The translations under genes were made by a program, and so were the position numbers. The notes beneath the pieces are model-generated. The model saw only the letters and a program-made list of their open reading frames with translations, had not been told where the DNA came from and ran no database searches. From positions 1-61,835 of IMG/VR virus record IMGVR_UViG_3300044816_000047: a stretch of 61,835 nt of DNA. The stretch is one strand, 5' to 3'. Source of the stretch: a virus. Positions 1-61,835 of this stretch are shown here, piece by piece. The stretch's first letter is position 1. Each line of letters begins with the position of its first letter.

Positions 1-127
1 CTTGGGCCTCGTTTGAATATGATCTGGTCTGACACGGCCTGCTACCTCAACCAGTGGACCGGCGACGCCTATGTCTATTCGACCGATCTGGTGGGTCGCA
101 ATTGCGGGCTAATTTCTCCGAACGCCG
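1..127. repeat. Terminal direct repeat, identical to 61709-61835
   Basis: The first 127 bases are identical to the last 127 bases of the window. The repeat lies inside a coding sequence that stays in frame across the join. 127 is a common largest k-mer in short-read assemblers, so this is best read as the overlap of a circular assembly graph and not as a true phage terminal repeat. The real genome would be 61,708 bp, circular or circularly permuted in the data. Confidence 0.9.
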
Positions 128-819
128 TCGTCACCATTGCGGGCGCGGCCTACTGGATGGGGTCGGATAATTTCTGGATGTATTCCGGCGCAGGCGTGCA
201 GCCGATCCCGAACGTCGAGGACATCAGGCGCTATGTGTTTGACGACATCACCGACATCAACGGGTTTCAATGTCATATCGTTTATAACCCGAAGTTCAAC
301 GAGATTGAATTCCACTACACGCTAAGCGGAGACACGGCGGTTTCCCGCAGCGTCATCTACAGCCTCAGCGCGCAATGCTGGACGCCGAACCCGAGCACCA
401 GAACCGGAGGAACTCATTTCCCGCAAGGCGACACGCGGCCCTATATCGCCGACGCCGATGGGTACATTTATCTGCACGAGGAAGGGGTCGACGACAACGG
501 TGTGGCGCTTCCCTACAGCCTCACGCTTGCGCCATACGCGCTCGAAGAGGGCGGCAAGAATTATGATGTGATGGGCTTCCTGCTCGACACCTTCGAGCAA
601 GCCGGAAACATCACGGTCACGTTCAATTCGTGGGACCGCTTGAGCGACCTGATCGTCCAGGATACGGAAACGGATGTCTTCACGCCGACGACCGGCTTTG
701 TCGATGTCAGGATGTCCGGCCGGTACGTCGGCTTCACGATGGGGTCAACCGACATCGGCAGTTACTTCCGTCTCGGCAAGCCGGTGGCGTTTGCCAATCC
801 AACGGGGACCAGATCATGA
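1..819 (+). CDS. C-terminal part of a large structural protein (starts at 60746)
   Basis: This is the 3' part of the gene that begins at 60746. Joined across the 127-bp overlap it gives a 593-aa protein ending here with TGA at 817-819. The portion here has repeated beta-rich, Trp/Tyr-rich blocks (for example YWMGSDNFWMYSG), as in propeller-like tail or head-completion proteins of podoviruses such as the P22 gp10 stabilisation family. The family assignment is inference; the in-frame join is directly visible. The next gene starts at 816 with an ATGA overlap, so the two are translationally coupled. Confidence 0.8.
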   Translation, partial: LGPRLNMIWSDTACYLNQWTGDAYVYSTDLVGRNCGLISPNAVVTIAGAAYWMGSDNFWMYSGAGVQPIPNVEDIRRYVFDDITDINGFQCHIVYNPKFNEIEFHYTLSGDTAVSRSVIYSLSAQCWTPNPSTRTGGTHFPQGDTRPYIADADGYIYLHEEGVDDNGVALPYSLTLAPYALEEGGKNYDVMGFLLDTFEQAGNITVTFNSWDRLSDLIVQDTETDVFTPTTGFVDVRMSGRYVGFTMGSTDIGSYFRLGKPVAFANPTGTRS

Positions 820-1079
820 GGCCAGTGACACTTAGCTCGCCAGCGTCGAACAGGCAGGAAGATATCATCGCTTGGCTGGTGCAGGCGGTGCGCACGATCG
901 AACAGGCATCCAGAGACGACCGCGCCGCGATAGCCGACAGCTACACGCAAACCGGAACCAACACAGTAACGAGGGTCATCAATGTCACGTCGCCGACGAC
1001 GGCGAACGTCGCCGCAGTCCTTGCCACATTCCTCAACGACACCAAAAATCGAGGTGTCAATCGTACCGCCCCAACCTGA
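816..1079 (+). CDS. Small virion-associated hypothetical protein (87 aa)
   Basis: Starts with ATGA overlapping the stop of the upstream structural gene. The first 45 residues look helical (ASNRQEDIIAWLVQAVRTIE) and the rest is Thr/Asn/Ala-rich and probably beta-structured. No family is recognised. Its place inside the late cluster suggests a small tail or head-completion component. Its 3' end overlaps the likely GTG start of the next gene by 26 bp. Confidence 0.65.
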   Translation: MRPVTLSSPASNRQEDIIAWLVQAVRTIEQASRDDRAAIADSYTQTGTNTVTRVINVTSPTTANVAAVLATFLNDTKNRGVNRTAPT

Positions 1080-1494
1080 TGCGGTAGAGATCAGGTACGC
1101 GTCGACCGACGACGAGGTGATTGCGATCCACCGGTTTTTGCTGGTGGTGGCTGTTCCCGCGATGCGGTGCCCGGTCGATCCGGTCAAGAGCCTGCACGAG
1201 ATCATTCGCGTTGCACAGTACGAAGCCGCGATCATGGCGATCCAGAACGGGATGCTTGTCGGGACGATGGGTTTGATGAAAGCCAATTGGTGGTATGGCG
1301 ACGGATCGTTTCTGACGGATCGCTGGCATTTTTGTCTGCCGCAATTCTGGCACGGCGCGGTCAATGACGCGCTGATCAACGAAGCGAAACAAATCGCGGG
1401 CGCGGCAAATCTTGAATTTATTCATCAGGGCAAAATCCGCCCGGCACGAAACGGCATGACGATGATGATGCCGAGAGTTTACGAAGGAACCTAG
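1054..1494 (+). CDS. GNAT-like acetyltransferase-fold protein in the tail cluster
   Basis: About 146 aa from the GTG at 1054. The frame is open further upstream, but that part overlaps the previous gene and is Arg-rich. Residues 10-100 look like the GNAT fold found in many phage tail clusters: VEIRYASTDDE, then NGMLVGTMGLMKANWWY, then the FLTDRWHF strand. The canonical acetyl-CoA loop (R/Q-x-x-G-x-G/A) is not clear, so the protein may have the fold without the activity. The start codon is uncertain. Confidence 0.6.
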   Translation: MSIVPPQPDAVEIRYASTDDEVIAIHRFLLVVAVPAMRCPVDPVKSLHEIIRVAQYEAAIMAIQNGMLVGTMGLMKANWWYGDGSFLTDRWHFCLPQFWHGAVNDALINEAKQIAGAANLEFIHQGKIRPARNGMTMMMPRVYEGT

Positions 1495-1497
1495 ACC

Positions 1498-2547
1498 ATG
1501 TGTTTCGGTATGCAACCTCAGTCGACTACAACCACTAATGGCAACAGTTCTAGCGTCGGAACGCTCAACACGGCGTCGACTGCTAATCCTGCGGTGCAGA
1601 ATGCTGCGCTCGGCAATCTCAATTATGCGACAGCGGTTCGCGATGGTGGGTTTCAGGGTTACAATGGCCAGCAGGTCGCGAACATCAACCCGACGCAGCA
1701 ACAGACGATCAACAATGCGAGCGATATTGCCAGCGGCCCGAGCAACCTTGCATCGAATAACCTGATCGGGCGGTACGCGAACGCTGGGCCGCAGAGCGTG
1801 CAGGCGAGCACCATCGCCGATAACATGTCGCCGTATATGTCTCAATACGTCGAGCGGGCGCTTGCGCCGCAGCTTCGGCAGATGGACATTTCCAACGCTG
1901 CCACCAACCAACAGACCGACGCACTTGCAACATCGCGTGGAGCTTTTGGAGATGCGCGTCAAGGCGTCCAACAGTCGAACAATAGTTTTAACCAAGCGGT
2001 GCAGCGCGAGGGCGTGATCGGCAATGCCTATGATCGGGCATTCACTCAGGCGATTGGCGCGGGCTCAACGGACGCTTCCAACAATCTCGCGGCGCAGAAT
2101 GCCAATGCGGGATACAACGAGACGGCGCTGTCTCGCGCGCTTGGCGGCTCGAATGCGTTGCAGAGCACAGCCGCCAACCAGATGAACTTGAACAAGGACG
2201 CTAATTCGCTCGCCCAGCAGGACACCGCGAACAACCAGGCTAATTTGACTGCGCGATACAATCAATGGTTGCTGCAACAGCAATACCCGTTCCAGACGAC
2301 GGGACTGGTGAATTCCACCACCGGCGTTGCGGCAAATGCCGTGCCTGCGTCGACAGCCAGCAACACGACGAACAACCAGACGGCTTCGGGCGTGAGCAAC
2401 AAGTCGGCAGTCGATAATTCTGGCTTGAGCCTTCTGGGGTCACTCGGCGGCGCTCTACTCAGCGGCGGCAACTTAGGCGGCCTTTTCGGTAATGGCAGCG
2501 GCGGCATCACTTATGGCGGTCCGAACGGACCCACTGCGTTCATTTAA
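1498..2547 (+). CDS. Asn/Gln/Ala-rich virion protein, probable internal or ejection protein
   Basis: 349 aa. The sequence is dominated by Asn, Gln, Ala, Ser and Thr and contains long helical segments, with a Gly-rich hydrophobic C-terminus (LLGSLGGALLSGGNLGGLFG). It begins MCFG. Short podovirus proteins encoded just after the tail-completion genes often belong to the DNA-ejection set, and this composition fits, but no named family is recognised. It is followed after 11 bp by the next structural gene. Confidence 0.65.
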   Translation: MCFGMQPQSTTTTNGNSSSVGTLNTASTANPAVQNAALGNLNYATAVRDGGFQGYNGQQVANINPTQQQTINNASDIASGPSNLASNNLIGRYANAGPQSVQASTIADNMSPYMSQYVERALAPQLRQMDISNAATNQQTDALATSRGAFGDARQGVQQSNNSFNQAVQREGVIGNAYDRAFTQAIGAGSTDASNNLAAQNANAGYNETALSRALGGSNALQSTAANQMNLNKDANSLAQQDTANNQANLTARYNQWLLQQQYPFQTTGLVNSTTGVAANAVPASTASNTTNNQTASGVSNKSAVDNSGLSLLGSLGGALLSGGNLGGLFGNGSGGITYGGPNGPTAFI

Positions 2548-2558
2548 GGAAAACCAAA

Positions 2559-4346
2559 ATGGGGCTCTTAGATTGGCTGACGTCGGACATCGGTAGCGGT
2601 TCGACCGGTACTGGCATTGGAGGAAATCCGATGCCGGGTTTCGACGGTGGCTCGGCCACTCCCGCTGCGCCCGCGCCAGTGCCGGGGCAGCGCAGCTTTA
2701 ACATTTCTCCGAACATCTTGCAGCGGGGCATGCAAGGTCTTGCGGGTGGCTTGGAAACGACGAAGGCCGGCATGGGTCCGGGCGAGGCGTTTGCACAGGG
2801 CCTCGGTGGTGCGCTCAAGGGCGGTGCTGCCTACGACAAGGATAAATTGGACCGCGAGCTCAAAGTTCGTGCGCTGGAGAATTCGGAAAACGACACGCAA
2901 GGAACGCTCGACTATCATAACCGAACGCTAAGTCTCCAAGAGAAAAAGGATAAGCGCGAGGCTGATCAGTTGGTAGAGCAAAGCAAAGCCGCCGCTGATT
3001 TCTCGTCAAGAATTGGCGGGATGCTTGGGACGGGCGGGCCGGCGAACCTGCCGCCGGCTTCGGGACCATCCGCGGCCCCGCGCGCGCCAGTCGCCCCATC
3101 GGCAAAAGTGTGGGGTGATGATGAGGCCGTTGCGGCTGGGCTGTACGATCCGCCGGCTACCCCCGGCGCGCGACCGCCCGTGCAGGGAGCAGGGACGCCT
3201 CCGATGCCACCTCCCGTTCCTGTGTCGCAGCCCGGCGCCGACGCACTTCCTCCAAACGCCACGCCGACGGCTGGGACCGGGATGCCGGGACCTATGACCC
3301 CGCCACCGGCACCGACGATGACTCCCGCGGTGCCAGTGGTTCCGGGCGCGGCGCCGGTGGCTCCGACGGGAGCCCCGGCCGCCGCTGCCCCGCCACAGCA
3401 ACTCACGATTGGCGCGCAGCACGTCCCGGTTCTGATCGGCGCGCTATCGAATCCGAATCTCCCGGCCGGGCAGAAGGAAGTCGCCAAGACGCTTCTGACC
3501 GAAGCCTTCAAGAATATGAAGGAGCCGGAGAAAATCCAGACGCTGCGCGCGCTCCACGCCGATCCGTCGTTGCTAGAGGTTGAAAAGCAGCTTCGATCGG
3601 CCGGAAAGACCGAGGTCAATATCGATCAGAAGTCCGAGAGCGAGTTTGCCAAACAGGCAGGCGGCACGGTCGCAAAACGCTTTGAAAAGCTGAGCGAAGA
3701 AGGGCAGAACGCGACGCAAGATATAGCATTGCTCGGCCAGCTTCGCGATCTTGGCGCGGTCGTCAAGACTGGCGCTCCGGCGGCGATCCAAGGCTGGCTC
3801 GCCGAGCGCGGAATCAAGGTTGGCAATAATGTCTCCGCAGTCGAGGCATATTCGAGCATCATTGACAAGTTGACGCCGCAGCAACGCATACCTGGGTCAG
3901 GGGCCACTTCTGATTATGAAGGCCGGATGTTCAAGAACAGTTTGCCAAAGCTGATCAATACGCCGGAGGGCAACTCGATCATCGAGAACACGTTGGCGGG
4001 TCTTTCTCAATATAAAATGGATCGCGCGGCTATCGCGGAGAAAGCGTTAACGCGAGAGATCACGCCTGCGGAAGCCCTGAAGCAAATTCGGGAAATGCCA
4101 AGCCCGTATGAGTCGTTCAACAAGTTCGCAAAGAACGGGTTTAAGGCCGATCCGAACAATCCGGATTCCGCGAAGCCGCCGGAGAAAGCGGCCGATCCAA
4201 ACGCGGCGAAAGTCGTCCCGAGCACCAAAATTGAAATCGACCAGTCACTTGCCAATGCGCGGGCGGCCATTGCCACCAATCCGGGGGCGCGATCCGGGAT
4301 CGAGCGGAAACTTAGAGACGCCGGGATCGACCCCAGTGGGCTTTGA
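2559..4346 (+). CDS. Virion protein with Pro/Ala-rich linker, probable ejection protein
   Basis: 595 aa. Order: a short Gly-rich start, a Lys/Glu-rich helical segment (residues about 90-150), a long Pro/Ala/Gly linker (about 150-285), then a predicted helical domain (about 285-500) and a Pro/Lys-rich tail. The long flexible linker between helical parts is typical of internal virion proteins that unfold to pass through the portal, but this is inference from composition. The 3' end overlaps a candidate minus-strand membrane protein gene by about 100 bp. Confidence 0.7.
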   Translation: MGLLDWLTSDIGSGSTGTGIGGNPMPGFDGGSATPAAPAPVPGQRSFNISPNILQRGMQGLAGGLETTKAGMGPGEAFAQGLGGALKGGAAYDKDKLDRELKVRALENSENDTQGTLDYHNRTLSLQEKKDKREADQLVEQSKAAADFSSRIGGMLGTGGPANLPPASGPSAAPRAPVAPSAKVWGDDEAVAAGLYDPPATPGARPPVQGAGTPPMPPPVPVSQPGADALPPNATPTAGTGMPGPMTPPPAPTMTPAVPVVPGAAPVAPTGAPAAAAPPQQLTIGAQHVPVLIGALSNPNLPAGQKEVAKTLLTEAFKNMKEPEKIQTLRALHADPSLLEVEKQLRSAGKTEVNIDQKSESEFAKQAGGTVAKRFEKLSEEGQNATQDIALLGQLRDLGAVVKTGAPAAIQGWLAERGIKVGNNVSAVEAYSSIIDKLTPQQRIPGSGATSDYEGRMFKNSLPKLINTPEGNSIIENTLAGLSQYKMDRAAIAEKALTREITPAEALKQIREMPSPYESFNKFAKNGFKADPNNPDSAKPPEKAADPNAAKVVPSTKIEIDQSLANARAAIATNPGARSGIERKLRDAGIDPSGL

Positions 4347-4646
4347 GACCATCGGCATCCCAGCGCGGACCCAGCGGAAGATGTCGATGAGCCGGATGCG
4401 CGGCTCTTTCTTCGGCTTCGGAGGGAGCGGCGGGTCTATGCCTAGCCGGCGGCGGCGCCACGCGCGGATGTCGGTGAACCCTTGCTCGGCGCCGAGAAAA
4501 ATCAACGTGAAGACGAGAGCGAAGAAAAAGCCAGCAGCAATGACAAATCCGACCTGTTTCTGTCCGTCTCGCTCCATGTCGCCAAAAATGACAATCACTG
4601 CCGCAAATGCAGCAATCTGAATTGAGCAGAGAAATAGGTGCCGCAT
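4245..4646 (-). CDS. Candidate antisense two-helix membrane protein in a late-gene gap
   Basis: 133 aa from an ATG at 4646, which abuts the plus-strand ATG at 4645. There are two clear transmembrane stretches, residues 8-24 (SIQIAAFAAVIVIFG) and 32-52 (GFVIAAGFFFALVFTLIF), then a basic RRRR patch and a Pro/Lys-rich soluble tail. It fills the roughly 300-bp gap that carries no plausible plus-strand gene. Its C-terminal 33 codons run antisense to the upstream virion gene. No family is recognised. Two well-formed membrane helices support it being real, but the strand is opposite to the whole late operon. Confidence 0.5.
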   Translation of the reverse strand: MRHLFLCSIQIAAFAAVIVIFGDMERDGQKQVGFVIAAGFFFALVFTLIFLGAEQGFTDIRAWRRRRLGIDPPLPPKPKKEPRIRLIDIFRWVRAGMPMVSKPTGVDPGVSKFPLDPGSRPRIGGNGRPRIGK

Positions 4647-7353
4647 GGCCGCATTGACCTTTGACGAATTCGGAACGACGCCCGGTGGCGTTCCCGTCGG
4701 TGCGAACGGCCTGCCGCGCGTCGAAATCAGCGGCGCAGAGCCGAAGGAAGAAAAAGCCAACCCCAAAAACGTTTTGACGTTCGATGAATTTAATCCAAGC
4801 CGTTGGGGCGATAAAGCCATTAAAACCGCGAAAGATATCGGGAAATCTGCGCTTTCGGGCATTGACAAAGGCATCAGCGGACTGGCGGGGCTCCCTGCTG
4901 ATACCGCTCTGAACGTGGACAGCTTTGTAAGAAAGGGGAAGTCCTGGGCGCAGGGCCGCCCCATTGAGGATATCAACGAAGAAGAAGAGCGCAACGGCAT
5001 CGTTTCTCGCAAGAAGGTCGAAGACTTTCTTCAGCCTTATACGTCGAAGTCTCTTCATGAAAATTCGGGCTTAGCGCACACGCCCGAAACCGAAGCCGGG
5101 AAATGGGTTGAGGCCGGCACCGAGTTCGTGCCGAGCGTGGTGTTGCCGGCGGCGGCCGCCGGCCGCGTCGCGCGCGCGGGCGAAATAATCGGAATGGGTG
5201 TGGCCCCCGGCGTGGCATCGGAAGCGGCAGGTCGGGCAACCGAGGGATCGGCGCTTGAACCGTGGGCCCGCGGCGCTGCCGCGCTTGTCACCGGCGGCGC
5301 TGGCGCAATCGCCTCGGCGCCGAGCACCGCCGGTCGAGCCGTCTCGCGGGCCACGCATGGCGCAACCCCGGCCCAAATCGACGAGGCCGAGCAGCTTTTC
5401 CAGTCCGCCCAGCAGCAGGGCATGCCGCTGACCCGTGCGGAAGCGGTCCAGCACGTCACGAACGGCGGGACGAATCTGGGGAACCTGCAACGGGTCGTCG
5501 AGGGCTCCGGTGAACTGCGGCCAATGATGTCGCAGCGGCCCGGGCAGGTTGACGCCGCGGCGCGCCGGGAATTCGACAATCTGGCGCCGGCGTCGCCGAG
5601 TCCGTCGGCAATTGGTGAGGATGTCAGTGTCGCGGCGCGCGGTGCTGTCGCCGAAACGCCGCAGGGCCGGGCGTTGTCGGATTCGGTATATCAGGCTGGA
5701 CCACGGGTTTCGCCTGCCGATGCGGGATCCACGATCCAATCGGAACTTGCTCGCGTTGGCGATAAGCGAGAGTCGATGCGGTCGGCGCTTGCTGATCATG
5801 ACTATTCGGCGGCCCGCAACGCTCCGGCTACAATCCCGGTCAACGGCGGGCATCGCGTTACGGATGTCACCAAGCATTATCTTGACCGACCTGACATCCC
5901 AATCATATTGGATCCAGCCGAGCGGTCGGCTGCTCAGAAGAACTGGTTTAGCGAAAACAATCCAACGTCGCGCACGGCGATCGTTGGAGAGCGCCCGACG
6001 GAGTTTGCTCAAGTCGATGCGAGTTCAGTCGTTGCTCATATTGATAGTGCGTTGGAAAGTGCCAAGGGGGCAGTTAGGCAAGGTCTAACGGCGGCGCGAT
6101 CGGCCTTGATGAATTCAGAGGGCGCGGTCGACCATACCGTGCAGGGCCTTCACAATTCGAGAAAAGCCATCGACGACTTGATCACCCAGGCCAAAAACGC
6201 TGGTGCCAAGAATACTGTCACGGAACTCATGGGGGCCAAGAGCGTGCTGGACACCGCTCTTGAAAAGGTCCCCGCCTATGGCGACGCCGTGCGAAATTTC
6301 AAAGCCGCCAGCGAGCCCTTGTCCTCATTTGAAAGCGGTCGCGCTCCGGGCCGTATCGTTGAGCGCGATCAGTTCAACCAGCGTTTTGAAATGACGCCCG
6401 ACAAGGTGGCGGATACGATCCAGCGCGGGGGACGCTCGGCCGCCCGTGACTTCAATCAAGTTGCGACACCGGCTGCCCGCGAGGCTTTTGAGCAACATTT
6501 AATTACACAGACATTGGAGAAGGCGCGCGGCCAAGGCGGCGAGATTTCCGCGGAATCCATCCGCAAAGCAATACGCAAGAACGAAGACGTGATCGGTGAA
6601 TTTCCGGGAGTGCGCGATCGCCTTGATGCTGTTGCGCGCGCCCGCGATGCGCTTGAGCCTGTTTTGGCGACGCCCATCGGCAAGTTGGCTCAACGCGACC
6701 CGACGACAAAGAAAGCCATCAACGTGCTTTTCCCGGAAAATCCGCTGCCGAATAGTCAGCGGGAGGTGGGTAACGCGGTTCGGGACGTGGCTCGGCGCAA
6801 CCGGCCGGCCGCGACCGCTTTGGTGCGCGCGCATACTGAGATGGTTTTCAACGAGGCCACCAGTCGCCTTCAAACCGGTGCCAACGAGTTCGCTGGCGCC
6901 GGGTTTGCGGCCGCGCTTCGCGGTAATAAGCAGCAGGCGGCGAACCTTGAAGCGGCAATCACCGGTTTGCAGGGTCGACAGACCTTTGAAGGATTTGACC
7001 GGTTCTTGGACGTGCTGGAAGCGCAAGGCGCGCGCCAGCGCATCGGATCCCAGACTGCGTTCAATCAGGAAGTTCAACAGTCCTTGAAGCAGGGCGGCAC
7101 GGTCGGGGAGGCGCTGTCAGCCGTCGCGTCTGGCGGTGTGAAGCTCCCGGCCAAAATCACCCAGCGGATCGAACAATGGCGGATGGGCGGCAACGTCCGC
7201 GAGATTGCTGACATTCTCACGAACCCGCAGGGAGCGGACCTGTTCCGGCGGCTCGCGACCGCGCCGCCGGATTCGGCGCTCGCCGCTCGGATCGTTGGAC
7301 GGCTGACTTATTTGGCCGGACGCAGCTCGCAAGACGGCAAAGGTGAGAAGTGA
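4645..7353 (+). CDS. Large internal virion or DNA-ejection-type protein (902 aa)
   Basis: The largest protein of the phage apart from the portal region. The N-terminus has the repeat TFDEF (residues 4-8 and 44-48), seen in ejection-type proteins as short docking motifs. Residues about 60-120 are helical. Residues about 170-240 are a hydrophobic Ala/Gly segment (VVLPAAAAGRVARAGEIIG, then GAAALVTGGAGAIAS) that could insert in a membrane. The remainder is mainly alpha-helical and rich in Ala, Arg and Glu. Family unknown. Size, position and composition fit the podovirus internal core or ejection proteins. Confidence 0.75.
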   Translation: MAALTFDEFGTTPGGVPVGANGLPRVEISGAEPKEEKANPKNVLTFDEFNPSRWGDKAIKTAKDIGKSALSGIDKGISGLAGLPADTALNVDSFVRKGKSWAQGRPIEDINEEEERNGIVSRKKVEDFLQPYTSKSLHENSGLAHTPETEAGKWVEAGTEFVPSVVLPAAAAGRVARAGEIIGMGVAPGVASEAAGRATEGSALEPWARGAAALVTGGAGAIASAPSTAGRAVSRATHGATPAQIDEAEQLFQSAQQQGMPLTRAEAVQHVTNGGTNLGNLQRVVEGSGELRPMMSQRPGQVDAAARREFDNLAPASPSPSAIGEDVSVAARGAVAETPQGRALSDSVYQAGPRVSPADAGSTIQSELARVGDKRESMRSALADHDYSAARNAPATIPVNGGHRVTDVTKHYLDRPDIPIILDPAERSAAQKNWFSENNPTSRTAIVGERPTEFAQVDASSVVAHIDSALESAKGAVRQGLTAARSALMNSEGAVDHTVQGLHNSRKAIDDLITQAKNAGAKNTVTELMGAKSVLDTALEKVPAYGDAVRNFKAASEPLSSFESGRAPGRIVERDQFNQRFEMTPDKVADTIQRGGRSAARDFNQVATPAAREAFEQHLITQTLEKARGQGGEISAESIRKAIRKNEDVIGEFPGVRDRLDAVARARDALEPVLATPIGKLAQRDPTTKKAINVLFPENPLPNSQREVGNAVRDVARRNRPAATALVRAHTEMVFNEATSRLQTGANEFAGAGFAAALRGNKQQAANLEAAITGLQGRQTFEGFDRFLDVLEAQGARQRIGSQTAFNQEVQQSLKQGGTVGEALSAVASGGVKLPAKITQRIEQWRMGGNVREIADILTNPQGADLFRRLATAPPDSALAARIVGRLTYLAGRSSQDGKGEK

Positions 7354-8444
7354 GCAAAGAACTGGGACTGCGCGATCATCTGGCGGCGGCCGGCATCTAT
7401 CACGCGGCGCTGCACGAAGGGGATATGACCCGCGCGGAAGCAATGATGCTGAACGGACACGACCATATTTCGGCCCTCACGCGCGCGGCGATCCTCAACT
7501 CGCTAGAGCAGGGCGACCTCACGCTGGCTGAAATCGAAACCATCTTCGGCGAAGGAGTCCTACACCATGTTTACGACCAGCCAGTATCAGGAAGCAGCGA
7601 AGCTGCTGAAAACGAGAGCGTCGAAGAGCAAGGACCAGATGCAGAAGACGGCGGCGCTGAAGAAGGCGACGACGTTCGCGGCGTTGGCGAAGATCACGAC
7701 GAAGGCGACGCCGGACCCGTCGCCGACGCCGAAAGTGAAGGTGTCGAATCCGCCGAAGACGAAGTGGGAGCTGCCGCCAAGTCCAAAATAGAGAGGCTAA
7801 CCAATCTGATCGATCTTGTCGTCAAGGAACTGCGCGAGATCGTCAGCGAGCCTGCCGAAGAGAAGGTCGAGAATGGAGACGGCAGTCGTTCCGCCCCGGT
7901 CGTAGTTGTGTCCTCCGATGACATTGCCCGCGCGGCCGAGCGGATCGACGGTGAAGCGACGGAGGCCCAAAGGGTCGCTGGAAATTATCGAAAGGCGCAT
8001 GTGCAATTCGACGGTTTTGATCTCACTATTGAAACGCCCAGAGGCGGCATCCGGACCGGCAAGCGCGAAGACGGCAGCGAGTGGAAGGTTAAAATGCCCG
8101 CCGCCTACGGATACCTGAAGCGCACGGCCGGCGCCGACGATGAACAGGTTGATATCTTCCTCGTCGACCACGCCTCGCCGGGTCGGGTTTTTGCGATCGA
8201 CCAAATCGACCCCGAGACTGGTATGTTCGACGAACACAAAATAGTTCTAGGCGCGCGATCGGAGAGAGAAGCACGCCATATCTACGGGCGGGCCTTCTCT
8301 GATGGATCTGGACCGACGCGCATCGGCACACTGACGCAAATGACGTCTGACGAATTGCGGGAATGGCTACAGTCGGATGGCGGCAAAAAGCCGATTGGAG
8401 ATTTGCCGCAGCCCTACGAGGCTAGACGTCAGTCAAATCTTTGA
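7350..8444 (+). CDS. Inorganic-pyrophosphatase (InPase) domain protein, polyvalent type
   Basis: 364 aa, start overlapping the previous stop (ATG at 7350). Residues 1-75 are helical. Residues 75-145 are an acidic Glu/Asp/Gly-rich stretch. Residues about 208-310 match the InPase domain of phage and plasmid polyvalent proteins: AGNYRKAHVQFDGFDLTIETP, a WKVKMPAAYGY core, then DEQVDIFLVDH, where the acidic residues would hold metal. Such domains are described in large injected proteins thought to protect incoming DNA. The acidic region is overlapped by another open frame with a good ribosome-binding site (7567-7791), so the gene boundary inside this ORF is uncertain. Confidence 0.75.
   Translation: MSKELGLRDHLAAAGIYHAALHEGDMTRAEAMMLNGHDHISALTRAAILNSLEQGDLTLAEIETIFGEGVLHHVYDQPVSGSSEAAENESVEEQGPDAEDGGAEEGDDVRGVGEDHDEGDAGPVADAESEGVESAEDEVGAAAKSKIERLTNLIDLVVKELREIVSEPAEEKVENGDGSRSAPVVVVSSDDIARAAERIDGEATEAQRVAGNYRKAHVQFDGFDLTIETPRGGIRTGKREDGSEWKVKMPAAYGYLKRTAGADDEQVDIFLVDHASPGRVFAIDQIDPETGMFDEHKIVLGARSEREARHIYGRAFSDGSGPTRIGTLTQMTSDELREWLQSDGGKKPIGDLPQPYEARRQSNL
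7567..7791 (+). CDS. Nested +1-frame small basic protein (74 aa)
   Basis: ATG at 7567 follows GAAGGAG with a 9-base spacer, a strong ribosome-binding site. The product starts with an amphipathic Lys/Ala helix (YQEAAKLLKTRA, then KKATTFAALAKI) and ends in a Lys/Pro-rich tail. Third codon positions are almost all G or C in this frame (gcg, aag, acg, ccg), but mixed in the overlapping pyrophosphatase frame. That favours this frame as the older, selected one in this segment. Function unknown. Confidence 0.55.
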   Translation: MFTTSQYQEAAKLLKTRASKSKDQMQKTAALKKATTFAALAKITTKATPDPSPTPKVKVSNPPKTKWELPPSPK

Positions 8445-8577
8445 TGATATCGGGAAGCTTCTTCTCCAGTTCGAGAAGGGTTTCGGCTTCGGTCACAAGC
8501 CCCGGAAGGTCTGGGCTCGTAGCGACCCAGACTTTTGCTTCGTCGTCGAAAAATTTATCGATGCGAGGTTCCGTCAT
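8422..8577 (-). CDS. HicB-like / DUF1902-type small protein
   Basis: 51 aa. The core DDEAKVWVATSPDLPGLVTE followed by a helix ending LPDII is the partial RNase-H-like fold of HicB antitoxins and DUF1902 proteins. There is no C-terminal DNA-binding domain and no HicA toxin next to it, so it may be an orphan or act on a host HicA. It is the last gene of a four-gene minus operon, starting with an ATGA overlap, and its stop overlaps the end of the convergent pyrophosphatase-domain gene by 23 bp. Confidence 0.75.
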   Translation of the reverse strand: MTEPRIDKFFDDEAKVWVATSPDLPGLVTEAETLLELEKKLPDIIKDLTDV

Positions 8578-8690
8578 TTGGTCTCGCTCTGACGTTCGAT
8601 GAAGTAGATTTCGACACCGCAAAAGGCGCCAACCAGTACAAGCGCAACAAATGGTGCTAGAGCAGCAAGCGCTGGTAAGGAGAAAGTCAT
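8574..8690 (-). CDS. 38-aa single-helix membrane peptide
   Basis: Starts MTFSLPAL, has one hydrophobic helix (residues 4-30) and a short charged C-terminus (IERQSETK). It overlaps both neighbours by ATGA, which strongly supports real translation despite the small size. Function unknown; it could be a small lysis or superinfection-exclusion peptide. Confidence 0.65.
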   Translation of the reverse strand: MTFSLPALAALAPFVALVLVGAFCGVEIYFIERQSETK

Positions 8691-8857
8691 CGCTTGCCGA
8701 AATGCCAAGAAATGTCGGACGTTTTAATTGTGTAGGATTGCACGCCGGGATGCTTGGGAGTGCTGGTGCGCCAAACAGTGAAGCGGGCCAGACAGTAAAG
8801 AACTGCCAAGCCCACAAACGGCATGCCGAACGCGATCAATTGGTGTGCTAGCTTCAT
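8687..8857 (-). CDS. 56-aa single-helix membrane protein
   Basis: Starts MKLAHQL. One hydrophobic helix lies at about residues 7-26 (LIAFGMPFVGLAVLYCLARF), followed by a soluble polar tail. The start overlaps the upstream stop by ATGA and the stop overlaps the downstream start by ATGA. No family recognised. Confidence 0.65.
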   Translation of the reverse strand: MKLAHQLIAFGMPFVGLAVLYCLARFTVWRTSTPKHPGVQSYTIKTSDISWHFGKR

Positions 8858-9078
8858 GACGACGCTCCGAATACGCTCTGGCCTATCAAATGTAAGCAGA
8901 CGCCCATGAATAGGCAAATAATAGAGCCTGCGACAATTAGGGTGGGGTCCGTTCCTTCAAAAATCTTGCTGTAAAGGAACGTCGCCAAGGGGCCTAATAT
9001 CCCTGTCGTAAGGAAGCCAGCTCCGACCATGTTGAGAAAGCTGGCGACCAGTTTCTTTCGCTCGTCGTCAGGGTTCAT
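8854..9078 (-). CDS. 74-aa two-helix membrane protein
   Basis: Two transmembrane helices at about residues 17-38 and 46-68, after an acidic/basic start (MNPDDERKK). First intact gene of the minus-strand micro-membrane operon. Holin-like topology, but the main lysis cassette lies elsewhere on the plus strand, so exclusion or membrane remodelling is equally possible. Confidence 0.7.
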   Translation of the reverse strand: MNPDDERKKLVASFLNMVGAGFLTTGILGPLATFLYSKIFEGTDPTLIVAGSIICLFMGVCLHLIGQSVFGASS

Positions 9079-9188
9079 GCCTTTTTTCGGGCCTTCTCAA
9101 TGGCTTGCTCCACCAGCCTCCGGATAGCCTCGGGACGACCGGGGAGGTCCTCTTGGGTTCGGCGCCAGGGCGAGGCGTGGAAGGTACG
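9075..9188 (-). pseudogene. Remnant of a ribbon-helix-helix-like small protein
   Basis: An open stretch without a start codon ends in GRPEAIRRLVEQAIEKARKKA, a typical tail of small CopG/RHH-like phage proteins, and its stop overlaps the next ATG (ATGA). A stop immediately precedes the open stretch, and a neighbouring frame supplies an RTSP motif expected before GRPEA. This fits an ancestral gene broken by a frameshift. Alternatively a non-standard start is used. Confidence 0.4.
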
Positions 9189-9211
9189 TCAAGGCAGTCA
9201 AGGCAACGGAG

Positions 9212-9240
9212 AGGGAGGCGTATCGCGCCTCCCTTTTCAT
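9212..9240 (+). terminator. Rho-independent terminator
   Basis: A perfect 9-bp stem (9212-9220 with 9226-9234) with loop TATCG, followed by TTTTCATTTT. The T-run is on the plus strand, so it would stop rightward late transcription that has read through the antisense micro-membrane operon. Confidence 0.75.
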
Positions 9241-9260
9241 TTTGGAGAAGATGAGAATGA

Positions 9261-9665
9261 CTAGTTTTTCGTTGGCGATGGACCTTCTGAAACCGTGGGA
9301 AGAAGGTCAGTGCACAATCTACGTAAAATGGATAACTCGACCGCAAATACCAGATCAAGGTTTCCAAGCTTCATCGCAACAAACGCTTCTTGATTTGTGC
9401 GACCCGGCGAAAATCCCATCGATATCACCGGAATTGGATCGGAACGAAGGGTCTCTGACTTTTCAAGTTTCGGTGTCTGAGTGGCAGCATGCTTCTCAGC
9501 TTCAAGAATGATGCGGGACGCTAGCCGACTAAACTCTTGATTGGCGATAGCCACTCCTAAGGGGCCGTCGTCCATATTGAATACTAGGCCGGTGTGGGTG
9601 TCATTTATGGGCTGAACTGCCCACCCCTTGCTGGTCTTTAGATTGAGCTTCAGTTCCTCCGCCAT
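9261..9665 (-). CDS. Hypothetical protein (134 aa)
   Basis: Preceded by a strong Shine-Dalgarno, GGGAGGGG, 3-4 bases before ATG. The product has an N-terminal beta-rich part (LKLNLKTSKGWAVQPI, TGLVFNMDD), a helix with IILEAEKHAA, and a C-terminal part with repeated hydrophobic strands. It resembles small phage proteins that share the 'A..NQEF..LAS.I..EA' helix. Function unknown. It is divergent from the plus-strand lysis region. Confidence 0.65.
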   Translation of the reverse strand: MAEELKLNLKTSKGWAVQPINDTHTGLVFNMDDGPLGVAIANQEFSRLASRIILEAEKHAATQTPKLEKSETLRSDPIPVISMGFSPGRTNQEAFVAMKLGNLDLVFAVELSILRRLCTDLLPTVSEGPSPTKN

Positions 9666-9750
9666 TTTCCCCTCCCATTTAATTTAGGGGATCGAACCAC
9701 CTCTGCGCGAACGAGTCCATCGGCGCAGTTCAAAAATATTGGAGAAAGAC

Positions 9751-9906
9751 ATGACGACCAAGAACTCTAAATTTGAAAAAGCAGCGTCGAGCGCCGCAAC
9801 GAAGAGCAATACTACCCACGGCGCGGCAGCCAAGGCTGAGATGCGACAAATGGAGCGTGAAGCGGCGCAACAGAAGCGTCCGGCTCCGAAGCGCACGTCG
9901 AAGTAA
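9751..9906 (+). CDS. Small basic protein, paralogue of 28919-29062
   Basis: 51 aa, preceded by TTGGAGAAAG. Its C-terminal 28 residues, from GAAAKAEMRQMEREAAQQKR to the end, are nearly identical to the protein at 28919-29062 on the other strand, including a near-identical DNA stretch. It is highly charged and helical, perhaps binding nucleic acid. It opens the lysis cluster. Confidence 0.65.
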   Translation: MTTKNSKFEKAASSAATKSNTTHGAAAKAEMRQMEREAAQQKRPAPKRTSK

Positions 9907-9929
9907 CGCCACAAGCCTTTCCAGTCGAA

Positions 9930-10016
9930 ATGCTTGAACTGCTCGCACCGACGCTCTTCCGGGCGTTCGCCTTCGCTTGCGTATTCGGCGCGGCGTTGTG
10001 GCTTTTATTGCATTAG
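9930..10016 (+). CDS. 28-aa membrane peptide before the endolysin
   Basis: MLELLAPTLF followed by one hydrophobic helix (AFACVFGAALWLLLH). No strong ribosome-binding site is visible, but the stop is followed at once by AGGAGA, the ribosome-binding site of the endolysin. Could be a pinholin-like peptide. Low certainty because of the short length. Confidence 0.4.
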   Translation: MLELLAPTLFRAFAFACVFGAALWLLLH

Positions 10017-10025
10017 GAGAAACGG

Positions 10026-10652
10026 ATGCTCGACCTTCATGGCATTTCGCAGGAATCATTTGACCTTATCGTTGGGTTCGAGGTTTCCAGTCGTGCGGCT
10101 TACGAGAAAACCTATCGACGGCCGGAGAGGCCTGGAGGGGCGTCCGGCATCACGGTCGGTATAGGGTACGACTGCGGCTATAGCACCGCTGCTGTGATCC
10201 GGCAGGACTGGGCAGGCAAGATCCCCGACGCAATGGTGAACGTCCTTTGCAGTGTTGCTGGCCTTACCGGCGACCGCGCCCAGGCTCAGCTTGCCCGCGT
10301 CCGGCCGCTCGTTGACGTGCCGTGGGGCGCTGCGCTTGACGTTTTCAGCAACGTCTCGATTCCGAAGTATCTGCGATCGACGGTCGGGGGTCTCTCTAAC
10401 TTTGATGAACTGTCGCCAACCTGCAAGGGCGTTCTGCTGTCACTGGTTTACAATCGAGGGGCTTCCTTCTCTGCGACCGGCGACCGCTACCGCGAGATGC
10501 GGAATATCAGGGATCTGATGGCCGCTAAGAAGTTTGCCGGAATACCGGCTGAGCTTCGCAGCATGAAACGGCTTTGGACAACGCCTAGCGTTCGAGGCGT
10601 TGCCATCCGACGCGAGCAGGAAGCCCGCATGTTTGAACAGGGACTCGCTTAA
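10026..10652 (+). CDS. Endolysin (lysozyme-like muramidase)
   Basis: 208 aa, with AGGAGA six bases before the ATG. The N-terminal FEVSSRAAYEKTYRRPERPG and GITVGIGYDCGY have the lysozyme-like pattern of a Glu (FE) followed by a Gly-rich GIGYD strand. SLVYNRG and MRNIRDLMAAKKFAGIPAEL match the helical lobe of phage muramidases common in alphaproteobacterial phages. It would cut the glycan backbone of host peptidoglycan. No signal peptide is seen, so release depends on a holin; a two-helix candidate follows at 10681. Confidence 0.85.
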   Translation: MLDLHGISQESFDLIVGFEVSSRAAYEKTYRRPERPGGASGITVGIGYDCGYSTAAVIRQDWAGKIPDAMVNVLCSVAGLTGDRAQAQLARVRPLVDVPWGAALDVFSNVSIPKYLRSTVGGLSNFDELSPTCKGVLLSLVYNRGASFSATGDRYREMRNIRDLMAAKKFAGIPAELRSMKRLWTTPSVRGVAIRREQEARMFEQGLA

Positions 10653-10680
10653 AATTTACCTCACTCAATTGGAGAATATT

Positions 10681-10992
10681 GTGGCTGTACCCTCTCAAGA
10701 TCAAGTCGTTGCTCAAATTCGCCTCATCATCCCGGCGCTTGGAATAATTGTCTCGGCATTCGGCATTTCGTCAACTTCGGTTGATCACTATTCGCAGGCA
10801 ATTCTGGTTGCTGCTGGTCCGATCGCTTATCTCATCACGGCCATCTGGTCGCTGTACGCAAATTCTCGCGCGTCGATCATGGCGTCTGCGGCAAAGCCCG
10901 TCGATGCGAATACTCCGGCGCCCCAGATTATCCTTCCCAAGGAGGAATCGGCTCTGGCCGCGACTCTTCCAGACAACGTTACAACCCAGTGA
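10681..10992 (+). CDS. Putative holin (two transmembrane helices)
   Basis: 103 aa from a GTG at 10681 with GGAGAATATT just upstream. The in-frame ATG further 5' lies inside the endolysin and is less likely. Helices at about residues 13-32 and 39-62, short polar N-terminus, Pro/Glu-rich soluble tail. The place directly after the endolysin and the topology suggest the holin, but no sequence family is recognised. Confidence 0.65.
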   Translation: MAVPSQDQVVAQIRLIIPALGIIVSAFGISSTSVDHYSQAILVAAGPIAYLITAIWSLYANSRASIMASAAKPVDANTPAPQIILPKEESALAATLPDNVTTQ

Positions 10993-11003
10993 AAGGACCT
11001 CCC

Positions 11004-11453
11004 ATGCGCAAGATCATTCTTGCTCTAACGCTGACGCTCGCCCTCGGCGGCTGCGCCAGCTTGAATCAACTAGGCGAGAAGGTGCTTAACCTTCCGGCCG
11101 GATCGCTCACGACGACGATCAGCAATCCGGTTGCCCCGGTTAACATCTACCAGGCGAAAACGGTCTATGCCGCCACGCTGGAACTTGCGAACACTTACCG
11201 GGATTATTGCTACGGCAGACCATTCGCTGCGCTGATGGCCGATCCGGTAGCGAAGCCGGTCTGCAAGAGCCGCAGGAAGATCGTTCTTGCAATGCAGGCG
11301 GCAGACGACAAGGCGTTCGCCGCGATCAAAACGGCAGACAACTTTGTCCGCAGCAATCCAACTCTGGACGCTACCGGCGCGATCCGCGCGGCGATTGCGG
11401 CTGTGACTGAGTTCCAGAATATCGCAACCACAACTGCCAAATCCATCAACTAG
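11004..11453 (+). CDS. Lipoprotein of the lysis region
   Basis: 149 aa. Type II signal peptide MRKIILALTLTLALGGC with lipobox LGGC, cleavage before Cys17. The mature part is helical with Cys pairs (RDYCYG, KPVC). AAAGGA precedes the ATG. Its place after the holin candidate suggests a possible outer-membrane spanin-like or lysis accessory lipoprotein, but it is larger than a typical Rz1 and lacks a Pro-rich segment. Confidence 0.75.
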   Translation: MRKIILALTLTLALGGCASLNQLGEKVLNLPAGSLTTTISNPVAPVNIYQAKTVYAATLELANTYRDYCYGRPFAALMADPVAKPVCKSRRKIVLAMQAADDKAFAAIKTADNFVRSNPTLDATGAIRAAIAAVTEFQNIATTTAKSIN

Positions 11454-11464
11454 GAGCGACCACA

Positions 11465-11770
11465 ATGGCTGATTTCAAAAGTCTGCTCAGCGCAGTCACA
11501 ACCGCTCTTGGTGCCATCAGCGCTGCCGGTAATCTTCCGGGCGTAAATCTGATCCCATATGTCAGCACTGTCGCGAGCGCGGCAGGCCTCTTGCAGTTCG
11601 CCATCGAGAAGGGGATGAACGTAGCCGACGATATCGCGGCGCTCAAGGATACGTTCTCGAACGGCCTCCCGACGCAAGACAAGATCGACGCACTCGACGC
11701 TCGAATTGAGGCTCTGCGTACCAAACTACACGCGCCGCTTCCTCCGAAGGAAGATGGCGAGGACGAGTAA
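11465..11770 (+). CDS. Hypothetical protein (101 aa) with hydrophobic segments
   Basis: Ala-rich N-terminal half with weak hydrophobic helices (VTTALGAISAAGNLPG, VASAAGLLQFAI), then an acidic/basic helix (KIDALDARIEALRTKL), and an Asp/Glu-rich end. TAGGAGCG lies upstream. Similar proteins occur in rhizobial prophage lysis regions. Function unknown. Confidence 0.65.
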   Translation: MADFKSLLSAVTTALGAISAAGNLPGVNLIPYVSTVASAAGLLQFAIEKGMNVADDIAALKDTFSNGLPTQDKIDALDARIEALRTKLHAPLPPKEDGEDE

Positions 11771-11851
11771 ATCAGGAGGCTATTAGCGTTCGACTGTCTG
11801 GGAATGGTTCCTAGCGGACAAGGGTAAGAGGCTAGGAATGGGGAATGCCAA

Positions 11852-12118
11852 GTGGATATTTTACAGGAGTTCCTGAAGGCGTGGGGGCCTCCGGGTCTGA
11901 TCGCCGTGATCCTATGGATTTTTCTTTATAAGTCGGAGCGACGTGAGGAAAAAAAAGACGCCCGAATTCAGATGTTGGAAAATCAGCTTCGCGAAAGTTA
12001 CGACGAGAGGATAGAAGCGGCCGACAGAATAGGCGAAGCCATCCACGGCAGCGCTATTGCGGCTAACAACGCTGCGAGAGCGCTTGAAAGCCTAGCCGCG
12101 GAAGTCAGGTCAAAATGA
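11852..12118 (+). CDS. Membrane-anchored coiled-coil protein (88 aa), holin-like
   Basis: GTG start at 11852 after GGGGA. One transmembrane helix (residues 13-29, PGLIAVILWIFLYKSERR) and a charged coiled coil of about 50 residues. This layout resembles BhlA/UviB-like small holins and also inner-membrane spanins. The stop overlaps the next gene (ATGA). Confidence 0.6.
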   Translation: MDILQEFLKAWGPPGLIAVILWIFLYKSERREEKKDARIQMLENQLRESYDERIEAADRIGEAIHGSAIAANNAARALESLAAEVRSK

Positions 12119-12321
12119 TGAACGCAATAGTGAACCAGTTCCGCAGGATTTATTCCGACTACGGGCAGAACGATAAAGACTTCACCGATCAGGAAACAAA
12201 GCTGCGTGAAGCCAGGACCAAACTTGCGAATGCAACACAAGAGTTGATCAAGTCGTCCATGCGATTGAACGATGTCGTTCTTGCTCACGGATTTGATCTT
12301 GATAAAGGTGAAATTCACTGA
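12115..12321 (+). CDS. Small coiled-coil protein (68 aa)
   Basis: Entirely helical with heptad pattern (DQETKLREARTKLANATQEL). ATGA overlap with the upstream membrane coiled-coil gene suggests a partner. No family recognised. Confidence 0.6.
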   Translation: MMNAIVNQFRRIYSDYGQNDKDFTDQETKLREARTKLANATQELIKSSMRLNDVVLAHGFDLDKGEIH

Positions 12322-12323
12322 CT

Positions 12324-12695
12324 ATGGGCAACAAGAGCGACTTAAACGTCTCCCTTAGAGAGCACTTCGAGGCACTGCTAGACGCCAATGATCGCCGCTA
12401 CGCCGAAGTAAACACAGAGCGCGAGAAGGCGCTAAAGATCAAGGAAACGGCAGACCTCGCAGCCCTCCAACTAGCGAGAGAGATTCAATCCTATAAGGAC
12501 GAAAAAGCCAACCAACTGCGCGAACAGATCAACAGCGAACGCGGGCTTTACGCGACCAACAAGGATATTGAACCCCTGAAGACCTACATGGCCGGGCAGA
12601 CCGGCCGCGGTCTCGGGATGAATGCGCTGTTCGGATGGGCCATGGCTATCCTGATGCTCGGCGTTGCTATAGCTGCCGTATATGTACGGCGCTAA
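12324..12695 (+). CDS. Coiled-coil protein with C-terminal membrane anchor (123 aa)
   Basis: Residues 10-85 form a charged helix (REHFEALLDANDRRYAEVN, EREKALKIKETAD). A single transmembrane helix lies at about residues 100-119 (ALFGWAMAILMLGVAIAAVY). This type is frequent in phage lysis or moron clusters. Function unknown; may reach from the inner membrane into the cytoplasm or periplasm. Confidence 0.7.
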   Translation: MGNKSDLNVSLREHFEALLDANDRRYAEVNTEREKALKIKETADLAALQLAREIQSYKDEKANQLREQINSERGLYATNKDIEPLKTYMAGQTGRGLGMNALFGWAMAILMLGVAIAAVYVRR

Positions 12696-12697
12696 CT

Positions 12698-12895
12698 GTG
12701 CCATCCGCTGTCTTCGAAGCCGAATGCCTCGCCACCACCAAGCTATCAGACGGCAACGAGATGGCCCTGATAATGCATGGCGGCGAAAGCGTCATAAGCA
12801 GTCTGCATCATTCGAGCGGGATACTGGTGCGCGGCAAGTTTTATCGCGTCACGTTCGAAGAAATTCCACCACCAATCACGGCGATGTCGCCATGA
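12698..12895 (+). CDS. Small hypothetical protein (65 aa)
   Basis: GTG at 12698, three bases after the preceding stop. Beta-rich sequence (VFEAECLATTKL, GILVRGKFYRVTFEE). No family recognised. Confidence 0.5.
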   Translation: MPSAVFEAECLATTKLSDGNEMALIMHGGESVISSLHHSSGILVRGKFYRVTFEEIPPPITAMSP

Positions 12896-12925
12896 GCATC
12901 ACAAGCTAGAAGGAAATGGTTAGTC

Positions 12926-13354
12926 GTGACGGACGAAGAAAGACGAAGGAGGGCTGCGGAGCGGGCGCGTATCCAGCGAGCTAAAGACCCGGATAAGGCT
13001 CGGGCTAGTTGGCGAAAATGGGCTGCTGCTAATCCTGAAAAAGTCAAAAATGCGAAAAGGCGTAAGCAGAGTTCAGAATGGTCTGCGGCTCGACCTTGGA
13101 AACGTCGGGAATATAAATTTGGTCTGTCTCAAGAGGCTTTCGACGCCATACTTCAAACTCAGAAGTTTGTTTGCGCATCTTGTAAAACGGATTTGAGGGT
13201 TATCCAAAGTAAAAATGTTCACGTCGATCACTGCCATGCCACAAAACGAATACGCGGCATTCTTTGTCATTCCTGCAATACATCGCTTGGATTGATGAAG
13301 GAGGATTCGAATCTTCTTCTGGGACTTATCTCTTACATTGAGGGCTTCAAATGA
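12926..13354 (+). CDS. Recombination endonuclease VII family protein
   Basis: 142 aa from GTG. The N-terminal 60 residues are Arg/Lys-rich and helical. The core CASC ... HVDHCHATKRIRGILCHSCN is the endonuclease VII / HNH-like zinc site, with two CxxC pairs and the His-Asp-His active-site strand; GLMKEDSNLLLGLISYIE is the following helix. Family members resolve branched DNA or act as homing nucleases. It sits among small lysis-region genes, so homing or moron origin is possible. Stop overlaps the next start (ATGA). Confidence 0.85.
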   Translation: MTDEERRRRAAERARIQRAKDPDKARASWRKWAAANPEKVKNAKRRKQSSEWSAARPWKRREYKFGLSQEAFDAILQTQKFVCASCKTDLRVIQSKNVHVDHCHATKRIRGILCHSCNTSLGLMKEDSNLLLGLISYIEGFK

Positions 13355-13599
13355 CCGGATGTTTCTCGCTAGGCTGGATTGAACAGCTTTGTATCTGGCT
13401 GATTATGGTGATCGCACTAGTGGCGATTATCAAGTTGTTGGTGCCGTATCTCACTGGATTGATTGGTGTCCCGATCGTGGCCCAAATCATCAACATCGTA
13501 CTGTGGGCGGTCGTCGCCATTATGTGCGTCTATGTCATCTTTGCGCTCATCGCATGTTTGATCGGCTCCGGCGGTGGCCTGATGCACTTTCCCCGCTGA
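13351..13599 (+). CDS. Two-helix membrane protein (82 aa)
   Basis: Two long hydrophobic helices (about residues 11-36 and 43-71) joined by a short GLIGVP turn; both termini are short. Typical of Hyphomicrobiales prophage genes near the endolysin. Could be an additional holin or antiholin. Confidence 0.7.
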   Translation: MTGCFSLGWIEQLCIWLIMVIALVAIIKLLVPYLTGLIGVPIVAQIINIVLWAVVAIMCVYVIFALIACLIGSGGGLMHFPR

Positions 13600-13664
13600 G
13601 TCTCAGGTCGATCCATTGCCACCAATGCCTCCGGCTCCGCCGAGCATTTGTAGAGGATGTTGAG

Positions 13665-14000
13665 ATGCAAAAGCGCTGGTATCACCATTTCATCCCGGAC
13701 TACGAGGTCCTATGCCGGATGGAATCTATCGAGAGAAAAATGGACCTTATCATCGAAAATCAGGAGAATATTATGGCTACACTCGACGAAGTTCTAAAAG
13801 ACGTGACCGATGAAGCGACGGCAATCGACGGCATCTCAACTCTGATTGCCGGACTGAAGCAGCAGCTTGCAGACGCGCTTTCTGGCGCAACGCTTCCCCC
13901 GGCCACGCAAGCCAAGGTGGACGCTATCTTCGCACAGGCGGAAGCCAACAAGGCGAAGATAGCGACGGCACTGGAGCCCAATCCTACCGCCACACCCTAA
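13665..14000 (+). CDS. Helical phage protein (111 aa; alternative start at 13773)
   Basis: Two in-frame starts are plausible. ATG 13665 follows GAGG and gives an N-terminal part with RMESIERKMDLIIENQENI. ATG 13773 follows AGGAGAATATT, a stronger site, and gives a 75-aa protein starting MATLDEVLKDV. The shared part has the helix GLKQQLADALSG and a Pro-rich end, seen in many rhizobial phages. Function unknown; both products may be made. Confidence 0.65.
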   Translation: MQKRWYHHFIPDYEVLCRMESIERKMDLIIENQENIMATLDEVLKDVTDEATAIDGISTLIAGLKQQLADALSGATLPPATQAKVDAIFAQAEANKAKIATALEPNPTATP

Positions 14001-14060
14001 CCACTACCGGGCGCGAGCATCACCGCGCCCACTTTTCCTTCCATTGCATCACGAGGAAAC

Positions 14061-14558
14061 ATGCTCCGCATCATTCTAGCGGTCGCCGTGCTATGCGCGC
14101 TGACCATCAACGCCGAGGCCCGCAAGCGAACCATCGTGGTTGATCCTATGTGCAACATTACAATGCCATGCGAGGGTGTAACGACATCTCCCCGAGGCGA
14201 GCTGGTCGTCAAGGCCATGGGAGGTTTCGGGACCGCTCAGAAGGTCTATAAGCCGCGCGCTGAAGTCATCGGGGGCAGGCCAAGCGGTTGCCCCAGAGCG
14301 TTCTGCGGCTGCGGCGCAAGCCTTCAGGTATTCGGCAAGATCATCCCGGCTCTAAATCTGGCGGACAATTGGCTGCGTTTCCCTAGAGCTGCGCCAGCGC
14401 CGGGGATGGTTGCAGCTCGACACGGGCATGTGTTCGTTTTGAAAGAGCATCTGGGCGGCAATGTCTGGTTAGCACACGATAGTAATTCGGGCCGACACCT
14501 CACGCGCCTGCATCCTCGATCGATCGCAGGCTACTCAATCGTCAATCCTCATTCCTGA
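14061..14558 (+). CDS. Secreted CHAP-like cysteine/histidine protein
   Basis: 165 aa. Signal peptide MLRIILAVAVLCALTINAEA, then a beta-rich region and a domain with GCPRAFCGCGAS, LADNWLRFPR and ARHGHVFVLKEH. The Cys at the start of the helix followed by a His in a beta-strand is the arrangement of CHAP/NlpC-type peptidoglycan amidases. It is the last gene of the lysis region and could cut cross-links during lysis. The catalytic Cys is not certain because three Cys are close together. Confidence 0.65.
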   Translation: MLRIILAVAVLCALTINAEARKRTIVVDPMCNITMPCEGVTTSPRGELVVKAMGGFGTAQKVYKPRAEVIGGRPSGCPRAFCGCGASLQVFGKIIPALNLADNWLRFPRAAPAPGMVAARHGHVFVLKEHLGGNVWLAHDSNSGRHLTRLHPRSIAGYSIVNPHS

Positions 14559-14635
14559 ATCCGCCGGGGATGCCTTCTCCTGCGGTAGTTGAGCCGAGTT
14601 CTTAGCCACTCTGTTCAATGCCCTCCCTAGCCTTG

Positions 14636-14680
14636 GGCCGCGCTCATTCCTTCGGGAGTGGCGCGGCCTCTTTTTCTTTA
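14636..14680 (+). terminator. Strong terminator with UUCG tetraloop
   Basis: Stem of 8 bp (14636-14643 with 14661-14668), a single T bulge, then a 6-bp inner stem closed by TTCG (cattcc-TTCG-ggagtg), followed by CTCTTTTTCTTT. It ends the plus-strand lysis operon. The stop codon of the convergent minus-strand gene at 14644 lies inside the hairpin. Confidence 0.9.
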
Positions 14681-14799
14681 GGAGGAAACAGGTAGTGAAA
14701 CATCTTCAGAGCCGGTTCTATATCACCCGGAAGTTTGCGGAGTTCCTGTTCAAACTCTTCCGGGGTGAGCGCCCGAGCAATTGGCTTCTGTTCTGGCAT
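14644..14799 (-). CDS. Small hypothetical protein (51 aa)
   Basis: Starts MPEQKPIARALTPEEF with AGGA nine bases upstream. An ATG three codons earlier lacks space for a ribosome-binding site. Helical and charged. Last gene of the leftward run. No family recognised. Confidence 0.55.
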   Translation of the reverse strand: MPEQKPIARALTPEEFEQELRKLPGDIEPALKMFHYLFPPKEKEAAPLPKE

Positions 14800-14815
14800 T
14801 AGTTTCATTCCTGTT

Positions 14816-14983
14816 TTATGACGGTTTAGCCCACGGCTCCCATTCCTCAAAGAACATGAAGCCGCATTGAGAACAGCGCGATCCAATCCAGCCGAAGCCC
14901 TTGTGCGGCACTTTCAAGGCTTCGTGTTCGGCCTCGCATACCCGCCGTTCGTCCAGCCGTTGTTGTAACTGTTCATCGGTCAT
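14816..14983 (-). CDS. Small Cys-pair protein (55 aa)
   Basis: Helical start (MTDEQLQQRLDERRVCEAEH) and a C-terminal CSQCGF knuckle, which may form half of a zinc ribbon. An upstream GTG at 15016 would lengthen it by 11 residues. Function unknown. Confidence 0.55.
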   Translation of the reverse strand: MTDEQLQQRLDERRVCEAEHEALKVPHKGFGWIGSRCSQCGFMFFEEWEPWAKPS

Positions 14984-15078
14984 TGTGTCGCTGCTCAAAA
15001 CCTCGGTCCCAACCACCAGCGCCGCAACTTGCGGCGAAGCCTATCGAAAATTGTAAACACCATAGCTGCTGTTCCTGC

Positions 15079-15318
15079 TCAAGAACGCTGTAGTGCGACA
15101 ATATTGTCCATCCGAATAACAGCCAAAGCGGCCTTCGCCTGCTTAGTCCATTCCTTGTTTTCGGCTATTTCGTAAATGTCCGCATATCTCATCCCGTGTT
15201 CCTTGTGCAGATACTCGACCAAAGCCATGCCGGCGCCGCACCAATAGCTTTCTTTGGCGCGCAGGCGGTTATAATCGTCGAACACCTTTTGGATTTCCTC
15301 GTCGGTCATGCGTGGCAT
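15079..15318 (-). CDS. Hypothetical protein (79 aa)
   Basis: Helical, with an N-terminal MTDEEIQKVFDDYNRLRAKE typical of small phage accessory proteins. The frame ends near 15079. No family recognised. The gap 14984-15078 to its left holds no clear gene. Confidence 0.6.
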   Translation of the reverse strand: MPRMTDEEIQKVFDDYNRLRAKESYWCGAGMALVEYLHKEHGMRYADIYEIAENKEWTKQAKAALAVIRMDNIVALQRS

Positions 15319-15331
15319 GTGCTATCCTCGG

Positions 15332-15556
15332 TCAGGATCGGATACGCTTCAAATCTTCAGCGTAGTTATCGACTGTGCTTGAATTGTACACATGGTCTGC
15401 GACATCCGCCGCCCATTCAGAGGCCTCTTCAAATGTCGGGAACGTCCGGTTAGGCACGCCACCCCCAAAGGACACCTCAAAACCTTTCAGGGTATCGGGG
15501 TTGCCCTCGGTGTACTCCGCTGAAATTACTGCAATCGTTTGGTCACTGCTCGGCAT
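15332..15556 (-). CDS. Hypothetical protein (74 aa)
   Basis: Alpha/beta small protein: a strand (IAVISAEYTE), a Gly-rich turn (SFGGGVPNRTFPTFEEA), then a helix (SEWAADVADHVYN). The F-P-T-F-E-E-A pattern is seen in small domains that flank substrate helices. No function can be named. The 141-bp stretch 15557-15697 beside it holds no clear gene. Confidence 0.55.
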   Translation of the reverse strand: MPSSDQTIAVISAEYTEGNPDTLKGFEVSFGGGVPNRTFPTFEEASEWAADVADHVYNSSTVDNYAEDLKRIRS

Positions 15557-15697
15557 CAGCTTGCTCCATTCGTTACCGGGTGACTATGCAGTGGGTGGGA
15601 GTTCACGGCGGTCCCTGCATAGCCATCTGCCCATCCGCCGTAGTCCGAGGGCGTCAACTTTCGCTACTGATGAATGGTTAGGTGGTGCATCGCCTAA

Positions 15698-15958
15698 TCA
15701 TTTTTCACTTTTTGGATACTGACCTTCAGCATCTCGCTGCGCCCATCCGCCGAGATCAGGGCGAAATTCCCAAAAGTCAGAGTTGACAGCCAGCACCCCC
15801 AAAATATCGAAATCCCTTTTCGCCGTCGCCGTTCTAATCAGGTAGCGCCCATCCGGTAGAACCTCGGCGGGAACGTGTCGGCGCCTGTCTCTTCCGAAAC
15901 CGCCGATGGTTTCTGGCGGTTCTGGCAGAAGCGTTGCTTTATTGCGTTCTCCGGTCAT
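15698..15958 (-). CDS. Hypothetical protein (86 aa)
   Basis: Arg-rich centre (GGFGRDRRRHVPAEVL) followed by beta strands and a Trp/Phe cluster (SDFWEFRPDLGGWAQRDAEG). Family unknown. Confidence 0.55.
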   Translation of the reverse strand: MTGERNKATLLPEPPETIGGFGRDRRRHVPAEVLPDGRYLIRTATAKRDFDILGVLAVNSDFWEFRPDLGGWAQRDAEGQYPKSEK

Positions 15959-15963
15959 CGTGC

Positions 15964-16149
15964 CTATCCCTCTCCGTCACCCTTTGCCCGCCGCGCTTTA
16001 GGATTCCGCTCGTGATAATCAAAGGAGCACGGCCCTCCTGCAAGTTTGCACTCCATCATACGCTGCTTTGTTGGTTCTGGGCCTGTGCCGGGGTCGCAAG
16101 GACAAGACGGCATCCGCTCAAATGGCATATTGACAATATCTTCGCTCAT
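15964..16149 (-). CDS. Small Cys-containing protein (61 aa)
   Basis: Contains CPCDPG and CKLAGGPCSFDYHERNPKAR. Four to five Cys could bind a metal. ATGA overlap with the upstream gene at 16146-16149. Confidence 0.55.
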   Translation of the reverse strand: MSEDIVNMPFERMPSCPCDPGTGPEPTKQRMMECKLAGGPCSFDYHERNPKARRAKGDGEG

Positions 16150-16319
16150 GTTCCGTCTCCATTCGTCAAAGCGCTACTCATTACCGCGATTGTCTCCGCA
16201 ATCTTCTGGACAAGATCAGAAGCGGCCACGGGATCGACGGCGAGGTTGTTATCTCGGCACCAATTCCGAAAAATCTTGCGCCCGATTTCAATGTCTTGCC
16301 TGGTCGGTTTGGGAGGCAT
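16146..16319 (-). CDS. Small hypothetical protein (57 aa)
   Basis: MPPKPTRQDIEIGRKIFRNW then helices ending MSSALTNGDGT. Overlaps the next gene by ATGA, which supports it despite its short length. Confidence 0.55.
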   Translation of the reverse strand: MPPKPTRQDIEIGRKIFRNWCRDNNLAVDPVAASDLVQKIAETIAVMSSALTNGDGT

Positions 16320-16328
16320 CAGAGGTTC

Positions 16329-16559
16329 CTACTGATGACGGTTGATGCGCTTCAGGTGGTCAATGATCGGTTGGGCTCGCTCTTGGGCCGTGTGCTGTCG
16401 CCAAAGTTTCAAGCCGGCACGCTTAACCAGCACTTCGCGGCCATCCAACTCCACAATTTTGCAGTATGCCCCGGCATCATGGTTATAGCCGAGGCTTTCC
16501 ACTACCTTGCAGAAGGCCAGTCGCCCATCATCACGGATCACATTTATCTTGCCGCTCAT
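16329..16559 (-). CDS. Hypothetical protein (76 aa)
   Basis: Beta-hairpins (CKIVELDGREVLVKRAG) followed by a basic helix (AQPIIDHLKRINRHQ). No family recognised. Confidence 0.55.
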   Translation of the reverse strand: MSGKINVIRDDGRLAFCKVVESLGYNHDAGAYCKIVELDGREVLVKRAGLKLWRQHTAQERAQPIIDHLKRINRHQ

Positions 16560-16587
16560 GCCGCGCCCTTTCCGTCACCCTTTGTGG

Positions 16588-16692
16588 CTACTGAATAGTG
16601 ATGTGGCCGGCGAGTATCCAGACCGCGAAGGCGGCGCATATTCCGAGATAAATTTTTACTGCCGGGTTCAATCTGATCCACCAGTTTCTCAT
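16588..16692 (-). CDS. 34-aa membrane peptide
   Basis: MRNWWIRLNPAVKIY followed by a hydrophobic helix (LGICAAFAVWILAGHITIQ). The basic start fits insertion with the N-terminus inside. GGAGAG lies upstream of the ATG. Confidence 0.45.
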   Translation of the reverse strand: MRNWWIRLNPAVKIYLGICAAFAVWILAGHITIQ

Positions 16693-16721
16693 GGGGTCTC
16701 TCCGTTGCCCTTTGGGAATGG

Positions 16722-17342
16722 TTATGCCGCCAAAATTTGTTGTAGTTCGCGCGTTGTGGCGGCCATGCAGACTACCAGTAGCGGCGGCGGGTCCGGTCGG
16801 TTCAAGTTCTCTATTTGCTCGATCAGAAGGCTCGCCCGGAATGTAATCGCAAAATTGCCCATGTGCTTCGTCCGAAGCGCGATCAGAGGCGGGATAAGTG
16901 GGTTGACCTGATTTTTCTTTTCGGCGCGCGGCGGCATCATCGCTGCTTTCGCCCCGATCTTCTTGGCTCGTCGGATGAAGGCCAACAGATCCGGCTCGGG
17001 CCGGAACATCTCGGCGCCATCAATTCGGAGGTGGGAGAAGCGATGATGGGTTTCAAACTCTCCGGCCACCGATCCCGGAACTATCGCCAGAATCTTTAGA
17101 TCCGGCCACGTTTTCCGGTGCTGTCTGATCCTTGTCCTTGGCTTGGCAGTCATGCCGATTTTAATGCGGTCTCCCAAATGAAGGAAGTAAGTCCACCCAT
17201 GAACATCCGGGGAACGCTCCCGTGTCAGTTCTGTGTCACTTTTCGCGGGTGTTCCCGCATCGTTCACGCCAAACTGGCACGAACCTGCAAGCTCCGAATT
17301 GTCAGAAGTGCCGGTATTTGTTGGTTTAGTTGGATTTTTCAT
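16722..17342 (-). CDS. GIY-YIG / T5orf172-like nuclease-fold protein
   Basis: 206 aa. Residues about 50-130 contain WTYFLHLGDRIKIGMTA (the YFL...KIG strands), RTRIRQHRKTWPDLKILAIV, and a helix-strand with ETHHRFSHLRIDGAEMF, the pattern of the T5orf172/MUG113 branch of the GIY-YIG superfamily. The N-terminal 45 residues are low complexity and the C-terminus is Lys/Pro-rich. It could be a nuclease or DNA-binding moron. It lies next to the integrase. A second member is at 31205. Confidence 0.75.
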   Translation of the reverse strand: MKNPTKPTNTGTSDNSELAGSCQFGVNDAGTPAKSDTELTRERSPDVHGWTYFLHLGDRIKIGMTAKPRTRIRQHRKTWPDLKILAIVPGSVAGEFETHHRFSHLRIDGAEMFRPEPDLLAFIRRAKKIGAKAAMMPPRAEKKNQVNPLIPPLIALRTKHMGNFAITFRASLLIEQIENLNRPDPPPLLVVCMAATTRELQQILAA

Positions 17343-17379
17343 AATAAGTCGCGGCCCTCGTCAGGGGTGAAGATATGGG

Positions 17380-18384
17380 TTAAGAAGCCCTTATTTTACG
17401 GGCACTTCTTGCATTTGGTTTAGTCGGCTGTGTCAGATTTGTGCCAGAAATCAGATCCGGCAGCGTCTTGTCCTCGTTAGCGTGTCCGTAGGTCTCCAGA
17501 ACGTGTCGGGCGCTCTTCCAGCCGCCCAGCTTGGCAATGGTCACAACGTCCACCCCGCGGTGCAAGAGTGCCGTAGCGAAGCCGTGGCGGCAGCTATGGA
17601 AGGTCAGGCGATCAATCTTGGCCCGTCGAACAACTGCATCCCAGACGCGGTAGCAGTTCGAGCGAGAGGTATAGAGGAAGACCGGACGATCCTTGATCTT
17701 CTCGATGTTCGCCAGCGCGACGACGAGGGGCTGCGGAAGATGCGCCCGCCGCTCGGCGCCGATCTTGGTCTGTCGGATCAGGACAGTCTTGGCCTTGAAG
17801 TCGATATCCTCCCAGCGGACCCGTAGCGCTTCAGTCACGCGGGCGCCTGTCAGGAACATGAACAAGGCCAGTCCGCCAAGGTGCGGTGTCGAGTGCTTGG
17901 CGAAGGCTTGGCACCATTCGAGGGTTGCAGGCAGTTTGCTTTTGGTTTCGACCTTGAACCGCTTCACGCGGATGCGCGGGCACATCTCGGATTCCGCGGC
18001 GTGGTTGATGATTGCCTGCATCGGGACAATGGCTTGTCGATTGCGGGTGGCCGCTGCCCCGTTCGGGTAAAGCGTCCGGGCCGCCGTCTGGATAGCGCCT
18101 GGGGTAATGTCCCGCACCAAAGTATCCTTCCAGTAGTCCTCTAACCGCTCCAGAAACCGCATCGGCTTCTTGGCAGCGCGGTACGCAATCGACGCCTGCG
18201 CGAACGTCAGGACCGCCGCGGGGCCATTGACACGACGTTTCCACGCTTTGTCCGCAATCTGGGCAGCGATTTCTGCGGCTCTTTCTTTGACCGCTGTGCC
18301 CGTAGAGCCGCGTAATCGCCCGACACCGGGAATTGTGCCCCGGTAGTGGAAGACGCCACCTCGCTTGTAGATTTTAAGGGACAT
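17380..18384 (-). CDS. int: Tyrosine recombinase (phage integrase)
   Basis: 334 aa. N-terminal arm-binding part with an RGSTGT strand; SAM-like core-binding domain about residues 60-150; catalytic domain with LTGARVTEAL (Arg I), a conserved Lys in RQTKIGAERR, FHSCRHGFAT (His-x-x-Arg), GGWKSARHVLETYGHA (Trp in place of His III, then Tyr). It integrates the phage chromosome into the host by site-specific recombination. The attachment site cannot be identified without a host sequence; the area left of 17380 is the natural place to look. Its start overlaps the excisionase gene by 178 bp. Confidence 0.92.
   Translation of the reverse strand: MSLKIYKRGGVFHYRGTIPGVGRLRGSTGTAVKERAAEIAAQIADKAWKRRVNGPAAVLTFAQASIAYRAAKKPMRFLERLEDYWKDTLVRDITPGAIQTAARTLYPNGAAATRNRQAIVPMQAIINHAAESEMCPRIRVKRFKVETKSKLPATLEWCQAFAKHSTPHLGGLALFMFLTGARVTEALRVRWEDIDFKAKTVLIRQTKIGAERRAHLPQPLVVALANIEKIKDRPVFLYTSRSNCYRVWDAVVRRAKIDRLTFHSCRHGFATALLHRGVDVVTIAKLGGWKSARHVLETYGHANEDKTLPDLISGTNLTQPTKPNARSARKIRAS
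17381..17413 (-). terminator. Possible weak terminator overlapping the integrase end
   Basis: On the minus strand, GCCC ... GGGC pairing flanked by AAGAAG/CTTCTT forms a hairpin that includes the last codons of the integrase and its TAA. No long T-run follows, so it may only slow transcription. Confidence 0.3.
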
Positions 18385-18551
18385 GGCCGGCTCGCTTCCA
18401 AAATGGCGTCAACATCGGCTTTGGTAAGAGTCATACGATTACCCAAAACCCGGCACGCGCCAAGGCGTCTGGCGAGGTCGCGCACACGTCTTTCTGACCA
18501 TCCCATGTGCTGGGCGAGGGCTTCCGGAGTAGTGGTTTCTGGCAATGTCAT
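18207..18551 (-). CDS. Excisionase-like helix-turn-helix protein
   Basis: 114 aa. Residues 8-55 (TPEALAQHMGWSERRVRDLARRLGACRVLGNRMTLTKADV, shown in part) form a winged helix-turn-helix of the excisionase/MerR type. The second half is Ser/Arg-rich. It precedes the integrase and overlaps its 5' end by 178 bp in another frame, so the C-terminal half may be an extension made by overprinting. Likely role: directing excision and perhaps limiting integrase translation. Confidence 0.75.
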   Translation of the reverse strand: MTLPETTTPEALAQHMGWSERRVRDLARRLGACRVLGNRMTLTKADVDAILEASRPCPLKSTSEVASSTTGAQFPVSGDYAALRAQRSKKEPQKSLPRLRTKRGNVVSMAPRRS

Positions 18552-18639
18552 AACGCTAATCTACGCCTTCAAATCAGGTTGGCTAGTGGGCCGGTGCACG
18601 ACTCCGCAGTCCTAGGTCGCGACTGAACAAAAAATATTT

Positions 18640-18915
18640 TCACTTCTCCACAGTCGTCCCGTCCTGCGAAGAAGCAGAACGTGCCTTCAGCCATTTTTCG
18701 AGCGCTTTAAGGCCAGCTATGTTGACGGCGTAGATCGCGTCTTGGCCGCCGTTTATGAATCTGCGAAAGTCCCAATATGGAGAGGCTTCAAAATTCCTCG
18801 CCTGCGGGCCGCCGGCCGTTGTGCAGTAGTAATTTCGGTAAGCGGTCTTCAATGAGCCCTTGGGCCTTCCGATGGCATGGTGCATGTCGTCGAAATCTTC
18901 ATCAGTTAGGGTCAC
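18640..18915 (-). CDS. Hypothetical protein (91 aa)
   Basis: Acidic start (MTLTDEDFDDMHHAIGRPKG), then YRNYYCT and a Trp/Phe-rich middle and a basic helix (LKALEKWLKARSA). Typical small early phage protein. ATGA overlap with the gene upstream at 18912. Confidence 0.6.
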   Translation of the reverse strand: MTLTDEDFDDMHHAIGRPKGSLKTAYRNYYCTTAGGPQARNFEASPYWDFRRFINGGQDAIYAVNIAGLKALEKWLKARSASSQDGTTVEK

Positions 18916-19214
18916 GGCTTTCCTCCCACAGGAATGCCTACCCTGCGCTGCACGATGTAGGTTTTGCCGTCTGGTCGTTGAAGGTCGCAGCGATCGGTAT
19001 CCTTGATCTGGTCCTCATTGCCGGTGTACTCGAGATCCTTCTGCTTGGGATCGACGCCACGGATATCCCATTGCATCGCGATCTTCTTCGGCAGTTTGAT
19101 CTCGCACTTGCCGTTGGCACTGTCATAATCTCGGTCGCGCACAAAAAACTTGCATGAGCCGCATGTATTCGGCTCCGCGCTGCAACCGACCGCCAATGTT
19201 ATTTCACTTGGCAT
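18912..19214 (-). CDS. Cys-rich hypothetical protein (100 aa)
   Basis: MPSEITLAVGC then NTCGSCKFF, GKCEI and DRCDLQ. Four or more Cys in C-x2-C...C...C order may form a zinc site. It overlaps its upstream neighbour by 11 bp. A longer start adds 11 Arg-rich residues and is less likely. Confidence 0.6.
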   Translation of the reverse strand: MPSEITLAVGCSAEPNTCGSCKFFVRDRDYDSANGKCEIKLPKKIAMQWDIRGVDPKQKDLEYTGNEDQIKDTDRCDLQRPDGKTYIVQRRVGIPVGGKP

Positions 19215-19521
19215 CGGCGCTCTCCTGGGGTGACGGAGGGGCTGCATTTAGCGCCTTCAGTACATCGCTCAACTCCCTACACTCAACGCCGTCTACTAAA
19301 TAGGTGGTCTTGTGGATTTGCTTGACCTTGCGAGAGTGACCATCACCACTCTTGATGACCGCGAGACGAGGATAAGTCGTGCTCTGGTAATGATTCTCAT
19401 AGGCACCGTGCGCCATGTCGAGACACAGCGTTCCGCGAAATTTGGCGTTAGCCTTGAGGTCCGCCAACGTGATTGGCTCACTCGCTGTCACAGGAGATGA
19501 CGGGTTAGCGGTATCGGTCAT
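19204..19521 (-). CDS. Hypothetical protein (105 aa)
   Basis: Starts MTDTANPSSPVTASEP; a helix ITLADLKANAKFRG; then beta strands (RLAVIKSGDGHSRKVKQIHK, TTYLVDGVECREL). No family recognised. GGAGGATC lies upstream. Stop overlaps the next start. Confidence 0.6.
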   Translation of the reverse strand: MTDTANPSSPVTASEPITLADLKANAKFRGTLCLDMAHGAYENHYQSTTYPRLAVIKSGDGHSRKVKQIHKTTYLVDGVECRELSDVLKALNAAPPSPQESADAK

Positions 19522-19694
19522 AGTGATCCTCCTCGGCGCGGCCGCGGGCGTCGGCCTCCTGTTCGCGCATTGCGTATTGCGTATTGAGCCTGTCGCGAGC
19601 ACTCTCTTGCGCCACAATGCTCAATGTCGCCGTGGTAATGTTCATAAACGCCAAGTTCTTCACCGCACCAAAAACAATGCTGCATCCGCTTCAT
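19518..19694 (-). CDS. Zinc-ribbon-like small protein (58 aa)
   Basis: CFWCGEELGVYEHYHGDIEHCGARECSRQ gives CxxC and CxxxxC spacing (written here to show the metal ligands C-x2-C and C-x4-C); basic Arg-rich tail. Phages of this group often carry such HNH-less zinc knuckles. Confidence 0.55.
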   Translation of the reverse strand: MKRMQHCFWCGEELGVYEHYHGDIEHCGARECSRQAQYAIRNARTGGRRPRPRRGGSL

Positions 19695-19708
19695 GTGGCA
19701 TTCCCTCC

Positions 19709-19855
19709 CTAGCTCGCAAAAAAGACAAAAGCTAAAAGCCCTACCAACCAACTATTGTTGTCGGTCCAGATCGCCATCGGGATTGCGCCGACGAGGGCGA
19801 TAAGCATTACGGTCATGAACAGCCAGACAGATATTTTGGCCCACAGGTCGGTCAT
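19709..19855 (-). CDS. 48-aa two-helix membrane protein
   Basis: Helices WLFMTVMLIALVGAIPMAIW and WLVGLLAFVFFAS with a DNN turn. Overlaps the preceding gene by four bases (TCATGA) and ends just before the ribosome-binding site GGGAGG of the next gene. Confidence 0.6.
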   Translation of the reverse strand: MTDLWAKISVWLFMTVMLIALVGAIPMAIWTDNNSWLVGLLAFVFFAS

Positions 19856-19983
19856 GACTTGCTCCCGTCAGGCCCATACCTGCGCAGCGGGCTTTTGATC
19901 GTGATCGGGCGCCGAGTCGGCCGGTCTGATTTGGGCCGCCGCACGCGCTTGCGCTTGACCATTTCGCGGGGGTAGAGCTTCAC
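19852..19983 (-). CDS. Small Arg/Lys-rich protein (43 aa)
   Basis: GTG start overlapping the upstream stop (GTGA). Sequence rich in Arg/Lys (MVKRKRVRRPKSDRPTRRP). Possibly nucleic-acid binding. The chain of overlaps on both sides supports it. Confidence 0.5.
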   Translation of the reverse strand: MKLYPREMVKRKRVRRPKSDRPTRRPITIKSPLRRYGPDGSKS

Positions 19984-20147
19984 GGCTTGCGCTCCATCGC
20001 ATCTGCGATACGTTCAACAGCCGTCACAAAGCGATCTACCATATCCAATGTCATGGTCATTTCGGTGCGCTGCCGCATCATCAAGTCCATATCTTTCAAC
20101 TTGTCGCGCTCAGCTTTGCGGGCTTCGTATTGCTCTTTCGGGGTCAT
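19980..20147 (-). CDS. Small helical protein (55 aa)
   Basis: MTPKEQYEARKAERDKLKDM, then RTEMTMTLDMVDRFVTAVER: two helices in a coiled-coil pattern. Overlaps its neighbours by ATGA/GTGA. Function unknown. Confidence 0.55.
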   Translation of the reverse strand: MTPKEQYEARKAERDKLKDMDLMMRQRTEMTMTLDMVDRFVTAVERIADAMERKP

Positions 20148-20437
20148 GTCGCACCGTCGCTTTTGGGGGAGGAGAATGGCGATGCCTTCATCGGCTCGAC
20201 TTCGACCAAGGTCAGTACGCACCAATTCCAATCATTGCGCTGGCGGATAGCAATCGCTACGGGCTGGTTTTTGTGCCATAGCGTCGTGATGTTGCTGTCT
20301 GTCACGTTCTGGCAAGTGATCTCCGACCCCGGCTTTCCTTTGAGACCGAGCTTGTTAACAATCGCTTCCATCCACATCTGGCCGATGCTCGCCACTTCTA
20401 TTTCGTCCATAGCCATCATTTGCTGGACTTTACTCAT
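20144..20437 (-). CDS. Hypothetical protein (97 aa)
   Basis: Starts MSKVQQMMAMDEIEV; a helix with QMWMEAIVNKLGLKGKPG and a strand-rich end with WNWCVLTLVEVE. Resembles small anti-defence or host-takeover proteins in size only. No family recognised. Confidence 0.55.
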   Translation of the reverse strand: MSKVQQMMAMDEIEVASIGQMWMEAIVNKLGLKGKPGSEITCQNVTDSNITTLWHKNQPVAIAIRQRNDWNWCVLTLVEVEPMKASPFSSPKSDGAT

Positions 20438-20739
20438 GGGCGTTCTGCCGATGTGATCGCGAGGGCCGGCAAGTCAGCGATTGGATGCCAGTGTGTTGCC
20501 GTGTGGCCGCACCATCGCAACATCTCGCTCTCGTCAAAGCCGTCCATGCGTTTGTCCAGCCAACGGGCTTTGCCATCGGTGCAGACCACTACGTCATCAA
20601 GGGCTGGGATTTCCGTCTTCAAGTCGATCCAGCCCAAGCCCTCCGCTGCGGCCTTGGCATATTGGGTGCGTCCTGTGTCCATGTCAGCGATGTTGTCCAT
20701 CGCGATCCATGCGAGTTCGGTTCGATCTTCGATGTTCAT
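20434..20739 (-). CDS. DUF551-like small protein (101 aa)
   Basis: The second half, GWIDLKTEIPALDDVVVCTDG ... CGHTATHWHPIADLPAL, matches DUF551 proteins (W-x-P...D..V.v.d...tHW.pLP). The N-terminal half has a helix (ELAWIAMDNIADMDTG). DUF551 members are widespread in phage early regions with no known role. Confidence 0.65.
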   Translation of the reverse strand: MNIEDRTELAWIAMDNIADMDTGRTQYAKAAAEGLGWIDLKTEIPALDDVVVCTDGKARWLDKRMDGFDESEMLRWCGHTATHWHPIADLPALAITSAERP

Positions 20740-21740
20740 GCCGCAGGCTCCCCGTCACCCTTAACAACTGGCAGGGCCTCAAACCGACCGTCTTCAAATT
20801 CTTCCTCCCAACGGACCCAGTATTTGCCATCGTCGCAGCGGTAAACGATCATCGTAAAGCCTTCGATCACGTCACGATCTGCTTGCAATTCGGCTCGGCA
20901 AATTTCGGTGTAGGTTGATCCGCGCTTCTTGTGCCGCCAACGACGGGGCAGTTGCTTGTCCTCGACCGGAACGCGAGCGTCCTCGTATTCGTTGACCGTT
21001 ACCGGGCCAGTCTCAATCATCTCGCTTGCCCCTTGGGAGAGGGCGCGAACTTCGGTGGCAATTCGAACTTGGTCGAAAATTTGCAAGGCCACAGCAAGCC
21101 CGCTCGCGCGGCCAGCCTGCCAACTTCGATCACTCCATCCGCTGGTCGTTTTCGCAATTTCTCCCCATTTGCCGTTTTCTTCGTTGTGCGCCGCCGCCAA
21201 CTTCGCGCGGATATCGTCGATCTCCTGCTGCAACGCTTGAAACGTCGGGCAAACCCCAACCGACAGCGCGTCTTCATGGCAGCACTCGGATTCGATCTTC
21301 TCCCGCGCCCCATCCTGTAGCGCGATGCCTGCGGATTCAAAGTCGCAAATCATCGCCGCGTAGTTCCGTCGCGACCATCCGCCCTCAGTGTAATTCGGGC
21401 CGGTTGCTGGCGGCTCTTTCGGCCAAGCCTGTAGCGGTGCGGCGAGGGCGGCCTCCAGCGCGAAGCGAGCGGAATCCCGGAAGGCGTTAGCATTAGGCTT
21501 TGGAACATCTTCCCATTGTGGCGGCGTGCCGTCCCAATGTTGCCCGCGCTCATACATAGCCCGCGCGCCAGCCTCGATCTGCGCAGGGGTCGGCTTTAAT
21601 TGGGCAGGACGGGAAGGGCGGGAAGGGCGGTCCTCGCGCGGCGTATCCCGGTATTGCCCGCACTTCATGCAGCGCTGGTTTTGTCCGTCCGTCTCCGGCC
21701 AGATTTTCCAGTCGTGCTCGCAGGGTTGGTTGGCGGTCAT
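20736..21740 (-). CDS. Multi-part protein with N-terminal zinc knuckle and DUF1653-like C-terminus
   Basis: 334 aa. N-terminus CEHDWKIWPETDGQNQRCMK with CxxC (zinc ribbon). Residues 50-100 contain KPTPAQIEAGARAMYE and FALEAALAA, a repeat common in phage ead/ea22-like proteins. A central coiled coil follows (FQALQQEIDDIRAKLAAAH). The C-terminus, RWRHKKRGSTYTEICRAELQ ... MIVYRCDDGKYWVRWEEEF, is DUF1653-like. A mosaic accessory protein with no known role. Confidence 0.65.
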   Translation of the reverse strand: MTANQPCEHDWKIWPETDGQNQRCMKCGQYRDTPREDRPSRPSRPAQLKPTPAQIEAGARAMYERGQHWDGTPPQWEDVPKPNANAFRDSARFALEAALAAPLQAWPKEPPATGPNYTEGGWSRRNYAAMICDFESAGIALQDGAREKIESECCHEDALSVGVCPTFQALQQEIDDIRAKLAAAHNEENGKWGEIAKTTSGWSDRSWQAGRASGLAVALQIFDQVRIATEVRALSQGASEMIETGPVTVNEYEDARVPVEDKQLPRRWRHKKRGSTYTEICRAELQADRDVIEGFTMIVYRCDDGKYWVRWEEEFEDGRFEALPVVKGDGEPAA

Positions 21741-22432
21741 CGCGCTGCCTCCAGCATGTAACCAAGAACTTCCGCCATTACTGGCGGGTTGCTGTCGCCT
21801 AAAGCTTCGATTGTTTCCCGTCGCTCAAGCACGTCTTCGGAGCGCCAAGTATCCATATCGAAAGCCGGGATGGAATCCGGGTGCCAATCACCTCGGGCCA
21901 GGGCTGCCCCCTTGGCGCGCTCAATCGCTTGTGGTCCCGCTTGCCAGGCGATCTCCAGTCTCGGCAGACTGGTGCAGGCAATAAGGTACACTCGCCGGCG
22001 CGGATAAGGTGCACCAACATCCGCAGCGCCGAAGACAAATCTGGCGACGTGGTAGCCAGCTCGTGAAAGGTGGTTAGAGACCTGCGTCTCCCACGCATCG
22101 TTTCCGGGCGGCTGCTCCACGATAAACCATTCGACACCGGCATTGAGCCCCGCGCATAGCATGTAGGGCCAGAGAGAAAGGCCGGTCCGATTGCCACTGA
22201 TGGCGGCGCCGACGCTGGTTTGCTGGCAGGGCGGTCCTCCAAAAATAACATCCGCTGGAATGGCGGGCAGGGTGCGGATGTCGTCATAGATCGGTATCTC
22301 CGGGTAGAGCCACGCAAGTTCCTGCTGTCGCCTAGTTTTGGACTCGCAGAAAGCAACAGTTTCGAACTCGCCGGCACGGGCCAAGCCGAGCGCGTGGAAG
22401 CCAATACATGAGAAGACATCCAGCACGCGCAT
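21737..22432 (-). CDS. C5-cytosine DNA methyltransferase
   Basis: 231 aa, short for the family. Motif I LDVFSCIGFHALGLARAG (FSCIG instead of FSGIG), motif IV GGPPCQ with the catalytic Cys, motif VI VEQPPGN with Glu, motif VIII YPRRRVYLIA and motif X-like GDSNPPVMAEVLG. The target-recognition segment is very short. No cognate restriction enzyme is beside it, so it probably protects phage DNA or alters expression. Target sequence unknown. Confidence 0.9.
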   Translation of the reverse strand: MRVLDVFSCIGFHALGLARAGEFETVAFCESKTRRQQELAWLYPEIPIYDDIRTLPAIPADVIFGGPPCQQTSVGAAISGNRTGLSLWPYMLCAGLNAGVEWFIVEQPPGNDAWETQVSNHLSRAGYHVARFVFGAADVGAPYPRRRVYLIACTSLPRLEIAWQAGPQAIERAKGAALARGDWHPDSIPAFDMDTWRSEDVLERRETIEALGDSNPPVMAEVLGYMLEAAR

Positions 22433-22947
22433 CAGTTTCTTTCCGCAGCCGTTAAAGGAAGTGCCTTCGCTCGTTTCGCCATTTTCCGCTCCCGGCGATC
22501 CTTCGCCGCAATGATGGTTGCTAGATCACTGGGCAGGGGCGACGACCGCCGATCGCGAAGGCGGCCCCATGCTTCGGAGATTTCCTCGATGGTGCAGGGC
22601 CGACCGATGCGTCCAATGACGGCGATGATAGTTTCTTCAACATCGACCGATATTCCGCGAAGGCGCGGGCGTCCTCGCCGGTCAGTCTCAGGAAGGTGGT
22701 ACGGTATTGCCCATTTTCCCATGTAATCCCTGACAGCCGGGTCATTGACCTTGGGGCCAAGGGACCAATATCGCCCGTTAATCCGCTTCTCTGATTTGAA
22801 GTATTCATGTTTTTCCGCTCGCTTCAGCATCCGGTCGATGCGGGCATTTTGCCGATGATCGTAACAAAGACGGTAGGGCGCAGCCTCTTTGCCGCAGAGC
22901 GGGCATTGCCCTGCTAGAATCCGCTGCTGCTGAAGAGGTGTTTTCAT
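22432..22947 (-). CDS. Zinc-knuckle plus helix-turn-helix-like protein (171 aa)
   Basis: Starts MKTPLQQQRILAGQCPLCGKEA with CPLC and YRLCYDHRQNARIDR, a knuckle seen in small phage and plasmid proteins. The second half has an HTH-like stretch (TIEEISEAWGRLRDRR). It lies directly before the methyltransferase. Likely DNA-binding. Confidence 0.6.
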   Translation of the reverse strand: MKTPLQQQRILAGQCPLCGKEAAPYRLCYDHRQNARIDRMLKRAEKHEYFKSEKRINGRYWSLGPKVNDPAVRDYMGKWAIPYHLPETDRRGRPRLRGISVDVEETIIAVIGRIGRPCTIEEISEAWGRLRDRRSSPLPSDLATIIAAKDRRERKMAKRAKALPLTAAERN

Positions 22948-22965
22948 CGCCCTAGTTTCATTCGC

Positions 22966-23304
22966 TCAGAGAGAACGCTGATACGCGCGGGCGCGTTCGA
23001 GCGCTCCACCGAACGTGTGCGGACTTCGCGAAAGTACGGTGAAGCGCACGTCACGACCGGAACCAAAGATTTGACGCGCAGTCTGCGTGTAGCTTGATTT
23101 ATCCCAGTTGCCGGACGCCTTATCTGGTGCCCCAGTCCATGGGATATCGATGTCGGACATATATTGGCCGAGCAGGCACCGTCCCTCGCACTCCATAAAC
23201 TGATAGCACCCTTTCGGGTCTTTCGTTTCAAGCCACGCGATAAAGCCGGCGAGCGAAACGTCAGCGGTAATGAATTTGGCATCCCACTTCTTGTCGTAAA
23301 GCAT
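22966..23304 (-). CDS. Hypothetical protein (112 aa)
   Basis: Starts MLYDKKWDAKFITADVSLAG. A middle segment has CYQFMECEGRCLLGQY and the end is Arg-rich. No Shine-Dalgarno sits before the ATG, because the 36-bp repeat begins two bases upstream of it. Either the transcript is leaderless or the gene lost its leader when that repeat arrived. Confidence 0.6.
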   Translation of the reverse strand: MLYDKKWDAKFITADVSLAGFIAWLETKDPKGCYQFMECEGRCLLGQYMSDIDIPWTGAPDKASGNWDKSSYTQTARQIFGSGRDVRFTVLSRSPHTFGGALERARAYQRSL

Positions 23305-23305
23305 T

Positions 23306-23341
23306 GGTCTAAACCATGCCTATCCGGTTGACACCCACAAC
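23306..23341. repeat. 36-bp imperfect inverted repeat, left copy
   Basis: 30 of 36 bases match the inverse of 25248-25283. It contains the -35 box TTGACA of a rightward promoter and borders the transposase-bearing segment. May be a terminal inverted repeat or a shared upstream control element. Confidence 0.7.
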
Positions 23342-23356
23342 TACTTGTGCTAGAGA
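23328..23356 (+). promoter_or_regulatory. Sigma-70-like promoter for the plus-strand island
   Basis: TTGACA (23328-23333), 17-bp spacer, TAGAGA (23351-23356), followed by AAGGAGG before the ATG at 23391. Confidence 0.65.
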
Positions 23357-23390
23357 ATAGGGCATAAGTTGGAACTCCAAGGAGGTTGTC

Positions 23391-23807
23391 ATGGAAGATA
23401 AATTGATGAGCCCAGCATTGTGGGTAATCCCCGGCGATGGAAACGCTAGAGACGATGGCTCTCTTGATGCGATGGCATGGAGGGAAGGGGAATTTACCCG
23501 CCCTCTTTACGAGGTGCCTTCTCTGATTTCTGAGATCGCATGTCGGCGACGGTTCCAGATAGCGAAGGGCTACGATGCCGCGCATGACGACAAACATGTG
23601 AATGGTGAGATTGCCCTGGCCGCGGCTGCTTATTGTCTGAGCGCCGCGCAGCACCCCGGAAAAGGCATACGCCAGACCCCTACTTGGGTGCCCCCAGCGT
23701 GGCCGTGGCATAGGGAGCAGTTCGATTTTGTAGACGCGAGGTCCAGCCTGCTTGATGCAGCGGCAATGATTATTGCCGAGATTGAGCGATTGGATCGGAA
23801 GGATTGA
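23391..23807 (+). CDS. Phage early-type hypothetical protein (138 aa)
   Basis: A strong Shine-Dalgarno AAGGAGG sits six bases before ATG. The motif AHDDKHVNGEIALAAAAYCL and the end AAAMIIAEIERLDRKD match a small family common in phages of Proteobacteria, usually beside Cro-regulated early genes. Role unknown. Co-transcribed with the transposase gene, which starts three bases after its stop. Confidence 0.7.
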   Translation: MEDKLMSPALWVIPGDGNARDDGSLDAMAWREGEFTRPLYEVPSLISEIACRRRFQIAKGYDAAHDDKHVNGEIALAAAAYCLSAAQHPGKGIRQTPTWVPPAWPWHREQFDFVDARSSLLDAAAMIIAEIERLDRKD

Positions 23808-23810
23808 GCG

Positions 23811-24848
23811 ATGCCGCCCTATGCCGATGTGCTCAAATGGGAACATCTGCCGTTCCCCAAATCTCTGCCAAGCTTCCAAAAGCTGTTTCCGGATGACGCG
23901 GCTTGCGCCTCTTACTTGGAGCGCGTGCGTTGGGAAAAGGGCTTCGTCTGCCCGCTGTGCGAGGCCAAGGGCGAACCCTACCGCTTCACCGCGCGCCCCG
24001 GCGTGCTGCGCTGTAAGACATGCAGAAACGACACGGCTTTGACGGCCGGAACCGTGATGGAACGGACCCGAACGCCGCTTACGGTATGGTTTTGGGGCGC
24101 GTATCTCGTTGCGAGCATGACACCCGGCCTTTCGGCTATGCAATTTCAGAGGCAGCTTGGCCTTACGCGATACGAAACCGCATTCCAAATCCTGCACAAG
24201 CTGCGCGCGGGAATGGTGCGCCCCGACCGCGACCGGATCGGTGGCGCTATCGGCATCAAGGACCATGTTGAGGTTGACGAAACATGGATTGGTGGCAAGA
24301 CCGTTGGCGAGGGAAAGGGCGTTCATCCCGATCAGTCCTTAGTTATCGCTGCTGTCGAGGTCCGAACCCGGCCCGCCAAGAGGGGCGACAAGCCCATGAG
24401 GCGCGGCGGGCGTTACGCTGGCCGTTTGCGGATGGAGGTTGTCCCCGACCGGACGGCTAAGTCCTTGGTCGGTTTTGTCGAAGCTGCCGTCGCTCCCGGG
24501 GCGATGATCGTCACCGATGCCGCCCCGAGTTACGCCACCCTCACCAAACACGGCTTCGAGCATCTTCCGGTAGTCGAGGCTGGAAATCCGGCTGTCGCCG
24601 AGGAGTATCTTCCGATTGTTCATCTTGTTTTCTCCAATCTAAAAAGTTGGCTTCGAGGCTGCCACCACGGCGTCAGCCCGCAACATCTGCAAGCCTACCT
24701 CAATGAGTTCGCTTTCCGCTTCAATCGCCGGTTTTACCCATTCAACGCCTTCCGTTCGTTGCTCGGCATCGGTTCGGACGCCGAAAGCCCGACCTATGAC
24801 GAACTCTACAGCGGCGAGTGGGAGCATCCGCGTGTCAGTCATGGCTGA
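23811..24848 (+). CDS. IS1595-family transposase (ISXO2-like DDE)
   Basis: 345 aa. N-terminal zinc ribbon CPLCEAKGE ... CKTCRND (residues about 44-72), helical linker, then the DDE region: HVEVDETWIGG (first Asp), MIVTDAAPSYATL (second Asp) and a C-terminal SNLKSWLRGCHHGVSPQHLQAYLNEF segment with the family's Asn/Glu. All elements look intact. IS1595 transposases are normally encoded between short inverted repeats; a 36-bp imperfect pair surrounds this region but no target duplication is seen. It shares an operon with a phage-type gene, so it may be domesticated. Confidence 0.9.
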   Translation: MPPYADVLKWEHLPFPKSLPSFQKLFPDDAACASYLERVRWEKGFVCPLCEAKGEPYRFTARPGVLRCKTCRNDTALTAGTVMERTRTPLTVWFWGAYLVASMTPGLSAMQFQRQLGLTRYETAFQILHKLRAGMVRPDRDRIGGAIGIKDHVEVDETWIGGKTVGEGKGVHPDQSLVIAAVEVRTRPAKRGDKPMRRGGRYAGRLRMEVVPDRTAKSLVGFVEAAVAPGAMIVTDAAPSYATLTKHGFEHLPVVEAGNPAVAEEYLPIVHLVFSNLKSWLRGCHHGVSPQHLQAYLNEFAFRFNRRFYPFNAFRSLLGIGSDAESPTYDELYSGEWEHPRVSHG

Positions 24849-24895
24849 GCTTTCCGGGTTCGCCCTCACCGCAAAGTATATCGCCCTTATCTCTT

Positions 24896-25045
24896 TCATC
24901 CATTGTGGTTCACTCCATCTCCGACTTTGCCGCAATCTGCGCAGACTCCACCCACGTCATAGCGGAACCACCCTATGGTCGGAGACTCGCGGTGTGCATA
25001 GCGCCACCAGCAGCGGATACGTTTGATGTGCTGCATGATGCTCAT
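24896..25045 (-). CDS. Small Trp/Arg-rich Cys-pair protein (49 aa)
   Basis: MSIMQHIKRIRCWWRYAHRE, then WFRYDVGGVCADCGKVGDGV. The C-x2-C with following Gly is a knuckle found in short phage proteins. ATGA overlap with the membrane gene upstream. Confidence 0.55.
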   Translation of the reverse strand: MSIMQHIKRIRCWWRYAHRESPTIGWFRYDVGGVCADCGKVGDGVNHNG

Positions 25046-25203
25046 GCTCGCCTCACTTCGGCTGCGGCAACTACGCCCGCTGAAAAAATAAGGACCGTCC
25101 AAACAGCGGTCGGAAAGTCGGAAAGGCCGCTATGACCCAGTAAATCCAGAGCGCGACCAATGCAAAGCCACAAAATTGCAAGTATTGTAAGTTTTTTCAG
25201 CAT
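25042..25203 (-). CDS. 53-aa two-helix membrane protein
   Basis: MLKKLTILAILWLCIGRALD and a second helix (AVWTVLIFSAGVVAAAEV). It begins a two-gene leftward unit under the promoter at 25233-25261. Confidence 0.6.
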   Translation of the reverse strand: MLKKLTILAILWLCIGRALDLLGHSGLSDFPTAVWTVLIFSAGVVAAAEVRRA

Positions 25204-25232
25204 GGGGTTCCTCGATGTTCGCTTCAGTCATT

Positions 25233-25261
25233 TATCTATTCCTTGACGTTGTGGGTTACAA
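25233..25261 (-). promoter_or_regulatory. Leftward sigma-70-like promoter in the right inverted repeat
   Basis: On the minus strand: TTGTAA (25261-25256), 17-bp spacer, TAGATA (25238-25233). Its -35 box and upstream flank lie inside the 36-bp repeat, in mirror image of the promoter at 23328. Confidence 0.55.
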
Positions 25262-25283
25262 CCGGATAAGCACGGTCTAAACC
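25248..25283. repeat. 36-bp imperfect inverted repeat, right copy
   Basis: Inverse partner of 23306-23341 with six mismatches; the central TATCCGGTTG is conserved. Bounds a segment of 1,978 bp holding four genes including the transposase. Confidence 0.7.
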
Positions 25284-25309
25284 CCTTATTTAGTACGGTT
25301 TCGGCTGTC

Positions 25310-25801
25310 TCAGATGACAGGATATGCCTTCGACTTGTTTTGAAGGTTACTCAGAAACTCCCACGCGGTCCGAGCCCATCTGGCGTCAGCTAAGGCGTGG
25401 TGTTCGGCCCCGTCCTGTTCCGGCAGTTTCGGATTGTTGAGGTCGTCGCAAAACTGCTTCACGTCGCGGCAATACATCGGCCAGTCTTTCGGGAGATCGA
25501 TCATGCGGCCGTAAAGCTGGCAGAGCGCTACCCAATCATAATCGGCGTAATAGGCCCAGAACTCGGGTTTCTCGCCTACAAAGGCCAGAACCTTAGGCCC
25601 GATTTCCTCGCGGGCAACGCCATGTTTTACGAGATCAAGATAGACGATGACATTTTCCTGCACCCAATCGTTGGCGCTGGAATAATCGGCACTTAGGTTT
25701 TCGAGGTACAGCGTTTCGCCATCCTCTCGCACCATGCCGATGCTGATTAGGTCGATCGTCTTGCCATCTTCGATAAACTCGGTATCAAACCAGATTTTCA
25801 T
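25310..25801 (-). CDS. DEDDh 3'-5' exonuclease (RNase T / Rv2179c-like)
   Basis: 163 aa. Exo I WFDTEFIEDG (Asp, Glu), Exo II region FWAYYADYDWVAL with Asp, Exo III EHHALADARWARTAWEF with His and Asp. This matches the polyadenylate-specific exoribonuclease AS-like family common in phages. It acts on RNA or single-stranded DNA 3' ends. It leads into the recombination gene block from the same strand. Confidence 0.8.
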   Translation of the reverse strand: MKIWFDTEFIEDGKTIDLISIGMVREDGETLYLENLSADYSSANDWVQENVIVYLDLVKHGVAREEIGPKVLAFVGEKPEFWAYYADYDWVALCQLYGRMIDLPKDWPMYCRDVKQFCDDLNNPKLPEQDGAEHHALADARWARTAWEFLSNLQNKSKAYPVI

Positions 25802-25804
25802 GGG

Positions 25805-26218
25805 TTATGTCCTGTCATGGATTGAGACGGAAACTGCTCTGTGTGAGCCGATTATTCCTTCCGCGATTTCGTCGTCTCCGGTGCATGCGAACAGCGCCAG
25901 CGCAAGCCCGAACGGATCAATGCGACGTGCTGCCCACCACTTGAGTTCGTTGTGCTTGTGTTGATCTGCGTGGCACCCAGTACACAGCGGAAGCGTCCAC
26001 TTGTCAGAGGACTTTTGCTGACCGCCAGCTGGCGCCTTCCCATGTAGCGGGCTCTCCGAGCGGATATGCGCGGCTTCGACGTTCCGTGATCCGCAGATGC
26101 AGCAAGGCAATCCGCGAATAAACTTCAAATGTGCGGCGTCCTCAATGCGCGGGCACTTCTGCTTGGTTGAGGCAACCGAGAAGGCTGTAGCAGGGCGGAT
26201 GATCTTTTGTGCCCTCAT
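25805..26218 (-). CDS. HNH nuclease-like protein (DUF968 / Ref-type)
   Basis: 137 aa. CCICGSRNVEAAHIRSES ... WTLPLCTGCHADQHKHNELKWW carries two CxxC zinc pairs and the His pair of a treble-clef HNH site. Genes of this type lie in phage recombination blocks, where they may act as a Holliday-junction or nicking nuclease instead of RusA. Overlaps the gene upstream by ATGA. Confidence 0.8.
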   Translation of the reverse strand: MRAQKIIRPATAFSVASTKQKCPRIEDAAHLKFIRGLPCCICGSRNVEAAHIRSESPLHGKAPAGGQQKSSDKWTLPLCTGCHADQHKHNELKWWAARRIDPFGLALALFACTGDDEIAEGIIGSHRAVSVSIHDRT

Positions 26219-26721
26219 GCCGCTTCCGCCTCCGCAAGTTCCTTAGTCTCGACTCCGAGCAGCTTCGCTATCACATCCATGATGTCGGACTTGCTCTTCT
26301 GGAACTCGGCGCCACCCATTGCTCGTTTCGACTGACTCTTGGCGGTGTACCGGGTCACGGTCGGGCCTTGCGTGACGACAACGGCGAACTCGTCGATCGG
26401 GCGGATGAAAGCCGCAACCCGCAATGCCTCAGCCTTCGACGAGCAGACAATCGTGTGACTGTCGCTATAGCCGGCGCGGATCAGTGCCCATTTGCGAAGA
26501 TGCTCGGACGAGGGGAATTGATCGCAGAGATGTTCCGGCAGCGTTTTCCATGCCTCGGTCAGCCAAGCGAACTCGTGGCTATGGCTGATCTCGCTCCGCG
26601 GGTAATGCGGAACCAGATTGTAGCGCTCACCAACGACGTACTCCCGGTCAGCGTCGCGAGGGCGCAGGGGTTTCATCACCTCGCCATCCCACGCAAACAT
26701 GATCGGTCGATGGAAGGTCAT
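26215..26721 (-). CDS. Hypothetical protein of the recombination block (168 aa)
   Basis: Begins MTFHRPIMFAWDGEVMKPL; the motif HEFAWLTEAWKTLPEHL and the end RYTAKSQSKRAMGGAEFQKS are shared by a phage family often next to exonuclease and annealing genes (DUF1367-like or ninB-neighbour type). Possibly a recombination mediator. The exact family is not certain. Confidence 0.65.
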   Translation of the reverse strand: MTFHRPIMFAWDGEVMKPLRPRDADREYVVGERYNLVPHYPRSEISHSHEFAWLTEAWKTLPEHLCDQFPSSEHLRKWALIRAGYSDSHTIVCSSKAEALRVAAFIRPIDEFAVVVTQGPTVTRYTAKSQSKRAMGGAEFQKSKSDIMDVIAKLLGVETKELAEAEAA

Positions 26722-27356
26722 GCCGCTTCCTTCTCGCCATAGAGGCTGTTCAACTCGGAGAGTTTGACGGCCATTTCCAGAAGGAACGCGGCGATCTCGG
26801 TTTCCAGTTCTTTGATCCGGACGGGATCGCGGAATATGCGCTTAGTGAAAAGTCGCATGTTCTCAGGCATCCGCGGGTCGTAGGACACAAAATCACAATA
26901 AGATCGGCCAGTGCAGGCAAGTTGAAACTGGATCTGCGTTTCGTATTTCCCTGGCACCGATTGGCCGAGCAGCGTTTCGAGGTGAGTTGCAGTCTGGGGA
27001 CATTTTATTTCCACAAGGCAGTCACCTCCGATCAATCCATCTGGAGAACAGCCAGCTTGGTCGATCTTCGGGTGCGGGACGAAGGCGACTTGTTCGACCG
27101 TGACGCCCTGATAGAACTCATAGGCAGCGCGGGCCTCGGGCTCCGTCTCTGTCCCATGCTGCATCGCTGCATTGGTGTAGGATTCCGCCGGGACACCAGT
27201 CAGGCGCTCCGCAATGAGTTGTGCCATGTAGTTTGCACGGCTGGCGCTGTATCCGCTCTTGGTCTTGGCAACCACGTCAGCAACGCGGGAGGCCGTTACC
27301 TTGCCGAGCCGGAGGGCCTTCCACTCGTCCGAGCCTTGGATGATTTGCTCGCTCAT
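26718..27356 (-). CDS. YqaJ-type viral recombination exonuclease
   Basis: 212 aa. EWKALRLGKVTASRVADVV (start of the YqaJ/lambda Exo fold), HGTETEPEARAAYEF (Glu), AGCSPDGLIGGDCLVEIKCPQ (Asp ... Glu-x-Lys, metal site) and the QIQFQLACTGRSYCDFVSYD helix and strand. A 5'-3' dsDNA exonuclease that provides single strands to the annealing protein encoded just upstream. ATGA overlaps join both genes. Confidence 0.92.
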   Translation of the reverse strand: MSEQIIQGSDEWKALRLGKVTASRVADVVAKTKSGYSASRANYMAQLIAERLTGVPAESYTNAAMQHGTETEPEARAAYEFYQGVTVEQVAFVPHPKIDQAGCSPDGLIGGDCLVEIKCPQTATHLETLLGQSVPGKYETQIQFQLACTGRSYCDFVSYDPRMPENMRLFTKRIFRDPVRIKELETEIAAFLLEMAVKLSELNSLYGEKEAA

Positions 27357-28120
27357 TGTGCCGATCCCTTTTTCTTGCCGATAGCGACGAGCGCGCGCTG
27401 ATAGTCTTTGGCCGGAAGGTCTGCGATGGCGTCAATCTTGAAGTAGCTGCAAAAGGAATCGGAAAAACCTTCTGCAACTTCCTCGCACTTCGCGGCGAGA
27501 TTTGCTGCCTGCTCAGGCGTGATTGTGCTGGAGTTATCTGACGCCTTCCCATCGTCATCGTTCGACGCGGCGAGGCCGAGCGCGGCTTTGAGTGTCATTC
27601 GCTGCAAATAGGTGAGCGTCGATCCAATCATTTGGATCGGGTTTTTATTGCCACTATCGTCGCGACCGGCGCACAAGGTGTTTTCCTCGAAGTGCCCGTC
27701 GCGATGCGATACAATGCAAGTGACCGACACGGGTTCATTGATGTGCGCCGTGGTCCGGAAGCGGTAAGAAAGGCCATACTTGCCAAGTATCGGGTTGACG
27801 ACGCGGGCGATCTCGCCCAAATCCTCATAGCGGTAGTTCGTGCGACCCTTCGCGGAGGTGAAGTCGACCGTGCGATTTTTGCTGATGTTGGGAATTTCAG
27901 CCTTTGCCGACGCCATCGCGCCATCAAACGCCTTGCGGTTCTCCCTGTCCTCCCATCGTTCGTGCATCGCCATGAAGCGCTCAAGGACTTCAGGCGTGGC
28001 ACCGGAGGACACAGCCCGGTTGAGCATGTCCATTGGCGTGAGGGCAGCCGCGCTAATCGGGTAAGTCGGCGCATCATCCTGCGGCGGGAGAATGGAAACC
28101 TTTTTCATTGCGTCAGACAT
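27353..28120 (-). CDS. erf: Erf-family single-strand annealing protein
   Basis: 255 aa. The ERF core FDGAMASAKAEIPNISKNR, YRYEDLGEIARVVNPILGKYGLS, VTCIVSHRDGHFEENTLCAG and IGSTLTYLQRMTLKAALGLA is intact. C-terminal part helical and acidic/basic. Anneals complementary single strands during phage recombination; pairs with the downstream YqaJ exonuclease. Its 5' end overlaps the preceding small gene by 16 bp. Confidence 0.93.
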   Translation of the reverse strand: MSDAMKKVSILPPQDDAPTYPISAAALTPMDMLNRAVSSGATPEVLERFMAMHERWEDRENRKAFDGAMASAKAEIPNISKNRTVDFTSAKGRTNYRYEDLGEIARVVNPILGKYGLSYRFRTTAHINEPVSVTCIVSHRDGHFEENTLCAGRDDSGNKNPIQMIGSTLTYLQRMTLKAALGLAASNDDDGKASDNSSTITPEQAANLAAKCEEVAEGFSDSFCSYFKIDAIADLPAKDYQRALVAIGKKKGSAQ

Positions 28121-28293
28121 GACTTGCGCTCCATAACTTGTCGGACCATTTCAATTTCAATGTCGTATTCGAGACGATCGAGCCGCTTCGCGTATTCTTG
28201 CATCCGCTCGTTCGCTACCAGCGGGCAGGCGCCAGCGCGGCGCTCGGCCGAATAGAAATTCGCAAGTGCGATTTCGCGATCCTGCGCGGTCAT
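28105..28293 (-). CDS. Small helical protein (62 aa)
   Basis: MTAQDREIALANFYSAERR ... ERMQEYAKRLDRLEYDIEI: two helices. Early leftward gene, overlapping Erf by 16 bp and the upstream gene by four. Function unknown. Confidence 0.6.
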   Translation of the reverse strand: MTAQDREIALANFYSAERRAGACPLVANERMQEYAKRLDRLEYDIEIEMVRQVMERKSCLTQ

Positions 28294-28457
28294 GCCATTT
28301 TCCTAATTCTCGCGGCGATGTCCTCAATCGCGGCATTGTAGCCGCGCTGATATTCGTTCTCTGGACGCGGGATACGGTGTATGGTTGCGACCTTGGCGCA
28401 AATCTCGACGGTTGACGCGCTGATGTCTTTCGCGAGCTTTTCCATAATGTCTTGCAT
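28290..28457 (-). CDS. Small helical protein (55 aa)
   Basis: MQDIMEKLAKDISASTVEI ... NEYQRGYNAAIEDIAARIRK; the last part resembles the 'GYN.AI.DI' helix of many phage early proteins. Overlaps at both ends support expression. Confidence 0.55.
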   Translation of the reverse strand: MQDIMEKLAKDISASTVEICAKVATIHRIPRPENEYQRGYNAAIEDIAARIRKMA

Positions 28458-28729
28458 CACGCAGCCTCATGCTTGCGCAGGTCGCGCGCGTGATCCCATG
28501 CAACGGTTTGAACACCGACCTCGAAGTCGACATGCGCGGCGTCGCGGGCCTCGGCCCTGATATCTTCGGTGACGTCTTCGATGGAATCGCCGTCGACAAA
28601 CTTGACGAACACCGGGTGCGTGGCCCCGCGATATTCAGCAACAACATCAGCGCGGGTCATCTCGGGACGGACCACGGCCTCAAGGCCGCGGCGCCCAAAA
28701 TCCAGCATTAAAATGTAAAACTGCATCAC
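28457..28729 (-). CDS. Hypothetical early protein (90 aa)
   Basis: Alpha/beta protein starting MMQFYILMLDFGRRGLEAVV; MTRADVVAEYRGATHPVFVKFV then an acidic helix. Possibly two start Met in tandem. No family recognised. Confidence 0.6.
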   Translation of the reverse strand: MMQFYILMLDFGRRGLEAVVRPEMTRADVVAEYRGATHPVFVKFVDGDSIEDVTEDIRAEARDAAHVDFEVGVQTVAWDHARDLRKHEAA

Positions 28730-28893
28730 GCATTCTCCCGCTTGGCGGCGCGCTGGGCGCGGCTGATGACGGTGAGGATGTCGTGCGCGGTCTTGACGTG
28801 GCCCATGATGATCTGGTCATCGGACGGCAAAGACTGGATGAGAGCGGCGCCGAGGTGGGCGATCGCTTCATCGAGGGCGTGCTGGGCAATCAT
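28726..28893 (-). CDS. Small helical early protein (55 aa)
   Basis: MIAQHALDEAIAHLGAALIQ and IISRAQRAAKRENA-like end. ATGA overlap with the next gene. The longer frame upstream is antisense-like and Arg/Pro-rich and is not adopted. Confidence 0.5.
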   Translation of the reverse strand: MIAQHALDEAIAHLGAALIQSLPSDDQIIMGHVKTAHDILTVISRAQRAAKRENA

Positions 28894-28918
28894 CGTGGTC
28901 TCCCGTGGTGATCCGGAA

Positions 28919-29062
28919 TTACTTCGAGGTTCGCTTCGGAGCCGGGCGCTTCTGTTGCGCCGCTTCACGCTCCATCTGACGCATCTCGGCCTTAGCCGCG
29001 GCGCCGTAGGTGGTGCCCTTGCTCGACGCTGGTTTGGTTTCGGATTTGGGGGTCTTCGCCAT
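28919..29062 (-). CDS. Small basic protein, paralogue of 9751-9906
   Basis: 47 aa. First gene of the leftward early operon, with GGAG upstream. Its C-terminal 28 residues (GAAAKAEMRQMEREAAQQKR onward) match the plus-strand gene at 9751 in both sequence and codons, so one copy arose by duplication or recombination. Charged helix; perhaps nucleic-acid binding. Confidence 0.65.
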   Translation of the reverse strand: MAKTPKSETKPASSKGTTYGAAAKAEMRQMEREAAQQKRPAPKRTSK

Positions 29063-29099
29063 CTGATGTCTCCATTGGCTGATCTGAGCCGATGGGGAG

Positions 29100-29150
29100 A
29101 CAATAAGTCGGAAAAATCCGACTGTCAACAGAAAGTCGGAAAAATCCGAC
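29100..29150 (-). promoter_or_regulatory. Leftward early promoter with two repressor operators
   Basis: Minus strand: TTGACA (29128-29123), 17-bp spacer, TATTGT (29105-29100). The spacer contains the palindrome GTCGGAAAAATCCGAC (29107-29122). A second identical palindrome is at 29135-29150, 28 bp away centre to centre. Repressor bound at the first site would cover the promoter between -35 and -10. The same motif occurs in the repressor-cro intergenic region. Confidence 0.85.
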
Positions 29151-29205
29151 AAATAGTTTTGGATGTGCTAAAACCCTCCTACCGCAGGCGCGGGGAGGGC
29201 TTCAG

Positions 29206-29580
29206 ATGGCAGACGAAAAATGGGAAAAGACGCTCAAACCGGGCGACACGGTTCCGGTGAAGGATTTCACGATTACCGCCAGCGGCGGCTCGTCTGCACC
29301 GAGCGATCTCGAAAAAACGATGCTTCAGGCTTTCAGCGGGCCGTGGCCTGACTGGAAGGGACCCGCTATCAGCGAGGCTTTATCTGTTGGGATGCAGCCA
29401 AGAGTTCCGCGGCTAACCGCCGAGCTTCATCGCGCGTCATGGGAATCTGAATTTCAAAAGCGTCTGGATGCTGAGAATGAACGGACGCGTAAACAATCAC
29501 CCTTACGCCGGAGCCTGATACGCTGGCTCTCGGCGGCTGCGTCAGCGGCATTACGAATGGTGATTCGCCTTGATAAATGA
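29206..29580 (+). CDS. Hypothetical protein (124 aa), 3' half antisense to another gene
   Basis: Good ribosome-binding site GGGAGG seven bases before ATG. Starts MADEKWEKTLKPGDTVPVKD. The C-terminal 70 residues lie antisense to the 29369-29590 gene and are Arg/Ala-rich, so they may be under weak selection. No family recognised. Promoter probably near the two operators. Confidence 0.55.
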   Translation: MADEKWEKTLKPGDTVPVKDFTITASGGSSAPSDLEKTMLQAFSGPWPDWKGPAISEALSVGMQPRVPRLTAELHRASWESEFQKRLDAENERTRKQSPLRRSLIRWLSAAASAALRMVIRLDK

Positions 29581-29590
29581 TTTCGCCCAT
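29369..29590 (-). CDS. Hypothetical beta-rich protein (73 aa)
   Basis: AGGGGGA lies upstream of the ATG. Strands GVRVIVYASVHSQ and EIQIPMTRDEARRLAAELLA resemble small phage proteins ending in a helix. Convergent with the gene at 29206, which it overlaps by 212 bp at the 3' end. Confidence 0.6.
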   Translation of the reverse strand: MGEIIYQGESPFVMPLTQPPRASVSGSGVRVIVYASVHSQHPDAFEIQIPMTRDEARRLAAELLAASQQIKPR

Positions 29591-29621
29591 CAAATCCCCC
29601 TGAGTGCTGCGAAAGAACAAG

Positions 29622-29786
29622 ATGTCCACTGACGAGCGCCCCGATCTAGATCAACTGATGGCCCAAGGAATGACGATCAGCGAGGCTTTGGCGGCTTGGG
29701 TTGCGTGGCGCCCAAAATCTCAACCAACTTCTTCAAGCTCTGATTTATCTGCCCAAGCTGAAAAGCCGAAAACTCCGCTGCATTGA
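29622..29786 (+). CDS. Small protein (54 aa), 3' part antisense to 29677-29892
   Basis: MSTDERPDLDQLMAQGMTIS then EALAAWVAWRPKS. Weak ribosome-binding site. Its ISEAL region is encoded by a DNA segment also found in the gene at 29206, so both antisense pairs share a sequence element. Confidence 0.4.
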   Translation: MSTDERPDLDQLMAQGMTISEALAAWVAWRPKSQPTSSSSDLSAQAEKPKTPLH

Positions 29787-29892
29787 CCATGCGCTGGTCA
29801 ATCGCTGGGGCAATGTCGGGCACATGGAAGTCGCCTTCCATGCGGGACTTGTAGCGCTCTGCTTGCAGGTTAGTCTCTTCACTCGTTGGCAT
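29677..29892 (-). CDS. Coiled-coil protein (71 aa)
   Basis: GGAG eight bases before the ATG at 29892. DQRMVNAAEFSAFQLGQIN then QSLKKLVEILG: a helical core common in small early proteins; Pro/Lys-rich end. Possibly translated from the repressor transcript. Confidence 0.55.
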   Translation of the reverse strand: MPTSEETNLQAERYKSRMEGDFHVPDIAPAIDQRMVNAAEFSAFQLGQINQSLKKLVEILGATQPKPPKPR

Positions 29893-29935
29893 TATTTTCT
29901 CCATTTTCCATCAAAATCCCCCTGTACCGCAGCGG

Positions 29936-30226
29936 TTAGGTGGCCGGCCGGTTCGGCCAGAAAGCGGAATGGCACGTTGACGTTCCGTCTTTTTCGAGGC
30001 GGCACATTTCCGTCGCGCTTAGTCCAATTACGACCATAGTGAGAACGATCAAGACAACCTTGATTCCAAAGAGCCATTTCAGGTTCATGTCGCGCAATAC
30101 AAACATCCAAGAAATCGCTGCCAGCAGCGTTGCCATCCCTATGTAGACGGCGATCCCAACGCCTAGGCTGTAATTTTGCCAAGCGTAGAGCGCTGGAAAA
30201 ATCGAAATTGTCGTATTCTTGATCAC
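29936..30226 (-). CDS. Membrane protein downstream of the repressor (96 aa)
   Basis: GTG start overlaps the repressor stop (GTGA). Three hydrophobic helices: NYSLGVGIAVYIGMATLLAA, ISWMFVLRD-adjacent, and WLFGIKVVLIVLTMVVIGLS. Being in the lysogenic operon, it would be made in lysogens; superinfection exclusion is a natural hypothesis. Confidence 0.65.
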   Translation of the reverse strand: MIKNTTISIFPALYAWQNYSLGVGIAVYIGMATLLAAISWMFVLRDMNLKWLFGIKVVLIVLTMVVIGLSATEMCRLEKDGTSTCHSAFWPNRPAT

Positions 30227-30852
30227 AGGTCCAACACCGTTCGCTTGACGCGGCCGACGACCATCTTCTCCGCTTCCGCCTTGCTCTTCACATAGATCGG
30301 CTCGTGCACGGGGTTTGTGGAGTAGGGCGCGAAGCGTGGAGGATCGGATCGCCAAAGTTTGAAGGTAGTCTCGCCGCGCCGCGAGATGACGTATGCCCGA
30401 CCAGACACTAAGGTCCGCTCAGCTTGATTGACGACGATCACCGAATTTTCGGGCGACACCCGATCCATGGAATCGCCCTCTACGGTTAGCGCGAAGAAAT
30501 CACCCCTCCCGAGGTCGGCAAACGCCAGTAGTGGAACATCCTCTACAGGGATTTGGGAGGAAATTGATCTGAGTTTTCCAGCGGTTACATTGTCTAACAG
30601 GGGTATTTTGGAGAGTGTTTCGGCCGCGGCTTCATGGTTTCCGATCTGACCTTGCAACTCCGCAACACTCCAATGGAGGGCTTGGGCAACCAAAGCCGCT
30701 TTGGACTGAGAAAACGATCGCTTTTTCCCTTCAATTAGGTCCCGGATATAGTTCCGTTCCAGCCCGGTCACGGACTGGGTAGCCTCGACCGCGCCAACCT
30801 CCAATTCGCGCAGTCTCTTCTCAACCCTTTGACGAAGTTCATTAATTGCCAT
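30223..30852 (-). CDS. CI-type repressor with S24 peptidase domain
   Basis: 209 aa. Residues 1-65: helix-turn-helix DNA-binding domain (VTGLERNYIRDLIEGKKRSF, AALVAQALHWSVAEL). Residues 110-205: LexA-like S24 domain with FFALTVEGDSMDRVSPENSV (catalytic Ser) and RRGETTFKLWRS (catalytic Lys). The AG cleavage site in the linker is not obvious. Likely maintains lysogeny and is inactivated by RecA-stimulated self-cleavage. Operators GTCGGA-N4-TCCGAC surround it. No ribosome-binding site precedes the ATG, so its transcript may be leaderless. Confidence 0.92.
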   Translation of the reverse strand: MAINELRQRVEKRLRELEVGAVEATQSVTGLERNYIRDLIEGKKRSFSQSKAALVAQALHWSVAELQGQIGNHEAAAETLSKIPLLDNVTAGKLRSISSQIPVEDVPLLAFADLGRGDFFALTVEGDSMDRVSPENSVIVVNQAERTLVSGRAYVISRRGETTFKLWRSDPPRFAPYSTNPVHEPIYVKSKAEAEKMVVGRVKRTVLDL

Positions 30853-30935
30853 GGCGGATTTATCCGACTTTCCGCCTCATTTGGCGAATGGGATGTTTCC
30901 GACTTTTTGCGCTTGCAAAGTCGGAATTTTCCGAC
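30853..30935. promoter_or_regulatory. Three operators between repressor and Cro-like gene
   Basis: Sites by the GTCGGA-N4-TCCGAC pattern: GGCGGATTTATCCGAC (30853-30868, one mismatch), ATGGGATGTTTCCGAC (30888-30903, two mismatches) and GTCGGAATTTTCCGAC (30920-30935, perfect). Centres are 35 and 32 bp apart. A half-site GTCGGG follows at 30943. Three graded sites between divergent genes resemble the right operator of lambda-like switches. Confidence 0.85.
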
Positions 30936-30941
30936 TAAAAC
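30913..30941 (+). promoter_or_regulatory. Rightward early promoter, operator in the spacer
   Basis: TTGCAA (30913-30918), 17-bp spacer holding the perfect operator, TAAAAC (30936-30941). The expected start of transcription is within a few bases of the ATG at 30951, so the Cro-like message would be leaderless. Confidence 0.7.
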
Positions 30942-30950
30942 AGTCGGGCC

Positions 30951-31208
30951 ATGGAAAATGAGCTTCGATCAAACCTCCTGTCTTGCGCGGCGGCCTATGC
31001 CGCGAAAAGGAAAACTAAGCTTTCCACCCTTGGCCGGTTAGCAGCCGGCGATTGGCGGTTTTTCAGCAATCTTGATGCAGACGACAAGACCTTCACGGCA
31101 CGCAAATACGATGAGGTCTTGCAGTGGTTTTCGGCCAACTGGCCAGAAGACGCGGATTGGCCAGCCAACATTGAGCGGCCCGCCTCAGTAGAAATGGGGG
31201 CGGTATGA
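30951..31208 (+). CDS. Cro-like regulator
   Basis: 85 aa. Helical core SCAAAYAAKRKTKLSTLGRL, AAGDWRFFSNLDADDKTFTA and YDEVLQWFSANWPEDADWP, a pattern of small regulators that lie opposite S24 repressors in alphaproteobacterial phages. First gene of the rightward early operon, divergent from the repressor across three operators; it should bind the same sites. Stop overlaps the next start (ATGA). Confidence 0.8.
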   Translation: MENELRSNLLSCAAAYAAKRKTKLSTLGRLAAGDWRFFSNLDADDKTFTARKYDEVLQWFSANWPEDADWPANIERPASVEMGAV

Positions 31209-31822
31209 CCGCCTCTAGCCGCGTCTACTTCATCAAGCCAGTCGGCATGGACGGACCAATCAAAATTGGGTGCTCGGCGCTTCCAGAAAAGCGTCTTGCA
31301 GACCTGATGGCATGGTCGCCTCTTCCCCTCGAAGTGATCGGAAGCGTTGCCGGCACCATCAACGATGAGCAATTTTTGCACGGTTGTTTTGCGCATATTC
31401 ATTCGCATCGGGAATGGTTTCACTCCAGTTTGCCGTTGCGAAACATGATCTCTGAAATCATCGCGGCCGGATCGATCGCGCCAGCGCGTGCTGCGATGAA
31501 ACCGACAGGCAGTATCCGAAAGGGTGGCAGAAAGAATTGGACTCCGGACCAACGGAAGCAATCTTCCTACGGTCATCGCATCCGGTGGGCTCTCAACAAA
31601 CTTCGGCGCGAGGACGAAACAGAAATAGTTTATGCGACCGTACCTGATGAAGTGCGGGCGATTATGACCAAATGGCACGGGAACCCGTATAGGGGCAGAC
31701 CGGGCCCACCGGCGACCGATGCAGAAGTCGCGCGGCTTGAAGCATTTTTGGCAAATCCATCCGGCCAAGTTCATTTGAGCTGCATTCCGCGCATCCGTCC
31801 GAAAAGCGGGGCTGCCGCATGA
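31205..31822 (+). CDS. GIY-YIG / T5orf172-like protein with C-terminal DNA-binding region
   Basis: 205 aa. Residues 5-90: SRVYFIKPVGMDGPIKIGCS, RLADLMAWSPLPLEVIGSVAG and EQFLHGCFAHIHSHREWF form the T5orf172 fold. The second half contains RKGGRKNWTPDQRKQSS and may bind DNA. Similar to the protein at 16722-17342 in fold only. Perhaps a nuclease or regulator. Confidence 0.75.
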   Translation: MTASSRVYFIKPVGMDGPIKIGCSALPEKRLADLMAWSPLPLEVIGSVAGTINDEQFLHGCFAHIHSHREWFHSSLPLRNMISEIIAAGSIAPARAAMKPTGSIRKGGRKNWTPDQRKQSSYGHRIRWALNKLRREDETEIVYATVPDEVRAIMTKWHGNPYRGRPGPPATDAEVARLEAFLANPSGQVHLSCIPRIRPKSGAAA

Positions 31823-31983
31823 CAACCTTCATCATCGCATCAGCAATCCTCAACGCGCTCGTGCTGTGTCTCGCAGTCGCGCGTTTGTATCACGTCCGGA
31901 AACGGCGTGGAGCGGCGTCCGCTTCGAAACCCAGCCCCCAGTCCTTTGAAGCGGGCGCCGCGAATAATTCGGTGATCGCATGA
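31819..31983 (+). CDS. 54-aa membrane peptide
   Basis: One helix (FIIASAILNALVLCLAVARL) and a basic tail. ATGA overlaps at both ends. Confidence 0.55.
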   Translation: MTTFIIASAILNALVLCLAVARLYHVRKRRGAASASKPSPQSFEAGAANNSVIA

Positions 31984-32168
31984 GCGGACGGCCGCGCACT
32001 GTCGGGGGGGATGACGCGCAGCCGTCCGCAACGCGCGAAACGCAGCGCGTATTAGATTTCATTTCATCTAAACCGGACGACCGCGAACTTAGCGCTGTGA
32101 TCTTCGCTGGCCTCGTCGCGTCTCCGCTTCTCGTTGCAAGTGTCGTTCTGATTTATCTCTCGTTCTAG
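31980..32168 (+). CDS. Small tail-anchored membrane protein (62 aa)
   Basis: Soluble charged start (MSGRPRTVGGDDAQPS) and a C-terminal helix (VIFAGLVASPLLVASVVLIY). Overlaps its neighbour by four bases. Unknown role. Confidence 0.55.
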   Translation: MSGRPRTVGGDDAQPSATRETQRVLDFISSKPDDRELSAVIFAGLVASPLLVASVVLIYLSF

Positions 32169-32289
32169 CAGTCGCCGCGTCGCCAAACTAAGCGGCTGCC
32201 AAGTGTCGTTGTCTTGAGTGCTCTTCATGCCGAGCAACATGCATGTAGAGGGTTTGAAAGTGCTCAAAAGATTTTTGATGGGTAAGCAA

Positions 32290-32622
32290 ATGAGTGAGGC
32301 CGCGTTCGTAGAAGAAGCCGCGCAGTGGTCGCGAGAGTTAACGCGAATGCGAGTACGCGGACCGGGCGATGCCGAGAATGCTCTCCGAGGAATCGAACAA
32401 GAATATGGCATCAATTACTGGACGCTCTGGCAACTCCGATATCGGCTCTCCGCCGTCAAAAAGATCAGTGCCGGAACATACGCTCTCATCAAGGCGGCCT
32501 ATGACGCCGAACGCGATCGGCAATTCAATAAGCTCAAGCGCGAAATTGTTAGAACGGAAGCCATCACCGGGCCTGACAGCGCTGCTGTGCGCGCGGCTAA
32601 GACTTTATTGGGCGAGGGTTAG
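32290..32622 (+). CDS. Helical DNA-binding-like protein (110 aa; longer start possible)
   Basis: Starts MSEAAFVEEAAQWSRELTRM; IEQEYGINYWTLWQLRYRLS looks like a helix-turn-helix. An upstream ATG at 32242 or 32218 would add up to 24 residues. Early operon member, possibly an antitermination or replication accessory. The 121-bp stretch before it (32169-32289) has no clear gene. Confidence 0.6.
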   Translation: MSEAAFVEEAAQWSRELTRMRVRGPGDAENALRGIEQEYGINYWTLWQLRYRLSAVKKISAGTYALIKAAYDAERDRQFNKLKREIVRTEAITGPDSAAVRAAKTLLGEG

Positions 32623-32625
32623 GGC

Positions 32626-32835
32626 ATGACGCACAGTTATGGAGAGCGCCTGTATCGCAAGCTATCCGACAGCGAGAAGTGGGCGGTCCTAGCGCTCTGG
32701 CGTCAAGGCTACGACAGCTACGCGATATCCTACCGGATTGGCGTTCATGAGTGTGTAGTCGCAAATGATTTGATGCGTATTCGGCAATCAGAAAAGCTCG
32801 GGGGAGTAAATGGCAACAAAGCAGCAAGTTCATGA
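32626..32835 (+). CDS. Small helix-turn-helix protein (69 aa)
   Basis: EKWAVLALWRQGYDSYAISY then RIGVHECVVANDLMRIRQ: a helix-turn-helix of the Trp-repressor/Hin type. The 3' end overlaps the next gene by 26 bp. Confidence 0.65.
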   Translation: MTHSYGERLYRKLSDSEKWAVLALWRQGYDSYAISYRIGVHECVVANDLMRIRQSEKLGGVNGNKAASS

Positions 32836-33271
32836 GTTGGCGAGTTCGCATCCTGATTTATCGCCGGCACAGATGGCCGAGCGCATCGGCACCACGCCGG
32901 AATATATCCGGGCCACGCTAAGTCGAAAGCGTGCGGCGGATAACCGGGAAAAGGGAATCCCCGTTCTCGGTCGGGTCTCCACTTGGACCGATGAGGATTT
33001 GAAACAACTGGTTCACCTTCGCAACAGCGGCATGAGATGGGCCAAGGTTGCTGAAGAGATGAACCGCCCGCTGGGCTCCTGTTACGATCGATACGCGAAA
33101 ATCTGTTCGATCGGTTATCCAAATGATCCGATCATCGTCCCGGAATTGCCGCGCGTGAATAACATTCCTTTCCATCAGCAATTGGGCATTGAAACTTACG
33201 TCCACATGCAGCCCATGACCCACGATCGGCAGGGCCGCGCGTTCATGCCCGTCACGCTGGCGAAGGTATGA
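32810..33271 (+). CDS. Helix-turn-helix protein with SANT/Myb-like part (153 aa)
   Basis: Residues 1-45 form one helix-turn-helix (SPAQMAERIGTTPEYIRATL). Residues 60-105 (STWTDEDLKQLVHLRNSGM, RWAKVAEEMNRPLGSCYDRY) are a GcrA/Myb-like DNA-binding motif. Early transcription factor candidate; possibly mimics host cell-cycle regulator GcrA. Confidence 0.7.
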   Translation: MATKQQVHELASSHPDLSPAQMAERIGTTPEYIRATLSRKRAADNREKGIPVLGRVSTWTDEDLKQLVHLRNSGMRWAKVAEEMNRPLGSCYDRYAKICSIGYPNDPIIVPELPRVNNIPFHQQLGIETYVHMQPMTHDRQGRAFMPVTLAKV

Positions 33272-33621
33272 CTGATCTGTTCGAACATGCCGCAGCACGA
33301 GCCGCGCGCGACGCCTCGATGGCGCATGTCGACGGCGCGGCGTTGCCGGAATGGAAAATCTTGATGGAGCAGCTCGTCGAAACCGTGGCCGGCCGCATGA
33401 AGCGGTTTACCTCCGATGACGTGTTCGATCTCTTGGACACCTATCCTGGAGCCCCGACGACGCATGACCTTCGCGCGTTCGGTCCGATCATGATGCGCGC
33501 GGCCAAGAACGGTATTTGCCGCAAGGCTGACTGCGCGGCTGTCCCGTCACGTCGGGTATCGCTGCACGCGAGCCCGAGAACCGTTTGGGAATCGCTGATC
33601 TGTCGGGAGAAGGCAGCATGA
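33268..33621 (+). CDS. Hypothetical protein (117 aa), replication-neighbour type
   Basis: The stretch GRMKRFTSDDVFDLLDTYPG then GPIMMRAAKNGICRKAD matches a small phage family in which this domain resembles a winged-helix fold. Usually located near replication genes. Ends overlapping the methyltransferase start. Confidence 0.6.
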   Translation: MTDLFEHAAARAARDASMAHVDGAALPEWKILMEQLVETVAGRMKRFTSDDVFDLLDTYPGAPTTHDLRAFGPIMMRAAKNGICRKADCAAVPSRRVSLHASPRTVWESLICREKAA

Positions 33622-34190
33622 GTCAGAACACATGGCCCTTCGCTTCTCTAATGCCGATGTCCTACGAGATTTTGGCGGTCGATCCGCCGTGGCGCTTTCG
33701 TACATGGTCGGAATCGAACCAGCAGAAATCCGCAAGCAAACATTACGACCTGATGATGATCGACGAGATTAAAGCATTGCCGGTCGGCCAGCTCGCACAA
33801 GGGGATTGCCTTCTGCTGCTTTGGGCAACGGCGCCGATGCTGCCGCAGGCGTTCGACTGCATGAAGGCGTGGGGTTTCACCTACAAATCGAACATGGTCT
33901 GGCGAAAGGTGACCGTTAACAACAAGGTTCGCATGGGGACCGGGTACTGGGCCCGCTCAATGCACGAACAAGTTTTGATCGGCAGCATTGGAAAGCCGCG
34001 AAAGTTTTCGGCCTTCCCGTCCTGCTTCGACGGCATCGCCCGCGAGCATAGCCGCAAGCCGGAAGAGTTCTTCAATCTGGTAGCGAAGCACACCGCCGGA
34101 TTGCGCCGCGCTGACGTGTTTTCGCGAGAGAGCCGTGATGGTTGGGATTCCTTTGGTAACGAAACCGGCAAGTTTGACGAGGCAGCATGA
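33618..34190 (+). CDS. MT-A70-family adenine methyltransferase
   Basis: 190 aa. DPPWRF at residues about 21-26 is the catalytic DPPW; HYDLMMIDEIKALPV, LLLWATAPMLPQAFDCMKAW, GYWARSMHEQVLIGSIGKP and REHSRKPEEFFNLVAKH follow in family order. It would methylate adenine in DNA (N6). ATG overlaps the previous stop. No restriction partner nearby, so probably anti-restriction. Confidence 0.92.
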   Translation: MSQNTWPFASLMPMSYEILAVDPPWRFRTWSESNQQKSASKHYDLMMIDEIKALPVGQLAQGDCLLLLWATAPMLPQAFDCMKAWGFTYKSNMVWRKVTVNNKVRMGTGYWARSMHEQVLIGSIGKPRKFSAFPSCFDGIAREHSRKPEEFFNLVAKHTAGLRRADVFSRESRDGWDSFGNETGKFDEAA

Positions 34191-34366
34191 GCAAGCCCCC
34201 CACAGCCTGCCTAAACGAAGTCCTGCTCCGTGCGGCCCTTAGAGCCGAGCGCATCAACCATCAGCGCTTGCTCGACAGTAACGACGCCCAGCTTGCAAAG
34301 CAAAACGACCATTACGCCAACGAGTTTCGCCGCGTTCCAGAACTCACCGGAGCGCGGGAGGGATAG
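34187..34366 (+). CDS. Small helical protein (59 aa)
   Basis: MSKPPTACLNEVLLRAALRA, charged helix, end ELTGAREG. Overlaps methyltransferase stop by four bases and next GTG by one. Function unknown. Confidence 0.55.
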   Translation: MSKPPTACLNEVLLRAALRAERINHQRLLDSNDAQLAKQNDHYANEFRRVPELTGAREG

Positions 34367-34581
34367 TGAGCAACCACAATTGGCGTCCTGCCGACACCGC
34401 ACCGTTGGGCGAGGTCAGCGTCGTTTGCCGTGTCACTGAGGCTGGCAACACCGGTCCTATGACCATGTACCGCCGCCTCGAAGGCGTGTGGCACCACTGG
34501 CCGGACGGAACGCCTGTACCGCCAGAATACCCGCCAACCCATTGGATCGACGTAGGAGAGCCTGCGGAGACCGAGACGTAA
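34366..34581 (+). CDS. DUF551-like small protein (71 aa)
   Basis: GTG start overlapping the upstream stop by one base. NWRPADTAPLGEVSVVCRVT then HHWPDGTPVPPEYPPTHWID, a pattern of DUF551-type proteins (W-x-P...V.V...tHW). Early region, role unknown. Confidence 0.55.
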   Translation: MSNHNWRPADTAPLGEVSVVCRVTEAGNTGPMTMYRRLEGVWHHWPDGTPVPPEYPPTHWIDVGEPAETET

Positions 34582-34604
34582 CCACCAACCAACTGGAGGC
34601 TGAA

Positions 34605-34976
34605 ATGCAATCTTTTCTCGACGTTCTTTCTCAAATCCGCGGTGGTGCCGCACTCTCTGACGCTGCAAAGGATCTGCAAGAGCTCGCGCAGGCCGTCCGC
34701 GACACCGGCAAGGCCGGCAAGCTGACGTTCTCGATCACGGTCGAGCCGGACAAGGCCGACGAAACCGTTGTGACCCTCCAGCCCGACGTCACACTCAAAC
34801 TGCCGAAGAAGGCCCGCGCCAAGGGCCTCTTCTACATGGATCGCCACGGGTGGCTCACGCGCGAGGATCCGCGCCAACTCGAACTGCTGGCCGAGAAGGA
34901 AGCGGAGAAGCAGGCCGAGAAGGAAGCCCAGGCCGCCGCGGGCGTCGCTCATCTTGAGCGCGTTGGCCGCGGCTAA
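34605..34976 (+). CDS. Hypothetical protein (123 aa) with helix-sheet-helix layout
   Basis: CTGGAGG precedes ATG. Helical start (FLDVLSQIRGGAALSDAAKD), beta hairpin (LTFSITVEPDKADETVVTLQ), and a Glu/Lys-rich helix with direct AEKEAEKQ repeats. Usually found next to YfdQ genes in phage genomes. Role unknown. Confidence 0.65.
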   Translation: MQSFLDVLSQIRGGAALSDAAKDLQELAQAVRDTGKAGKLTFSITVEPDKADETVVTLQPDVTLKLPKKARAKGLFYMDRHGWLTREDPRQLELLAEKEAEKQAEKEAQAAAGVAHLERVGRG

Positions 34977-35015
34977 TCGACCACACCCAATTTCGTTCGG
35001 AAACCGGAGACTTCA

Positions 35016-35843
35016 ATGGCTGAAAATAACGAAGCTGAAACGATCGCCACCCTTGCGACGAGAGCCGTATCCGCCCCACAGATCATCAAGGCTGACGACG
35101 GTCGCGAGTTCCTGATCACGCCGGACACGATGAAGGCGGGCGATATTTCGCCGCCGAACACCATCAAGGTCCTGATGCCGCAGGTGGTTACCCAGCACAT
35201 CAAGGTGCAGACCACGGAATCGCTGGCGGATTACGTCAACCGGTTCAAAAACGCCGATACGGTCCTGTTCGCCGACATCACCAACAACACCATCTCGGCG
35301 ATCGTCGACTATCACAAGGCAGCGGTCGACGCCCCGCTCGGACCGCAACTGGCGACCCACCGTGCCACGCTGGCGCTGCCGTTCTCCCTCGAATGGCAGA
35401 CCTGGCAGCGCGCCAACGGAAAACTGATGAGCCATCTGGAATTCGCGACCTTCCTCGAAGAGAACAGCGTCGACATCAAATCCCCCGCCGGCGCCGACCT
35501 CCTCGAACTCTGCCGCGACCTTCAGGTGGCCCACAACGTCAATTTCGGCAGCCAAGTTCGGATGGGAGACGTCACCAAGATCGAATACCAGAAGGACAAC
35601 GACGCCAAAACCAAGGGCGGCGTGAGCCTGCCGACCTCGATCATCCTCTCGATCCCGGTCTATTTCGGTGAACAGCCAGTTCCGATGACCGCCTTCATGC
35701 GCAGGAAGATCGGCGACGGGGCCCTTTACCTCGGCGTGCAACTATCGCGCGCGGAGAACGTCCGGCAGGAGGAATTCCACCGGATCGTGGACTTCGTGCA
35801 GGAAAAGGTTGCCCTCACCACAATCTATGGGACGCCGGCGTGA
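35016..35843 (+). CDS. YfdQ family (DUF2303) protein
   Basis: 275 aa. GREFLITPDTMK, LADYVNRFKNADTVLFADIT, ISAIVDYHKAA, ATLALPFSLEWQTWQRANGK and the C-terminal IPVYFGEQPVPMTAFMRRKI follow the whole family. Found in many phages beside recombination or replication genes; function not established. Its stop overlaps the next ATG. Confidence 0.88.
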   Translation: MAENNEAETIATLATRAVSAPQIIKADDGREFLITPDTMKAGDISPPNTIKVLMPQVVTQHIKVQTTESLADYVNRFKNADTVLFADITNNTISAIVDYHKAAVDAPLGPQLATHRATLALPFSLEWQTWQRANGKLMSHLEFATFLEENSVDIKSPAGADLLELCRDLQVAHNVNFGSQVRMGDVTKIEYQKDNDAKTKGGVSLPTSIILSIPVYFGEQPVPMTAFMRRKIGDGALYLGVQLSRAENVRQEEFHRIVDFVQEKVALTTIYGTPA

Positions 35844-36196
35844 CCGATAGCGGCCAGCTCACCTTCAAGACCATGGGCGGTGATACCGTCCCGGTCCGCG
35901 GCAAGCACTATGTGCAGCCGCGGGGCTATGCCCATTTCCCAGGTGGTGGACCGGCCAGCGAAACCTGCGGATCCTGCCAGCACATCCAGCGGTATCGGCG
36001 ATGGGCCAAATGCGCACTGGCGCGCGCGGTGCGCACCGGTGGCCGCGGCTCCGACATCCTCGTGCGGGCTCCGGCGTGCAGCAAGTGGGAGGCGGACGAA
36101 CCTCGACCGTCTAGCGATCCTAAAGCGACCGTAAAGCAAACAACGAGCGTTCGCTTAGCGGACGCTCTGCGTTCGCATAGAAATGGAGGGCAGTAG
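35840..36196 (+). CDS. Cys-rich phage protein (118 aa)
   Basis: Residues 35-80 include ETCGSCQHIQRYRRWAKCAL and PACSKWEADEP, a metal-site pattern CxxC...C...C known from proteins beside YfdQ. The 3' part holds two inverted copies of the 8-base repeat that also occurs in the next gene. Function unknown. Confidence 0.65.
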   Translation: MTDSGQLTFKTMGGDTVPVRGKHYVQPRGYAHFPGGGPASETCGSCQHIQRYRRWAKCALARAVRTGGRGSDILVRAPACSKWEADEPRPSSDPKATVKQTTSVRLADALRSHRNGGQ

Positions 36197-36572
36197 CATG
36201 AGCAGCAAGCGCCCATGGATGCCGCTCTACATCGACGATTATCTCGCAGGAACCTCGCATTTAGAGGCACATGAGCATGGTGCGTACCTGCTTCTGATGA
36301 TGCGCTATTGGAGCAAAGGCTCGCTTCCAGACGACGAGGAACTGATCCGTCGTGTCTCGCGGCTGTCCGTCAAGCAATGGAAAGAGTCTCGCGAAACCAT
36401 CAAATCTTTCTTCCTTGATGGGTGGAGGCACGAGCGTATAGACGCTGAAATCAGCAAAGCTATTGAAAAGTCTAAGATCAATTCTGCGAACGCATCAAAG
36501 TCGCACGACAATCGCAAGCCATCCGCACCTAAACCGCGTAGCGAACGCAAAGCTAACGCACCTGCGAACGCA
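36146..36572. repeat. Iteron-like GCGAACGC repeats, candidate replication origin
   Basis: GCGAACGC occurs in reverse at 36147-36154 and 36169-36176 and forward at 36486-36493, 36541-36548 and 36564-36571, with GCTAACGC at 36552-36559. The run ends in four tandem 7-base CACACTT-type units (36575-36600). Lambda-type origins likewise lie inside or beside the initiator gene. Candidate origin, by inference. Confidence 0.55.
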
Positions 36573-37076
36573 GACACACTTCACACTTCACACTTCACAC
36601 CCCCTTCGGGGGGGAGAGAGGACGCCCCCCCGAAGGCTGCTTTGCAGGTGGGTTTAGGAAGTCAGGTCGATCCCGAGTTCGAGCCGAGCGCCGAAGCGAT
36701 CGACCGCGCGCACCAGCAGGGCGCCACGGACGAGGAAATCGACAGTGAGGTGCGAAAATTTATAGCCAGCCACCAGATCAAAGGGACATTTTCGCCAAAC
36801 TGGGACGCCTCGTTCGCGAAGTGGTGGGAAAACTGGAAGCCGCACAAGGAGCGATCCAAGGCGCCGCCGCGCGTCGAGGTCAACAGCGGCCCGTTCGTTC
36901 CGAGCGAGACCGATTGGACCAAGGCGATCGCACGCTGGAGCAAGAACGAAAGCCATTGGCCAACATGGGGCGGCAACTCGCCAGGATCGACCTCGTGCAA
37001 ATGCCCGCCTGAGATCCTACGCAAGCACGGAATTGACCCCGCGACCGGATTCAAGATCAAGGAGGTGGCAGAATGA
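36198..37076 (+). CDS. DUF1376 replication-initiation-type protein
   Basis: 292 aa. DUF1376 core at the N-terminus: PWMPLYIDDYLAGTSHLEAH, EHGAYLLLMMRYWSKGSLPD, then LIRRVSRLSVKQWKES. A low-complexity linker (residues 105-160), which also encodes the repeats, separates it from a C-terminal domain with FIASHQIKGTFSPNWDASFA and KWWEN, as in DnaT/phage replication proteins. Likely loads replication factors at an origin within its own gene. Confidence 0.8.
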   Translation: MSSKRPWMPLYIDDYLAGTSHLEAHEHGAYLLLMMRYWSKGSLPDDEELIRRVSRLSVKQWKESRETIKSFFLDGWRHERIDAEISKAIEKSKINSANASKSHDNRKPSAPKPRSERKANAPANADTLHTSHFTPPSGGREDAPPKAALQVGLGSQVDPEFEPSAEAIDRAHQQGATDEEIDSEVRKFIASHQIKGTFSPNWDASFAKWWENWKPHKERSKAPPRVEVNSGPFVPSETDWTKAIARWSKNESHWPTWGGNSPGSTSCKCPPEILRKHGIDPATGFKIKEVAE

Positions 37077-37327
37077 TCCGCGACCCGTCAGACGGTTCGG
37101 TACGAGAGCCCGTGGTGGGAAATCCCGTCACGGAAATCATTACCGGGGAAAGCCCGGCAATCCCAGTTGTGGCAAAAAGTGCAACTACTGAAAAGCCCGC
37201 AAACTGGGGCCTCACGTCGCTCGACAAGCAGCCTCGACCGGAACCAAAGAAGGCCCCAACCAAGGAAGAACTCGCGGCGCACTACAGCCAATTCAATTTG
37301 GGTTTTAAGCCAAAGTCGGCCAGCTAA
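37073..37327 (+). CDS. Hypothetical protein (84 aa), possible replication partner
   Basis: Ser/Pro/Lys-rich, low complexity with end AAHYSQFNLGFKPKSAS. Overlaps the replication gene by four bases. No family recognised. Confidence 0.55.
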   Translation: MIRDPSDGSVREPVVGNPVTEIITGESPAIPVVAKSATTEKPANWGLTSLDKQPRPEPKKAPTKEELAAHYSQFNLGFKPKSAS

Positions 37328-37345
37328 ACCAACGAAAGAAATCTC

Positions 37346-38014
37346 ATGCACGGGGCAGCACAAGTGAACGAAACCATCATCAAGAGCATTTCAGCGGTCA
37401 AGCCGAGCCGCGGCAGCGGGCAGACCCGCGCCAAGAAGCGCAGGGAGGACGAACGTCGAGGAGGGATGCATCTGAGATACAAGGTCATGGTGCAGACGTT
37501 CGATGGAGCCATAAAAGCCCTGAAGGACTGCCCGCCGGACCAATTCGACGCGCTGGTCAAATCTATTTCGGAGGTCAAGCGCCTGCAAGAGCCCGTCACT
37601 CGGCTGGTGTTTGTCGGCCACCTGACTGCCGAGCAGGGCATCGCAGCGCGCCGCTACGCCGACGTGGTTCGGAAGTTCGAGCGCTACTTCCTCCCACCGA
37701 TCCAGCGGAGCGCCAGGAGCGCGGCATTGGAGCCCATGCACGGAGAGGACGACGAGATCGAACGCCGCATCGCAGAGGGCACGCTGCCTCAGTACGAGGC
37801 CAATGCGCGGAAGGCCAAGCGCGACTACCAGCGCGTTATAAAGGTTCTCGCCCGCTTCGCCGACCCCCTGACCGGCCGCAACGTCGCCAAGGACGTGCTC
37901 GACGATCTCTGCCTCAACGACCGGGAGCCCGCGCAGCAGCACCGCCGGGACATCGCCGTGGTCCTGTCGGGTATCGCGGCTGCGTTTGGACAGGTGAAGG
38001 GAGAACGACGGTGA
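37346..38014 (+). CDS. Basic helical protein (222 aa), possible late-gene regulator
   Basis: N-terminal basic segment (QTRAKKRREDERRGGMHLRY). Helical body with DALVKSISEVKRLQEPVTRL, GIAARRYADVVRKFERYFLP and KRDYQRVIKVLARFADPLTG. Ends CLNDREPAQQHRRDIAVV. Such proteins sit at the early-late boundary in related phages. A role as late regulator is inference only. Confidence 0.6.
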   Translation: MHGAAQVNETIIKSISAVKPSRGSGQTRAKKRREDERRGGMHLRYKVMVQTFDGAIKALKDCPPDQFDALVKSISEVKRLQEPVTRLVFVGHLTAEQGIAARRYADVVRKFERYFLPPIQRSARSAALEPMHGEDDEIERRIAEGTLPQYEANARKAKRDYQRVIKVLARFADPLTGRNVAKDVLDDLCLNDREPAQQHRRDIAVVLSGIAAAFGQVKGERR

Positions 38015-38232
38015 TGGAAGGGCATGAAAATGTGGTGAAACATCTTCAGAGCGTGATTTCAGATATTGATCAGGAAATAGCGGTCCACAAAGAAAATCTT
38101 GATCGAATTATCGGCCGGAGGGCTGAGATTGAATCGAACCTCGCCAAGGCAGAGGAAAGAAGGGCGTCCTTCCAACACGCCATGGACCGCCTGAAGACCC
38201 CAACGGACCACACCAAGGGAGGGCGAGGATGA
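38011..38232 (+). CDS. Small coiled-coil protein (73 aa)
   Basis: VVKHLQSVISDIDQEIAVHK then ENLDRIIGRRAEIESNLAKA: continuous heptads. ATGA overlaps with both neighbours. Unknown partner. Confidence 0.6.
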   Translation: MMEGHENVVKHLQSVISDIDQEIAVHKENLDRIIGRRAEIESNLAKAEERRASFQHAMDRLKTPTDHTKGGRG

Positions 38233-38570
38233 CCAGAGACGAGGCGACGGAGATCATTCAGAGACACGGGATGATTGGTGATCCAAGGAGATTTGTGGAC
38301 GCGATCGCCGCTCTCGGCATCCTCAAACTGGAGGAGCCGCGGAAGAGAGAATTGGTCGAGGTCTTGGTGGACCACATTCACAAGAGCGGCGGATGCCCGT
38401 GCAGCAAGTGCCTGCGCGAGAGCCTAAAAGCTACCGGCCTCAAGATCGTAGAGGCGGATAAGGTCTGCTGGAAGCCCGTGGAAGGCCGTGAATACAACCC
38501 TAGAGCGGAGGCACGGAAGTACATTGACGACCTCGCCGAAACGAGGCGCGATACGTGGCCTGTGCCATAA
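38229..38570 (+). CDS. Hypothetical protein (113 aa) with CxxC
   Basis: Helical start (MTRDEATEIIQRHGMIGDPR), CPCSKCLRES knuckle, end VEGREYNPRAEARKYIDDLA. Typical late-early region protein. No family assigned. Confidence 0.6.
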   Translation: MTRDEATEIIQRHGMIGDPRRFVDAIAALGILKLEEPRKRELVEVLVDHIHKSGGCPCSKCLRESLKATGLKIVEADKVCWKPVEGREYNPRAEARKYIDDLAETRRDTWPVP

Positions 38571-38640
38571 CTCGTGTGCCACATCGTGTTGTCCTGTGCC
38601 GCCTGTGCCTCTCTAATGGCACACCACCGAAAGGTCTGAA

Positions 38641-38940
38641 ATGACTGACGAAACCGAGAAGCCCGCGATGTCCTACGCCGAGATAGGGAGCGCTCCGATC
38701 GTCTATTTCGATGGCACAGCGTGCCATGGGGTGCTCAATGGCACACTGCAATTGGAGCTCGTGGCGCGGATCCTGGTGCCGACCGCGGACGGCGGGGTGG
38801 ACCTGAAACTGATCCCGGCGGTGCGGCTGAGGTGCTGCCCGGCGGCGGCAAAGGCGCTGCTGTACTCGATCGAGAGCGCGCTACAGATGGCGGAACGGCC
38901 GGAACCGCAGCCGCCGGTCGCGGCTTCAAAGTTGAATTGA
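38641..38940 (+). CDS. Beta-rich hypothetical protein (99 aa)
   Basis: Likely a small beta barrel: IGSAPIVYFDGTACHGVLNG, TLQLELVARILVPTADGGVD, IPAVRLRCC. Ends QPPVAASKLN, shared with the next gene's C-terminus. Role unknown. Confidence 0.6.
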   Translation: MTDETEKPAMSYAEIGSAPIVYFDGTACHGVLNGTLQLELVARILVPTADGGVDLKLIPAVRLRCCPAAAKALLYSIESALQMAERPEPQPPVAASKLN

Positions 38941-38947
38941 GGATAGC

Positions 38948-39097
38948 ATGAGCCCAGACATTGGAAGCATGGAATTCGTCGTTCGGATGATGGGTGTCGC
39001 CATTGTAATGTGGGCAATATTCATCGGTTGCGTGGCGCTGATCGTCCGACTTATCAGACCGAAACGTCCGCCGGTCGCCGCGTCGAAGCTGAATTGA
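38948..39097 (+). CDS. 49-aa membrane peptide sharing its tail with the upstream gene
   Basis: One transmembrane helix (VRMMGVAIVMWAIFIGCVAL) and a basic end RPPVAASKLN, which repeats the last nine residues of the preceding gene. The repeat is visible in DNA as well, covering the stop and the leader of the next gene. Confidence 0.6.
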   Translation: MSPDIGSMEFVVRMMGVAIVMWAIFIGCVALIVRLIRPKRPPVAASKLN

Positions 39098-39108
39098 GGG
39101 AGGGAACC

Positions 39109-39354
39109 ATGAGCACAACAATAGGACGACAACTGGATTATAACCATCCAGCGGATTATCAAGCGCAGGCAAACGCCTATGCTCAGCCACCGCGCCTCAC
39201 AGCAAAGGAGGCTGGCGAGAACCTTGCCCGGCTGATGGAGCGCCAGCTAGGTTACCCGGAGGGGCATTTCGACAACGTGGCCCTGCGGCTGTTCATCCGC
39301 GCCTACTGGTCGCGGGTGTCGACGTATGCGCATGCGATACATAACGAGCCGTGA
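39109..39354 (+). CDS. Hypothetical protein (81 aa)
   Basis: GAGGGAGGGA precedes ATG. TAKEAGENLARLMERQLGYP and VALRLFIRAYWSRVSTYAHA are helical. Last gene of the early right operon before the terminator. Confidence 0.6.
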   Translation: MSTTIGRQLDYNHPADYQAQANAYAQPPRLTAKEAGENLARLMERQLGYPEGHFDNVALRLFIRAYWSRVSTYAHAIHNEP

Positions 39355-39458
39355 TTCGGAGTGCCCACCAAACCTGTGAATAACCAACTGTGCCACATAC
39401 CGCTGTGGCACAGGGGTCTTGTGCCATTTCGCGAAGCACAGTAGGGTCCCACTTGTTC

Positions 39459-39484
39459 AGGGGCGGTCATTCGCCCCTTTTTCA
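39459..39484 (+). terminator. Rho-independent terminator, early right operon
   Basis: 7-bp stem AGGGGCG (39459-39465) with CGCCCCT (39472-39478), 6-base loop, then TTTTTCATTTT. A second GC-rich hairpin CCCCGCGCGGGGG followed by CTTTT lies at about 39508-39525. Late-gene transcription must start beyond or be antiterminated here. Confidence 0.8.
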
Positions 39485-39542
39485 TTTTCAGAGCCCTCGC
39501 TGCGGACCCCGCGCGGGGGCTTTTGCATGTCAGGAGCCTCCC

Positions 39543-39716
39543 ATGGGCCTCATTCACCTTCTCCTCATCGTCCTCGTAATCCTGCTGGTCGTCGGCGCGT
39601 TGCCGTTCGGCGCCAACCCGACCGGGCCGTATTGGGGAACGGGAGCGATCGGCGGCGGGGGCATCGGCCTGGTGCTGATCATCCTGCTCGTGCTGCTGTT
39701 GCTGGGTAGGCTGTAG
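39543..39716 (+). CDS. DUF3309-like small membrane protein (57 aa)
   Basis: Helix LIHLLLIVLVILLVVGALPF, Gly/Pro/Trp middle (NPTGPYWGTGAIGGGG), helix IGLVLIILLVLLLLGRL. The ALP...W...G....LGLVL.IL layout is that of DUF3309 proteins, common in Proteobacteria and their phages. Function unknown. Confidence 0.85.
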   Translation: MGLIHLLLIVLVILLVVGALPFGANPTGPYWGTGAIGGGGIGLVLIILLVLLLLGRL

Positions 39717-39719
39717 ACT

Positions 39720-40217
39720 ATGCTGACAGCGGAACGCCTGCGCGAAATCCTGTTTTACAATCCAGAAACAGGCGGCTGGCATTGGCTGGTCACGTTGAGC
39801 AACCGGGCCAAGGCCTTCTCCAAAGCCGGATCGCTCCGGAAGCGCGGTGACATCACCATCCGGATCGGCGGTATTGAATACAAAGCGCACCGGCTCGCAT
39901 GGCTTTATATGACCAGCGAGTGGCCGCCTGAGCAGGTTGATCATCGCGATCTTGATCGGTCGCATAATTGGTGGTCTAACCTGCGGCTCGCCAACAACTC
40001 GCAGAACAACGCCAATCGTCCCGGCAAGGTCGGAACACAAACAGGCGTCAAGAACGTCTCCTTCTATCCGCGCAAGTCGAAGGCAAACCCCTATTCGGCC
40101 TACGGCTCAAGAAGTCAAAAGCGGGTTTATTTGGGCTGTTTCCCGACGCTGGTCGACGCTGAGAGGGCCGCTTTCGAGCACGCCAAGAAAGAGTTCGGTG
40201 AGTTCGCTCACCCCTGA
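39720..40217 (+). CDS. HNH homing endonuclease with AP2-like DNA-binding domain
   Basis: 165 aa. The HNH part: GIEYKAHRLAWLYMTSEWPP, EQVDHRDLDRSHNWWSNLRL (Asp-His, Asn) and ANNSQNNANR; followed by an AP2-like strand set, TGVKNVSFYPRKSKANPYSA and KRVYLGCFPTLVDAERAAFE. A mobile free-standing endonuclease type. Its 3' end overlaps the next gene by 20 bp. Confidence 0.9.
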   Translation: MLTAERLREILFYNPETGGWHWLVTLSNRAKAFSKAGSLRKRGDITIRIGGIEYKAHRLAWLYMTSEWPPEQVDHRDLDRSHNWWSNLRLANNSQNNANRPGKVGTQTGVKNVSFYPRKSKANPYSAYGSRSQKRVYLGCFPTLVDAERAAFEHAKKEFGEFAHP

Positions 40218-40848
40218 CATGCGCGCTGCGATCGAGCGCGCTGCCAACGAAGAGGGTGTCGACCCCAGTTTTGCCCTCGCCGTGGCCGAGCGCGAGTCGA
40301 GCTTCAATCCGACCGCGCGCAGCAGCAAGAGTATCCGGGGTTTGTTCCAGATGCGAGGGGATCACCGCGCCAAGTACGGCATCGGTGATTCCAATGACCC
40401 ATATGTGCAGGCCAAGGGATGGTCGCGCTTCATCAAGGATGAACGCGCTTCTGCATCGAGGGCTGCTGGACGCGACATAACCGACCCGGAACTCTATGGG
40501 GCGCATCACTGGGGCGCTGGCCGTGCTGGCCGGATGCTCAACATGGATCCATCGACGCCGGTCTCCTCGGTCTTCACGCCGAACGAGATCGCCCAAAATC
40601 CGCATTTTTCGAAGGCTGGCACCGTCGGCAACCTGCTTTCAAGCGTCACCGGCGACATCGACCGCCGGCGCACCAAGTTCGGCGGCGCGACCGAGCTTCC
40701 AGACTTCAGCGCGTTCGGCCAGCCCGTCGAGGCCGGCCCCGCGCAGCTACCGGACTTCTCCCACATGGGAGCCCCCGTTGAATTCGCGTCCGTGCAGCCG
40801 CCCCCGAGCGCTCCGGACTTCTCCAACTCAGGACGACCCATCATATGA
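40198..40848 (+). CDS. Lytic transglycosylase (SLT-like), probable virion-associated
   Basis: 216 aa from GTG 40198 (or ATG 40219). Catalytic Glu in LAVAERESSFNP; IRGLFQMRGDHRAKYG matches GLFQ; LYGAHHWGAGRAGRML matches the AYxxG region. The C-terminus has three spaced repeats of the form PDFS-x3-G-x-P-V/I. Probably local wall degradation at DNA entry or lysis. First gene of the late operon after the homing nuclease. Confidence 0.85.
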   Translation: MSSLTPDMRAAIERAANEEGVDPSFALAVAERESSFNPTARSSKSIRGLFQMRGDHRAKYGIGDSNDPYVQAKGWSRFIKDERASASRAAGRDITDPELYGAHHWGAGRAGRMLNMDPSTPVSSVFTPNEIAQNPHFSKAGTVGNLLSSVTGDIDRRRTKFGGATELPDFSAFGQPVEAGPAQLPDFSHMGAPVEFASVQPPPSAPDFSNSGRPII

Positions 40849-41006
40849 TACCTCACACCGTCGAGGCCTATTCTACCGGGCCCGGCCGCACCTTCTACAA
40901 GATCCGGATCGGCCCCGAAGGGCTGGACGAACTCGGGCTTGTGGTGGTGCAGAAGTACGAGGGTGGCGTTCCCGTCGGCGGGCTGCGGCTGGAGCGCAAG
41001 CAGTGA
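40845..41006 (+). CDS. Small hypothetical protein (53 aa)
   Basis: Beta-rich (PGRTFYKIRIGPEGLDELGL, VVVQKYEGGVPVGGLRLERK). Four-base overlaps with both neighbours strongly support it. Unknown. Confidence 0.6.
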   Translation: MIPHTVEAYSTGPGRTFYKIRIGPEGLDELGLVVVQKYEGGVPVGGLRLERKQ

Positions 41007-41584
41007 GCATGCTTGCTCCAGAGCACGCCAAGGCGCTATGGGAAGGCATGTCCGACCCGTCGGCTCGTAAAGTCGCGGCCGCCTTGAAAGCGCAGGGCAT
41101 CAAGGTCTCATGGCGAACCGTCGCGCGATGGAAGCTGGCGGACTGGGTTGGACCCCGCCGGGTTATTGTGAAAGAACCAAAACCGGAAAAAGAAAAGAAA
41201 GATGTGATCCGCGTCGCAATGGCGACACCGCCGGACCCTGAAGAGGTCGCGGCGATCGGATCCGAAATGGATGTGCTGGTCGGCGATATCAAGGGCATGA
41301 GCCTGCCGGAGATTCAAGAGCGCACCAGGATGGCACTCAATACCGTGCTGATGCGGCGCGCCGCAGCGCGCGCTGACATGCTGGTGACGATGCCAAAGGA
41401 CACCGCGGCGTTCATCGAGGCACTGACCCTTGTTTCGGCTAACACGCTGTTGAGCGTCCCGGAGGCTACCGTCCAGCCTCACCTCAACGGCCACGGCAAC
41501 GGCCACATGATCGACGTCACGCCGGCCAACCCGATCACAGCGGCCATCGCCGACTTCAAGCGCCGGACCGGGGTCGCGGCGTGA
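41003..41584 (+). CDS. Putative terminase small subunit
   Basis: 193 aa from GTG overlapping the upstream stop. Residues 15-50, SARKVAAALKAQGIKVSWRT then VARWKLADW, form a helix-turn-helix; the middle is helical (EERTRMALNTVLMRRAA-like, residues 105-130), fitting oligomerisation. It precedes the large subunit by one small gene. The call rests on position and the HTH. Confidence 0.7.
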   Translation: MSMLAPEHAKALWEGMSDPSARKVAAALKAQGIKVSWRTVARWKLADWVGPRRVIVKEPKPEKEKKDVIRVAMATPPDPEEVAAIGSEMDVLVGDIKGMSLPEIQERTRMALNTVLMRRAAARADMLVTMPKDTAAFIEALTLVSANTLLSVPEATVQPHLNGHGNGHMIDVTPANPITAAIADFKRRTGVAA

Positions 41585-41811
41585 ACTGGTTTTGCCGCCT
41601 TCTGCTCGGTCCGAGGTATCGGTTTATCCGGCTCAGATCGTGGCGTCCGTCCTTGGGGCGGTACGGGATCGAATGGCCGACCATGGTTGTCGATCGGGCC
41701 GGAACCCGGATGACTGTCAGTCCGGTCTGGGATCGCTTTCACCTTCGGGCCATGGGCTATCACATGATCCGCCGGCAGCCGCCGGATCTAGACTATGGCG
41801 ATCGAACTTAA
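41581..41811 (+). CDS. Small hypothetical protein (76 aa)
   Basis: GTG start, overlapping the small subunit by four bases and the large terminase by 17. Beta-rich with Arg/Trp (FIRLRSWRPSLGRYGIEWPT). Unknown. Confidence 0.5.
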   Translation: MNWFCRLLLGPRYRFIRLRSWRPSLGRYGIEWPTMVVDRAGTRMTVSPVWDRFHLRAMGYHMIRRQPPDLDYGDRT

Positions 41812-43576
41812 AGGTTCGCGGTATTTAACGAAGGACAATGAACCGCTCGCCGAGTTCATCACTACCCGCCTTCGCTACCTTGATTTCGTTGAGACGCTGG
41901 ACTTCTACGCGAGCATCGAGCCTGCCCTCGACGACAAGGGGCGGGCGCTGCTCAATGTGAATGACCGCTTCTACCTTCTGACCGTCACGCTGCACCGGCA
42001 GGATGCTTGGCATCCTTGGTTGTTCGAGCGCTGCCGGGAGGTCGAGGCGGCGCCGGACGACTATCTCGATCTGTGGGCGCGTGGCCACTACAAAAGTTCC
42101 ATCGGCACATTCGCCGGCATCATCCAGGAAGTGCTGATCGATCCCGAGATCACGATCGCTATCCTGTCGGGCACCAACAAGGTCGCGCTGCCGTTTCTGG
42201 CGCAGATCCAGCAAGAATTCGAGAACAACGACGACCTGAAGCGGATCCACGCTGACGTGCTGTGGCAGGAGCCGCGCAAGGAGGCCCCGCTTTGGGCGCG
42301 CGACAAGGGCATCACGGTCAAGCGCCACGGCAACCCGAAGGAAGCCACCATCGAGGCGTTCGGCGTCATCGACGGCATGCGGACCGGCAAGCATTACGAT
42401 CTGCTCGACTTCGACGACCTGATCGACGAGTCGATGGTCGACAACCCCGATATCGTCAAGAAGGTGACGCAGCGGTGGGAGTTGGCCGGCAATCTTGGGC
42501 GCCACACCAAGAAGACGCGGAAGTGGCACTGGGGCACGCGCTATTCGTATGCTGACACCTATGGCGTGATCCTCGATCGGGCCATCTTGCAGGAGCGCCG
42601 CTATCCGGCGACCGAAGACGGCACGTTGAAAGGCGTTCCGGTTCTGATGCGGCCGGAAGAGTGGGAGAAGGTCAAGCTGGCGCAGCGGTCGACCGTCGCA
42701 GCCCAGATGCTCCTTAACCCGCTCGCCGGCAACGAGAGCACGTTCACGACGCTGACGTTCAAGCATTACGACGTCATCCCGGCGATCATGAACGTCTACA
42801 TCATGATCGACCCATCGAAGGGCAAGTCGAAGCGCTCCGATCGCACCGGCATTGCGGTGATCGGGGTCGACGTCGGCGGCAACAAGTATCTGCTCGATGG
42901 CTACTGCCACCGCATGAACCTGTCGCGCCGATGGGAACTGATCAAGCTGTTGAAGAAGAAATGGTCTGACCACACCGGCGTCGCGCTGGTTCGTGTCGGC
43001 TATGAGCAATACGGCATGCAGGTCGACCTTGAAGTGCTCAAGGAGACCATGGACCGCGAAAAGAATCACTTCGAGATCGAGGAACTGAATACCACGCGGG
43101 ACGGCACGCACTCCAAGAACGATCGCATCTCGCGATTGGAGCCGGACTTCAACCGCGGTGCCTTCTACTTGCCGGCCGTGATTTACCATCCGGAGTACGG
43201 CGGTGGCCTAGCCAACCAAGCCCTGTGGGATGTTTGGACGGAAGAAGATGTCAAGCGGATGGAAGCCGGAAGCCAAAAGGACATCCCGGCCGTCGGCACC
43301 ATCGTCTATCGGCCCATGCAGGGCCCGACCAAGCAGCAGCGTTACTGCCAGGCCACGATGCAGACCTTCCGTATTGTCACCGCACTCAAGCGGATCAATG
43401 AGGACGGCGATATGTACGATCTCACGCGCGCCTTCATCGAGGAGGCCCGCCTTCACCCCTTCGCGCCGCACGACGATCTGATCGATGCGGTTTCGCGCGT
43501 TTACGATATGGAGCCAAAGATACCGATGCCGTTCGAATCCGTCCGCGCCGATCCCCAAACCTACGCGGATTCATAG
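41795..43576 (+). CDS. terL: Terminase large subunit
   Basis: 593 aa. ATPase domain: Walker A-like LWARGHYKSSIGT (residues 94-105), Walker B DLLDFDDLIDE (about 202-212), then WELAGNLGRHTKKTRKWHWG with coupling residues. Nuclease domain: NVYIMIDPSKGKSKRSDRTG (first Asp), LVRVGYEQYGMQ region, and PHDDLIDAVSRVYDME (last Asp). Motor that packs DNA into proheads. The contig is circular with no cos-like site seen, so headful packaging is plausible. Confidence 0.95.
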   Translation: MAIELKGSRYLTKDNEPLAEFITTRLRYLDFVETLDFYASIEPALDDKGRALLNVNDRFYLLTVTLHRQDAWHPWLFERCREVEAAPDDYLDLWARGHYKSSIGTFAGIIQEVLIDPEITIAILSGTNKVALPFLAQIQQEFENNDDLKRIHADVLWQEPRKEAPLWARDKGITVKRHGNPKEATIEAFGVIDGMRTGKHYDLLDFDDLIDESMVDNPDIVKKVTQRWELAGNLGRHTKKTRKWHWGTRYSYADTYGVILDRAILQERRYPATEDGTLKGVPVLMRPEEWEKVKLAQRSTVAAQMLLNPLAGNESTFTTLTFKHYDVIPAIMNVYIMIDPSKGKSKRSDRTGIAVIGVDVGGNKYLLDGYCHRMNLSRRWELIKLLKKKWSDHTGVALVRVGYEQYGMQVDLEVLKETMDREKNHFEIEELNTTRDGTHSKNDRISRLEPDFNRGAFYLPAVIYHPEYGGGLANQALWDVWTEEDVKRMEAGSQKDIPAVGTIVYRPMQGPTKQQRYCQATMQTFRIVTALKRINEDGDMYDLTRAFIEEARLHPFAPHDDLIDAVSRVYDMEPKIPMPFESVRADPQTYADS

Positions 43577-44460
43577 TGCTATCTAGAAACGCGAGGTCGG
43601 TCGCGCAGAGCGGGCAGACTTTCTATGGCGTCTTCAACAAAGCCCACTTCGCAGATGGGCTTTTGCATCCGCACACGTCCAACGACGGCTTAGAGTGGGA
43701 GCCGGTTAGCGGCTACGTGCCATATACGCCAGTCGGGCCCATGATGGGCTGCCCGACGCTGCTAAAGCACAACGGCGTCACTTACGTCGCCGGCTCGCGT
43801 GGTGTCGATTTCAGTTGGAGCGGAACGAGCATAGAGATTGCGTCCACCACGGACGGCAAAAATATTTCGTTCGTCTCGACGCTGGATTTCCCGAGCATTG
43901 TCTCAGGAGGCAGTCAGCCACAGGTCTGGACGGAAAGCTTCTTCAAGGATTCGAACGGAGACGTTTATCTAGGACTGCTCGCATGTCCTAACGGGGTCAC
44001 GCCGCCCTACACAACCTATCTGGTGAAATTGACCAGTGACTTGACGGCTACGGCCGGAAGCCCCGTGGCGATTACGGGCTCTGGACTGCCGAGCGGCTTT
44101 TTCAACGTGGTGTTCGCCAAGATCGGCTCCACCTACGTGATGTTCTACAAAAACGAGAACGGCGGCAGCTACCCGAAATATCTGGAAGTTGCAACGAGTT
44201 CATCGCTGTTGTCCGGTTACACGCCTCTGCACACCGGGGACTGGGCGGGGTGGGGCTCGCCGGTAGAGGCGCCGGTGTTGCGCCAAATCGGAAACGAATG
44301 GTGGATGTGGATCGATTACGAAGGCGCGGCCTACAAACTCACCAAGAACGTTTCAGGCGATCCGACCAACACTTCATGGTCCGCTCCCGCCACCTGTAGC
44401 GCCACGTTCGGCACGCAGCAGCACGGATCGACTGTCCTCAATCCGTTTGGGCCGCTCTAA
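43576..44460 (+). CDS. GH43-like five-bladed propeller protein, probable tail spike
   Basis: 294 aa from GTG overlapping the TerL stop. Repeating blades: NDGLEWEPVSGYVPYTPVGP, VDFSWSGTSIEIASTTDGKN, TWSESF-like FFKDSNGDVYLGLLACPNG, KIGSTYVMFYKNENGGSYPK, and RQIGNEWWMWIDYEGAAYKL. The pattern 'DG..F....' with Trp-rich blade ends resembles GH43/GH32 folds. It may bind or cut a host polysaccharide; catalytic acids are not assigned. Confidence 0.65.
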   Translation: MLSRNARSVAQSGQTFYGVFNKAHFADGLLHPHTSNDGLEWEPVSGYVPYTPVGPMMGCPTLLKHNGVTYVAGSRGVDFSWSGTSIEIASTTDGKNISFVSTLDFPSIVSGGSQPQVWTESFFKDSNGDVYLGLLACPNGVTPPYTTYLVKLTSDLTATAGSPVAITGSGLPSGFFNVVFAKIGSTYVMFYKNENGGSYPKYLEVATSSSLLSGYTPLHTGDWAGWGSPVEAPVLRQIGNEWWMWIDYEGAAYKLTKNVSGDPTNTSWSAPATCSATFGTQQHGSTVLNPFGPL

Positions 44461-45176
44461 TGGCGATAGCATTTAACGCCGGAACGGACGGTGGTGCCAC
44501 CGCTACGACTTCGAGCGTGACGTTTTCGCATACGTGCGGATCGGGCAGTAATCGGATGCTGTGGCTTTCCCTAGCGGGCAATGCGGCCTCCGATATTATC
44601 ACAGGCGCTACCTATGGCGGTGTTGCAACGACGCTGGTTGGGAAGCAGTTGCCCGATCCGTCCGGGTCGCGTTGGCAATATCTTTTTGGTCTGATTGCAC
44701 CCGCGACTGGCGCAAATAACGTCGTTATCTCGGCGTCTGGAACGTGCGACTTCATCATCGCAGTCTCCGCTGATTACTCAGGCGTCTATCAAAGTTTGCA
44801 GCCGGATGCTTCGGCCGTCAACCAATTGGCGGCGGGGAGCACCTCTCTAACGTCGTCAGTCACAACGGTTGCCGACAATGATTGGGTGGTGCTCGGTCAT
44901 CAGGGCTACTTCTCAAATCAGGCACCATCAGCAGGGACGGGCGCAACGCGCCGTATTTACGACGCTACCTTTGGCGCTGTTGCGATATTTGACAGCGGTG
45001 GTGTCGTTCATCCCGCCGGCTCGTACAGCATGACGACTTCGTATGCGGGCACGGCTAGTCCCTTTGGTCATCTCTTGGCTGCGATGAAACCAGATACCTA
45101 TACGCCGCCGGGCGGTTTTATCCCTGCATGGGCGAGGAACTCTAATCTTCCAGTCATTGGAACGGGCACTATCTGA
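44460..45176 (+). CDS. Beta-rich tail protein (238 aa)
   Basis: Jelly-roll-like composition, Gly/Ser/Thr-rich: SSVTFSHTCGSGSNRMLWLS, AASDIITGATYGGVATTLVG, GANNVVISASGTCDFIIAVS. Such proteins are frequent tail-appendage modules. ATG overlaps the previous stop by one base. Confidence 0.7.
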   Translation: MAIAFNAGTDGGATATTSSVTFSHTCGSGSNRMLWLSLAGNAASDIITGATYGGVATTLVGKQLPDPSGSRWQYLFGLIAPATGANNVVISASGTCDFIIAVSADYSGVYQSLQPDASAVNQLAAGSTSLTSSVTTVADNDWVVLGHQGYFSNQAPSAGTGATRRIYDATFGAVAIFDSGGVVHPAGSYSMTTSYAGTASPFGHLLAAMKPDTYTPPGGFIPAWARNSNLPVIGTGTI

Positions 45177-46228
45177 TGTATCGAAAAAACACTTCTGGGC
45201 AATTTATCTGCGTCCAGTTGCTTTTGACAGCAACGGGCGCGGTTGCCACGGGACTTTCACCGGCAGCACGACGCTGTATTGACGGAACGTTCGCGGCCGG
45301 TGGCGGCTCGTTCACGGAAGATGGTTCGACCGGATCTTACAAATATGCCTTGGCCCAGGCCGACACCAACGGCAACGACATCTCGATTATCGTGACCGCA
45401 ACGGGCGCGATGCCGGTTTGCGTGAACTTCGTCACCACGGCGGCCGATCCAACTGATGGCGTCAGGCTTGGCCTTACGGCGCTCCCGAACGCCGCAGCAA
45501 GCGCGGTTGGCGGCCTCCCGGTTGCGGTCGATACCAGCGGGCGCGTTGACGTGCTCAAGATCAACGGCACGTCGCAGACAGCGCGCGACCTCGGCGCCAG
45601 CGTCATTACGGCATCGGGCACGGTGACGACCGTTACCAATCAGTTGACAGCGGCGCAGATTGCCACGGGCGTATGGCAGGACACGACGGCCGGCGACTTC
45701 ACGACAGCCCTTAGCGTTGGCAAGTCGATCATGAACGGCGTTTCGCTGGGCACTGGTCTTACCGTGAACGATATTACGACCAAGACCGGCTACTCGCTTT
45801 CGGGCACCCAGACATTCAACGTCACCGGCAACATCACGGGCAACCTCTCGGGGACGGTTGGCAGCGTCACCGGCGCGGTGGGCAGTGTGACGGGTGCGGT
45901 GGGTTCGGTAACTGGTGCAGTCGGCAGCGTCACTGCGGCGGTTGCGATCACATCGAACGTTAAGAAAAATCAGGCGCTTGCAGGCTACGCCTTCCTGATG
46001 ACGGACAGCACCACGCACGCGCCAAAGACTGGCCTCACGGTTGCAGTTTCGATCTCGAAGGACAAGGGCGCATTCGCTACCGCCACCAACAGCCCGGCGA
46101 CTGAAACCGCCAACGGCTGGTACTGGGTCGATTTTACCCAGACCGAAATGAACGCCAACAACATTGCGATTCGCTTTACAGCGACCGGCGCGGATGATGG
46201 TGGCGACGATCTGATCACGCAGCCGTAA
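45176..46228 (+). CDS. Tail-fibre-like protein with GSVTGAV repeats (350 aa)
   Basis: N-terminal Gly/Ser part; middle with FNVTGNITGNLSGTVGSVTG and four tandem 7-residue units GSVTGAV (residues about 225-255); C-terminal part KNQALAGYAFLMTDSTTHAP, TVAVSISKDKGAF, an Ig-like fold frequent in rhizobial phage fibres. Likely a trimeric fibre shaft plus tip. Confidence 0.75.
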   Translation: MYRKNTSGQFICVQLLLTATGAVATGLSPAARRCIDGTFAAGGGSFTEDGSTGSYKYALAQADTNGNDISIIVTATGAMPVCVNFVTTAADPTDGVRLGLTALPNAAASAVGGLPVAVDTSGRVDVLKINGTSQTARDLGASVITASGTVTTVTNQLTAAQIATGVWQDTTAGDFTTALSVGKSIMNGVSLGTGLTVNDITTKTGYSLSGTQTFNVTGNITGNLSGTVGSVTGAVGSVTGAVGSVTGAVGSVTAAVAITSNVKKNQALAGYAFLMTDSTTHAPKTGLTVAVSISKDKGAFATATNSPATETANGWYWVDFTQTEMNANNIAIRFTATGADDGGDDLITQP

Positions 46229-46229
46229 T

Positions 46230-46775
46230 GTGGTCTTGCGTATGAGGAGATCCGGGCAAAATCCCGTAATCAACAGGCTACGGTACGGGTTCGAGGTACA
46301 CGGTAATCTAGGCGCTCAACTCGTCGCGTCTCAAACGCTCGCCACGGTAACGCAGGCAGCGACGCTTACTGATCCGGTCGCGCTGGTATCGAGCGTCACA
46401 CTCGCCACTGTCTCGCAGACCGCAACGCTGATCGAGAAGGCGGCGGTCACATCCTCGGTGACGCTGGCCACAGTCTCGCAAACCGCCGCGTTCCTTAACG
46501 GGGGCGTTGTCCATCTGATGCAGTCGAGCACGCAGACGGACGGGGTTTCGCAAACGACCACGTTTACGGCGCCGCGGGTTATCCGGCCGCGCTATCTGCC
46601 GCCGACCAAGGTCAAGACGCTTCAGATCCCGTGGAAGGTCATGGTTCTGCGCGCTGATCCGGGCTTCGAGGCCGGGAAGCGCAAGGAGCCGTTTTACGAG
46701 TTCTCGAACGGCAGGACGTTCAACGAAGACACCGCACATCAGGGTCCGTATTCCACGGACCCTAACGTCAGCTAA
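46230..46775 (+). CDS. Virion protein with LATVSQTA repeats (181 aa)
   Basis: GTG start. Three repeats of a 21-residue unit such as ASQTLATVTQAATLTDPVAL, then SVTLATVSQTATLI. C-terminal part RPRYLPPTKVKTLQIPWKVM is Pro/Lys-rich. Shares the unit with the protein at 51894. Probably a repeat-built fibre segment. Confidence 0.7.
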   Translation: MVLRMRRSGQNPVINRLRYGFEVHGNLGAQLVASQTLATVTQAATLTDPVALVSSVTLATVSQTATLIEKAAVTSSVTLATVSQTAAFLNGGVVHLMQSSTQTDGVSQTTTFTAPRVIRPRYLPPTKVKTLQIPWKVMVLRADPGFEAGKRKEPFYEFSNGRTFNEDTAHQGPYSTDPNVS

Positions 46776-46795
46776 CATCAGAAAGCACCACCACC

Positions 46796-47383
46796 ATGGC
46801 GCAGACGACGCTTTCGGGCCCTCTCAACAACGCAGTGCCGTTCAATACCGGCGATGGCGGAGAAAACGGCCAGCATCCCAAAGAGATTATCGATGCTCTA
46901 AATACGATGCTGACCGAGCTATATGCGAGCGACACCGCAGCAGCACTGGCGTTGACGACCCAATCCGCCATCAAATTTGTTAATGTTACGATCACTACGG
47001 CGCAGTTGAAGGCATTGAACGCCACGCCGCAGACAATTCTGGCGGCGCCCGGCGCCAATCTGGCCAATGTCATCGATAGCATCGTCGCCTACAAGGCCGC
47101 CGGCACTGCCTATGCGGGCATTGCCGGCGGCGAGGACCTGTCCGTCAAATACACGGACGCATCTGGCCTTGAAGTGCTGGAGATCGAAACCACCGGGTTC
47201 CTCGATCAGACCACGGCGCAGACGCGCTACGCCTCATCCTTTGCCGCGGCGTCGGGCATTTCTTCGATCACGCCGGTTGCGAATGCAGCGATGGTCATGA
47301 TGCTGCTCTCCGGTGAAATCACCACCGGCGACAGCGATCTGAAACTTCGTGTGTACTACCGCACGGTTCCGACCACGCTATGA
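46796..47383 (+). CDS. Hypothetical virion protein (195 aa)
   Basis: Begins MAQTTLSGPLNNAVPFNTGD, then IDALNTMLTELYASDTAAAL and a beta-rich domain LSVKYTDASGLEVLEIETTG. Found in alphaproteobacterial phages near portal genes. Stop overlaps next ATG. Confidence 0.7.
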   Translation: MAQTTLSGPLNNAVPFNTGDGGENGQHPKEIIDALNTMLTELYASDTAAALALTTQSAIKFVNVTITTAQLKALNATPQTILAAPGANLANVIDSIVAYKAAGTAYAGIAGGEDLSVKYTDASGLEVLEIETTGFLDQTTAQTRYASSFAAASGISSITPVANAAMVMMLLSGEITTGDSDLKLRVYYRTVPTTL

Positions 47384-47832
47384 CCACCGACATCTCCGAC
47401 AAGCCGACCACGACGGACGTCAATGTTCTCGATGCGCCGTCCGGATCGAGCGACATGGTGGTGGTGTCTCAATACACGCCGCGGCTCGATGGGCTGTTCG
47501 ATAATTTCAAAGAAGCCGATATGGCGTGTGCGCATTGGCTGGCTGCGATCTTGACAAAAGAATTCTTCGGCTACGAGTGGAAGACCGAGGCAGATCTGTA
47601 TCAGGGCGTGGTGGCGTTTAGCATCCCCGAACTCATGGGTGCCACCATGAAATGCGCGATCAACCTGCGCCGGACCGTTCTGAGCGAGAAACTGGTTCGT
47701 GACCTTGCCGGGGAATTGCTCGAACGCATGGGCCTGCCGCGTGGTCAGGTTGAGATGGCCATGGCCGTCGCCGCTCGCAAACGGCTGCACACCTTTGACT
47801 TTGCCGATGTCGGCAAGAAACGGCCCGCATAG
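47380..47832 (+). CDS. Hypothetical protein before the portal (150 aa)
   Basis: ATGA overlap at its start; its stop shares one base with the portal GTG. Helical (MACAHWLAAILTKEFFGYEW, TMKCAINLRRTVLSEKLVRD). Role unknown; possibly assembly accessory. Confidence 0.65.
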   Translation: MTTDISDKPTTTDVNVLDAPSGSSDMVVVSQYTPRLDGLFDNFKEADMACAHWLAAILTKEFFGYEWKTEADLYQGVVAFSIPELMGATMKCAINLRRTVLSEKLVRDLAGELLERMGLPRGQVEMAMAVAARKRLHTFDFADVGKKRPA

Positions 47833-50309
47833 TGCCCAATTTGCGAACGCAACCGTCCGGCGAGGATGGTGTAACCAATCCGCGCGCCGCGTCTGGCGAG
47901 ATCGACGAACTCGAAAATGCCGCTCAGACAGCCACGGAAGGCGACACTGACGCCGACGGTGATGATGAGTTCAACGAGAAGCCGAGCAATGACGAATTCC
48001 TGCAAATGGTGCGGGAAGCCGACCAGCAGGGCCTCTATTACTCCAATCAGGTAAATCGCCGCTCGTGGGAGCGCGTCTATCGCGCATACCACCAGGAGCA
48101 TTTTACCGGGTCGAAATACACGAGCGACGACTACAAGAACCGCTCAAAGCTGTTCATCCCGAAGACCCGCGCGGCAATCGAGAAGGATTTGGCCGCGGTC
48201 GCGGCCTCCCTGTTTGGATCGCTGGATGCCGTCAGTTGCATGCCCGGCAACGAGGGCGACGCGAAGCAGCGCGCATCGGCCTCGGTCCTTCAGGAGCTCG
48301 TGAACTACCGCACCGACGGGTCGCGCGGTAGTCGCGCGGCGATTCCGTGGTTTCACGTCGCGATGGGCGCCCGGCAGACCTCGAAGCTGACCGGCGTGTG
48401 CCTGTCGAAGCAGTCATGGAAACTGGAGCTCAAGCGCGAAGGTTCCGAAACCTTCACCGACGAGGAGGACGGCGAGGAAAAAGAGCGCGACGTTTGGAAG
48501 CCTTGGATCGATCGGCCCGACGTTCAACTGATCCCGCCGGAGAACTACGTCATCGATCCGGCGGCTGACTGGACCAATCCGGCGCAGGATGCGGCGTATA
48601 TCCTGATCAAATGGCCGATGCGGATCGACGAAATCCGCAGGAAGCAGAAGGATCCGCGCAATCCCTGGAAGGCGGTCGACGAGAATATTCTGAAATCGGC
48701 CGGCGAGGGCGCGCGGATGGAAGCCGCGGCGATCCGCCGGGCCCGCGAACAGGGGCTCGACCGCTACGACGAGAGCCAGACCGGGCCAAACTTCGACATC
48801 ATCTGGGTGTGGGAGACGTATCTGAGGACCGCCGGCGAGGACTGGACCTTCATCTCTGTCGGCGACAAGCACATGCTGACGGACCCGAAGCCGGTCTCCG
48901 AGGTGTATCCGGAACAGTTCGGCGAGCGTCCTCTGGCAATGGGCTATGGCGCCTTCGAGGCGTTCCGCATCTTCCCTATGTCGTCGGCCGAAAGCTGGCA
49001 GATGCTCCAGCAGGAGACCAACGATCTCCGTAACTTATCGCTGGATGCCATCAAGCAGAACGTCATGCCGGTCAGCAAGGTGGTCCGCGGCAAGAACGTC
49101 GACCTCGACCAGTTGAAGCGGCGCGGTCAGGGCACATCGATCATGGTGTCCGACAAGGACGACGTGACATGGGAGAAGGTCCCTGACATCTCCGGTAGCG
49201 TCATGCAGATGGCGCAGTCGATGAACGTCGAGTTCGACGACATCGCAGGCCAGCAGAATTACGGCACGGTGCAGGACAACAATCAGCTCGGCAAGACGCT
49301 GGGCGGGCTGAAACTGGCCGCCGGCGCCGCCAATGCGGTCCAAGAGTTCAATATCCGCATCTGGATCGAGACCTGGTGCGAGCGGGTTCTGTCGCAAATC
49401 GTCCGCCTTGAGCAGTATTACGAGTCCGATCCGATCGTCCTTGGCATTGCCGGCGACCGCGCGCAACTGCTCACCAAGTACGGCGTCGACGAAATCGACA
49501 ACGAGTTGTTGGAAAACACGGTCACGATCCGGGTGAACATCGGCCTCGGCGCCGGCGATCCGCAGCAGCGGTTGGCCAAGTTTCAAAGCGCGACGCAAAT
49601 CTTCCTTCCGCTCGCACAAGCGTCGAAGGAATTCCAGAGCGGTGAAAAGTCGATTGATATCGAAGCGATCATGCAGGAAATTTACGGCGGCGCGGGATAT
49701 CGCGACGGCGGCAAGCGCTTCATCAAGACTGGTCCGCCCGCCCCGAACCCGATGCAGCAACCGCAGTTGGATAAACTGATCTCGGAGACCGACAAGAACA
49801 AGGCGCTCGCCAAGAAGGCGATCATCGACGCCATGTCCGGCGCCGCAAAGGTCGGACTGTCGCTCGAAGCGCTCAAGGCGGAAACCGCCGACAACGAGTT
49901 CTGGCAGCATCTCGAACATCTCGACCAAGCTGGACGCGCGCTCGATTTGGGCCACAAGCACGGCCTGGCGATCTCCGCCCCCAAGGCTTTGCCCGGCGCT
50001 GGTGCGGTCCCTCCGGGCCCTGCTCCGGGCGAGGGAGCCGCCCCGCCGTCTGCGCCGAACAACGCTGGCGGCGGGGACGGTCTCATTGCTCCAAACAATG
50101 TCGGAGCAGGGAATGCAGGCGTCTCGCCGGCGGACCTCGGCAGACACGGAATCCCGGCGGCCGACGCCGGCCAGCAGCATTTGCAGGATCAAGCGGCCGA
50201 ACAGCACGCGATCCAGCAGTCTTTGAAGAAGCCGACCAAACGCAAAATCACCATCGCAAAGCGCGGGCCCGACGGTCGCGCCAGCGAATTCCACGTCACA
50301 GAGGAATAG
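47832..50309 (+). CDS. Portal protein
   Basis: 825 aa. Stem and wing features: NRRSWERVYRAYHQEHFTGS, SKLFIPKTRAAIEKDLAAVA, IPPENYVIDPAADWTNPAQD, YGAFEAFRIFPMSSAESWQM, ETNDLRNLSLDAIKQNVMPV, FDDIAGQQNYGTVQDNNQLG (the long helix before the core), and a Pro/Gly-rich tail with a basic end. Matches podovirus portals that pair with N4-gp56 capsids. Forms the dodecamer at the DNA entry vertex. Confidence 0.88.
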   Translation: MPNLRTQPSGEDGVTNPRAASGEIDELENAAQTATEGDTDADGDDEFNEKPSNDEFLQMVREADQQGLYYSNQVNRRSWERVYRAYHQEHFTGSKYTSDDYKNRSKLFIPKTRAAIEKDLAAVAASLFGSLDAVSCMPGNEGDAKQRASASVLQELVNYRTDGSRGSRAAIPWFHVAMGARQTSKLTGVCLSKQSWKLELKREGSETFTDEEDGEEKERDVWKPWIDRPDVQLIPPENYVIDPAADWTNPAQDAAYILIKWPMRIDEIRRKQKDPRNPWKAVDENILKSAGEGARMEAAAIRRAREQGLDRYDESQTGPNFDIIWVWETYLRTAGEDWTFISVGDKHMLTDPKPVSEVYPEQFGERPLAMGYGAFEAFRIFPMSSAESWQMLQQETNDLRNLSLDAIKQNVMPVSKVVRGKNVDLDQLKRRGQGTSIMVSDKDDVTWEKVPDISGSVMQMAQSMNVEFDDIAGQQNYGTVQDNNQLGKTLGGLKLAAGAANAVQEFNIRIWIETWCERVLSQIVRLEQYYESDPIVLGIAGDRAQLLTKYGVDEIDNELLENTVTIRVNIGLGAGDPQQRLAKFQSATQIFLPLAQASKEFQSGEKSIDIEAIMQEIYGGAGYRDGGKRFIKTGPPAPNPMQQPQLDKLISETDKNKALAKKAIIDAMSGAAKVGLSLEALKAETADNEFWQHLEHLDQAGRALDLGHKHGLAISAPKALPGAGAVPPGPAPGEGAAPPSAPNNAGGGDGLIAPNNVGAGNAGVSPADLGRHGIPAADAGQQHLQDQAAEQHAIQQSLKKPTKRKITIAKRGPDGRASEFHVTEE

Positions 50310-50312
50310 GAC

Positions 50313-50531
50313 ATGACGGACATTCTCCCGACCTACCAGATGCCGGCAATCGAGATGTCGCGCGCGGAGTTCAAAAAGCTGCCGAAGCGCGACTGGATCA
50401 GCGGCAAGCATGATCCCGATCAGCTTTACCGGACACTCAACGGGTATCCGAACGACGTTTTCAAGTGGGTTCCTATCGAGTCACCGGATGCCGCCGGCGA
50501 ATGGCATCGCGCCCCCGTCACCTTCAAATAA
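50313..50531 (+). CDS. Small hypothetical protein (72 aa)
   Basis: MTDILPTYQMPAIEMSRAEF then DWISGKHDPDQLYRTLNGYP: aromatic and charged. Follows the portal by three bases. Unknown. Confidence 0.6.
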   Translation: MTDILPTYQMPAIEMSRAEFKKLPKRDWISGKHDPDQLYRTLNGYPNDVFKWVPIESPDAAGEWHRAPVTFK

Positions 50532-50543
50532 GGAAGCAAATCT

Positions 50544-50951
50544 ATGAGCGTGCAATTCTCAGTTGCGGTAAGAAACAGCCGTTTAGACGCGATAGAAACC
50601 TCTATCGGCACCAGCGCCGTCGTCAAAATCCGCACCGGCTCGGCACCCGCAACCTGCGCCACCGCCGATTCCGGAACGGTGCTGGCGACCTTTTCGCTGG
50701 CATCAGACTGGGCTGGCGCGGCCTCGGCTGGAGCCAAGTCATTCAGCAGCACGCCGATCTCGGCGACCGCGAGCAACACCGGCACCGCTGCGCATTATCG
50801 CATCTATGCCTCTGACGGCACCACATGCGGATCGCAGGGCACCATAACGGCGACCGGCGGCGGCGGCGACGCCACGATCGACAACACCGCGATCAACTCC
50901 GGCCAGACCGTCAATATCACCGGCTGGACGATCACGGACGGAAACGCCTAA
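50544..50951 (+). CDS. Beta-rich virion protein (135 aa)
   Basis: AAGGAAG precedes ATG. RNSRLDAIETSIGTSAVVKI, CATADSGTVLATFSLASDWA, then ATGGGGDATIDNTAINSGQT. This is a known phage tail-appendage module type ('NSRLDAIE..IG.SP.L.I'). Followed by tail genes. Confidence 0.75.
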   Translation: MSVQFSVAVRNSRLDAIETSIGTSAVVKIRTGSAPATCATADSGTVLATFSLASDWAGAASAGAKSFSSTPISATASNTGTAAHYRIYASDGTTCGSQGTITATGGGGDATIDNTAINSGQTVNITGWTITDGNA

Positions 50952-50954
50952 ACC

Positions 50955-51884
50955 ATGGCGGCGACATTCCTCTACAATATGGCGCGGATGACCGTTACGG
51001 GCACGCCCGGCACGGGAACAATCACGCTTAATGCGGCGGTGTCGTCGTTCCTGACGTTTGCGCAGGCAGGCGTACCCGACGGAACCCGCGTTGCCTACAC
51101 GATCGAGGACGGCGCCAATCGAGAGAAGGGCGAGGGCGTCTACACCTCGTCAGGTACGACGCTCACGCGCGCGACGATCCGCAATTCGACCAATAGCAAT
51201 GCGGCTATCTCGGCCACGAGTGCGGCACAGGTTCTCATCGATCCGGCAGCGACCGACATCCTCAACAAGACCGGCGACACGATGACCGGCAAACTGACGA
51301 CGCTTGCAACAGCCACGGGCGCGGCGGGTTTCAATGTCCCTCACGGTACTGCGCCGACATCGCCGGTCGACGGAGATGTGTGGACCACGAGCGCTGGAGG
51401 GCTTTATGCGCGCATCAACGGCGTGACGGTCGGCCCCTATGCGGCTGGCAGCGCATCTTTTTCGCAAGTTCAAACCTCTGGTTCCATATCCGGCGGCACA
51501 ACGAACGTTGTCTTTACGAGTATCAATAGCGAAGATATCAAAGTCGTTTTCAATAACGTCGCAACGTCAGGCAGCACAACAGCCCAGATTTCAATCTCCA
51601 TTGATAACGGGTCCACCTACACGACGACTCCCATTAGTTTTGTAACAGCGGGTATCCTTAATACCGGCGGCGCTTACGGCAACGCTACATTTTCTGGTTT
51701 GAAGGCCGGCTGGGTTCAGGGGCTTGTTGGGGGTATGACAACGGTAGTTGGCAAGGATGGAGGGCTGTCCGGAGGAGTGGTCCTTACATTCAACGCAGGC
51801 GCACAGGTCAACGCCATCAAGATAACCCTGACAGGTGGCGCGACATTCTCAAGCGGCACAATTCTCCTATTTGGCCGCGGATAA
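50955..51884 (+). CDS. Tail-fibre-like protein (309 aa)
   Basis: N-terminal domain with AAVSSFLTFAQAGVPDGTRV and YTIEDGANREKGEGVYTSSG, a frequent attachment module. Middle DILNKTGDTMTGKLTTLATA is the typical fibre collar repeat. C-terminal part Gly/Ser/Thr-rich beta sheet. Host-recognition appendage candidate. Confidence 0.75.
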   Translation: MAATFLYNMARMTVTGTPGTGTITLNAAVSSFLTFAQAGVPDGTRVAYTIEDGANREKGEGVYTSSGTTLTRATIRNSTNSNAAISATSAAQVLIDPAATDILNKTGDTMTGKLTTLATATGAAGFNVPHGTAPTSPVDGDVWTTSAGGLYARINGVTVGPYAAGSASFSQVQTSGSISGGTTNVVFTSINSEDIKVVFNNVATSGSTTAQISISIDNGSTYTTTPISFVTAGILNTGGAYGNATFSGLKAGWVQGLVGGMTTVVGKDGGLSGGVVLTFNAGAQVNAIKITLTGGATFSSGTILLFGRG

Positions 51885-51893
51885 AAATCTAAA

Positions 51894-52778
51894 GTGCTCG
51901 GCCATGGAGCAATAGGCCAGTTCGCACTCGGCCAAGGCGTCTACGTTGATACGGTAAGCGCAGCCCAAACGCTCGCGACAGTCACGCAGGCGTCAACGAT
52001 CACGGTGCTGGAGAAGATCGCATCTGCGGTCACGCTCGACACCGTAACGCAGTCAGTTAATATTCTCGGCGGCGGCGCAGTCAGCGCGAGCCAGTTCCTC
52101 GACGGCTGCACGCAGACAGCGATCGTCACGAGCGACATGTCTGTTTTGAGCGCGCAAACGTTGGCAGACGTTTCGCAGACGGCAACGATAACTGAAACGA
52201 TTGCAGTGACGTCCGGCGCGACGCTGGCGACAATCTCGCAGGCGGCGACCATCACTGCGGTTGCATCGGTAGTCTCTACCGCGACGTTGGGCACGGTTTC
52301 GCAAACCGTGACGATGACGGTACTGAGCGGATTTCTTTCAAGCGGGGCGCTTGCCAGCGTTAGTCAGGCCGCGACGTTTGTTGCTGGTGCAGCGTTCTCG
52401 GCAAACCAGACACTCAACTCCGTCATCACGATCACGCCGTGGCATCTGAGTTTTGGTGGTGCGAGCGGTAGCGCTGGAAGTGCGGGAGATGCTGGCAATC
52501 CAGCGCTCCGCAACAAGCGTCTCAAGACCGGGCTAGAGCGGGTGGTCAAGACACCACCGGCGCCGATCGAACCGCCAGAGTTTCGCGTACCGCTGCCGGC
52601 ACCAGAGTTCATCAGGACGCAGCCGACGATTGCCTACCGGCATTCATCGCCGATGGACCTGATCGACCCAAGGCTGATGCCGACCAACCTGCTCGACCTG
52701 CAACGCGAAATCCAGCAGGCGCAGGACGAGTCCGACATCGCCGCCCTCGAACAGTTCCTCGACAGCATCGAGAGTTAG
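51894..52778 (+). CDS. Virion protein built of LATVSQTA repeats (294 aa)
   Basis: GTG start. About seven units of 18-22 residues such as AAQTLATVTQASTITVLEKI, then SATLASISQAATITA-like units. N-terminal GHGAIGQFALGQG; C-terminal part Pro/Arg-rich (PPAPIEPPEFRVPLPAPEFI) and acidic helix. Shares its unit with 46230-46775. Probably a repeat-length-variable fibre. Confidence 0.75.
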   Translation: MLGHGAIGQFALGQGVYVDTVSAAQTLATVTQASTITVLEKIASAVTLDTVTQSVNILGGGAVSASQFLDGCTQTAIVTSDMSVLSAQTLADVSQTATITETIAVTSGATLATISQAATITAVASVVSTATLGTVSQTVTMTVLSGFLSSGALASVSQAATFVAGAAFSANQTLNSVITITPWHLSFGGASGSAGSAGDAGNPALRNKRLKTGLERVVKTPPAPIEPPEFRVPLPAPEFIRTQPTIAYRHSSPMDLIDPRLMPTNLLDLQREIQQAQDESDIAALEQFLDSIES

Positions 52779-52781
52779 ACA

Positions 52782-53153
52782 TTGAAAGACCCAGTATCCG
52801 AATTGTCGGAGAAAGCGCTGATCACGCTTTCAGCCGATCTCCAGGTGCAACTCGAAAAAGGTACGGCCTATCGCCCCGTGCTGTGGATGCTCTCGGCATC
52901 GCGCAAGCGGGCGATGAACGCGGTCACGATGATGGTGAACGTCAACCCGTCAGACTCGGACGCGGTTCGCCAGATCCAAAACGAGATCAAACTTTATCTC
53001 GATCAGATCGAAGCCTGCAAGACGCTGTTGGAGCGCGGCAAGCTCGCCGACCAGAAGATCAGCGAAGAATCACGAGACGAACTTAGCCAGATCGTCATGA
53101 GCGAGGACGACGCCCGCATGTACGGGCAACCCAACCAAGGATATGACGCATGA
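52782..53153 (+). CDS. Hypothetical protein (123 aa)
   Basis: TTG start with weak ribosome-binding site. Helical: LSEKALITLSADLQVQLEKG, RQIQNEIKLYLDQIEACKTL. Overlaps next gene by four bases. Conserved position before the scaffold in such phages suggests an assembly role. Confidence 0.6.
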   Translation: MKDPVSELSEKALITLSADLQVQLEKGTAYRPVLWMLSASRKRAMNAVTMMVNVNPSDSDAVRQIQNEIKLYLDQIEACKTLLERGKLADQKISEESRDELSQIVMSEDDARMYGQPNQGYDA

Positions 53154-54376
53154 CCGTTGTTAACGAGATCACACCGGAGATGGAAGCCGCCGAGCAGGAG
53201 CGGCAGAACGAGATCGACGCGCTGACCGGAGTGGAAGATACGGGGCATGAGCGCTCGCAGGATCAGCAACTCTCCGACGAAGAACCCAATATTCCCGAGC
53301 AGCCCGCGGCAAAGAAGATCCAGCAATCCCCGGCCGATGCCGAGCGCGAGCGGATCGCCAATCGTTTCAAGCGCGGCCCGGAAGACGAGAAGCCGTTCGA
53401 CGGCGACATGACCAACGAGGAGAACCTATACGGCACGTTCGCCCAGCAGGACCTCGAACCCGATCCGGACGCACCGGAGCCGGGCGTGCCCCATGTGCAG
53501 CAGGCCGAAGCGCCAGCGCCAAAAATGGTCACGCTGAAGATTCGCGGCAAAGACGTCACCATGACCGAGGCGGAAGTTCTTGCCCGCGCGGCCAAGGTCG
53601 ACGCTGCCGATTCATACCTCGAAGAAGCTCGCGAGCTTCTGAGCGAGGCTAAACGAGTAAAGGCCGAGCGTGCTGGCCGGGACCCTCAACACCCCGAGGG
53701 GCGATCAAGCACGCAAGACGACGGACAGGATATTGACCCCCTCAGTGATCCACAACACCCCGTGGATGACATCGAGGCTGTGGTTGAAAAAATCCAGTTC
53801 GGCGACCCGAAGGAGGCTGCACGCGATCTCCGGCAAGTCATTGCCACGGAGTCCCAACGGCAGGCTAACGAAGGCCATCTGCAACGGCTGGTCAGTAACG
53901 ACCTCGCTATCGCACAGAAGGCACTCGCCGACTTCACGGCCGCAAACCCTCACATTGCGAATGACCCCGATGCTTCTGTGATGATGGAAAACCGCATCTA
54001 CAGCATCTATCGCGACGAAATCGCAAAGCTGGGGGTCGATGAAGCGAAGATCCCGAAAGACCCGAGATCACTTGCCGATTGGCACCGCTGGTATCGGATT
54101 CATGGGGACAACGTGTCCAAGCCTGCCGATCTGCTTATTCAAGCAGGGAAGCATGTCGAGAGCAGGTTGTTCGCTTCAACCACCAAGCAAGCTGCAAAGC
54201 CAAAGGTCGCCGGCCGCGTCGAAGTCAACGTCGACCGGACCGAACGCCGCGCAGCTATCCCAAATCAACCCACTCGCGCCGTCGCTCCGCGACGCGACGC
54301 CGTAGCAGCGCCCGTTCAAAACCCGCGATCTGCTGCCGTCGCCGAAATGCGGAAGGCACGCGGTCAGTCTGTCTGA
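53150..54376 (+). CDS. Putative scaffolding protein (408 aa)
   Basis: Acidic and Gln/Glu-rich N-terminal half (residues 1-120), helical middle (AKVDAADSYLEEARELLSEA, DDIEAVVEKIQFGDPKEAAR), C-terminal helices then a basic end (GRVEVNVDRTERRAAIPNQP). Composition and position directly upstream of the capsid gene fit a head scaffold. No motif identifies it alone. Confidence 0.7.
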   Translation: MTVVNEITPEMEAAEQERQNEIDALTGVEDTGHERSQDQQLSDEEPNIPEQPAAKKIQQSPADAERERIANRFKRGPEDEKPFDGDMTNEENLYGTFAQQDLEPDPDAPEPGVPHVQQAEAPAPKMVTLKIRGKDVTMTEAEVLARAAKVDAADSYLEEARELLSEAKRVKAERAGRDPQHPEGRSSTQDDGQDIDPLSDPQHPVDDIEAVVEKIQFGDPKEAARDLRQVIATESQRQANEGHLQRLVSNDLAIAQKALADFTAANPHIANDPDASVMMENRIYSIYRDEIAKLGVDEAKIPKDPRSLADWHRWYRIHGDNVSKPADLLIQAGKHVESRLFASTTKQAAKPKVAGRVEVNVDRTERRAAIPNQPTRAVAPRRDAVAAPVQNPRSAAVAEMRKARGQSV

Positions 54377-54412
54377 TCGCGCTGAGCGCATCACCTCAGA
54401 AGGAATATCACT

Positions 54413-57036
54413 ATGACCGGCCAAGTCTGGGCGGTTGCTACCGAAGGCGGCTATCTCTACAGCGACGAGCTGTCGACCTATCTCCGCAAGCAGGTGCAGC
54501 CCCTCACCAAGTTCCGCCAGTTGTGCGACGCCAAGGACGGCACTGAAAAGGGCCTCAACCGCGGCGATAAGTTCAACTGGAACGTCTATTCGAACGTCGG
54601 CACCCAGGGTCGCCGGCTGTCGGAAAATACGACGATGCCTGAGACCGGCTTCACTGTACTCCAGCATCAGCTTACTGTGAACGAAGCAGGCAACTCGGTT
54701 CATTAAGGGAGCCGCTTCTTTTTTGTGTGTCCTTTATGCTCCAGCCAATGACACGGCCGGCATAAAGTTTCTACGTTCTCATCATCAAATATCCGGCCTC
54801 TGTTTTTCTTGACCGGTTCAATGTGATGAACGTGATGCATCGTTGGATCAGCATCGTTCCACGGAAGACCGCACTTAGTACACTTTCTTCCGTCGCGATC
54901 GAGAATAGCATCTCGAAATTTGCCCCATACTTTGCTTGCGAAGCGACTTCGGCGTCTATGTCCGAATTTGTTTGAGAACTCTACGTGATCGAAAGACGGA
55001 TCAAACCAATCTGGATTTTGATCTTCGCGCCAATTCCAGTGTTCGTTTCCGTCCTGGAATCCCATGCGCTCAAGCGACGGATGATCGCCCTTCTTCTTTC
55101 CTGCATTCCACGCCGGCATTTTGCCGGTTTGAGTTTTGCGGCAATTGGGGTGATGGCCGCGCTTGTATTCTGGAATGAACAGATCACCCCCACCTTTGGG
55201 GTATTTGGCAAAAGCAAGGAATCGCTGACCGCACCCGCACTTGCAGGTTACGGAATAGCGTTCTCCGAACTTAATTTCTGGAATAAGCATATGGCGTTAG
55301 TAGCACGATACACACAGGAAAGCAAGAAAACCGCGTGAAACGGGGAAACTCTCTCTGAGACAATCCCGTAGGAAGCCGCCGAGGGCCTTTGGTTCGGCGG
55401 AACCTCTAACGACTAGGCAGTGAGTCCCAACAATAATCTGCCCACGAGCGCGCGGCGCGAAAGCGAAAAGATAGTCTGACCTCACGGGCGACCGTGAGAA
55501 TGCTGCGGATAAAGAGCCGCAGTGAAGAACAAGTGTCCCTACACCGGCAAGCTCTCTGCCCTCGCCAAGCAGGACGTCATCGCGATCATCGACCAGACCT
55601 TGAAGGACGATGCCCGCAAATACTTCGACATCGAGGCTTACTTGCAGTTCAAGTCGACCCCGCTCCGGTTCGCGCCGGCCTCGGGCAACTCCGCGACTGC
55701 GATCACTCTCGATACCACGGTCCAGTGCACGACCACCAACAACCTCGCGCTGGGCACCGGTCACATCAAGGCGATCGGCGACACCATGAAAGAGCGAAAT
55801 ATTGCTCCGTATATCATGGACGATTACGTTTCGATCTCCCACCCGTCGACGTATCGCGGCTTCAAAAATTCTTTGGAGACGCTTCATCAATACACGGAAA
55901 CCGGCATCGCCCATATTTTTAACGGCGAAATCGGAAGGTACGAGAGTTTCCGCTTCGTCGAGCAGACCTTCATCCCGAAGGGCGGCGCCTATGACTCGAC
56001 CACCTACGATCCGTGGAGCGGCACTGCCGACGCCTGGAACAATGCCCTCTCGTCTTGGGCATTCATGATGGGCGCCGACACCGTGGCCGAAGCGGTCTGC
56101 GTTCCGGAAGAAGTTCGGGCGAAGATCCCCGGCGACTTCGGCCGTTCGCGCGGCATCGCTTGGTACTACCTGGGTAAACAAATCTGCCCCGTCGTCGCGG
56201 AAGCGGCGAATGATAACATCGTGAACTCAGAGGAAGTCCTCGCGGCTTAATGCCGTCGCAAGGATTATTCTGATCCAAGCCTCCTGAAAGGGAGGAAGGA
56301 GCAACGACCATCCCTGAGAGGGGAGTAGGGCCAAGTGGCCCGAAGCGCGATGCACCTGACGGCTAAGACGCCAAGGTGATGATATGGTCTGAACTCACAG
56401 GTAACTGTGAGCAGTTTTGCTTCCTTCTGGAAGTTGGTAATAGACCGTGGCATACTGTAGTCATGGAAAACATCATCTTACAGAGGTTTAACGCCAAGTG
56501 GCGCTTAGACAAAAGGTCTGGTTGCTGGAACTGGACTGCATCGACGGCCGGAAAAGGCTACGGGCAGTTTAGAATTCCCGGCACTCGGAAAAACATCTAT
56601 GCGCACCGATTGTCCTACGAGATACACAAGGGTCCGATCCCGGAAGGGATTTTGGTTCTTCACTCCTGTGATAACCCCCGATGTGTGAACCCCGATCATC
56701 TCTCTCTTGGAGATAGCGGCGACAATCTCAAGGACATGGCAGCGAAGGGACGGCATCTGTTCGGAGAGCTAAACGCGCAAGCGAAGCTCACCGGGCGAAA
56801 AGTTCATGCCATCCACGACGCTGCGGCAAGAGGATCAACGCAAAAGCAAATCGCTGAAAGGTTCGGAGTTGGTCAAATGACCATCTGCCGGATACTTCGC
56901 GGCGAGCGCTGGCGTCACATCTTCGAAGCAAGACGGCGAGAGAAGTAACGCACTCTCGTGAACATGATTGGGATTCGGCATCGTCCACCCGGATGCGACC
57001 AACGCCCGCATCTGCATGTGGGACTCCGCGGCTTGA
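54413..57036 (+). CDS. Major capsid protein, N4-gp56 family, split by two group I introns
   Basis: Three exons: 54413-54699, 55536-56175, 56971-57036. Joined they encode 330 aa without a stop. Motifs of the family run across both joins: QVWAVATEGGYLYSDELS, MPETGFTVLQHQLTVNEAGN, then SVPYTGKLSALAKQDVI over join 1, MKERNIAPYIMDDYVSISHP, FNGEIGRYESFRFVEQTFIP, then AWYYLGGFGIVHPDATNARI over join 2, ending MWDSAA. Read through without splicing, the frame stops soon after exon 1 (TAA at 54704-54706, after His) and at 56250 after exon 2. The phage needs splicing to make a full capsid protein. Confidence 0.9.
54700..55535 (+). ncRNA. Group I intron 1 in the major capsid gene
   Basis: 836 nt. P1: exon CGGT (54696-54699) pairs with GCCG (54711-54714) with the u-G pair at the splice site. 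P10: 3' exon TCCCT pairs perfectly with AGGGA (54706-54710) next to the guide. P7: GACTA (55411-55415) with TAGTC (55472-55476) in AAAAGATAGTCTGA. P9: CTCACG with CGTGAG (55481-55498). Last base is G (55535). The catalytic core is 55330-55500; the 5' half holds an antisense HNH gene. Confidence 0.9.
54703..55290 (-). CDS. HNH endonuclease encoded antisense inside intron 1
   Basis: 195 aa. N-terminal zinc-binding-like CKCGCGQRFLAFAKYP, then a helix with QDGNEHWNWREDQNPDWFDP. HNH site CTKCGLPWNDADPTMHHVHH, then IEPVKKN, ENVETLCRPCHWLEHKGHT (His-His, Asn, His, two CxxC). Opposite strand to the intron, covering its guide sequence with the last codons. Probably a homing nuclease with its own promoter; the orientation avoids conflict between translation and folding. 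Confidence 0.88.
   Translation of the reverse strand: MLIPEIKFGERYSVTCKCGCGQRFLAFAKYPKGGGDLFIPEYKRGHHPNCRKTQTGKMPAWNAGKKKGDHPSLERMGFQDGNEHWNWREDQNPDWFDPSFDHVEFSNKFGHRRRSRFASKVWGKFRDAILDRDGRKCTKCGLPWNDADPTMHHVHHIEPVKKNRGRIFDDENVETLCRPCHWLEHKGHTKKKRLP
55536..56175 (+). CDS. Major capsid protein exon 2
   Basis: Carries codons from the second half of Val96 to Gly309 of the spliced protein. The open frame continues another 75 bases into intron 2 to a stop at 56250, which is not the true end. Confidence 0.88.
56176..56970 (+). ncRNA. Group I intron 2 in the major capsid gene
   Basis: 795 nt. P1: exon GGGT (56172-56175) pairs with GCCC (56186-56189), u-G at the splice site. P10: 3' exon GGATT pairs with AATCT (56181-56185). 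P7: GACCA (56306-56310) with TGGTC (56385-56389) in GATATGGTCTGAAC. P8: CACCT/AGGTG. P9: CTCACAG-GTAA-CTGTGAG (56394-56411). Last base G (56970). The HNH gene lies after P9, before the 3' splice site. Confidence 0.9.
56463..56948 (+). CDS. HNH homing endonuclease in intron 2 (sense)
   Basis: 161 aa. NAKWRLDKRSGCWNWTAST, YAHRLSYEIHKGPIPEGILV, LHSCDNPRCVNPDHLSLGDS (HNH_3 type with His, Asn, His and CxxxC), and a C-terminal helix-turn-helix (KQIAERFGVGQMTICRILRG). An upstream ATG at 56376 would begin inside the ribozyme core and is not adopted. Ends 22 bases before the 3' splice site. Confidence 0.9.
   Translation: MENIILQRFNAKWRLDKRSGCWNWTASTAGKGYGQFRIPGTRKNIYAHRLSYEIHKGPIPEGILVLHSCDNPRCVNPDHLSLGDSGDNLKDMAAKGRHLFGELNAQAKLTGRKVHAIHDAAARGSTQKQIAERFGVGQMTICRILRGERWRHIFEARRREK
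56971..57036 (+). CDS. Major capsid protein exon 3
   Basis: Only 22 codons including TGA: encodes GFGIVHPDATNARICMWDSA plus Ala, the family's C-terminus. It lacks its own start and sits between two HNH genes, so it is easily missed. Confidence 0.88.
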   Translation, partial: GFGIVHPDATNARICMWDSAA

Positions 57037-57062
57037 TGCGTATCAATATGTGAGGCGAGCAC

Positions 57063-57512
57063 ATGCCCGCTTCACGTCCAACCGAAATCCGCTTTGCGGA
57101 AAAGTATCGCGTCAACCTGAATACGGGCTGCTGGGATTGGACCGGCTCAAAGTCTCGCGGATATGGATACATCCGCGAGGCGCGAGGCGGGATGCTTCTG
57201 GCCCACAAGTTCTCCTATGAACATCACATTGCTTGCGTTCCGGCGGGTAAAATCGTTCGGCACTCTTGCAACAACAGCGTTTGTGTAAATCCAGATCATC
57301 TTCGGATCGGGACGCATGCAGACAACATGATTGATATGGCGATGGCCGGAACCCGAAAGGGGAAAAGCGGCGAGCGCACGTATCTATCAGATGATCAGCG
57401 GGAACTTGTTGTTGATGATCTTGGTAACGGGAAAACCGTTTCCGAGGTTGCTCGTGCGTATCAGGTCGACCGCAAAACCATCCGCAATATTCGCAACACC
57501 TATTGGGTCTGA
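57063..57512 (+). CDS. Free-standing HNH endonuclease after the capsid gene
   Basis: 149 aa. NTGCWDWTGSKSRGYGYIRE, LAHKFSYEHHIACVPAGKIV, RHSCNNSVCVNPDHLRIGTH (HNH_3), and C-terminal helix-turn-helix (VSEVARAYQVDRKTIRNIRN). Related in layout to the intron 2 enzyme. No intron core surrounds it, so it is a free-standing homing gene, perhaps once paired with intron 2. Confidence 0.9.
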   Translation: MPASRPTEIRFAEKYRVNLNTGCWDWTGSKSRGYGYIREARGGMLLAHKFSYEHHIACVPAGKIVRHSCNNSVCVNPDHLRIGTHADNMIDMAMAGTRKGKSGERTYLSDDQRELVVDDLGNGKTVSEVARAYQVDRKTIRNIRNTYWV

Positions 57513-57527
57513 AAGGACACCACTAAA

Positions 57528-57992
57528 ATGAGCTACGATATCCCGTCTCTGAGGGAGGTTTACTACCTTCCTTCCAGCGCGTATGGCGCGACTACCGCGT
57601 CCAAGACCATCATGGGTCCGAAAGGCAAGAAGGGCATTGTCACCGACATTGTTGTTCTGCTTTCAGCGGACAACGTTGGCACCACCACGGTCCCGGAGGT
57701 CACTGTCGGTTCGGCTGCGGGTCTTGTCGAGTATGCCCGCTTCCGTCTCGGCACCACTGCGACGGCCGGTTATGCCGCAGCCAATACACCGTTCCGCGCT
57801 CGCGCGCTGACGGCAACGGCGCAGGGCAACACCGGCGGCGTTGTGCCGACGTTGGTCGATTTCGCGGGGCACGTTCTCCTCGAAACCGCATCGATCCCGG
57901 CGGACACCGCGATCGTCATCAGCGGCAAGGCTGGCGTCGGCGGCACTCCCGCCGGCACCTTTGAAGCCTACGTTCACGTCCGTTGGGACTAA
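57528..57992 (+). CDS. Head protein (154 aa), decoration-like
   Basis: RBS GAAAGGA upstream, directly after the HNH stop. Beta-rich: MGPKGKKGIVTDIVVLLSAD, VPEVTVGSAAGLVEYARFRL, PADTAIVISGKAGVGGTPAG, with EAYVHVRWD at the end. Position right after the capsid gene suggests a head decoration or capsid-stabilising protein. Confidence 0.75.
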   Translation: MSYDIPSLREVYYLPSSAYGATTASKTIMGPKGKKGIVTDIVVLLSADNVGTTTVPEVTVGSAAGLVEYARFRLGTTATAGYAAANTPFRARALTATAQGNTGGVVPTLVDFAGHVLLETASIPADTAIVISGKAGVGGTPAGTFEAYVHVRWD

Positions 57993-58049
57993 CGACATCG
58001 CTCGGCGGCGCTTCGGCGCCGCCGCCTGCACTCTGACAAGGGTCTCCCA

Positions 58050-58286
58050 ATGTCTGGTTTCTTCCCCTACGGCGGTTACTACAGTGGCAATGGCCACGCC
58101 CGCCGAAACGAGCCGGTGTGCGTTCCTGCCAGCAACCCGTTGCCTGCCAATAAAATGGCTTGCGACACGGGAAATGCTGGTGCGGACGGTTACACCGTGC
58201 TTTCCCGCGCAGATCGCGACAGCGATATGCGTCCAATCGCGGGCACTTCCGAACCGGAAGGTCCCCGCATGAGCGAGGATAATTGA
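58050..58286 (+). CDS. Small hypothetical head-region protein (78 aa)
   Basis: Gly/Tyr-rich start (MSGFFPYGGYYSGNGHARRN), two Cys. Short polar protein. Unknown. Confidence 0.6.
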   Translation: MSGFFPYGGYYSGNGHARRNEPVCVPASNPLPANKMACDTGNAGADGYTVLSRADRDSDMRPIAGTSEPEGPRMSEDN

Positions 58287-58287
58287 T

Positions 58288-58554
58288 ATGGCAAGTGGCG
58301 AAAAGTCTGGCGGCGTCTTTACCGGCAATTCGACCGGCAAAGGCGCTTCGGCTGGCGTGAAGATCGAGAACAAGTCGGGCATGAAGATGGTTTCTTCGTA
58401 CCCGCAGGACAACGTGCATGGCGTTGATCTTCCCAATACGATGGGCGGATCGATGGCCGGCAGCGACACCAACCTCAGCCATTCGTTGAAGGGCGCCAGC
58501 GCCGTTCAGCGCGGGTCGGGCGGTGGCGGCAAGACCGAGCGGTCGGGCATCTAA
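58288..58554 (+). CDS. Gly/Ser/Lys-rich protein (88 aa)
   Basis: Low complexity: SGEKSGGVFTGNSTGKGASA, GGSMAGSDTNLSHSLKG. Probably disordered. Head-tail region, unknown role. Starts two bases after the previous stop. Confidence 0.6.
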   Translation: MASGEKSGGVFTGNSTGKGASAGVKIENKSGMKMVSSYPQDNVHGVDLPNTMGGSMAGSDTNLSHSLKGASAVQRGSGGGGKTERSGI

Positions 58555-58557
58555 TTC

Positions 58558-59052
58558 ATGTCCGAATCGAAAGTGCGTATGGACCGTGGCAAGGTTTTCG
58601 CCACGGTCCATGGTGAACGGGCGCCGGGCGATAGGCATGCGGCTGTTCATTATTTCCAGGATGGGCTTCCGTTTGATGTCGGCGGCTACCTGATCCCCGA
58701 TCACCCCGACCTGATGGGCGACGACCCCAAGGCGAAGAAGTTGCGCGAGCTTGCCGAGCGCAAGATCAAGAGGGCGGAAAAGGCGGCAAAGGAAAAGCCC
58801 GCAGCCAAGTCCGACGATGACGCTGATGGCGAAGATGCCGAAGCTGAATCGGACGATAGAGATGAGGAAGTCAACCTCGAAGCATGGGCTCGCGGCGAAA
58901 AAGATTATCAATGGCTCGACATCACCCAGACCATCGCGCGCCGCTACAACAAGCGCGTGAAGGACAAGGAAGCCGCCCTTGATCTATTGATCGAGGAGAA
59001 GGTCGTTACGGTGGACGATCTTCCGCCTCACTTCCGAAAACTGATCAAGTAA
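58558..59052 (+). CDS. Hypothetical head-tail region protein (164 aa)
   Basis: N-terminal half beta-rich (RMDRGKVFATVHGERAPGDR, YFQDGLPFDVGGYLIPDHPD). Centre highly acidic and basic (KIKRAEKAAKEKPAAKSDDD). C-terminal helix (EEVNLEAWARGEKDYQWLDI). Typical linker protein between head and tail clusters. Confidence 0.65.
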   Translation: MSESKVRMDRGKVFATVHGERAPGDRHAAVHYFQDGLPFDVGGYLIPDHPDLMGDDPKAKKLRELAERKIKRAEKAAKEKPAAKSDDDADGEDAEAESDDRDEEVNLEAWARGEKDYQWLDITQTIARRYNKRVKDKEAALDLLIEEKVVTVDDLPPHFRKLIK

Positions 59053-59053
59053 C

Positions 59054-59947
59054 ATGGCGATGACCTACACGACCCTCGTCGGGACAAAAACCGACGCGGG
59101 TTCGATCATGAACTGGTCGAACTACACCAAGCTCGACGCGGCCACGGTTTTAGACGAGGCCCAAAGCCTTCTCTACTCCGTGCTGCGCGTGCGGGAGATG
59201 AGGACTGAGTGGGTCTTCGGCATGGTTGTGGGACAGTCGGAGATCCCATTGCCGGCGCGGTTTCTCGATCCGATCGGGAAGCTGTACGATATCACGAACA
59301 GCTACCCCTACGACCACCGCATCGAGACTGATATTCAGGCTTATCGGTCTTACGATACCTCGCTCGGTGGAACGCTCGGAGCCAATCCGTTCACGACGGC
59401 CTCCGGCCTGACGACGGTCACGGTGCATTCCGTGGCGCATACGCTGACGCAGGGTTCCACGTTCACGGCAGCAGGAGCAACCGCAACCGGCGGGCTCACG
59501 CTAAATGGAACGTGGCCGGTCACAAGCATTACGGACGCGGACAATTTCGTGATCGACACGGTGGATACCGCGGCGACCTCGACCGCGACCGGCGGCGGGT
59601 CTGCGGTCACGTTTACCGCCAACCAGTTGATTTCCGGTTCTCCGTCGATCTGGACCATCTTCGATGAGAAGGTCAAGTTTGACGTCGCGTTCGAGACCGC
59701 AGCCCAATTCAAGCAATTGTATTACCGAGCGCCGACGCTGCTTTCGTCGACCAACACCTCGAACTGGCTGACCAACCGCTACCCGAAATTGATGCGGGTG
59801 GCCTGTCTTGCGGCTGCCGCCGAGTACATGAAGGACACCGAAGAGTATCAGAAGCAGATTCAGGCGCTCAATGCCTTGGCTCATTCCGTCGCAGTCGAGA
59901 ATGACATGGGCTATCGCGGCATGGAATTCGGAACGGATACACCCTAA
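59054..59947 (+). CDS. Head-tail adaptor with inserted beta module (297 aa)
   Basis: Residues 1-100 (GSIMNWSNYTKLDAATVLDE, AQSLLYSVLRVREMRTEWVF, ARFLDPIGKLYDITNSYPYD) and 190-297 are the adaptor helices. Between them, residues 108-180 (LTTVTVHSVAHTLTQGSTFT, GGLTLNGTWPVTSITDADNF) are an Ig-like insertion also present in the protein starting at 60746. Connects portal and tail. Confidence 0.75.
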   Translation: MAMTYTTLVGTKTDAGSIMNWSNYTKLDAATVLDEAQSLLYSVLRVREMRTEWVFGMVVGQSEIPLPARFLDPIGKLYDITNSYPYDHRIETDIQAYRSYDTSLGGTLGANPFTTASGLTTVTVHSVAHTLTQGSTFTAAGATATGGLTLNGTWPVTSITDADNFVIDTVDTAATSTATGGGSAVTFTANQLISGSPSIWTIFDEKVKFDVAFETAAQFKQLYYRAPTLLSSTNTSNWLTNRYPKLMRVACLAAAAEYMKDTEEYQKQIQALNALAHSVAVENDMGYRGMEFGTDTP

Positions 59948-60351
59948 TGGCGCTCGACACCCTATCGCCGATCCTTCAACTGACGCTGATGGCCACAGGC
60001 AACGATACCGATACCTGGGGCGGCATCATCAACAACAACTTCATTCTGAAGGTCGAGAACGCGATTGCTGGAAAGACCAGCCTCACCGTGACCGGCGGAA
60101 CCACGGCGCTGACCACGGCGCAGCGGATGAATGGCGTCATCGACATTCGCGGGACGCTGACAAGCAACGTGCTGATCACGGACGCCTTCGGGTTTCCGAT
60201 GCGTTGGGTCGTTTATAACGGCTGCACGCTTGGCGGGTTCACCGTCAGCATGTCGGCATCCTATGATGCCACGCCAGGAACTCCCGCCGTCATTTCAACC
60301 GGGCTGCATCTTGTTTATGGCGACGGCCAGCGCGCGGTTTTCGTGCTGTGA
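59947..60351 (+). CDS. Tail component (134 aa)
   Basis: Start shares one base with the previous stop. LMATGNDTDTWGGIINNNFI then LTVTGGTTALTTAQRMNGVI and beta strands, a module frequent in tail-tip proteins of this phage group. Ends with a four-base overlap. Confidence 0.7.
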   Translation: MALDTLSPILQLTLMATGNDTDTWGGIINNNFILKVENAIAGKTSLTVTGGTTALTTAQRMNGVIDIRGTLTSNVLITDAFGFPMRWVVYNGCTLGGFTVSMSASYDATPGTPAVISTGLHLVYGDGQRAVFVL

Positions 60352-60746
60352 GTGACGACACGTTCTCTCCGCATTTTGGCTGGCGCTTGCAGGCGTACAA
60401 CAACAACATCAACAACTGGATCAACCAACTCAATACCGTCGGCCGGCAGATGGAGATTGCGACGTCCGGCGGGCAACTCGGCACTGCTCGGTACGGCACG
60501 ATTGACACTTCGCTTGCGAGCTACAGCGGTCTGATCGACTTTGCCAATTACACGCAACAGGACGGCGGGACGGCCTTGGCGCTGCTGTTCGATAGCACGG
60601 TTCCGGTGCACTACATCTACAACCGGTTTTTCAGTCTGGGCCTGACGATCCGCGTCGGACACGTTGATGCTTTTGCTGGCGATACGCTGCACGCCGGGTT
60701 GAACATCGTCTATATCGACGACAATAAAGTCACGCACATCCTTTAA
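60348..60746 (+). CDS. Tail component (132 aa)
   Basis: GTG start overlapping the upstream stop. FGWRLQAYNNNINNWINQLN followed by beta strands (YNRFFSLGLTIRVGHVDAFA). Its stop shares one base with the next ATG. No named family. Confidence 0.65.
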   Translation: MSDDTFSPHFGWRLQAYNNNINNWINQLNTVGRQMEIATSGGQLGTARYGTIDTSLASYSGLIDFANYTQQDGGTALALLFDSTVPVHYIYNRFFSLGLTIRVGHVDAFAGDTLHAGLNIVYIDDNKVTHIL

Positions 60747-61835
60747 TGGCAAGCCTTCTCCCAATCCCGATCGCGCCTCCCGGCGGCGTGGTCAAGACGG
60801 AATCAGGACGTATTGCAGAGGGGCGGTTCACGGACAGCCTGAATATCCGCTTCGTGATGGGGACGGATGGCAAGGCGCGACCGCAGAAAAAAGGCGGATG
60901 GACGCGCGCGAGCACGGCGATCTCGACCGGCATCATCCGGTCGACCAAGGCGTGGCAGTCGCTCGCGGGCAATACGTTCTATGCGGCTGGCACCAACCAG
61001 CGGCTTTACGTCTACAACAGCCAGTTCGCCCAGACCGATATCACGCCGATTGAATCGTCTGGCACGCTCGGCACCAACCCGTTCACCACCACGAACGGGT
61101 CTAGCATCGTCACGGTGGCGCACAACGCGCACGGTCGAAACATCGGCGATGGCGTTTATTATCCGGGGTCGAGCACGGGCGGCGGCGTGACGGTTACAGG
61201 GGTCTATCCCATTACGTCGATCACGGCCAACACCTATACGTTCACGGCGACAACAGCGACCTCGGCGGCATCCTTCGGTACGGGCGCGGCCTACCAGTTC
61301 TTGGTGGCGAGCGGCGTCGACGTGGCGTCCTTTCCAACCGGCGTCGGCATCGGTGGCTGGGGCGTCGGCGCTTGGGGCGTCTCGCAAACTGCGACCGCGA
61401 TCTTCAATGAACCGCGCATCTGGTCGCTGGATAATTTCGGCCAGATCTTGATTGCCTCCTACAATGGAGGGTCGATCTACACGTTTGATCCGTCCATTAC
61501 GTTTGTGCGGGCTGCGAAAATCTCGACGGCCCCGACCGATTGCCGTTTTGCCTTCGTGACGCCGGAGCGCTATGTCATGGCGCTTCGAGCGGGCATGGTG
61601 CTCTCCTGGTGCAATCAGGGCGACTACACGGTCTGGACGCCAGCCGTTGGCAATACCGCGAACACGCGGACGCTGACCGACGGCAGCAAACTGATCGCCG
61701 GCAAGGTCCTTGGGCCTCGTTTGAATATGATCTGGTCTGACACGGCCTGCTACCTCAACCAGTGGACCGGCGACGCCTATGTCTATTCGACCGATCTGGT
61801 GGGTCGCAATTGCGGGCTAATTTCTCCGAACGCCG
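60746..61835 (+). CDS. Large structural protein, N-terminal part (continues at 1-819)
   Basis: ATG at 60746; the frame continues through the 127-bp overlap to 819, 593 aa in total. N-terminus GGVVKTESGRIAEGRFTDSL and NIRFVMGTDGKARPQKKGGW. Residues about 115-190 (SSIVTVAHNAHGRNIGDGVY, TVTGVYPITSITANTYTFTA) are the same Ig-like module as in the adaptor. The rest forms propeller-like repeats. Probable stabilisation or tail-hub protein; family call by inference. Confidence 0.75.
   Translation, partial: MASLLPIPIAPPGGVVKTESGRIAEGRFTDSLNIRFVMGTDGKARPQKKGGWTRASTAISTGIIRSTKAWQSLAGNTFYAAGTNQRLYVYNSQFAQTDITPIESSGTLGTNPFTTTNGSSIVTVAHNAHGRNIGDGVYYPGSSTGGGVTVTGVYPITSITANTYTFTATTATSAASFGTGAAYQFLVASGVDVASFPTGVGIGGWGVGAWGVSQTATAIFNEPRIWSLDNFGQILIASYNGGSIYTFDPSITFVRAAKISTAPTDCRFAFVTPERYVMALRAGMVLSWCNQGDYTVWTPAVGNTANTRTLTDGSKLIAGKVLGPRLNMIWSDTACYLNQWTGDAYVYSTDLVGRNCGLISPNA
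61709..61835. repeat. Terminal direct repeat, copy of 1-127
   Basis: Identical to the first 127 bases. Collapsing it restores one continuous gene and a circular genome of 61,708 bp. Confidence 0.9.

What the first reader, a model, noticed from the sequence alone, without database searches (positions are those of the whole stretch)
29100..30941. Lysogeny switch code: five GTCGGA-N4-TCCGAC operators
Three perfect and two degenerate palindromes lie in two clusters: two left of the small-gene block (29107-29122, 29135-29150) and three between the repressor and Cro-like genes. In both the leftward (TTGACA-17-TATTGT) and the rightward (TTGCAA-17-TAAAAC) promoter the 17-bp spacer contains the operator. 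The graded right sites suggest ordered binding by repressor and Cro.
Basis: seen in the sequence. Interest (0 to 1): 0.78.

Follow-up and report, generated by a model that had tools for sequence, protein, structure and literature searches.

The report
Lambda-like phage lysogeny-switch operators
Five copies of a 16-letter palindrome in this phage genome are almost certainly the DNA docking sites of its on/off switch between dormancy and killing, laid out much as in phage lambda but in a family of rhizobial and other soil-bacterium phages for which I found no published switch study.

Summary
In detail: three perfect and two imperfect GTCGGA-N4-TCCGAC sites lie at the stated coordinates; chance predicts 0.01 perfect sites per 62 kb. 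They form OL (two sites, in and beside PL, which drives an Erf/exonuclease operon) and OR (three sites between an S24-type repressor and a small divergent gene). The explanation rests on comparison. In 37 related immunity regions the operator cores fall on a fixed lattice: OR3 touches the repressor start codon, OR2 lies 35 bp further on, OR1 another 23 or 31-33 bp on, inside the PR spacer. PL and the OL pair recur in 28. Operators follow the repressor's N-terminal domain: L018 shares only that domain and keeps GTCGGA; L031-L033 share only the C-terminal domain and lack it. The OR3 core also carries a probable PRM -10, predicting leaderless repressor mRNA; the degenerate OR2 is identical in eight phages, so it is selected, not decayed. 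This is a lambda-type switch with its own operator family and geometry: a new variant of a known kind. Unproven: binding by either protein, the Cro role of the small gene, order of filling, transcription starts, looping. Related phages run the same operators with unrelated repressor C-terminal domains or none.

The parts
29107..29122 (.). OL1 operator GTCGGAAAAATCCGAC, fills the PL -35/-10 spacer
   Evidence: same place in 28 immunity regions
29135..29150 (.). OL2 operator GTCGGAAAAATCCGAC, just upstream of the PL -35, 28 bp from OL1
   Evidence: OL pair spacing 28-30 bp in all but one relative (24 bp)
29123..29128 (-). PL -35 TTGACA
   Evidence: TTGAC[AG] directly before the operator in nearly all relatives
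29100..29105 (-). PL -10 TATTGT
28919..29062 (-). first small gene of the PL (leftward) operon, ATG at 29062
   Evidence: ORF (internal ATG); no family hit
27353..28120 (-). Erf-like single-strand annealing protein, PL operon
   Evidence: PHROG 155, 6.5e-34
26718..27356 (-). exonuclease (PHROG 149), PL operon
   Evidence: 1.8e-50
30223..30852 (-). prophage repressor: N-terminal DNA-binding domain (about 1-70) and Peptidase_S24 domain (84-202); A91-G92, S128, K165 invariant in close relatives
   Evidence: Pfam PF00717 4.8e-12, PHROG 4, alignment A2
30853..30868 (.). OR3 operator GGCGGATTTATCCGAC, abuts the repressor start codon
   Evidence: core at +4 from repressor ATG in 37 immunity regions
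30859..30864 (-). putative PRM -10 GATAAA inside OR3, 6 nt before the repressor ATG (leaderless mRNA predicted)
   Evidence: OR3 minus-strand cores are YANN in 35 of 37 loci, against 2 of 37 (OR2) and 5 of 37 (OR1)
30882..30887 (-). putative PRM -35 TCGCCA (weak), abutting OR2
   Evidence: 17 bp before the -10; hexamer positions T1 and G3 invariant in 15 sequences
30888..30903 (.). OR2 operator ATGGGATGTTTCCGAC, centre -43.5 from the repressor ATG
   Evidence: identical in 8 phages; core at +39 in 31 of 37 loci
30913..30918 (+). PR -35 TTGCAA
   Evidence: TTG partly conserved among close relatives, TTGAC in many others
30920..30935 (.). OR1 operator GTCGGAATTTTCCGAC inside the PR spacer
30936..30941 (+). 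PR -10 TAAAAC (TATnnn in most relatives); ATG follows 9 nt later
30951..31208 (+). Cro-like small protein (85 aa, PHROG 7669, function unknown), first gene of the PR operon
   Evidence: PHROG 3.4e-21; four-helix model with a helix-turn-helix shape; weak XRE-type fold matches
17380..18384 (-). integrase, shows a temperate phage
   Evidence: PHROG 1, 5.4e-37

Best explanation
The five palindromes are the operators of a lambda-type lysis-lysogeny switch. Dimers of the S24-type repressor, through its N-terminal domain, bind GTCGGA-N4-TCCGAC at OL1 and OR1, each lying in a promoter spacer, and so block PL (recombination operon) and PR (Cro-like gene and the right operon). Repressor at OR2, which abuts the PRM -35 with its centre 43.5 bp upstream of the repressor start codon, probably helps RNA polymerase at PRM. 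OR3 overlaps the PRM -10 and abuts the start codon; filling it, by the Cro-like protein early in lytic growth or by excess repressor, shuts repressor synthesis off. DNA damage would trigger RecA-stimulated cleavage of the repressor at Ala91-Gly92. Shown here: the sites, their significance, promoter overlap, fixed geometry in relatives, and the link of operator to the repressor N-terminal domain. Inferred: actual binding, PRM activation, the Cro role, leaderless mRNAs, cleavage.
For: Sites and statistics. Gene content: S24 repressor and PHROG 4, Erf and exonuclease under PL, integrase. Fixed lattice: the core GGA-N4-TCC lies at +4 in 37 immunity regions, and of all 105 cores in those intergenic regions 31 more are at +39, 19 at +62, 17 at +70 to +72 and only one elsewhere. 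PL with the operator in its spacer and an OL pair 28-30 bp apart (24 bp in one) in 28 regions including the window. Operator follows the repressor N-domain: L018 is 69% identical to the window repressor over residues 1-68, its C-domain matches Agrobacterium phage Rivra instead, and it keeps GTCGGA; L031, L032 and L033 share 65-69% of the C-domain, have no matching N-domain, and lack the operator; L032 carries another palindrome, GTAGCG-N5-CGCTAC. Specificity of the motif: TTGACN+operator occurs once in 118 genomes of the genus of G001 (the genome holding L031, a Bradyrhizobium), and that one hit is a complete copy of the module. OR3 core carries a -10 in 35 of 37. Integrated copy in a 948-kb Bradyrhizobium tropiciagri contig (L030). 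Cleavage residues invariant.
Against: No binding, transcription or induction data exist. The comparison is among related phages, so the 37 regions are not independent. The Cro-like protein has no Pfam hit and its best structure matches have E above 1. PR -10 (TAAAAC) and both PRM boxes are weak matches to consensus. The N-terminal domain of the window repressor itself has no Pfam HTH hit, though related repressors do.
Confidence: 0.92

Rival explanations
1. Repressor-only switch: the five sites are repressor operators, but the small divergent protein is not a Cro that binds them; it could act on another protein or elsewhere.
For: No Pfam family, PHROG 7669 has no known function; fold matches not significant.
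Against: It is the gene directly behind PR in the relatives examined; the deeper model shows a helix-turn-helix arrangement, and the listed matches are nearly all XRE/Cro-C1 type DNA-binding proteins, the P22 c2 repressor domain among them; its putative recognition stretch changes with operator class (GDWRFF with GGA-type operators, DSKKL with CGGTAA-type operators).
Confidence: 0.2
2. Same switch, but without repressor-activated PRM: OR2 only adds cooperative repression of PR, and repressor transcription comes from an unassisted promoter.
For: Some relatives lack a clear OR2 core (31 of 37 have it); activation cannot be seen in sequence.
Against: The OR2 to repressor-ATG distance is the same (+39) in both spacing classes while OR2-OR1 changes by about 9 bp, as expected if OR2 serves PRM; the PRM boxes are weak, as in activator-dependent promoters.
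Confidence: 0.3
3. The palindromes are RNA hairpins (terminators or attenuators) rather than operators.
For: The terminator scan flags the OL palindromes.
Against: OL1 and OR1 lie between -35 and -10, upstream of the start point, so are not in the PL/PR transcripts; the arms are constant in sequence across relatives; the motif is tied to one protein domain.
Confidence: 0.02
4. Sites for a host regulator that the phage borrows.
For: Phage promoters can carry host regulator sites (general knowledge).
Against: The PL-operator pattern is absent from 117 of 118 genomes of a host genus and the one occurrence is a prophage copy; the operator varies with the phage repressor.
Confidence: 0.02

Closest known systems
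Phage lambda / 434 / P22 / HK022 immunity regions (OL-OR, CI-Cro)
   Same: Divergent repressor and cro-like genes, three right and two left 16-bp palindromic operators, operators inside PL and PR, PL driving recombination genes, self-cleaving type repressor, OR2 at an activating distance from PRM, OL-OR separation 1.8 kb here (about 700 bp in HK022 and 2.3 kb in lambda, PMC8053113).
   Different: Different operator sequence; OR3-OR2 35 bp and OR2-OR1 32 bp centre to centre (about 23-24 bp in lambda, from memory); OR3 abuts the repressor start codon and carries the -10 in its core; two left operators, not three; no solved-structure relative by sequence.
Telomere phages PY54, N15, phiKO2 (immB)
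   Same: OR3 is a 16-bp palindrome immediately upstream of the repressor gene; PY54 cI and cro mRNAs are both leaderless (PMC4488713), as predicted here.
   Different: PY54 has a single Cro site and other operator sequences; leaderless starts are only predicted here.
Agrobacterium phage Rivra (PV764937)
   Same: Same layout with OL pair, OR2/OR1, repressor and Cro-like protein (49% identical; layout).
   Different: Operators are GTGGGA..TCCCAC, OR2-OR1 spacing is 22 bp, and the repressor C-domain is of another type.
Caulobacter phage DMCA repressor
   Same: Nearest alphaproteobacterial phage protein in the annotated phage set, 37% over 81% of the window repressor.
   Different: No GTCGGA operators found near it.

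Membership tests
Lambda-type immunity region (as a mode of working) | Divergent repressor and cro genes with several related operators between them | tested here: met
Lambda-type immunity region (as a mode of working) | Second operator cluster on an early-left promoter that drives recombination genes | tested here: met
Lambda-type immunity region (as a mode of working) | Operators overlap the early promoters and the repressor promoter | tested here: met
   sequence overlap only
Lambda-type immunity region (as a mode of working) | Repressor and Cro bind the same operators with reversed preference | not testable with these tools
   needs purified proteins
Lambda-type immunity region (as a mode of working) | Small divergent protein is a Cro-type HTH DNA-binding protein | tested here: inconclusive
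   helix-turn-helix-like model, pLDDT 78; best PDB matches XRE-type but E above 1
Lambda-type immunity region (as a mode of working) | N antiterminator, CII and CIII genes | not tested
   not searched for
Lambdoid lineage by descent | Repressor recognisably homologous to lambda/434/P22 repressors of solved structure | tested here: not met
   no PDB chain at E 0.001 by sequence; shares only the widespread S24 domain
S24/LexA-type self-cleaving repressors | Peptidase_S24 domain | tested here: met
   PF00717 4.8e-12, above the curated cut-off
S24/LexA-type self-cleaving repressors | Ala-Gly cleavage site, catalytic Ser and Lys | tested here: met
   A91-G92, S128, K165 invariant in 7 repressors; residue roles by analogy
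S24/LexA-type self-cleaving repressors | RecA-stimulated cleavage | not testable with these tools
   biochemical
PY54-like switch with leaderless cI and cro mRNAs | Transcription starts at the AUG of both genes | not testable with these tools
   promoter positions predict it for the repressor and nearly so for the Cro-like gene

The most novel reading that the evidence does not exclude
One switch chassis, whose operator lattice is held fixed by the repressor promoter, is shared by temperate phages of many alphaproteobacteria, while two parts are exchanged independently: the operator half-site together with the repressor N-domain (and Cro-like helix), and the repressor C-terminal module that decides how the prophage is induced (S24 types, a two-HTH type, or none at all). 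Phages with unrelated induction logic would then be mutually immune because they read the same GTCGGA code.
Probability: 0.5. Interest if true: 0.6.

Novelty: new variant of a known kind. Interest (0 to 1): 0.45.

Why it matters
It gives a complete, testable operator map for a group of phages of nitrogen-fixing and other soil alphaproteobacteria for which I found no operator study in the searched literature, and it predicts immunity groups directly from sequence. The spread of repressor types on one fixed operator lattice offers a natural experiment on which parts of the lambda switch geometry are essential. It also assigns a likely role (Cro) to a protein family annotated as hypothetical or of unknown function.

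Tried and rejected
RNA hairpin/terminator reading: rejected, the promoter-embedded sites lie upstream of the start points. Host regulator: rejected by the genus scan. CtrA boxes (TTAA-N7-TTAA) in the window and CcrM GANTC sites near OL/OR: none found. PDB sequence search with the repressor found nothing. A first script mis-parsed BLAST columns (corrected). One Pfam call failed on wrong coordinates (redone). The five ORFs tested between OL and the repressor have no relatives in the loci. Literature searches for GTCGGA operators, Bradyrhizobium prophage repressors and alphaproteobacterial Cro sites gave no description of this system, within an open-access library only. A residue-to-base code in the repressor helix (ERN with GTCGGA, ERT with GTGGGA) is suggestive but has exceptions (L081, L062, L079) and is confounded by descent, so it is not claimed.

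Full report
OBSERVATION. The five sites are present at the stated coordinates. Three are perfect (29107-29122, 29135-29150, 30920-30935), one has one mismatch (30853-30868) and one has two (30888-30903). Perfect sites are expected 0.01 times per window and sites with at most one mismatch 0.28 times; GTCGGA-N4-TCCGAC is the only 6-N4-6 palindrome seen to recur in the window. No further site with at most one mismatch exists in the record. Both promoters are as described; PL scores 10 of 12, PR is weak.

SETTING. The record is a virus contig with an integrase (17380-18384), terminase and portal. The repressor (30223-30852, minus) has an S24 domain with the A-G site and the Ser and Lys of the S24 dyad invariant among seven relatives. 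The small divergent gene (30951-31208) belongs to PHROG 7669, of unknown function. The leftward operon under PL carries Erf and exonuclease genes. This is the lambda arrangement: early-left operon, OL, small genes, repressor, OR, cro position, right operon.

COMPARATIVE FOOTPRINT. Relatives were fetched with the repressor, with the Cro-like protein, with its profile and with the operator pair itself. In 37 immunity regions the operator core GGA-N4-TCC lies exactly 4 bp upstream of the repressor ATG. All 105 cores in those intergenic regions but one fall at +4 (37), +39 (31), +62 (19) or +70 to +72 (17). So OR3-OR2 is 35 bp wherever both are present, and OR2-OR1 is either 23 or 31-33 bp, a difference of about one helical turn. 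OR2 keeps its distance to the repressor start in both classes, which suggests that it serves the repressor promoter. The OL pair recurs in 28 regions at 28-30 bp spacing (24 in one), with TTGAC[AG] directly before the operator in nearly all. OL-OR distance varies from about 0.3 to 5.8 kb, and the small ORFs in between are not conserved, as expected of cargo.

WHO BINDS. L018 shares only residues 1-68 with the window repressor (69%); its C-domain resembles that of Agrobacterium phage Rivra and not that of the window; it keeps the GTCGGA lattice. L031, L032 and L033 share only the C-domain (65-69%), have no detectable N-domain match and lack the operator; L032 has its own repeated palindrome. 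Operator specificity thus travels with the N-terminal domain. As a specificity control, TTGACN plus the operator was sought in 118 genomes of the genus of G001, the genome that holds L031 (a Bradyrhizobium): one hit, which is a complete copy of the module with a 60% identical repressor and a 56% identical Cro-like protein.

PROMOTER WITHIN OPERATOR. On the minus strand the OR3 core reads YANN in 35 of 37 loci, against 2 of 37 in OR2 and 5 of 37 in OR1. With its flank this gives GAYA, a -10 element 6 nt before the repressor ATG, so the repressor mRNA should start at its AUG. A weak -35 (TCGCCA) lies 17 bp upstream and abuts OR2; its first and third positions are invariant in 15 aligned sequences. 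The degenerate OR2, ATGGGATGTTTCCGAC, is identical in eight phages whose repressors are down to about 60% identical, so the degeneracy is maintained. PY54 has experimentally mapped leaderless cI and cro mRNAs and an OR3 immediately upstream of the repressor gene (PMC4488713), so these predictions have a precedent.

THE CRO-LIKE PROTEIN. A 67-sequence alignment gave a model with helices 2-20, 24-31, 37-42 and 50-63 (mean pLDDT 78). The PDB matches listed are nearly all XRE/Cro-C1 type DNA-binding proteins, but none is significant. The presumed recognition stretch differs between phages with GGA-type and CGGTAA-type operators. Cro function is therefore likely but not established.

VARIATION IN RELATIVES. 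Of 35 repressors in GGA-class switches, 25 have an S24 domain; others are two-HTH proteins (L040 group) or 76-79 aa single-domain proteins (L017, L019, L020, L055, L064) in which OL lies about 270 bp from OR. Some phages have different half-sites at OR3 and OR1 (L067, L068: GTCGGA-type against GTAGGA).

VERDICT. Main limits: relatives are not independent, and nothing here measures binding or transcription. Statements about lambda geometry are from general knowledge unless a paper is cited.

Noticed in passing
L017, L019, L020, L055, L064: Single-domain repressors of 76-79 aa without any C-terminal domain, on the same operator lattice; OL sits about 270 bp from OR. How such prophages would be induced is unclear.
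   Followed up: partly
L067, L068 (OR region): OR3 is GTCGGA type while OR1 is a perfect GTAGGA..TCCTAC palindrome, a possible split code that would let repressor and Cro prefer different sites.
   Followed up: no
L131 (Agrobacterium phage Rivra) 2456-2743: The Cro-like gene is annotated as a hypothetical protein with a start 45 nt earlier than the conserved ATG at 2501, which would place the start inside the putative PR.
   Followed up: partly
window 29206-29580, plus strand: ORF of 124 aa directly right of OL with a good Shine-Dalgarno-like sequence (GGGGAGGG), running against the repressor operon; no relatives found.
   Followed up: partly
window 29174-29199: CCCTCC...GGAGGG inverted repeat followed on the minus strand by TTTT, a possible terminator of the repressor operon just before OL (loop too long for the scan).
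   Followed up: no
L028, L029, L102, L106, L117, L119 and others: A second large class with the same layout but CGGTAA-type palindromes and TTGAC promoters, also in Rhizobium phage RHph_N3_2 (L133).
   Followed up: partly
window 31205-31822: Gene after the Cro-like one has a T5orf172/MUG113 (GIY-YIG-like) domain near cut-off.
   Followed up: no
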